IMG/VR virus record: IMGVR_UViG_3300046412_000056
Span: 1-22,944 of that record
Direction: 5' to 3' (one strand)
Length of the DNA: 22,944 bases
Source: a virus
Part shown: positions 1 to 22,944 of the stretch, piece by piece
Layout of the letters: each line of letters opens with the position of its first letter
How positions within the stretch are numbered: the stretch's first letter is position 1
The notes under the pieces: generated by a model
Told to the model about the DNA's origin: nothing
Database searches by the model: none
What the model saw: the letters and a program-made list of their open reading frames with translations, nothing else
Translations under genes and position numbers: made by a program

Positions 1-344
1 CTGACCGCTATCCTTGTTACCCCAAAGTTGCAAAGATAAGCTATTAACTGCATTCTCTTTTTAGGATTTAGTATTCTAATTTGAATCGCTTTACCAACTC
101 TATGAGAGTTGTTGCTTACTAATCCTAGTTTATCAGCGTACGTTTTAGAACAGTAACCTCTTTCTATATGATACTCTCTACGAGTCTTCTTGGTTATCTG
201 ATCTAGTATGATTACGGGCTTTCGTTCCATAAAACGATATCCACTTCCTGGAGTATCTGGGCTATCAAATTGATCCCAAGTCAAGTACTCCAATCCTTCA
301 CAATTCTGTAACTCTTCTTTTGTAAACTTAATATTCTTTTCCAT
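1..344 (-). CDS. Peptidase M15-like protein, 3' end outside window
   Basis: At least 114 codons are open from the ATG at 344 to the window edge; the C-terminus is missing. The layout resembles phage M15 (D-Ala-D-Ala carboxypeptidase/endopeptidase-like) proteins: a FDSPDTPGSG segment (residues 26-35), a helix around 37-55, then VSNNSHRVGKAIQI at 76-89 and a terminal FGVTRIAV. In active members the core reads roughly SSHxxGxAxDI, with His and Asp binding zinc. Here His81 is kept but the Asp position is Gln88, and the usual SGYR segment reads RGYC (62-65). The expected last His ligand would lie beyond the window. The start overlaps the upstream gene by 17 nt. It may be an inactive or structural relative rather than a working peptidase. 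Family assignment is by recalled motif pattern only. Confidence 0.6.
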   Translation of the reverse strand, partial: MEKNIKFTKEELQNCEGLEYLTWDQFDSPDTPGSGYRFMERKPVIILDQITKKTRREYHIERGYCSKTYADKLGLVSNNSHRVGKAIQIRILNPKKRMQLIAYLCNFGVTRIAV

Positions 345-597
345 CTTGAGTTCTTAACGCTCTTGAACCTACATAAGGGTCAATCGATTTAATACCTCTG
401 AAGATTATTCTAGCTAATAAGTCTACGTGATCTTTTGTCTTTTGAGAAACATCAGTTCCTAATTGAGACTGCAAACAAGCGTTAATAAACAGCAGCTTGT
501 CTTCTTTTTCTTTTACAGAATACGTTTTAAGGTTGATTATCCTATCAACCTCAGCTCTCATTTCCTCAGAAGTAGGTATGTTGCTTTCGTAATTCAT
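328..597 (-). CDS. Small hypothetical protein
   Basis: An 89-aa, charged, mostly helical protein that I do not recognise. I chose the ATG at 597 (MNYESNIPTS) over an upstream in-frame ATG at 648. The extra 17 residues of the longer form are an unlikely Tyr/Ile/Val-rich stretch, and they lie over an inverted repeat that looks like a regulatory site. No signal peptide or membrane segment is seen. It is the first gene after the 250-base non-coding stretch and overlaps the M15-like gene by 17 nt, so the two are probably co-transcribed from the candidate promoter near 794-801. The function is unknown. Confidence 0.7.
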   Translation of the reverse strand: MNYESNIPTSEEMRAEVDRIINLKTYSVKEKEDKLLFINACLQSQLGTDVSQKTKDHVDLLARIIFRGIKSIDPYVGSRALRTQDGKEY

Positions 598-615
598 ATC
601 GCTAAGATATACAAT

Positions 616-636
616 ATACGTATTACATACGTAATA
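616..636. promoter_or_regulatory. Inverted repeat / possible operator before the 89-aa gene
   Basis: The sequence TATTAC-ATAC-GTAATA (621-636) is a perfect 6-bp inverted repeat. It overlaps the 8-bp palindrome ATACGTAT (616-623). ATACGTA recurs directly at 616 and 627, 11 bp apart. It lies 19-39 bases upstream of the ATG at 597. Such compact dyads are typical of repressor sites, but no binding protein can be named. Confidence 0.35.
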
Positions 637-793
637 AGTTATAATCAATCCTTGTCAATAAATAAAGTTGAGAAAATGTTTAGCAACTGTAAAAAAAAAC
701 CTATAACTTTACCTTGTAAGTTTGACGCAGATCTGATAACCTAATACTTATTTGGTTAGAGCTGATTTGGAAGCCGACCCCCCGGGAGGCTGA

Positions 794-837
794 CAAAGAT
801 AAAACCACACTATGTTTAAGGGAATACTATGTTTAAG
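794..837 (-). promoter_or_regulatory. Candidate Bacteroidetes-type promoter with paired direct repeats
   Basis: On the minus strand TATCTTTG (801-794) matches the Bacteroidetes -7 consensus TAnnTTTG. I see no TTG at the expected -33 spacing. Instead, two exact copies of a 12-bp repeat (minus strand CTTAAACATAGT, at 837-826 and 820-809, 17 bp apart) cover roughly -22 to -50. This layout would suit an activator-dependent or repressible promoter for the 89-aa and M15-like genes. There is no expression evidence. Confidence 0.35.
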
Positions 838-847
838 AGCAACTGCT

Positions 848-1270
848 CTACTTTTTAGCTGAAGTTCCGTAGTAGTAAGCAAATATCGTAACAGCGACTC
901 CGTCTATCATACCAAGCATATGAGTAAACAACGGATTCTCTTCCACCTCGGGGATATACACTACTGCATATATAGTAAACGCAAATGCTAACAGTCCTAC
1001 GATCCCAGTAATAAACATCATTATGTCACTCTTACCCGCTTCGGCTATTCGAGCCTCGCGGTTTCTTGCACTCTCTCTATCTCTTACTTCTATCTCGTAG
1101 AGGTCTTTTAAGTGGCTGTGAGCCTCTTTCTTTTCTTCAGCGGACAAAGTATCGTCTGAATCGATTAAGTTCTTTAGAACGCCTAATACACCGTTATTTG
1201 GTAGTATTTCTTTAGCACCACCGATTATCTTTCCGATTTTTGTTTCCCAGAATGGTTTTTTATCTTGCAT
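848..1270 (-). CDS. Holin-like membrane protein
   Basis: A 140-aa protein. Residues 1-80 are a charged, soluble amphipathic region containing an RDRESARNREARI helix. Two membrane spans follow, at about 83-106 and 114-136, ending in YYYGTSAKK. The arrangement (charged N-terminal helix, paired C-terminal spans, FGSS/YGTS-like tail) resembles holin-like proteins of marine phages and gene transfer agents. It would sit in the inner membrane and could time release of the amidase encoded upstream. Its start overlaps the end of a 37-aa membrane peptide by 11 nt. The call rests on topology and context; it could instead be an unrelated small membrane protein. Confidence 0.6.
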   Translation of the reverse strand: MQDKKPFWETKIGKIIGGAKEILPNNGVLGVLKNLIDSDDTLSAEEKKEAHSHLKDLYEIEVRDRESARNREARIAEAGKSDIMMFITGIVGLLAFAFTIYAVVYIPEVEENPLFTHMLGMIDGVAVTIFAYYYGTSAKK

Positions 1271-1373
1271 AACAGACTAAAATTTTAAATAAGTTCCAAC
1301 CAATAAAAGCTGAAGTTGTAAACAGAATAATTCCCCAAAATATCATCCTTAGTATTTCTTTATTGTTCTCCAT
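1260..1373 (-). CDS. 37-aa single-span membrane peptide
   Basis: A short gene: MENNKEILR followed by a hydrophobic span (about residues 10-33, MIFWGIILF...GWNLFKILV) and a short basic tail. It overlaps the holin-like start by 11 nt, which suggests translational coupling. It is the first gene after the long non-coding dyad-rich region, so it may open its own transcript. A role as a lysis accessory (antiholin or small holin) is only inferred from position and topology. No family is recognised. Confidence 0.5.
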   Translation of the reverse strand: MENNKEILRMIFWGIILFTTSAFIGWNLFKILVCYAR

Positions 1374-1480
1374 AATAAACAATTTTGTTTACTTTTTGTA
1401 TGATGTATCAGTCATTATGATAACCAAATGGCTATAATGTATGTATATTCATACAAATATGTATAGTTTTTACGTTTATT

Positions 1481-1540
1481 TATACCCTTTCGCATATAAT
1501 AAGAGTAAATTTTGCCATTTTATACCCTTTTGCGTATAGT
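1481..1540. repeat. 20-bp direct repeat, two copies, 40-bp period
   Basis: Copy 1 (1481-1500) and copy 2 (1521-1540) share TATACCCTTTyGCrTATArT and differ at three positions, all transitions. Each copy is itself a dyad, TATAC-N8-GTATA, perfect in copy 2 and with one mismatch in copy 1. It is likely a paired protein-binding site. Confidence 0.6.
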
Positions 1541-1571
1541 ACAATTTCGGAATTCAATTCCTATATTTCAC

Positions 1572-1636
1572 ATTGCGATATGCAATATATTTCATATTAA
1601 ATGCATATTTTGCACATACCACGCAACATATTGCGT
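1572..1636. repeat. TTGC/GCAA inverted-repeat cluster
   Basis: Perfect inverted repeats ATTGC-GATAT-GCAAT (1572-1586) and ACGCAA-CATA-TTGCGT (1621-1636) are accompanied by further TTGCG/CGCAT words up to 1667. The spacers are short (4-5 bases), so they could act as DNA binding dyads or small RNA hairpins. Confidence 0.5.
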
Positions 1637-1684
1637 ATCAGTTCGCATATTATTATAATTATTTGCGATTATATTCTAAATAGA

Positions 1685-1825
1685 TTACTTAAACTCTTCC
1701 TCGTTTTTGGTAATCATAAGCATACCTTTTGTGTAAGGCATTTTCTTATGGTGTTCGCTAATTAGGTCAACCATATCAGCCAACTCTTTAATATCTGTCG
1801 TTATTTCAATCTTGTAATAAGGCAT
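1685..1825 (-). CDS. 46-aa conserved-looking small protein
   Basis: The protein begins MPYYKIEITTD and ends ITKNEEEFK; it is soluble, with no membrane span or signal peptide. The start codon shares its A with the amidase stop (TAATG at 1827-1823), a tight coupling that supports a real gene. Reading-frame composition (K, E, D, I rich) matches its neighbours. The predicted shape is beta strand, helix (about 11-28), beta strand. The function is unknown; position next to the amidase suggests a lysis-region accessory. Confidence 0.55.
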   Translation of the reverse strand: MPYYKIEITTDIKELADMVDLISEHHKKMPYTKGMLMITKNEEEFK

Positions 1826-2235
1826 TACATCCACATATTTGACACATTTTCGTATTCCTTTGTAGCATCAAAACTTGGACAATACTTCTCACTAAAGTCT
1901 CTGTGTCCGTAGATTCTTGCTTTTGGATAGGTAGTCTTTAAATAAACAAGTAAGTCTACCATAGCCTCTCTCTGGTCTTCTGTGCGTGTATCTACGTTAT
2001 CTTTTCCTCCAATATAACAGACTCCGATAGAATCAGAATTGTGACCTAAGCAATGGCTACCTATTCTTTCTACGGGTCTTCCTTCGTGTACAGTACCGTC
2101 AAGATAAATAACATAGTGGTAACCTATATCAGACCATCCTCTATCTAAATGCCATTCTCTGATTTCCTCTACAGTGGTATGTCTACCTTCTGGAGTATCT
2201 GAGCAATGCACTATTATCTCGGTTATTTCTCTCAT
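1825..2235 (-). CDS. N-acetylmuramoyl-L-alanine amidase (endolysin, T7 lysozyme type)
   Basis: A 136-aa Amidase_2 fold enzyme that cuts the bond between N-acetylmuramate and L-Ala in peptidoglycan. IIVHCSDT near the N-terminus carries the first zinc ligand (His10). GYHYVIYLDG follows at 38-47, then IGVCYIGG. YGHRDFSEKYCPSFD carries His111, catalytic-type Lys117 and Cys119. These match the His/His/Cys zinc site and Lys of T7 lysozyme. Length is normal for the single-domain form; there is no cell-wall binding domain and no signal peptide, so release needs a holin. The start overlaps the stop of a 39-aa membrane peptide (ATGA), and the stop overlaps the next gene (TAATG). Confidence 0.93.
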   Translation of the reverse strand: MREITEIIVHCSDTPEGRHTTVEEIREWHLDRGWSDIGYHYVIYLDGTVHEGRPVERIGSHCLGHNSDSIGVCYIGGKDNVDTRTEDQREAMVDLLVYLKTTYPKARIYGHRDFSEKYCPSFDATKEYENVSNMWM

Positions 2236-2351
2236 CTAAGCATCCAACTAACTAAAAAAAACAGTATCCAAGCCATAGCTCCTATTAAGATACCATAGTA
2301 AAGACCTCCGTCTTCGTTATGCTTGTTAATCCAATTCGTTAATCTTTTCAT
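2232..2351 (-). CDS. 39-aa single-span membrane peptide, nested between lysis genes
   Basis: A short gene: a basic, polar head (MKRLTNWINKHNEDGG) followed by one hydrophobic span (about residues 18-38) ending WMLR. It starts inside the last 26 bases of the upstream 94-aa gene and ends in an ATGA overlap with the amidase start, so translation of the amidase is probably coupled to it. It fills what would otherwise be a 90-base gap. Topology would suit a small holin or antiholin, but there is no lipobox and no recognised family. Confidence 0.6.
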   Translation of the reverse strand: MKRLTNWINKHNEDGGLYYGILIGAMAWILFFLVSWMLR

Positions 2352-2610
2352 TTATTCTAGCTATATCTTTTCTTATTCGTTCCCTACTCAGTTTAAAGTC
2401 TAACACTTCGCCTTCTAGTATTCTAATATCTGGAAACACATAAGTGTTTTGGTTATATCGCAGCGATTTTGCTTCATCTTCCACTTCCTTGATTCTGTTT
2501 TCCAGACCCAAGTACATATATACAGCTGTACCAACAAGAGCAACGATTTGAATGAGCCACTTGATGTTAATAGACAACGCACTATCATCTGTTAACTTAG
2601 GGACAGTCAT
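2326..2610 (-). CDS. Membrane-anchored coiled-coil protein (possible i-spanin or holin accessory)
   Basis: A 94-aa protein. A short polar N-terminus is followed by one membrane span at about 17-36 (WLIQIVALVGTAVYMYLGL), then charged helical sequence to the end. Residues 37-50 and 68-94 have coiled-coil character, separated by a short FPDI linker. Its start shares one base with the upstream stop (TAATG at 2610). An inner-membrane anchor plus a periplasmic coiled coil is the layout of Rz-type spanins, and the location beside the amidase agrees. No outer-membrane partner with a lipobox is visible in the window, so the spanin label is tentative. Confidence 0.5.
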   Translation of the reverse strand: MTVPKLTDDSALSINIKWLIQIVALVGTAVYMYLGLENRIKEVEDEAKSLRYNQNTYVFPDIRILEGEVLDFKLSRERIRKDIARINEKINELD

Positions 2611-2846
2611 TAGAACCAGTTTCGGAACTTGCCTACCGTCCTATCGTATAGTCTGATTAGCCAAACTCTTGTTTTAGCAGATTGTACTTTTTCTTTTGTA
2701 TAGTAGTATAGTTGTTTGCCGAGAAGCCCAAAGAAACCACCAATTAAACCTACTGCTGCCGCTTGGAATAGTCCAACAACAGATATTGAGGTTACAGCTG
2801 TTAATGCGAAGCCTCCTACGAAGCTGATACGGTCATCGAGTGTCAT
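2610..2846 (-). CDS. Two-span small membrane protein, holin-like
   Basis: A 78-aa protein: a short N-terminus (MTLDDRIS), two hydrophobic segments (about 8-26 and 28-48, the second Gly-rich, GLIGGFFGLLG), then a strongly basic helical tail (K, R throughout). Two spans with a basic C-terminus is a common small-holin topology. It is the first gene after the 2869-2895 terminator and heads the lysis region, with TAATG coupling to the next gene. It may form the membrane lesion that frees the amidase; the 140-aa protein at 848-1270 is a competing candidate. Confidence 0.55.
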   Translation of the reverse strand: MTLDDRISFVGGFALTAVTSISVVGLFQAAAVGLIGGFFGLLGKQLYYYTKEKVQSAKTRVWLIRLYDRTVGKFRNWF

Positions 2847-2868
2847 ATAGTATAGTATTGCGTTGTAT

Positions 2869-2895
2869 TAAAAAGGGGGTCTGTAAACCCCCTTT
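2869..2895 (-). terminator. Intrinsic terminator
   Basis: On the minus strand a 9-bp perfect stem (AAAGGGGGT/ACCCCCTTT) with a 6-nt loop runs straight into TTTTT. It lies 27 bases after the stop of the 77-aa gene and separates the virion genes from the lysis genes. The complementary A-run makes it potentially bidirectional. Confidence 0.9.
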
Positions 2896-2921
2896 GATAG
2901 TGCTTACAATAAGATAACTAA

Positions 2922-3155
2922 TTATGCTTCTTCTTGTTGTACTTCTTCAACTGTATCAAGAGCAGTTTTAAGCCTTCCGAAGAACGCTTCTCTACCGATT
3001 TTCAGTTGATCTAAGTTAAACTCACTTGAAGCAATCTTACGATTCAAATCCTCAATATGGTTCACTAAGAGTTGTTGTTCTTGAGACATATCTTCGTAGA
3101 TATAGTTCTCTCCGTCAATAGTAATGGTGGTTTCTTTTTTTTCTTTTTCAGCCAT
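2922..3155 (-). CDS. 77-aa coiled-coil phage protein (DUF6447-like)
   Basis: A small protein: a lysine/glutamate-rich start, then TITIDGENYIYEDMS (a short beta segment, residues 10-24), then a long helix with heptad-like spacing (25-70) and an acidic tail. The pattern of an ITIDGxxY strand followed by a coiled coil matches a family of small proteins often found near lysis and tail genes in marine phages. No enzyme motif is present. It is the last gene before the strong terminator at 2869-2895. The function is unknown; a virion or assembly accessory is the best guess from position. Confidence 0.75.
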   Translation of the reverse strand: MAEKEKKETTITIDGENYIYEDMSQEQQLLVNHIEDLNRKIASSEFNLDQLKIGREAFFGRLKTALDTVEEVQQEEA

Positions 3156-3191
3156 TGTACTAAAATTTAAAGGTTAATAATATGTGTAAAG

Positions 3192-3545
3192 TTAAACAAT
3201 TTCCGTCTCTGGTGCAACATCTGTAGTTGGCAACTGAAGCGTAACTGTTTTAGGTGTAACGATTTCTTCAATCTGTTTGTCAAGGTTAGCCTTCATCTCA
3301 TCGATACGTTCAGTACCCATAGACGATTCAAGCCATCCTTCTACCATCTCTTGAGTTAAGCTATCAAAAGCAGTAAAAGAATCAGCAGAAGGCTCTCCTA
3401 CAGATTCTGTGCCTATCATAGAGGCTACGTTACCATTCTCATCTTCGCCTACGTAAGACCAATGGATTGTATAAACCACGTTTTCTAATTCGTTCTTTGA
3501 AACGTGGCAGTCTAGTGCGTTAATTCGCCATTTGTAAGTATTCAT
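3192..3545 (-). CDS. Conserved phage protein of the MxTYKWxINALDC type
   Basis: A 117-aa protein beginning MNTYKWRINALDCHV. It has a VVYTIHWSYVG strand, a VGEPSADSFTAFDSLTQEMVEGWLESS segment, and a C-terminal helix followed by a Pro/Thr-rich tail. The same order (TYKW-INALDC, NVVYTVHW, SVGEP, SFTPFEDLT, GWLE) is recalled from small conserved proteins in cyanophages and other marine phages, usually close to tail genes. I prefer the ATG at 3545 because it gives the family-like N-terminus two bases after the upstream stop. The ATG at 3554 would add only MVN. The exact role is unknown. Confidence 0.75.
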   Translation of the reverse strand: MNTYKWRINALDCHVSKNELENVVYTIHWSYVGEDENGNVASMIGTESVGEPSADSFTAFDSLTQEMVEGWLESSMGTERIDEMKANLDKQIEEIVTPKTVTLQLPTTDVAPETEIV

Positions 3546-3547
3546 AT

Positions 3548-3766
3548 TTACCATTTTTTAATTGGACATTCCGATTCTTTAACTAATGTTTTTGCTGCTA
3601 AATTGCATCCGCATAATTCGCAGCGATTATTATTCCTATTATCACAAGCGTCGCATAGTATTAGCCTATGTTCTGCAAGTTCTGCTTGTTCTTTACTTGG
3701 ATTATATCCTAAGTGTTTAAAGGATAACATCGCCCATCCGTAGAATATTTGCTCTATCTTCGTCAT
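3548..3766 (-). CDS. Small zinc-ribbon protein
   Basis: A 72-aa protein. After a helical N-terminus (1-36), residues 38-54 carry CDACDNRNNNRCELCGC: Cys38, 41, 49, 52 and 54, with Cys67 in a terminal ECPIKKW. The CxxC...CxxCGC...CPxKKW pattern is common in small phage proteins and should bind one zinc. The start was placed at 3766 because this ATG overlaps the upstream stop (TAATG). The upstream extension to 3877 is a shadow of the Cys-rich fibre gene. It may be a structural or regulatory accessory; no DNA-binding motif beyond the ribbon is seen. Confidence 0.75.
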   Translation of the reverse strand: MTKIEQIFYGWAMLSFKHLGYNPSKEQAELAEHRLILCDACDNRNNNRCELCGCNLAAKTLVKESECPIKKW

Positions 3767-4296
3767 TATGGACATCCCGTTGTTGATGTAAATGCACCAC
3801 CATTCCAATATCTTAATTCGGTACCGTTTTGCGAACAACTTGCACAATAATACCATCCCGCTAATGCAGTAATACAATTACCACTTCCAGAATCCCTTAA
3901 TAATGCAGTTGCTGATGACCAAGTTGAATTATTAATATAAAACGTTTGACCTGGTTTTGCAGTACTACAATCTTGTGAAATTTGTTTATATAAACTAATT
4001 GCGGTGTAGTTAGAACAAGAATCTCCAATATCGTGGTCGTAGTCATACCATTCCGACATTTGATAAGGGTCATAAGTTCCAGCGATTGCTTCTGACTCGT
4101 TAGCTGGTCTAGGATAGTCTGGAGATAATACGTTGGTAGCATCATAAGATTCACCACTACCGTGTGTATTTCCGCCAACAAATAAATCGTATAAACTTAT
4201 AGGTCCAGTAATTGAAGAACTAGAGCTATAGTTGTCGTATTTCTTCTCTTTTGCTAAACCTAGCATAGATAATTGTCCACTAGCTGGTACTGCCAT
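3766..4296 (-). CDS. Cys-rich fibre-associated virion protein
   Basis: A 176-aa protein beginning MAVPASGQLSMLGLAKEKKYDNY, a start seen (from memory) in structural proteins of marine phages, then GPISLYDLFVGGN and a Tyr/Asp-rich middle. The C-terminal half carries six cysteines (94, 110, 141, 151, 154, 175), including a CASC pair. There is no signal peptide. The start lies 17 nt inside the end of the giant fibre gene, so the two are probably translated together, and the product may cap, adapt or chaperone the fibre. It is also followed by TAATG coupling to the zinc-ribbon gene. The function is inferred from context only. Confidence 0.6.
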   Translation of the reverse strand: MAVPASGQLSMLGLAKEKKYDNYSSSSSITGPISLYDLFVGGNTHGSGESYDATNVLSPDYPRPANESEAIAGTYDPYQMSEWYDYDHDIGDSCSNYTAISLYKQISQDCSTAKPGQTFYINNSTWSSATALLRDSGSGNCITALAGWYYCASCSQNGTELRYWNGGAFTSTTGCP

Positions 4297-7200
4297 CTAA
4301 TCTTCTTTTTAATTCGTCAATCTGTTCTTGTTGTTCTTTTATTGCTTCGATTAATACACCTACCATCTTTTCGTAGTCTACAGTTTTGTATTCTGTATCG
4401 TCTCCTAAACGTTTTTGTTCTCTAACAACTTCTGGAACTATTTTTTCTACTTCTTGTGCTATAAGACCAACTTCTGTTCTTCCTTTGCGTTCTCCATCTA
4501 TCCATTCATAAGAAACACCTTGTAGTTGTTTTACTTTTTCAAGTGAGTTTTCTAAAGGCTTGACGTTTGTTTTAAGTCTAGCATCTGAGAATGAATAGTA
4601 GGCAACAATATCACCAGCTGCGTGGAAATCTCCAGAAGCATTAAATAAACCTATTGTAGTCCTAGTAGCATCATTTAATGTGGTAAATTTAGCAAATTCC
4701 AACCCAGTATCTGTAACTACAAATCCGAAATTGTTATTTCCAGTACTAGACCAATTTCCACTACCCCTAGCTAATTTTAATCCAGAATACCATCCAGCAT
4801 ACCCTTGATTAGTTATCCATTGTTGTTGGTTTGTTCCGTTACCAATATGGAGAGGAACTACTGGTGAAGTAGTATTTATTCCTACGTTACTATGAAAATG
4901 CGTTTGAGAACGCATATTATAAACTTGAGAAACATTAGCTGTTTTTGTTGTAGTTCCACTATCATAAGTCAATATAACACCATCTGAAATTATAGCGTCT
5001 ATTGCATATTCAGCGTATGGTCCATATTCTATATTTACATTAAAATCTCCAGAACCTAAATCTTCAAAATTTACGCTTCTTATACCATTAGTATAACCTC
5101 CTTCTGTGTACCAGCTACCATTTAAATCATTATTATTATTAATCTGTGCAATAATAACAGTTCTACCTCCATCTTGACCACCTCCGTAAGATTCGTGACC
5201 TATAAGTTCAAATCTAACTCTAGCAGACTGACCAGCAATAACTCTAGCTATCTTCATCCATCCACTACTAGAAGCAGTATTATTTAAACGCCATACATAA
5301 TGTTTAGCGTTTCCGTCAGTCGTATATCCGTTAGTGCTATATAAATAACCGCTTGTAGCTAAAACATTACCGCTTGTATCTACTCTAAATCTTTCAGTAA
5401 AAGAACCAGTAGTACTTCCGTTTGCTATTTGAAGATTACCGTTATTATCTTGCCTAACTATTGTACCAACACTACTTTGTCTAAAGACTATGGCTGGATA
5501 GTTTGAAGCGTTTTCTAATAATAAAGTTGCATAACCCCAACTACCAAAAGCATCATTACTTCCTACGATATGCATTTTAGCTTCTGGATTAGTAGTATTT
5601 ACACCTACTCTACCATTAGACCTATTTAATGTAAATCTAGCACTTCCGCTTCCAGCGTCTTTTATGTAGAAATTAGTTGTACTTCCATCATCAGATTCAA
5701 GTATAACGCCTTCATTAGTATCGGTATGCATACGTAGAATTGACTTATCCTCATTACCAGATATAATACCTACTTCAGCATTACCACCTCCGCCATTTAC
5801 TTCAAGTTTATAACTAGGAGCATCAGTATTTATACCTACGTTACCTACGCTTGTAATACGCATTTTTTCTCCTCCAACATCTCCTATTGTAAAACCAGTA
5901 TTTGATGATGGACAAGATAAATCCCAATAATTATACGAAAGTTGTCTTATTCTTATTGTAGAAGCAGAACCGCTTGGCGTTTCAACTTCCAAATTTCTAT
6001 CTGGAGTTTCAGTTCCAATTCCAACTTTTCCGTCTTGAAGCACAGTTAATTTAGGTGCATCTGCCATTGAAATTTTGAAACCTCCAGCATTTACTGACAT
6101 TGAAATTTCTCCACTTAAATCATCATTTTGCCTTAAAACCATATAATCACCTCCAGCAAAATCTCCATTAGAGGCATCTAAATAAACAGAAGCTGAACCA
6201 GTACTAGTATTTCCTATGAACATTCCAGTATAATTCGTAGAACTACTTAATAGCCTAAATCCACTTGCAGACGAACCAGAATCTACATCTAGCTTGCTTA
6301 ATGGGTTTGTGTTTCCTATTCCTAAATTACCAGAAGAATTTAGAAGTAATCTTGTATTATTAGCGTCGTCATCATAGATCTGCCAATTACCAGATGCAGT
6401 AGAACTCACCACATAACATCTACCGCTTCCACCAGTAGAGTCTAAGTTTACAGAAGCTACATTACTGTTAGCTATATGCAATACTCTTTCTGTACTAGAT
6501 TGGTGCTGTACTGGAACTGTAATTCCTAAACCTAAGTTGTTGCTTATATGTGAGTAATTATACGCCCTAAAAGCAAAGTTTACATTTCCACTTGAATCTT
6601 GACCTCCAATATAAGTACCAGAACCAGTTTGTTGTAATCTTAAACTATGGTCAGTTGCAGCATCTAACGTTATTTTTATTTCTTGTGAGCTAGAACCGAA
6701 AAGTTCTAATTGAGTAGATGGAGTTGAAGTTCCGATTCCGACATATCCAGCATTAGTTATTCTAACCGCTTCTTTTAAGTCTGGAGTTCTACTTTGTTGA
6801 AATGTGTAAAAAGCCATTCCATTATTAGCACCATTAGAAGCTTCTGTTACAGTAGCTATTCTACCTCCTATATTTCCAGTATTATTTACGGAAGCATCAT
6901 TAGAACCAAAATCTAATTGAGCATTTATAGTTCCAATAGCTGTAACTGGATTTATACCACCTTCTATTTTCAATACACCAGCAATTCCATCTGCTGCTTT
7001 TACGTGCAATAATGCCTCTGGGTTATCAATCCCAATACCTACCTTACCTTCTGGGATATAAATATCACTACCATTTGCATCAATATAAAACTTTGAATCA
7101 GCACCATAAAATCCTACCGCAGCTAATTCTGCATTAGTGCTATCATACCATTTTATTTGCCCATAAGAATCAGTAGCTCCAGTTGAATTTGAATCTTTTA

Positions 7201-10189
7201 AATATAGTAATGGAGCAGTATTTGAAATGGTTAAATTACCTTCCATTGTATCTCCAGAAGGACCAGAAGAAACATAAGCACTAGCACTTAATGTAGTTAA
7301 TAAAGCGTATCCATTCCAAGTAAGCTTATCTCCAGCCTCAACAGATAATACTCCAGTATCATCAGTGTCTATATTTGTTATAGTGATTCCATCTACAGTT
7401 TGTCCAGTAGCAGAATGATTAAGCGTAATATCATCGTTAAAAGTAGCTGAACCGCTAAAAGTGTTTGCAGAAGCAAATGTAGCAGCTCCAGTTGATACAG
7501 AAAGACCCCCAGTTATATTAGTAGTTCCTCCACTTATAGAACCTCCAGAATTAAAACTAAATGACTCGTCGTTATTGATAACAATAGTTCCGTTCATTTT
7601 GAGAACGCCGTTATCTATATTTACGTCATCAGTTACCACTAAACCTCCGCCTATTTTAGTTGTTGAAAATGGGACAGCAGTTAATCCAGTAGGCTCTGTT
7701 GTGGTAGAACTAAAATAAGATGCATTAATATCGTTTTCAGCTGGTATTGCTAATATTTCTATTCCGCTATAATCTTCTCCTACTTTTATAACGAATACAT
7801 TAGCAGTTGTCCCACCTCCATATTTGAAGAACTCAAACTTCTCGCTATCTGGCTCGTTTATTTTATATAAGTCGTAATTAGCAATATTATTGTTTACCCC
7901 ATCACCTCTTGAGTGAACGTATAACCTATAGTGTAATTGACTATTTAAGTTTCCAATATCACGATGCCCAATTATGTCAATATAGTAGTAATTAGAACCA
8001 CCACTACCAGAAATATAAGGTATTTCAAATTCTATATATTTTGTTGTTGGCGTTGAACCCCAAGACGTACCATAAACTTTACGATAAAAATCTTGAGAGT
8101 CGATGCCATCTAAAGTATCAGCGTCTACGTTTAAAGCATCTACAAAGGCTTTGTTTACTCCGACAGACCAGTCTCCCCATCCGTAAGCAGTATCCCAATT
8201 AGATTTATTATATCCAGTAGCTGATAAAGTACCATTTATAGAAGTGTTACCTCCTAAAGTTATATCACCATTAGCTTGAAATCTAGCTAATAATTTGTCG
8301 TAAGTATCATCTTCACTATAATTACCACTACCGCTTAAAATAGCAAAAGAATCACTGGCGTCATTATCTCTGATTCCAATCACAACGTGACCAGATGACC
8401 TACCTTTAATCCAAGTACCAAAAGTTGACCCAGACAATAATCCAGTAATATCCGTATTACCACTTCCAAACTCACTATAAATAGTGTTTTTTATATTAGC
8501 TTCACCAGTAACAGTTAAATCCCCAGTAAGCGTATCAGTTGTGTTTAGTAAAAACTTTCCGTCTGCTTCTGTTTCCGTATAATAACGGTTATCTAACTGC
8601 CCAGCATCCAATTCCGTTTCCGTATAGTATCTGCCATCGTGATTATGTGAGTCATCAACAACCGCAGCAGTAAGCGTAACATTAGCAGAACCATCAATAG
8701 ATACGTTACCAGTTAAATCACCGCCTAAAGTAATCGTTCTAGCAGTTGCCCATTTAGAAGCAGTAGAAGCGTTACCAGTTAAAGCCCCAATAAAAGTAGG
8801 AGCGGTTACACTGTTATAAAAAAACGCCTTTGGCTTTGCAGAACCACCTTGCAATTTTAATGCTGTTTCTATATTCCCAGAAGTGGATTTTACTGAAAAA
8901 TCCATATCTGTTCTAACCGCACTATCATTAGTATCTATATCGATTCTTGCCCAAGTTTGTGGATTTCCATCAAAGTCTGTTTTAAAAACAAACTGCCCTA
9001 GTAATTCATTAGTAGTTGGATTATTACCACCTCTAAAAAATGTTATTAATGAGTTATCATTTTCTCTTGTTACTACAATGTCTTTATTGAAAGTAAAGTC
9101 ATCAGTAGCAGAAGCGTAAGTAAGTGTAGCTCCAGCCCCATTAATTGTAATACCAGCTCCATCAGCATCGGCAGCAGTAGTAGCCTCATCTGCTAAAACA
9201 ATATTCTTATCGTTTATAGTTACAGTAGTAGAGTTTACGGTTGTTGTAGTACCATCTACTCGTAAATCACCTAATATTTGTACTAAACCAGTATTATTTC
9301 CAAAAGCAGCTGGGTCAATAATAAACGTTTCTGGTCCTCTCAAATATCCGCTTGTAGTAATATTACCAGCAGAAATATCTCCTAAGGTCTTACTGTTTTT
9401 CCAAATACCGTTTGTACTATCGTAAACTAATAAATCCTTATCAGCAACAGAAGTAATACTAACATCGTGGTTATCGTGTAGATATTGTCCGTTTTCGCTT
9501 CTAACAAAAATAGTACCGTTACTCTTTTGGTTTACAGTAAACGCAACTTCTAATTTTGGATGTGGTGCAGTAGGTTCTGTTGTTTGCCATCCACCAGCAA
9601 CAGTTTCTGATACGTATAATTTACTTCCCTCAGCATATCCTAGAGTATTAAAACCTCTAACTTTACCAAACCAAGTTACTTTACCGTCTGTATCATAAGT
9701 AATATCTTCTGTGGTAACTCCTATAAAGTATTCAGCAGATACAGTACCATCAGCAATCATAGGAGCAATAGTAAGCCTACCAGAAGCACCTAAAGTACCA
9801 GTAACGTAAACTGGAGTTCCGTTAGGTATATCTTGACCTACTCCTTCTATTTGGTAATTATTTCTAACGTGAACGTGAACCTCTTGTCCTAATTGAAGCG
9901 TAGAACCATTAAGGATCACATCTACTGTTTCCTCATCATTATTCCAAGACATCTCTCCTTGTGTACCTGCTCCGCCACTTAATTGCAATAACGGTGTTAT
10001 TACTTTAGTGTTTATTGTGAATGTGCCGCTAAGTTGAGCGTCACCAGTATTATTTAAAGATAGACCAGTATCGTTTCCTAAACCATCTGTAACTACTTTA
10101 AAAGCTCCCGTCAAATTATCATTATCAGAGAGCTTTAACAGAGAGTCGTAAGTTGAGTTTATTGTTTTAGAGGTAAGAGTAATTCCCAT
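4280..10189 (-). CDS. Giant tail fibre with C-terminal S74 intramolecular chaperone
   Basis: 1969 aa, the longest gene here. The N-terminal part (about 1-240) looks like a virion-attachment region. A T4/cyanophage fibre-like segment follows (VNSTTVTINDKNIVLADEATT, about 318-338). NRYYTETE-type fibre repeats lie near 520-550. At least seven GIGTxxPxxxLxV-type repeats then recur between about 1045 and 1785. The end is a Peptidase_S74 domain: SDARLK puts the self-cleavage dyad at Ser1868 and Lys1873, followed by YEWIDG, GLIAQEVEKIVPEVV, YEKMVGVLIEAIKEQQEQI and a coiled coil. This domain trimerises the fibre and is then cut off. It presumably recognises the host surface. The ATG at 10189 follows the 39-aa gene by one base. 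Confidence 0.92.
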   Translation of the reverse strand: MGITLTSKTINSTYDSLLKLSDNDNLTGAFKVVTDGLGNDTGLSLNNTGDAQLSGTFTINTKVITPLLQLSGGAGTQGEMSWNNDEETVDVILNGSTLQLGQEVHVHVRNNYQIEGVGQDIPNGTPVYVTGTLGASGRLTIAPMIADGTVSAEYFIGVTTEDITYDTDGKVTWFGKVRGFNTLGYAEGSKLYVSETVAGGWQTTEPTAPHPKLEVAFTVNQKSNGTIFVRSENGQYLHDNHDVSITSVADKDLLVYDSTNGIWKNSKTLGDISAGNITTSGYLRGPETFIIDPAAFGNNTGLVQILGDLRVDGTTTTVNSTTVTINDKNIVLADEATTAADADGAGITINGAGATLTYASATDDFTFNKDIVVTRENDNSLITFFRGGNNPTTNELLGQFVFKTDFDGNPQTWARIDIDTNDSAVRTDMDFSVKSTSGNIETALKLQGGSAKPKAFFYNSVTAPTFIGALTGNASTASKWATARTITLGGDLTGNVSIDGSANVTLTAAVVDDSHNHDGRYYTETELDAGQLDNRYYTETEADGKFLLNTTDTLTGDLTVTGEANIKNTIYSEFGSGNTDITGLLSGSTFGTWIKGRSSGHVVIGIRDNDASDSFAILSGSGNYSEDDTYDKLLARFQANGDITLGGNTSINGTLSATGYNKSNWDTAYGWGDWSVGVNKAFVDALNVDADTLDGIDSQDFYRKVYGTSWGSTPTTKYIEFEIPYISGSGGSNYYYIDIIGHRDIGNLNSQLHYRLYVHSRGDGVNNNIANYDLYKINEPDSEKFEFFKYGGGTTANVFVIKVGEDYSGIEILAIPAENDINASYFSSTTTEPTGLTAVPFSTTKIGGGLVVTDDVNIDNGVLKMNGTIVINNDESFSFNSGGSISGGTTNITGGLSVSTGAATFASANTFSGSATFNDDITLNHSATGQTVDGITITNIDTDDTGVLSVEAGDKLTWNGYALLTTLSASAYVSSGPSGDTMEGNLTISNTAPLLYLKDSNSTGATDSYGQIKWYDSTNAELAAVGFYGADSKFYIDANGSDIYIPEGKVGIGIDNPEALLHVKAADGIAGVLKIEGGINPVTAIGTINAQLDFGSNDASVNNTGNIGGRIATVTEASNGANNGMAFYTFQQSRTPDLKEAVRITNAGYVGIGTSTPSTQLELFGSSSQEIKITLDAATDHSLRLQQTGSGTYIGGQDSSGNVNFAFRAYNYSHISNNLGLGITVPVQHQSSTERVLHIANSNVASVNLDSTGGSGRCYVVSSTASGNWQIYDDDANNTRLLLNSSGNLGIGNTNPLSKLDVDSGSSASGFRLLSSSTNYTGMFIGNTSTGSASVYLDASNGDFAGGDYMVLRQNDDLSGEISMSVNAGGFKISMADAPKLTVLQDGKVGIGTETPDRNLEVETPSGSASTIRIRQLSYNYWDLSCPSSNTGFTIGDVGGEKMRITSVGNVGINTDAPSYKLEVNGGGGNAEVGIISGNEDKSILRMHTDTNEGVILESDDGSTTNFYIKDAGSGSARFTLNRSNGRVGVNTTNPEAKMHIVGSNDAFGSWGYATLLLENASNYPAIVFRQSSVGTIVRQDNNGNLQIANGSTTGSFTERFRVDTSGNVLATSGYLYSTNGYTTDGNAKHYVWRLNNTASSSGWMKIARVIAGQSARVRFELIGHESYGGGQDGGRTVIIAQINNNNDLNGSWYTEGGYTNGIRSVNFEDLGSGDFNVNIEYGPYAEYAIDAIISDGVILTYDSGTTTKTANVSQVYNMRSQTHFHSNVGINTTSPVVPLHIGNGTNQQQWITNQGYAGWYSGLKLARGSGNWSSTGNNNFGFVVTDTGLEFAKFTTLNDATRTTIGLFNASGDFHAAGDIVAYYSFSDARLKTNVKPLENSLEKVKQLQGVSYEWIDGERKGRTEVGLIAQEVEKIVPEVVREQKRLGDDTEYKTVDYEKMVGVLIEAIKEQQEQIDELKRRLDGSTS

Positions 10190-10190
10190 C

Positions 10191-10310
10191 TTATTGCTTG
10201 TCTTTTATTATTTTAATCTTTTCCTTTTCTTCACTAGGAAGCTTCTTCAAGAAAGCCTCTAGCTTTTTGACGTTCTCTTGCTTAGGTTTGTACAATCGAT
10301 TGTACTCCAT
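10191..10310 (-). CDS. 39-aa basic helical protein
   Basis: A short gene (MEYNRLYKPKQENVKKL... ending IIKDKQ), about one third Lys, predicted to be one long amphipathic helix. Its start shares the last base of the upstream adaptor stop (TAATG), and its own stop lies one base before the giant fibre start, so it fits exactly between two real genes. There is no recognised family. It may couple translation between head-tail and fibre genes, or be a minor virion or assembly peptide. Confidence 0.55.
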   Translation of the reverse strand: MEYNRLYKPKQENVKKLEAFLKKLPSEEKEKIKIIKDKQ

Positions 10311-10825
10311 TATAGCACCCAAGAATGGAAGTTAACGTCTTTGTCTGGATACATATCTCCATTAGAGTTAGAATTGTACTCTGGGAATGTTGCCGATTGA
10401 TAAGACATATAGTCTACGAATCTACGAGTATAGAATTCAGCAGTTTCGTTAACTCTACTTAATAAAGCTCTCATCTCTTCTATTGAAACTGATTCCGAAT
10501 TCTCAGAGGTGTGCTTATACATACCTCCATTACTAATTTGATACATAGCAAATGGAAGATAAGCACTTTGAGAAAACCAAATAAGCATAGGCTTTATGTA
10601 GTCTACTAGTAAACTTTTATAATTAGCGTTTGCAACATCGTCAATCGTTCCTCCGGTAATTAAGTTTTGTAGTTTGTTGTACAGATCAGTCCCGAGGTAG
10701 TTTTGGATATGTGTATCTTGTGCTACCTCGATGAATTGTACTAACTTATCAGCGTCTACATTGCCATCTATAATGGATTTGCGTTTTAAGTCAGTTGTCG
10801 ATATAAATAATGCTTTACTTGCCAT
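10310..10825 (-). CDS. Head-tail adaptor-like protein (DUF6712-like)
   Basis: A 171-aa mostly helical protein. STTDLKRKSIIDGNVDADKLVQFIEVAQDTHIQNYLGTDLYNKLQ at the N-terminus resembles the opening of small head-tail connector proteins in Bacteroidetes phages (LKxxxxIDxNxDxxxLxxFIxxAQDxHIxxYLG). A helical middle (YIKPMLIWFSQSAYLPFAMYQISNGGMY) follows, with a conserved-looking EMRALLSRV...YTRRFVDYM helix. It lies directly after the portal gene (5-base gap), the usual place for gp6-like adaptors that bridge portal and tail. The role is inferred from context and recalled similarity. Confidence 0.65.
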   Translation of the reverse strand: MASKALFISTTDLKRKSIIDGNVDADKLVQFIEVAQDTHIQNYLGTDLYNKLQNLITGGTIDDVANANYKSLLVDYIKPMLIWFSQSAYLPFAMYQISNGGMYKHTSENSESVSIEEMRALLSRVNETAEFYTRRFVDYMSYQSATFPEYNSNSNGDMYPDKDVNFHSWVL

Positions 10826-10830
10826 AGTTC

Positions 10831-12612
10831 TTATTTTTTAATGTACGCCCCTTTATTTGGCATATCTACTGGTCTAACACTTACTTCTGGTGGATTGTTA
10901 GGAGATTGAAATCCGTCTTGTAGAGCTTCAGCTTCACTTACAGAAGTGTTTCCGGCTACCATACGTTTATAAACTCTTCTCTCCCAGTAGTGGTGGCAGT
11001 TTTTACCTCCTTTGAATTTGAATAAAGAATAGTTTCGGCCTTGATGTCCTAACTCCTTATTGATACCTCTAAAAGACATCTGATTAATGTCCTCCTTTCT
11101 AAAAACGATGTTTCTAGAAGTCAATCCTTCCATATTTTTGCAGAACTTTCTACTACCAGGAGAGTTTCTTTGTGGTTGGTAAGAGTATCTTACTTTATAT
11201 CCAGCGTTATCTTGAGTTGAGTCTTGATTAGCTTTAGCATCATCAGGCGTTACAGCTAATTTAGTTAGGTCAAACTCTTCGTTTTCGTCTGTTACTACTT
11301 CTGTATGCACAAGCTCCCATTCGTCGCTTAGAACCTCTCCTAGGCCCTCTAATTGGCTAAGCATATCTTCTCCTTCTTCGTCACTAAAGTCACAAAGTTC
11401 CTCTTTTTGAGAGGATAGCTTTTCTCCAGTTTCTTCTTCTCGTTTTACTTTAGTAGAAATGTTATCTAACTCAGTAAACTCGATTGGTTGAAGAGTAACG
11501 AAGTATAAGTTTAAGTAGATACCGTTGAAGTGCAATATCTCGTTTAATCCATCGATAATAGCTTGTTGGAACGGTCTAATAACGATGTTATCCATAAGGA
11601 TAGAAGCAGTTCTAAGCTCCTCTGCGTTATTTCCGAATCCAGTATTGTCTTTAATACCCAAAAGAATTGGAGATACAATTCCGTGACCAAGCATAATCTT
11701 TTCTCTTGACTCGTCTGCTAAGAACTGATATTGTGCGTGAGCATCTGGTAAGTGAATTGGCTCTAAGTTAGCTTGAGTTTCAACACTATCGTTAAACGTT
11801 AGTATGAATTTCCCCGCATTAGATGATCCACTAAATTTATCGTAAATCTTGCGTTCAATCAACTCTTGAGTTTCCTCGTTTGGAACTCCGTTATTGAAAT
11901 TAATTAAGAGACTTGGCTGAAGGCCATTTTTTATATTCTGAATGTGGTAATTCGATACCTCTTGCTCTAATTCAGCATATTGTAAACATCCGTTGTAGTC
12001 AACTGGAGCGTAGTAGTAGAATCCAGAACGATAAGGTTTAAGAACGAATAGCTCTTGCAAATCTCTTTTGTTACCATTACCGAAAGTAGGTATTCTTTTA
12101 GGCTTATCAGAAGGCTTTATTTCCTTCCAATTAGGGTGGTAGTAGTATGCTTTAATTACACCATCAGTAGCTTTTTCAGCTCTTAATGTTTCCATCGGGA
12201 AGTGTAATACTTTTTTGATTTCAGTCTTAGTTTTATTGTATACTACTTGTATTGCAGCTTGACCTAGCATTTTGTAATCACCAGCTACTTTTCTGATTTC
12301 CTTACCAAGCAAAAGCATTTTCATCTTAGCGTACTGAGTTGCGTTTTCTTTGCTATCAGTTGCTTCGATACCTCTACCGTAGATCATATCAGCAATACCA
12401 TTAATACACCTAGCGTTAGTAGGACTACCTAAGTAAGCATCGATAAGATTTCCAAAATAGTTATTGTCTTCTCCGTAAGCTACCCAATCCTTATTGTAAA
12501 CTTCCTTTACTTCTGGAGTTTGATAGCTAGATAGATTAATAACTCTAGTAGAACCTTGTTTAGGCTTACTAGATGATAAATCTATCGTTCTTGTCTTAAT
12601 GTTCTTTTTCAT
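10831..12612 (-). CDS. Portal protein with C-terminal Cys/His-rich extension
   Basis: 593 aa. Residues 1 to about 400 look like a phage portal: an N-terminal arm, GEDNNYFGNLIDAYLGSPTNARCINGIADMIYGRG, then HFPMETLRAE and a LGHGIVSPILLGIKDNTGFGNNAEELRTA stem/crown segment. It forms the dodecameric ring for DNA packaging at the capsid vertex. An acidic linker (about 400-470) leads to a distinct C-terminal module (about 472-550) with SRKFCKNM, KEDINQMSFRG, GHQGRNYSLFKFKGG and CHHYWERR (Cys491, His523, Cys539, His540, His541). This may bind metal. A similar tail is recalled in portal or protease proteins of Bacteroidetes phages. Its start is two bases after the upstream stop. Confidence 0.85.
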   Translation of the reverse strand: MKKNIKTRTIDLSSSKPKQGSTRVINLSSYQTPEVKEVYNKDWVAYGEDNNYFGNLIDAYLGSPTNARCINGIADMIYGRGIEATDSKENATQYAKMKMLLLGKEIRKVAGDYKMLGQAAIQVVYNKTKTEIKKVLHFPMETLRAEKATDGVIKAYYYHPNWKEIKPSDKPKRIPTFGNGNKRDLQELFVLKPYRSGFYYYAPVDYNGCLQYAELEQEVSNYHIQNIKNGLQPSLLINFNNGVPNEETQELIERKIYDKFSGSSNAGKFILTFNDSVETQANLEPIHLPDAHAQYQFLADESREKIMLGHGIVSPILLGIKDNTGFGNNAEELRTASILMDNIVIRPFQQAIIDGLNEILHFNGIYLNLYFVTLQPIEFTELDNISTKVKREEETGEKLSSQKEELCDFSDEEGEDMLSQLEGLGEVLSDEWELVHTEVVTDENEEFDLTKLAVTPDDAKANQDSTQDNAGYKVRYSYQPQRNSPGSRKFCKNMEGLTSRNIVFRKEDINQMSFRGINKELGHQGRNYSLFKFKGGKNCHHYWERRVYKRMVAGNTSVSEAEALQDGFQSPNNPPEVSVRPVDMPNKGAYIKK

Positions 12613-12613
12613 A

Positions 12614-12991
12614 CTAGTCTAAAAAAATATACTCATCAGATGAACTTGAATCTAACTCTGTATATTTGTTTGTGTTTAATGTGTGTGTTACTGTTTTACT
12701 TGTTTGGCTAGTAACGTATGCCTTATCTCTGAACCATAAGTTTCCTCCTCTTGTAAACTCTAAGTAATAAGAATTGTTTTCGTTAAGTATAGAGAATGTT
12801 ATTGGTATTGTTACGTAGTTACTATACTCGCTAGAAACAGAAGCTACAAGATCAGTAATAGTTTCAGAGTTATTTGTTCCGTCTTCAGTAATTACCAATT
12901 CCACATCGTCGTAGTCCACTCCAAAAGTAGGGAATGTTCTAGGCACGATCGTAATTGTCTGCTCTGAAGTATTTGGTAATAACTTTATCAT
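12614..12991 (-). CDS. Beta-rich small virion protein
   Basis: A 125-aa protein: an N-terminal MIKLLPNTSEQTITIVPRTF strand region, alternating hydrophobic beta strands throughout, and SYYLEFTRGGNLWFRDKAYVTSQ at about 75-97, ending in a Ser/Asp-rich tail. The strand pattern suggests an Ig-like or jelly-roll fold. Similar small beta proteins are recalled next to portal genes in Bacteroidetes phages, where they may decorate the head or neck. It is the first gene after the 13031-13056 terminator and is two bases before the portal gene. The exact function is not known. Confidence 0.6.
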   Translation of the reverse strand: MIKLLPNTSEQTITIVPRTFPTFGVDYDDVELVITEDGTNNSETITDLVASVSSEYSNYVTIPITFSILNENNSYYLEFTRGGNLWFRDKAYVTSQTSKTVTHTLNTNKYTELDSSSSDEYIFLD

Positions 12992-13030
12992 AATAAGATA
13001 ACTGAAAACGTTGTTTTTTGTTTTAGATAC

Positions 13031-13056
13031 AAAAAAAGGGAGCGTAATGCTCCCTT
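13031..13056 (-). terminator. Intrinsic terminator after the tail tube gene
   Basis: On the minus strand an 8-bp stem AAGGGAGC/GCTCCCTT with a 5-nt loop is followed directly by TTTTTTT. It starts 23 bases after the stop of the tube gene and would reduce read-through into the 125-aa and portal genes. Confidence 0.92.
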
Positions 13057-13078
13057 CTTAAACTATAGAGTAAGTTTA

Positions 13079-13603
13079 TTATCCAGTTGTAACAGATGCT
13101 CCAACTCCAGATAATGTGTCACCTAAGAAATTAGCTGGAGCTTTCTCCATACCAGTCAAGGTAAGAGTATATCCAGACATTTCGTTCATAGCAGCACCAG
13201 TTACGATAGTTCCGCCAGTAACGTCCATACCGTATTCTAATCCAGCTAAGAATAAGTTTCCATTATTATCCTCTATAATAACGTGAGGTCTAGAGTAAGA
13301 TAATAATTTCAATTCTTTGTGGTCAGTAATGCTTAATTTTTTAAGCGTAAGCTCTAATACTTGCTCGAAAGCAGTAGTTCCAGTCGCTCTATCAGACTGA
13401 ATATTTTGAGTGAAAGAAGAAGCACCTTTTACTTCGTATTTGAAAGCAGCTACAGAAGTACCAATTGAATCAACAACGTCATCGTTTGTTGAATCATAAG
13501 TAATCGTCATACCTCCAAAGTTAACGAAATAAACAGCGGTAATACCTCCTACGGAGTCCTTACAAGGTTCTATTCTTCCAAGGGATAAATTATCACAAGC
13601 CAT
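13079..13603 (-). CDS. Probable major tail (tube) protein
   Basis: 174 aa, no Trp and beta-rich. Recognisable stretches are SFTQNIQSDRATGTTAFEQVLELTLKKLS (about 61-90), HKELKLLSYSRPHVIIEDNNGNLFLAGLEYGMDVTGGTI and SGYTLTLTGMEKAPANFL. These match, from memory, a protein very common in Bacteroidetes phages beside the capsid gene. Size, beta content and its own terminators on both sides point to an abundant virion subunit, most likely the tail tube. A minor capsid or decoration protein is the alternative. The upstream leader is AT-rich without a clear Shine-Dalgarno. Confidence 0.65.
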   Translation of the reverse strand: MACDNLSLGRIEPCKDSVGGITAVYFVNFGGMTITYDSTNDDVVDSIGTSVAAFKYEVKGASSFTQNIQSDRATGTTAFEQVLELTLKKLSITDHKELKLLSYSRPHVIIEDNNGNLFLAGLEYGMDVTGGTIVTGAAMNEMSGYTLTLTGMEKAPANFLGDTLSGVGASVTTG

Positions 13604-13628
13604 TTTATATGTTTTTTATTTGTTAATT

Positions 13629-13661
13629 AAAAAAGGGTGAGTAGGCTCTATTGGCTCACCC
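13629..13661 (-). terminator. Intrinsic terminator after the capsid gene
   Basis: On the minus strand a 7-bp stem GGGTGAG/CTCACCC with a 13-nt loop is followed by TTTTTT. It lies 29 bases after the capsid stop and 26 bases before the tube gene. It is somewhat weaker than the next terminator because of the long loop. Confidence 0.85.
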
Positions 13662-13689
13662 ACCCTTGTTCTTGTCTATTCCTAAGCGA

Positions 13690-14601
13690 TTATGCTCCTG
13701 GAGTGTAAAGAATTACTTCAGAACCGATACCGTACTGAACACCAGCTGTTAGACGCATTACGATTCTTACGTTTTGACTTCCGTCAAGATCTGCTAAATC
13801 GATAACTTTAACTTCATTGTGGTCAGATAATAATCCAGTACCGAAGTAAAGGTTTGATTTCTGAGCAGCAACCATATAAGAAGCAGTCATTCCATCACAA
13901 ACGAAAAGTTTGATTCCTTCGAAGTTAAGGTTAGTTCTACCGTCGTGGTAAAGGTTAGCATATCCTAAAGCAGCTTGAGCAGCGATATAAGCTTTAGCTA
14001 CGTTTGGAGCAACATAGATAGATAAATCTTCTTTGCTGTAGATAGAGTTAGGAATTGCATCTCTTACTTTACCTAACTCAGCGATTACGTTAGAAGCAGT
14101 AACACCTCCAGAAGCTCCAGCAACGTCAACAACGTCTCCGTCAGCAGCAGCTAAAGTCAAGAATCCGTCAAACTCACCAGAGTTAGCGTCATCACCAGCC
14201 CAAATGTTTTGCTCGTTTTTCTCAGCTACTTTAGCAGCAACGTGAGCGATTAAGTAATCAGCAAAAGATGGAGGTAAAGAATCGAATGCAGAGTATCCCA
14301 TAGAAATTGCATCCCAGTCCGATCTAAAATCAGACTTACACAATTGTAGGTTCACTTGTAACTCTTTTGGAGTTAAGATTCTTTCAGTTAAAGTAACGCT
14401 TGAAGTAGCAGTAAAGTCACAAGAACCGTCAGCTAACAAGTCTCCCGTAGCGAGTTTCTTAATTACTTCTTTGTACTTAATGTTTGGTTTTACTTCAACA
14501 CCACCGTTCTCGATAGTAGAAGCAGATAATAACGCAGCAGAAATGTATTTAGAAGCCGATTCTCCCGCGTATGAAGTTGTAATACTTGTAGTAGTAGCCA
14601 T
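13690..14601 (-). CDS. Major capsid protein (HK97-fold type)
   Basis: 303 aa. A short N-terminal arm (MATTTSITTSYAGESASKYI) is followed by the E-loop/P-domain type region (TLTERILTPKELQVNLQLCKSDFRSDWDA), a spine helix (FADYLIAHVAAKVAEKNEQNIWAGD), an A-domain region (LSIYVAPNVAKAYIAAQAALGYANLYHDGR) and a beta-rich end (VRIVMRLTAGVQYGIGSEVILY). It follows the acidic scaffold gene by five bases, the usual partner order. No long propeptide is seen, so the protease probably acts mainly on the scaffold. Base composition and length suit an abundant capsid subunit assembling the head. Confidence 0.85.
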   Translation of the reverse strand: MATTTSITTSYAGESASKYISAALLSASTIENGGVEVKPNIKYKEVIKKLATGDLLADGSCDFTATSSVTLTERILTPKELQVNLQLCKSDFRSDWDAISMGYSAFDSLPPSFADYLIAHVAAKVAEKNEQNIWAGDDANSGEFDGFLTLAAADGDVVDVAGASGGVTASNVIAELGKVRDAIPNSIYSKEDLSIYVAPNVAKAYIAAQAALGYANLYHDGRTNLNFEGIKLFVCDGMTASYMVAAQKSNLYFGTGLLSDHNEVKVIDLADLDGSQNVRIVMRLTAGVQYGIGSEVILYTPGA

Positions 14602-14606
14602 TTTAT

Positions 14607-15089
14607 TTATTTATTAGAAATTTTAGATAATACTTTGTCGAATGTCGATTGTCTTCTTGATTGAGCATACAAATTAAGCTCTCTCTTATCGACCATTGCT
14701 TCTGGATTGTGCTTTAATTCAGCAACTTCTTCTTCAGCAGCTAATTCTACCTCTTCTTGAGGTTGTTCTACTGATTCTTCAGCAGAAAGTTCTTGTGGAG
14801 CGTCTTTGGAATCACCAGATCCCATTCCAGACATAATTTCGTCAATCATTGCTCTTAATTGAGCGATTTCTTGACCTAGCTCTTCTTTTGTTGCCCATTG
14901 AGCTTCAACTGGAGTATCTTCAGATGCAGAATCTTCTGCTAACTCTTCTTTTACTTCTTCTTGAACCTCGTCAGTTGCAACTTCTTCTTGAAGTTCTACT
15001 TGTTCTTCTACAGCTGGGGTCTCAACAACCTCTTCTGTAACTCCAAGTAATACTTCTTTTAGTTTTTCAACTACGTCTTTAGCGTTCAT
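14607..15089 (-). CDS. Capsid scaffolding protein
   Basis: A 160-aa, extremely acidic, Glu/Val-rich protein with low complexity, a predicted coiled coil in the middle (EELGQEIAQLRAMIDEIMSGMG, about 70-91), a second acidic stretch, and a basic end (STFDKVLSKISNK) that would bind capsid subunits. It lies directly before the capsid gene and after the protease. The shape (acidic, helical, basic C-terminal capsid-binding tail) is typical of phage scaffolds that direct head assembly and are then degraded. The Glu-rich repeats give it a distinctive minus-strand composition. Confidence 0.8.
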   Translation of the reverse strand: MNAKDVVEKLKEVLLGVTEEVVETPAVEEQVELQEEVATDEVQEEVKEELAEDSASEDTPVEAQWATKEELGQEIAQLRAMIDEIMSGMGSGDSKDAPQELSAEESVEQPQEEVELAAEEEVAELKHNPEAMVDKRELNLYAQSRRQSTFDKVLSKISNK

Positions 15090-15155
15090 ATATATTTGGA
15101 TTAATTAATTAATAATCTAATTAGATAACTATTGGTATAACAATGTGTTGTATTT

Positions 15156-15314
15156 TTACTCCCTGGTAATGGTGCTTTCTCCTTGATTTACCAAAGAACC
15201 AACACCTTGTGCTTGTAAGGAACCATCGCAATTCTCGATAGAATACTTACCATCTGGCCCTAAGCAACCTCTTCGTCCTCCCTTAGGAGATGTTCTACTT
15301 ACTGTCTTATTCAT
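15156..15314 (-). CDS. 52-aa Gly-rich small protein
   Basis: A short gene (MNKTVSRTSPKGGRRGCLG... ending NQGESTITRE) with two Cys and a GxLQAQGVGS segment. The start overlaps the end of the 48-aa gene by 8 nt. The CxxDGxYSxxxCDGSLQAQGVG arrangement is recalled in small proteins of Bacteroidetes phages next to capsid genes. No membrane span is present. A minor virion or assembly component is the best guess. The remaining 66 bases to the scaffold start (15090-15155) are AT-rich and hold no gene. Confidence 0.6.
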   Translation of the reverse strand: MNKTVSRTSPKGGRRGCLGPDGKYSIENCDGSLQAQGVGSLVNQGESTITRE

Positions 15315-15453
15315 CTTTTATAGTTGTTAAGCATAAATAGATAAGTGGCAAATAAAATAAGTGATCTGTTTCCGTTTCACTTATTTCGTATGTTCTTACC
15401 CCAAAGAGAACTCCCGGGTAAAGTCCAATACTAATTTCCCAACCATTATTCAT
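15307..15453 (-). CDS. 48-aa conserved-looking small protein
   Basis: A short gene: MNNGWEISIGLYPGVLFGVR, then a polar turn, then HLFYLPLIYLCLTTIKDE. A start with GLYPGxLFGxRxY and an end with LYLPxIxLCLTI is recalled as a recurrent small phage protein in Bacteroidetes. The two hydrophobic strands could be membrane associated or part of a small beta fold. It starts 8 nt inside the end of the protease gene and overlaps the 52-aa gene by 8 nt, so it is embedded in the head assembly operon. The role is unknown. Confidence 0.65.
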   Translation of the reverse strand: MNNGWEISIGLYPGVLFGVRTYEISETETDHLFYLPLIYLCLTTIKDE

Positions 15454-16078
15454 TATCTATCGATTTAAGTTTATTAATAGCCCACAAGAAGTCTTCTAAT
15501 AGTGATAAAGCTTCCATCTCAGCCATTTCCTCTTCGGTAGGCTCTTGTGGTCTTTCATCAAGTTTATCAGTAAAGAACCCCTCGATTGAGAAACCTTTTA
15601 CCATTCCAGTTTTCACAAACTCTTCCCATATTTGGTCGTTGTTTACTTTTACTGAAATCATCCAAGTTCCTACGGGTAAGCTTAGATTGTATTTTCTTGA
15701 TTTGTCTTTAACTTCATCTTCGATGATCCAAGATTCTACGACTGATAGCCCTCCGATCTCGACCTCGTGTTCCAATGTCGAATTGTTCTGTTTGCCTCTT
15801 GAGAGAAATAACTCTGAAGCTTTACGAACAGTATCTTCGCTAAAGAAGATGTAATATTCGTCTTCTCCATTTCTTCTGTATATTTTCTTATTTGGTATAA
15901 GAGCTGGGCCTAAAAGAATACGTTTTTCTGTATCGATTTCTGCAAGTTGAACCTTGCCATCTTTCAATGCAATGAAGTCTTCTTCTATAGCGGGATGCTC
16001 TACGATAGATACAGCATCAATACCGCTGTATTCGTTTTCTTCGTCTATAAATAGCTCAAAAATATCTAGTTCTTCCAT
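15446..16078 (-). CDS. Prohead protease, XkdF (Peptidase_S78_2) type
   Basis: 210 aa. The N-terminal DAVSIVEHPAIEEDFIAL is followed by the core: RILLGPALIPNKKIYR, an EDTVRKASELFL helix, NSTLEHEVE (His104), VVESWIIEDE, LPVGTWMISVKVNNDQIWEEF and MVKGFSIEGFF (Ser164). The order matches XkdF-like serine proteases, with His104 and Ser164 as likely catalytic residues. It would process scaffold and possibly capsid proteins during head maturation. Residues 171-210 form an acidic helical tail. It sits between the tape measure and the scaffold/capsid genes, a compact head cassette with two small genes in between. Confidence 0.82.
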   Translation of the reverse strand: MEELDIFELFIDEENEYSGIDAVSIVEHPAIEEDFIALKDGKVQLAEIDTEKRILLGPALIPNKKIYRRNGEDEYYIFFSEDTVRKASELFLSRGKQNNSTLEHEVEIGGLSVVESWIIEDEVKDKSRKYNLSLPVGTWMISVKVNNDQIWEEFVKTGMVKGFSIEGFFTDKLDERPQEPTEEEMAEMEALSLLEDFLWAINKLKSIDNE

Positions 16079-16113
16079 AATAAGGTAACTTATTTGTTAA
16101 TTATTGTCTTATT

Positions 16114-17967
16114 TTAGCCTAATGAAGCGTCTCCAATAGTGTTTCTTTCCATCTCTTGAGCAGTAGTAACGTCTTTCGATACCATATAAGCTTTTATTGG
16201 TTGAGATAGTTGACTTCCTACCGCTTGAGCCAATAAATTGGTTTGAGATTGACCTACTATATTGAAGTCTGGTGCTTGAATACCTCCTCCAGTTGAAACA
16301 TTAGAAACTCCTCCAGTCATTGCTGAAGCTGAACTTTCGTATTTTTGAGCAGCAATAATCGCAATCTGAGCATACCCAGCAGCTCTCTCTAATACTTGAG
16401 CGGCTTTTGCTCTGAATGGAGAATCTGGAGATGGAATTGTGTATTGTGAAGCTCTAGCTTTAATTGAGTTTCCAGCAACATCAGCAATAGCTGTAGCTAA
16501 CTTAAATGCTTTCTCAATTCTAAATCTAGCTCTAGCAATCTTGTCTTGTTTTCTTCTTAAAGCCTCATCGTTTTGAGCAATTTGATTTTGTATTGCTTTT
16601 CTTTGGTCTGTTGATAGCTGTTCATTTCTCAACCTAGCCTTCAATTCATTATTAATAGCATTAGTTTTATTTTTTTCTGTTGCTATTTCTCTTTGAGCGG
16701 CAGCATCAACCAAGTCTCCAGCTATATTTACGTACTTCTTAAAGTTGTCTATTTTTTCTAATTTTTCTTTAAGGGGTCTAACAACGCTATCAACCATAGC
16801 TTGAACTGATTGTTCAACCTCCAACTGGTCCTCAGCGTCTCCAACAGTAAAGTCTATTATGTCGTTAACGCTTAATTCAGTTTTATTTCCACTAATCCTT
16901 TCTCTGAACTTTTTCTCTAATTTAGCGAATAGAGCGTCAAAAGTTTTATCTACAAAGCTTAAGTCAGCTTTTATCTCCTCTTCTTTTTTACAGTCTCCAA
17001 ACATTAAGCATAAAAACTTATTGCCTTGTAATCCAGCTACAGCTTTATCATACTCATCATTTACGATTTTTCTTTTTCGAGTTACAGCGTCTTGTAATTT
17101 CTTGATTTCTTCCTCTGTAGAGTTTTTTCTAACTTCAAACTCTTCTTTTATTTGTTGCTGAACTTCTTCCTTTGTGATTCTAACGGTTGACCCACCAGTT
17201 GATACAGATAATCCTTGAGCTTCTTCTATTCTTTTAGCGGTGGCTTCAGCATCCTCAGCTAATTTAGCTCTTAAGTTTATTTCTTTAACTATAGACTCTT
17301 GTAATGTTGAACTTAAAGATGCTTCATAAACATTAAACTCTAAAACTTTAGATCTAGCTTTTATATAATCATCTATACTTCCTATTGTAGCATCATAACC
17401 ATCCTTCTTAAGAGATCTCATAGCTGCTGTTTGCTTTTCTATAGAGGCTGTAGTATCATCTAATATACTCTTATAGTGTTCTAGTCGAAATATGAGTCCC
17501 TTAGCTTTAGCTAACTCTTTATTTAGGTCTTCTGATTCTTTCTTTGCTTTTTTATTAGCCATAGCGAATTTTTCAATAACCGCAATAACTACCTGGAATG
17601 CAACAATAACCCCAAGAGGGCCCATTAAAGCTTGACCCATAGCTTTAAGTCCATTCCCAACTCCTTTTGTTGTAGAAACTAAGGTGGCAAACAAAGTACC
17701 TAGCTGTGAAATGTTGTTGGCCATTGCTGTAAAACCGTAATTCGAATCCGAAATAGTACGACCTAATTCGGTAACAGCAGCTCCAGCTAACCCAGTTTTG
17801 TTTATGTTTTTGTTTAGCTCATTATTTGTGTCGGCTATTTTCTTTTTCAGCAAATCAGAAGCCCTACTAGCATCAATAAATCCTCTGGTTAATCCATCTA
17901 TTTTGACTTTACCGTTTGCGGTATTAACCCTAACGTTGTATAATATTTGTTTAGTCTCTGTTGCCAT
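16114..17967 (-). CDS. Tail tape measure protein
   Basis: 617 aa, largely alpha-helical and coiled coil. The N-terminal region has a SDSNYGFTAMANNISQLGTLFATLV segment and then a hydrophobic stretch at about 112-137 (ALMGPLGVIVAFQVVIAVIEKF). Long charged coiled coils run from 140 to 500. An Ala-rich segment follows (FKLATAIADVAGNSIKA...ERAAGYAQIAIIAAQKY) and a Gly/Ser-rich end. This is the standard tape measure layout: it fills the tail tube lumen and sets tail length. At the usual 1.5 angstrom per residue, the tail would be roughly 90 nm. The start lies 17 nt inside the end of a 52-aa gene. It is short for a siphophage. Confidence 0.88.
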   Translation of the reverse strand: MATETKQILYNVRVNTANGKVKIDGLTRGFIDASRASDLLKKKIADTNNELNKNINKTGLAGAAVTELGRTISDSNYGFTAMANNISQLGTLFATLVSTTKGVGNGLKAMGQALMGPLGVIVAFQVVIAVIEKFAMANKKAKKESEDLNKELAKAKGLIFRLEHYKSILDDTTASIEKQTAAMRSLKKDGYDATIGSIDDYIKARSKVLEFNVYEASLSSTLQESIVKEINLRAKLAEDAEATAKRIEEAQGLSVSTGGSTVRITKEEVQQQIKEEFEVRKNSTEEEIKKLQDAVTRKRKIVNDEYDKAVAGLQGNKFLCLMFGDCKKEEEIKADLSFVDKTFDALFAKLEKKFRERISGNKTELSVNDIIDFTVGDAEDQLEVEQSVQAMVDSVVRPLKEKLEKIDNFKKYVNIAGDLVDAAAQREIATEKNKTNAINNELKARLRNEQLSTDQRKAIQNQIAQNDEALRRKQDKIARARFRIEKAFKLATAIADVAGNSIKARASQYTIPSPDSPFRAKAAQVLERAAGYAQIAIIAAQKYESSASAMTGGVSNVSTGGGIQAPDFNIVGQSQTNLLAQAVGSQLSQPIKAYMVSKDVTTAQEMERNTIGDASLG

Positions 17968-18109
17968 CTGTGTAGTTATTTCTTTTTCTAGTTTGTTTTA
18001 TTTCACTAAGCCTTGTGGGAGCTTTGTATTTTCCTTTAGCTATATCGATATCTTCGTCTCTTATATACCAATCATCAGCGTTCAGCATCTCTATTATTTC
18101 TTTAATCAT
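17951..18109 (-). CDS. 52-aa charged small protein before the tape measure
   Basis: A short gene (MIKEIIEMLNADDWYIRDED... ending RNNYTDGNRD) with a short helix at the start and a basic, polar end. Its ATG overlaps the stop of the 676-aa tail gene (ATGA at 18109-18106), and its end overlaps the tape measure start by 17 nt. The double overlap and the amino acid composition favour a real gene. It fills an otherwise unexplained 138-base gap. The function is unknown; a tail assembly accessory or a translational coupler are options. Confidence 0.6.
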   Translation of the reverse strand: MIKEIIEMLNADDWYIRDEDIDIAKGKYKAPTRLSEIKQTRKRNNYTDGNRD

Positions 18110-20136
18110 AAGTCTGGTATTAATTCAATGTTGCTTTTATTATTTAATAAGTTTGACGATACTGAGTTTATCTTGTAGGATTTACCTCCAACAATAAACC
18201 TATCGTTAAGCCTATATTTAGTCAATATATTGAGTGGAAGAATAGCTTGAATCTTAATAATTCTATTTCTGTAATCAAACACATCGTCAATATAGTCTTT
18301 GTAATACACCGTAAACAGAGTGTCTGTCATCTCTGCGTATGTGTACTCATTAATCTCAGACTTGAAGTTAATGTTGTGTGAGTTTGTAAGTAGTCTAGAA
18401 TTGCTAGGTACATAGTAGTCGTTTATAGATGCATAATCAGCATCTTCTGGTGTTCCAGATTGGTAATTACCTATAATTCTCATTTGAGTTCCATTTTCGA
18501 CTCTAGGGGCATAAAAAACTAACGGAAGACCTAATATCGGATCAGCATTTCCGCTGTCATCTAGACTGCCAACCATCCATCCAACTTGTATGGTAGTTGC
18601 ATCGGTAGAATAATCAAATCCAGCTAACTTCTCATACTTCATATGCTCAAAAGGAACTTCTACGATATAAGGCTTACCATCAAACTTGTTTTCAATATTA
18701 TATTCTTCTGTAGCCCACTCTTGATTGAATAACTCTTGATGTTTAAGAGCTTGTAAAGACTGTAATCCTTTGTATCTGAACTCTATTTTGTTGAATAGAG
18801 AAGCTGTATTGATTTCTGAGTCAGTTACGTCAACGTATTTAGTAATATCGTAAGTAGTTCCATCTGCGTAGAAGGTGTTTAAATCCTTTATAACGAATGT
18901 TTGACCATCGAAGTAAGCAGTAAGGTTAAACATTTTAAAAAGACCAGTAAGGAAGTCTATAATCTTCATCTCTGGCATATTATCTGTAACCACAAACGTT
19001 GGCTTAGTCGTTATAACTTGATTTGAACCAAAATTAAACTGCTGAAATTCGGTTGAGTTCCTTGTTGCGTATAAGTTAGACGTAGATAGTAACGTAATTA
19101 CATCTTGATGTTCTATTATTATCTTGTAAGTTCCATTTGGTAGACTTTCCCATACTGGCATCGAATTACCCCACAAGTTATCATTCCTTCTGTATTCCTC
19201 GTCATCCTTTAAAAGCACTACATTATAAGAAGAATTGCTAGTTACGTATAAATTAAAGCTTACATCGTAAGTATTGGTAGCACTATCCGTTATAATAAAG
19301 CGATCTCCTTGTGTTGCAAAACCGTAAGTACTCCATCCTTGAGTTGGAAGTTGATTTACTTGTGTTTCTTTGTATGTAATGTTAATTTTGCCTTTTTCTC
19401 TGTGTAACCATAAGTACAAGTCATAGAAATCTACTGTTAAGGTGCTAAAGAAGTCGTTAGAGAATACTAAATCGTAATTATAACCATTAGCTATAGTATA
19501 TTGGTTTTGTATCTCCTTTATTATGCAATAAAGGCGAATAGCGTACTTTAAATTCTTGTAATAAGCACCAGATCCGCTTAAATCAGCTACGTTATTTATC
19601 GCAGAAGTAGTTCTGTCGTAATAAAATCTGTTTTCGGCACTAATTAATGGCGTTATAATAGCATTTGTTACTCCGTCAACAGTTTTCCCGTTTTGAAGGT
19701 AAGTTGATACGTCTGAAAGAGTATAAGGAGTATCATAAGCGGAAAAATCAAGGTCAGATAGCATATCATCTCCCAATAAGTCCTTTAGCTTAATTGATTC
19801 TCCTATAAAAGTTATTTTATAAGCATAAGCTCTATTGTTTTTCATCTGAACGCCATCTAAACGAACCTTTCCTTTACGGAAGAACTGATGATTGATTTCG
19901 ATTATAGCATCAGACTTGTATCTAGCATCATATCCGTTAGTAATATCGCTATCGTGATAGTGTTTAAAGACTAAGTTGTTGTTTCTAGATGCTTTTACAG
20001 CGAAGGATTGACTATAATCAGTAAAAATCTTAGAAACATCCTTAACATCTTGTATAGACGAGGTTATTTGTAAGCTCTCATCCTCAAATAAGTCTATTCT
20101 TTGACCATCTATGTATAATTGGATGTCTTGCTTCAT
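18106..20136 (-). CDS. Large tail/baseplate protein
   Basis: 676 aa. It starts MKQDIQLYIDGQRIDLFEDESLQITSSIQDVKDVSKIFTDYSQSFAVKAS, an opening recalled from conserved Bacteroidetes phage tail proteins (LFxDExIxxTxSIQDxxDxxKIFTDYSxxFxVPAS). The rest is beta-rich, with NKIEFRYKGLQ, AEMTDTLFTVYYKDYIDDVFDYRNRIIKI and a terminal YRLNDRFIVGGKSYKINSVSSNLL. The hub-like ending (RFIVGGKxYxINS) suggests a distal tail or baseplate hub component at the tail tip. It lies between another tail protein (TAATG coupled) and the tape measure. The specific role is inferred. Confidence 0.65.
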   Translation of the reverse strand: MKQDIQLYIDGQRIDLFEDESLQITSSIQDVKDVSKIFTDYSQSFAVKASRNNNLVFKHYHDSDITNGYDARYKSDAIIEINHQFFRKGKVRLDGVQMKNNRAYAYKITFIGESIKLKDLLGDDMLSDLDFSAYDTPYTLSDVSTYLQNGKTVDGVTNAIITPLISAENRFYYDRTTSAINNVADLSGSGAYYKNLKYAIRLYCIIKEIQNQYTIANGYNYDLVFSNDFFSTLTVDFYDLYLWLHREKGKINITYKETQVNQLPTQGWSTYGFATQGDRFIITDSATNTYDVSFNLYVTSNSSYNVVLLKDDEEYRRNDNLWGNSMPVWESLPNGTYKIIIEHQDVITLLSTSNLYATRNSTEFQQFNFGSNQVITTKPTFVVTDNMPEMKIIDFLTGLFKMFNLTAYFDGQTFVIKDLNTFYADGTTYDITKYVDVTDSEINTASLFNKIEFRYKGLQSLQALKHQELFNQEWATEEYNIENKFDGKPYIVEVPFEHMKYEKLAGFDYSTDATTIQVGWMVGSLDDSGNADPILGLPLVFYAPRVENGTQMRIIGNYQSGTPEDADYASINDYYVPSNSRLLTNSHNINFKSEINEYTYAEMTDTLFTVYYKDYIDDVFDYRNRIIKIQAILPLNILTKYRLNDRFIVGGKSYKINSVSSNLLNNKSNIELIPDL

Positions 20137-21272
20137 TATCTGATGTTGTTTATTTTGTCAAATGCATACTCAAAATTCATTGTGTAGCTAATAAGCTTGT
20201 CGTTTACCGCTTTTTTGATGTTTAATGAATTGGTTGTTGTGCGAACTGGCAATACCTCTGTTCCGTTATCAATCCAAACTTCCTCAGACAGCATAATCTG
20301 TTTCATTACTCCGTTAAAGTTTTCTGGAAGAAAACCAGTATTTAGCATAATTGATTCTTTTCCGTTTACATTGAATGATTTTATTTGGTGGTAAGCTGTG
20401 TTATAGGTCGGTGTGCCACTAAAATCGATAGTATTACGTTTAAATGTGTCAGATGTAACATTTAGTGTTGTTTGTGACTTCTTAAAGAACCACAAGTCTT
20501 GCATAGCACCGTATTTGTTGTAGAATATGACTTTCATAGGTGTATACTTAGGTTCACAAACCTTAATCAGCCTAACTGTAAGTGTTCCTCCACCAGCAGC
20601 AACACTTTTGGTAACCGTAATTGTTTCTATATCGTCAAAAAGCTCTGTTTCTGTGATTTTAACGTACACAATCTTGTTGGAGGAGTCTGTAGAGTCACCG
20701 ATGGCTTGATCCGTAGCCCCAGACTCCCAAGTCCCAACATAAGTGTCCCAATATTCGCTTACTTGCTCCCAATATACAGCGGGGACAGATACTCCATCTA
20801 TAGAGACATTTGTAGCACCTTCGTCATATAGTGCAAATACGATATCTTGTCCGTCTAAGTAGTAAATATCTGTGTTGTCTTGCATTAATACGTCTACTGT
20901 GGATTCTCCGGGATGAATTCCATCCTCAAAGAAGCCATATCCATCCACAGCTAACCTTTGTCCCGTAATTGGAGTGCCAATGGCTGTAGTTCTAGCTAAA
21001 TCGGAGTACATTTGATACGACCAGTAAACCCATACTGCATTTGTAGAGTAGTCACCGTATTCTGTGACAATGTAATCCCTAACGTAATCCGCTATTTCAA
21101 AAGTGATATATTCGTTGTTTCCTACAACATCCTTTGTGAATGTATACGTAGCAGTACCCGGGATAGATGTTTCCACCCCATCCCATATGTATAAGTTAAA
21201 TTCTACAGAAGCTAAACTAGCATCAGATACTTTGATGAAATACGGGCTTCTTACGTTTATTTTAGTTGCCAT
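20136..21272 (-). CDS. Tail/baseplate structural protein
   Basis: 378 aa, beta-rich. It begins MATKINVRSPYFIKVSDASLASVEFNLYIW and contains FEIADYVRDYI, CEPKYTPMKVIFYNKYGAMQDLWFFKKSQTTLNV, HQIKSFNVNGKESIMLNTGFLPENFNGVMKQIMLSEEVW and a final MNFEYAFDKINNIR. This run of motifs is recalled from a conserved structural protein in Bacteroidetes phages, always next to the large tail protein that follows here. The start overlaps the connector gene by 11 nt. A tail-tip or baseplate role is likely; no enzyme motif is seen. Confidence 0.6.
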   Translation of the reverse strand: MATKINVRSPYFIKVSDASLASVEFNLYIWDGVETSIPGTATYTFTKDVVGNNEYITFEIADYVRDYIVTEYGDYSTNAVWVYWSYQMYSDLARTTAIGTPITGQRLAVDGYGFFEDGIHPGESTVDVLMQDNTDIYYLDGQDIVFALYDEGATNVSIDGVSVPAVYWEQVSEYWDTYVGTWESGATDQAIGDSTDSSNKIVYVKITETELFDDIETITVTKSVAAGGGTLTVRLIKVCEPKYTPMKVIFYNKYGAMQDLWFFKKSQTTLNVTSDTFKRNTIDFSGTPTYNTAYHQIKSFNVNGKESIMLNTGFLPENFNGVMKQIMLSEEVWIDNGTEVLPVRTTTNSLNIKKAVNDKLISYTMNFEYAFDKINNIR

Positions 21273-21753
21273 TAGTTTTTATGTTTTTATCCAAAGCTTC
21301 GCTTAAATCTTTTTGGAATGCTTCAGCTATTTCTTTAGTTATGTAGTTTTTATATCGTTGTGTTACTTTGTCCACTAAGTTGCTTCCTCCTCCTTGAGCC
21401 ATAAACCTATCTATAGTCCCCTCTTTAGATATTTTACTAGCAATAGCAAAAGCCATTTGATTAAATGTCTTCGTTTTGCCTTTTATCTTCTTTGGCTTTA
21501 AGCCTTTTGCTTTAGCCCACTTTCGTATTTGATTGTAAGGAGCAACTTTGCTTGGAGCAGATCCTTGGTCAACATACTTTATTCTCCAATCAGCTAAGAT
21601 GTCTAAATTGAATTTGTCTACATTATATTCCAAACTTTTAGCTAAATTTCCAGTAGCATAAGTCTTATCCGCCTTCATTTGAGACTGTAACTTCTGGTAT
21701 AGAAGCTTACCAATTTTACCTAACGCAGCTCTTGTGTAAAAGGAGTTTAACAT
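21262..21753 (-). CDS. HK97 gp10-like head-tail connector protein
   Basis: 163 aa, basic. A helical N-terminus (LGKIGKLLYQKLQSQMKAD) is followed by ATGNLAKSLEYNV, then WRIKYVDQGSAPSKVAPYNQIRKWAKAKGLKPKK and a C-terminal helix (ITKEIAEAFQKDLSEALDKN). The order of a G-L-x-S-L strand, a Y-x-x-x-G segment, and then I-x-x-W-x-x-x-K-G is that of HK97 gp10-like neck/tail completion proteins. It joins the head to the tail. It overlaps the upstream terminator-like gene by 7 nt. Function by recalled pattern, not search. Confidence 0.68.
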   Translation of the reverse strand: MLNSFYTRAALGKIGKLLYQKLQSQMKADKTYATGNLAKSLEYNVDKFNLDILADWRIKYVDQGSAPSKVAPYNQIRKWAKAKGLKPKKIKGKTKTFNQMAFAIASKISKEGTIDRFMAQGGGSNLVDKVTQRYKNYITKEIAEAFQKDLSEALDKNIKTNGN

Positions 21754-22208
21754 ATACTGAATGTATTAGGGACTCTAATGGTAAAACTAGCACCCCATCC
21801 AGCTAACATATTCTCATACTTGTCAACTAGCTTTTCTACAGTTGGCTCATTTACTAACTGTACTTGGTTGTCAAATAAGCTACCTCTTTGTAAAGAAGTA
21901 ACAATATCAGAAACAACTCCAAGTTGAGTGTTTAAAACGTCAACTAGGTTATCATTCCCGTAAAAAGGCTTTGTCTTATCGTCTTTCTTTGTAATGTCTA
22001 CAATGTCTAAAACCATAAGCGAAATAGAAAACTCAATAACGTTATCCACAAACGTAATATTAGGAGCTATATCTAAGTGGGCTAATGGATACATTTCAGT
22101 CTTGTCGAGGTCTATTTCGTCCAGATCACCGAACTTAACGGAGAACACATTAGGATTATCCATCAGCTTATCTCTTAGTTTGTCTAATATGTCGTATACT
22201 TGTGTCAT
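21747..22208 (-). CDS. Tail terminator-like protein
   Basis: 153 aa. The N-terminal helix (YDILDKLRDKLMDNPNV) is followed by strands and an acidic middle, then FYGNDNLVDVLNTQLGVVSDIVTSLQRGSLFD and a final LAGWGASFTIRVPNTFSIC strand. Small alpha/beta proteins with this ending (AGWxAxFTIxVPN) are common in Bacteroidetes phage tail operons, and the shape fits a tail terminator or completion protein that caps the tube. Its start overlaps the end of the -1 frame chaperone (ATGA at 22208-22205). No specific motif proves the function. Confidence 0.6.
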   Translation of the reverse strand: MTQVYDILDKLRDKLMDNPNVFSVKFGDLDEIDLDKTEMYPLAHLDIAPNITFVDNVIEFSISLMVLDIVDITKKDDKTKPFYGNDNLVDVLNTQLGVVSDIVTSLQRGSLFDNQVQLVNEPTVEKLVDKYENMLAGWGASFTIRVPNTFSIC

Positions 22209-22938
22209 TTGTATTGTTGTTTAATCATTTTTGCTTCAAGTTCGTTCTTTTCTTTCTCAAACGTAAGCCAAGTTAGGCATTTATGTATGTTTAACTTTGT
22301 AACCTCATCTAGTCTTCTAACGTCTCCTTTAGAGATGCTATAAATGGATTGATACCATCCCCATCTTCTCCCAAAATTTCCTTCAATGGAATATTGTCCG
22401 AATCCATCTCCTTCTTCAGAGTAGAGGCTATCGTATGTTCTGCTAATTTCTTGCCTAAACGATAAAAAAAAACCAACGCACCTAAAGCAACGTTTACTGG
22501 AGCGTCTTTCATCACATCAGCCCACTTGTCTGTACCCTCATATTCTTCTATCAAATACATACCTTTCTTACTGAAGGTAATTGGTCTGTATAAAACAGCC
22601 ATAGCTTTGTGCATATTACTCCAACCTTGTATATATCCATCTAAATCGACATATTCTCCTAAAGACATATCATCTAGCTTAGGCATAAAACCAAACTTAA
22701 CCTCAACACCGTCAGTCCCAATCATTGAGAACTCTCTAATTAAAGGTGTGTCTTCGCTAAAACATTTCGATATCTGATTTAATACAGCATCAAATGCTTT
22801 TAAAGGAAGTTTATAGCTCTCCTTCAAGCTTAATCCACAGAAGATGTCTAGCATCTTCAAGCTTAAGAAATCATTCTGTTCCTTAGTGTTTAATACATTG
22901 CCTTCTTCATCTCGCTCCAACCCATCGTATACTTTCAT
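22205..22938 (-). CDS. Predicted frameshifted tail assembly chaperone fusion (gpGT-like)
   Basis: The zero frame (209 aa, ending at 22309) overlaps an open -1 frame that continues to a TGA at 22207-22205. If ribosomes slip back one base at U-UUG-GGA (22375-22369), the product is 244 aa: 190 zero-frame residues, then RRWGWYQSIYSISKGDVRRL and on to EVTKLNIHKCLTWLTFEKEK...IKQQYK. The -1 segment has no start of its own, reads as a good protein (Trp/Tyr helix, charged coiled coil), and ends in ATGA overlap with the next gene. This is the G/GT arrangement of siphophage tail chaperones, where the longer form recruits tube subunits to the tape measure. Confidence 0.7.
22309..22938 (-). CDS. Tail assembly chaperone, short form (gpG-like)
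   Basis: 209 aa. The N-terminal half has KMLDIFCGLSLKESYKLPLKAFDAVLNQISKCF and a DDMSLGEYVDLDGYIQGW segment (positions about 112-129), typical of tail chaperone G-type proteins. A hydrophobic NVALGALVFFYRLGKKLA helix follows at about 149-166, then an amphipathic helix and EILGEDGDGINPFIASL. It coats the tape measure during tail assembly and is not in the virion. It is upstream of terminator and tape measure genes. The start at 22938 lies six bases from the window edge, so a longer gene beyond the edge cannot be excluded. Confidence 0.65.
   Translation of the reverse strand: MKVYDGLERDEEGNVLNTKEQNDFLSLKMLDIFCGLSLKESYKLPLKAFDAVLNQISKCFSEDTPLIREFSMIGTDGVEVKFGFMPKLDDMSLGEYVDLDGYIQGWSNMHKAMAVLYRPITFSKKGMYLIEEYEGTDKWADVMKDAPVNVALGALVFFYRLGKKLAEHTIASTLKKEMDSDNIPLKEILGEDGDGINPFIASLKETLED
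22369..22375 (-). promoter_or_regulatory. Candidate -1 slippery heptamer (U UUG GGA)
   Basis: In the zero frame the codons are ATT TTG GGA, so the last T plus TTG GGA has the X-XXY-YYZ form. Eight bases downstream a short stem can form (GGATGG with CCAUUU, 7-nt loop, two G-U pairs). A competing heptamer lies in a T9 run at 22472-22464 (GTT TTT TTT TAT). I prefer the later site because the zero frame between the two reads as an orderly helix. Confidence 0.45.
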
Positions 22939-22944
22939 ATACTC

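Follow-up and report, generated by a model that had tools for sequence, protein, structure and literature searches.

A conserved T9 run is the probable recoding site of a putative tail-assembly chaperone pair in a large, mostly uncultured group of phages

Results

We analyze IMG/VR virus record IMGVR_UViG_3300046412_000056, a stretch of 22,944 bases referred to here as the window. Close to its end, on the minus strand, a frame encoding a G-like protein (the 0-frame) overlaps a second frame, offset by -1, that lacks a start codon of its own and runs to the beginning of the next gene; a run of nine T's lies within the overlap (Table 1). The 0-frame closes with a TAG at 22311-22309 (-). The -1 frame, whose last stop upstream of the slip lies at 22519-22517, stays open from 22516 until a TGA at 22207-22205. 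A preliminary description of this DNA had read the locus as a programmed -1 frameshift joining two chaperone frames, and the coordinates that it gave for the 0-frame stop, the -1 frame, the ATGA overlap, the T9 run and a second slippery heptamer, T TTG GGA, all agree with the sequence. Two of its lengths need correction. The 0-frame gene does end at 22309, but its 209 residues reflect the window edge, which cuts the gene: in a sister contig (L002) identical to the window over 3,737 bases, the gene starts 25 codons earlier, past the window edge, and its full length is 234 aa. The extension that a standard gene call would miss is likewise real, but it comprises 88 codons counted from the T run rather than the 54-86 residues first estimated.

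Table 1. Features of the recoded locus and its surroundings in the window
Feature	Position	Strand	Remarks
0-frame ORF (G-like protein)	22309..22938	-	209 aa from the first ATG within the window
-1 frame extension (T-like segment)	22205..22471	-	88 codons, FFLSFRQE...WGWYQSIYSISKGD...MIKQQYK, then TGA
T9 run, probable recoding site	22464..22472	-	holds the 0-frame heptamer T TTT TTT, 22471-22465
TAG in the third (+1) frame	22455..22457	-	just after the slip
T TTG GGA heptamer	22369..22375	-	not conserved; rejected as shift site
Next gene	21747..22208	-	153 aa; ATG (22208) overlaps the -1 TGA as ATGA
617-aa protein in tape-measure position	16114..17967	-	C-terminus resembles P12024L gp50

Downstream of the pair lie four genes of unknown families, followed by the 617-aa tape-measure candidate. 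The protein that the C-terminus of this candidate resembles, gp50 of Nonlabens phage P12024L, matches tape-measure profiles. Farther on are a protein that matches maturation proteases, a capsid-like protein and the portal. The window also encodes a tail fibre of 1,969 aa (4280-10189, minus strand) with many tail-fibre profile matches; its C-terminal 120 residues presumably resemble an intramolecular-chaperone end. A second T9 run, at 691-699 (-), lies where no ORF is listed on the minus strand and is possibly a terminator.

The -1 segment is conserved as protein. A 54-residue query retrieved 513 related stretches from IMG/VR, and because the best 80 of these 513 all match at E <= 7e-22, the similarity is far beyond chance; a second, more divergent query found at least 588. 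The consensus begins FF[LF]xF[RK]..., continues through a variable linker and ends FGxKWGWYQSIYALAxGD...VT...CL..L.FEKEKNELEAK.IK. Across 86 non-redundant loci (below 80% nucleotide identity), stops in the -1 frame occur before the T run, and the 12 codons from the run onwards contain none, the check by which the preliminary description proposed that its reading might fail. Conservation switches at the same point. Upstream of the run it is the 0-frame that is conserved, with little conservation in the -1 frame; the latter becomes conserved exactly at the run, with the pattern F, F, L/F, x, F, R/K. Between the last -1 stop and the slip, no ATG, GTG or TTG is found in the -1 frame of 76 of the 86 loci. 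The earlier claim that this frame is protein-coding without its own start is thus borne out by both the relatives and the lack of start codons, and an overlapping -1 ORF of this sort, conserved as protein, is a feature of the gpG/gpGT type.

The geometry of the overlap is also maintained. Measured from the slip, the 0-frame stop lies at a median of ~59 codons and the -1 stop at a median of 86 codons, and in 86/86 non-redundant loci a stop ends the third (+1) frame within 40 nt. In 59 of 84 loci an ATGA joins the -1 stop to the ATG of the next gene; in most of the remaining ones the two are at most 5 nt apart.

Aligning homologous loci, as had been suggested, decides which of the two candidate heptamers is kept: it is the T run and not TTTGGGA. 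Among 226 distinct loci the run measures T9 in 203, T10 in 22 and T12 in one, and is never shorter; its register yields T TTT TTT in every one of them. In the set of 80 best-matching loci, it is present in all 78 that extend far enough upstream, the other two sequences reaching the end of their contig before the run. Loci with the run include members that share only ~15% identity in the 0-frame protein. Both phenylalanines at the run are encoded by TTT in 145/145 loci, whereas phenylalanines upstream of it use TTT in only 65%; the residue that follows the two varies among Tyr, Trp, Cys, Phe and Leu. A conserved slippery site of at least nine T's within the overlap is a further gpG/gpGT-type feature.

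We find no conserved RNA structure up- or downstream of the run. Folding of 54 diverse loci gave a mean z of about -0.2, the same as for control windows, in a score confined to simple, pseudoknot-free structures. The stem noted earlier downstream of T TTG GGA is predicted to form, but it is not a conserved feature. A TTTAG that follows the run was considered as a separate conserved signal and dropped, since it is missing in four loci (L119, L190, L194 and L195) and follows from the coding of L-G and F-R in two frames.

Identification of the pair as tail-assembly chaperones is an analogy to the layout of lambda gpG/gpGT, because the fold and profile matches are weak and homology is undetected. 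The preliminary description had called the frames chaperones that mirror gpG/gpGT; layout and weak fold matches are consistent with this, but no sequence homology to known tail chaperones was found in Pfam or the PDB. PHROGs yielded nothing decisive in this respect. The 0-frame protein, a conserved family with 55 members aligned, matches phrog_32199 (E 2.3e-15), of unknown function, and 4 of the 55 members weakly match phrog_166, 'tail protein' (best E 6.5e-4). An AlphaFold model of the 0-frame protein has a mean pLDDT of 76, with low confidence for most of residues 177-209, which lie after the slip; such a tail would be expected if constraint after the slip is weak. The best PDB fold match of this model is the HK97 tail assembly chaperone 2OB9, at E = 0.3 and a TM of about 0.2-0.3. 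Against BFVD it matches its own relatives and then, weakly, tape-measure and tail-assembly chaperone entries (E 0.03-0.36). The -1 segment is predicted to be all-helical with moderate confidence (68).

Judging by protein length, one of the weak fold matches likely belongs to gp10 of Flavobacterium phage 6H (L210; 10352-10927, 191 aa). In this phage, an unannotated -1 frame without an obvious start follows gp10 in the 300-base gap to gp09 and ends ...ITKRSLDEEAAYKKLEKK; a shift into it would need to fall near the gp10 stop, and there is no T9 run. As an outgroup, 6H decides nothing on the mechanism, because its chaperone-like gene is without the T9.

No isolates match the -1 segment other than two Nonlabens phages, P12024S and P12024L. 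In P12024L, gp40 contains the same T9, and the -1 segment ends in the gene annotated as gp41; the two are annotated as separate hypothetical genes, with the gp41 start codon chosen inside the -1 segment. We propose that gp41 of NC_018272 (L123, 3438-3605) most probably forms the C-terminal portion of a recoded gp40 fusion. The phage group is large and almost entirely uncultured, and its hosts are probably flavobacteria-like Bacteroidota. A search of 84,980 genomes produced a sole match, an 11-kb contig (L124) of a metagenome-assembled genome, UBA10404, from the Bacteroidetes; these phages therefore seem to be rarely or never prophages in that genome collection.

Discussion

Our data strongly support programmed -1 recoding that joins the two frames. 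Standard reading of 22938-22309 would give the short G-like protein, while a fraction of expression would slip one base back at the T9 and continue for 88 codons in the -1 frame, as far as the start of the next gene, yielding a G-T-like fusion. We are highly confident that recoding at the T9 gives a short and a fused product; this confidence attaches to the recoding as such and not to its taking place on the ribosome. What the sequences show is the site, its register, the conserved -1 protein and the lack of a conserved RNA structure; expression of the two products, the efficiency of the slip, the chaperone function and the level at which slipping takes place are inferred. Only a shift at the T run, or adjacent to it, accounts for these loci: -1 stops and conservation switch there, and most loci offer no start codon in that frame before it.

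Three other readings of the locus fare poorly. A shift at T TTG GGA, aided by the stem downstream, has in its favor that this heptamer is a canonical X XXY YYZ, in frame and close to the conserved WGWY, but we regard it as very improbable: conservation of the -1 frame begins ~32 codons before it, and its bases merely encode the conserved -1 residues F-G. TTTGGG occurs in 2 of the 80 loci, one being the identical sister contig; TTTGGGA is unique to this phage, L081 has TTTGGGC, and relatives that are 87% identical in the segment read TTTTGGAAGA at that position. The alignment thus rules TTTGGGA out as the shift site and marks it as an accident of this genome; of the two heptamers put forward in the preliminary description, it is T TTT TTT that holds. 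It is also very unlikely that the -1 segment forms a gene apart and begins at a start codon of its own, as the RefSeq annotation of P12024L gp41 has it, because the great majority of loci offer no start codon upstream of the slip and an internal start would remove conserved residues from a segment whose conservation begins at the T run. Least probable of all is a pseudogene with a frameshift mutation or a sequencing error. A T9 is indeed error-prone, but many metagenomes, which contribute the 226 distinct loci, and the genome of a cultured phage show the same arrangement, and this recurrence refutes the idea.

Whether the recoding at the T9 occurs on the ribosome or on RNA polymerase is a closer call. 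The ribosomal route would be tandem slippage of tRNA-Phe at U UUU UUU, unaided by any strong RNA stimulator. A heptamer of the form X XXY YYZ lies in the 0-frame register in all loci examined, and the downstream stem-loop or pseudoknot that is common, although not obligatory, at ribosomal sites was not found among simple structures in 54 loci. Some tailed-phage shifts operate without stimulators (review, PMC5009743), and the UUUUUUC shift predicted for SPP1 genes 17.5/17.5* is a precedent in favor of the ribosome (PMC6316719). On the other side, the heptamer needs only seven T's, yet 0 of 226 loci have seven or eight, which counts against the ribosomal level. As an alternative, the host RNA polymerase would add one U (T9 to U10) in some mRNAs, whose normal translation would give the fusion, and on mRNAs that lose one U, translation would pass into the third frame and terminate immediately. 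This account suits a run that has nine or more T's and is never reduced to seven or eight, the lack of a conserved RNA stimulator, and a third frame that is shut so soon in every non-redundant locus. Genome searches for bacterial transcriptional slippage have used a length of nine A or T (PMC1088944), and the RNA polymerase of E. coli begins to slip at seven T's, favors poly(T) and, in a reporter with T7/T8, reaches 5-10% (PMC6260861). In Shigella mxiE, an extra nucleotide within a U run leads to the longer product (PMC1088944).

Long homopolymers are, in addition, depleted elsewhere in these phages. We compared 889 other genes, from 62 sequence pieces (the window, L209 and L320-L379), with synonymous shuffles: A9 was observed 7 times vs 29 expected, A>=10 was absent vs 19 expected, and T>=9 occurred once, itself in another chaperone fragment, vs 8 expected. 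Given this depletion and the T>=9 in all loci, such runs are avoided in other coding DNA and fixed at the recoding site, as would suit transcriptional slippage at a homopolymer of about nine A/T and of conserved length. The depletion is nonetheless graded, with its sharpest drop, for A, on going from 8 to 9 bases and with an onset, for T runs, already at five to seven, and it may have other causes. The two outer T's of the run may come from the amino acids encoded there, V/L/I/F before and Y/W/C/F/L after, and the third-frame stop sits in the TTTAG that dual coding can explain. Known tail-chaperone cases, moreover, are attributed to ribosomes. The argument that T's beyond the heptamer prove a polymerase mechanism was discarded, as other columns are equally T-invariant through amino-acid constraint (100% T at codon position 2 in other hydrophobic columns and 100% T at position 1 in Tyr columns).

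Because the depletion is graded and amino-acid constraint may account for the outer T's, our verdict is near even and slightly ribosomal. We consider the ribosome the most likely level, by a slight preference, and a substantial contribution from RNA polymerase, through one extra U at the T9, nearly as likely; both may slip at the same run. That the fusion is made mainly by programmed polymerase slippage seems less probable, albeit a serious prospect, and if true, this would be the first such tail-chaperone pair as far as we could find. The programmed -1 frameshift of the preliminary description therefore stands as a joining of frames at a T9 kept in all distinct loci, but not in its specifically ribosomal sense, since T>=9 is also a classical sequence for transcriptional slippage.

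A recoded tail-chaperone pair is a known kind of gene arrangement. As in lambda gpG/gpGT and other dsDNA-phage chaperones, the two products here would share an N-terminus, one of them would carry a -1 extension, and the pair lies among structural genes. The lambda shift site is G GGA AAG, unlike the T>=9 found here, and in contrast to lambda, most loci have the shift ~60 codons ahead of the 0-frame stop, several genes separate the pair from the presumed tape measure, and sequence homology is undetected. Genes 17.5/17.5* of SPP1, for which a -1 shift at UUUUUUC is predicted for the same type of protein pair, share the Phe-Phe slippery codons and the predicted chaperone role (PMC6316719), but that heptamer ends in C, no T9 run is described, and homology was not found. 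Shigella mxiE/spa13 and Thermus dnaX likewise obtain two products from one gene at an A/T homopolymer (PMC1088944, PMC5009743); they encode unrelated proteins, and slippage was shown there by experiment, whereas the case here is sequence-based.

We found no description of this family, its invariant T>=9 site or the conserved overlap that links it to the following gene in the literature searched, which left most subscription journals outside. The loci define a family of recoded genes that is large and so far unannotated, mostly in uncultured phages, for which the isolate P12024L offers a testable system. They bear a strict signature that gene callers miss, a T9 in register and a -1 stop linked to the ATG of the following gene. 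In lambda, the G:GT ratio must be balanced for tail assembly. Our findings make it testable whether a phage sets this ratio via the RNA polymerase of its host instead of the ribosome.
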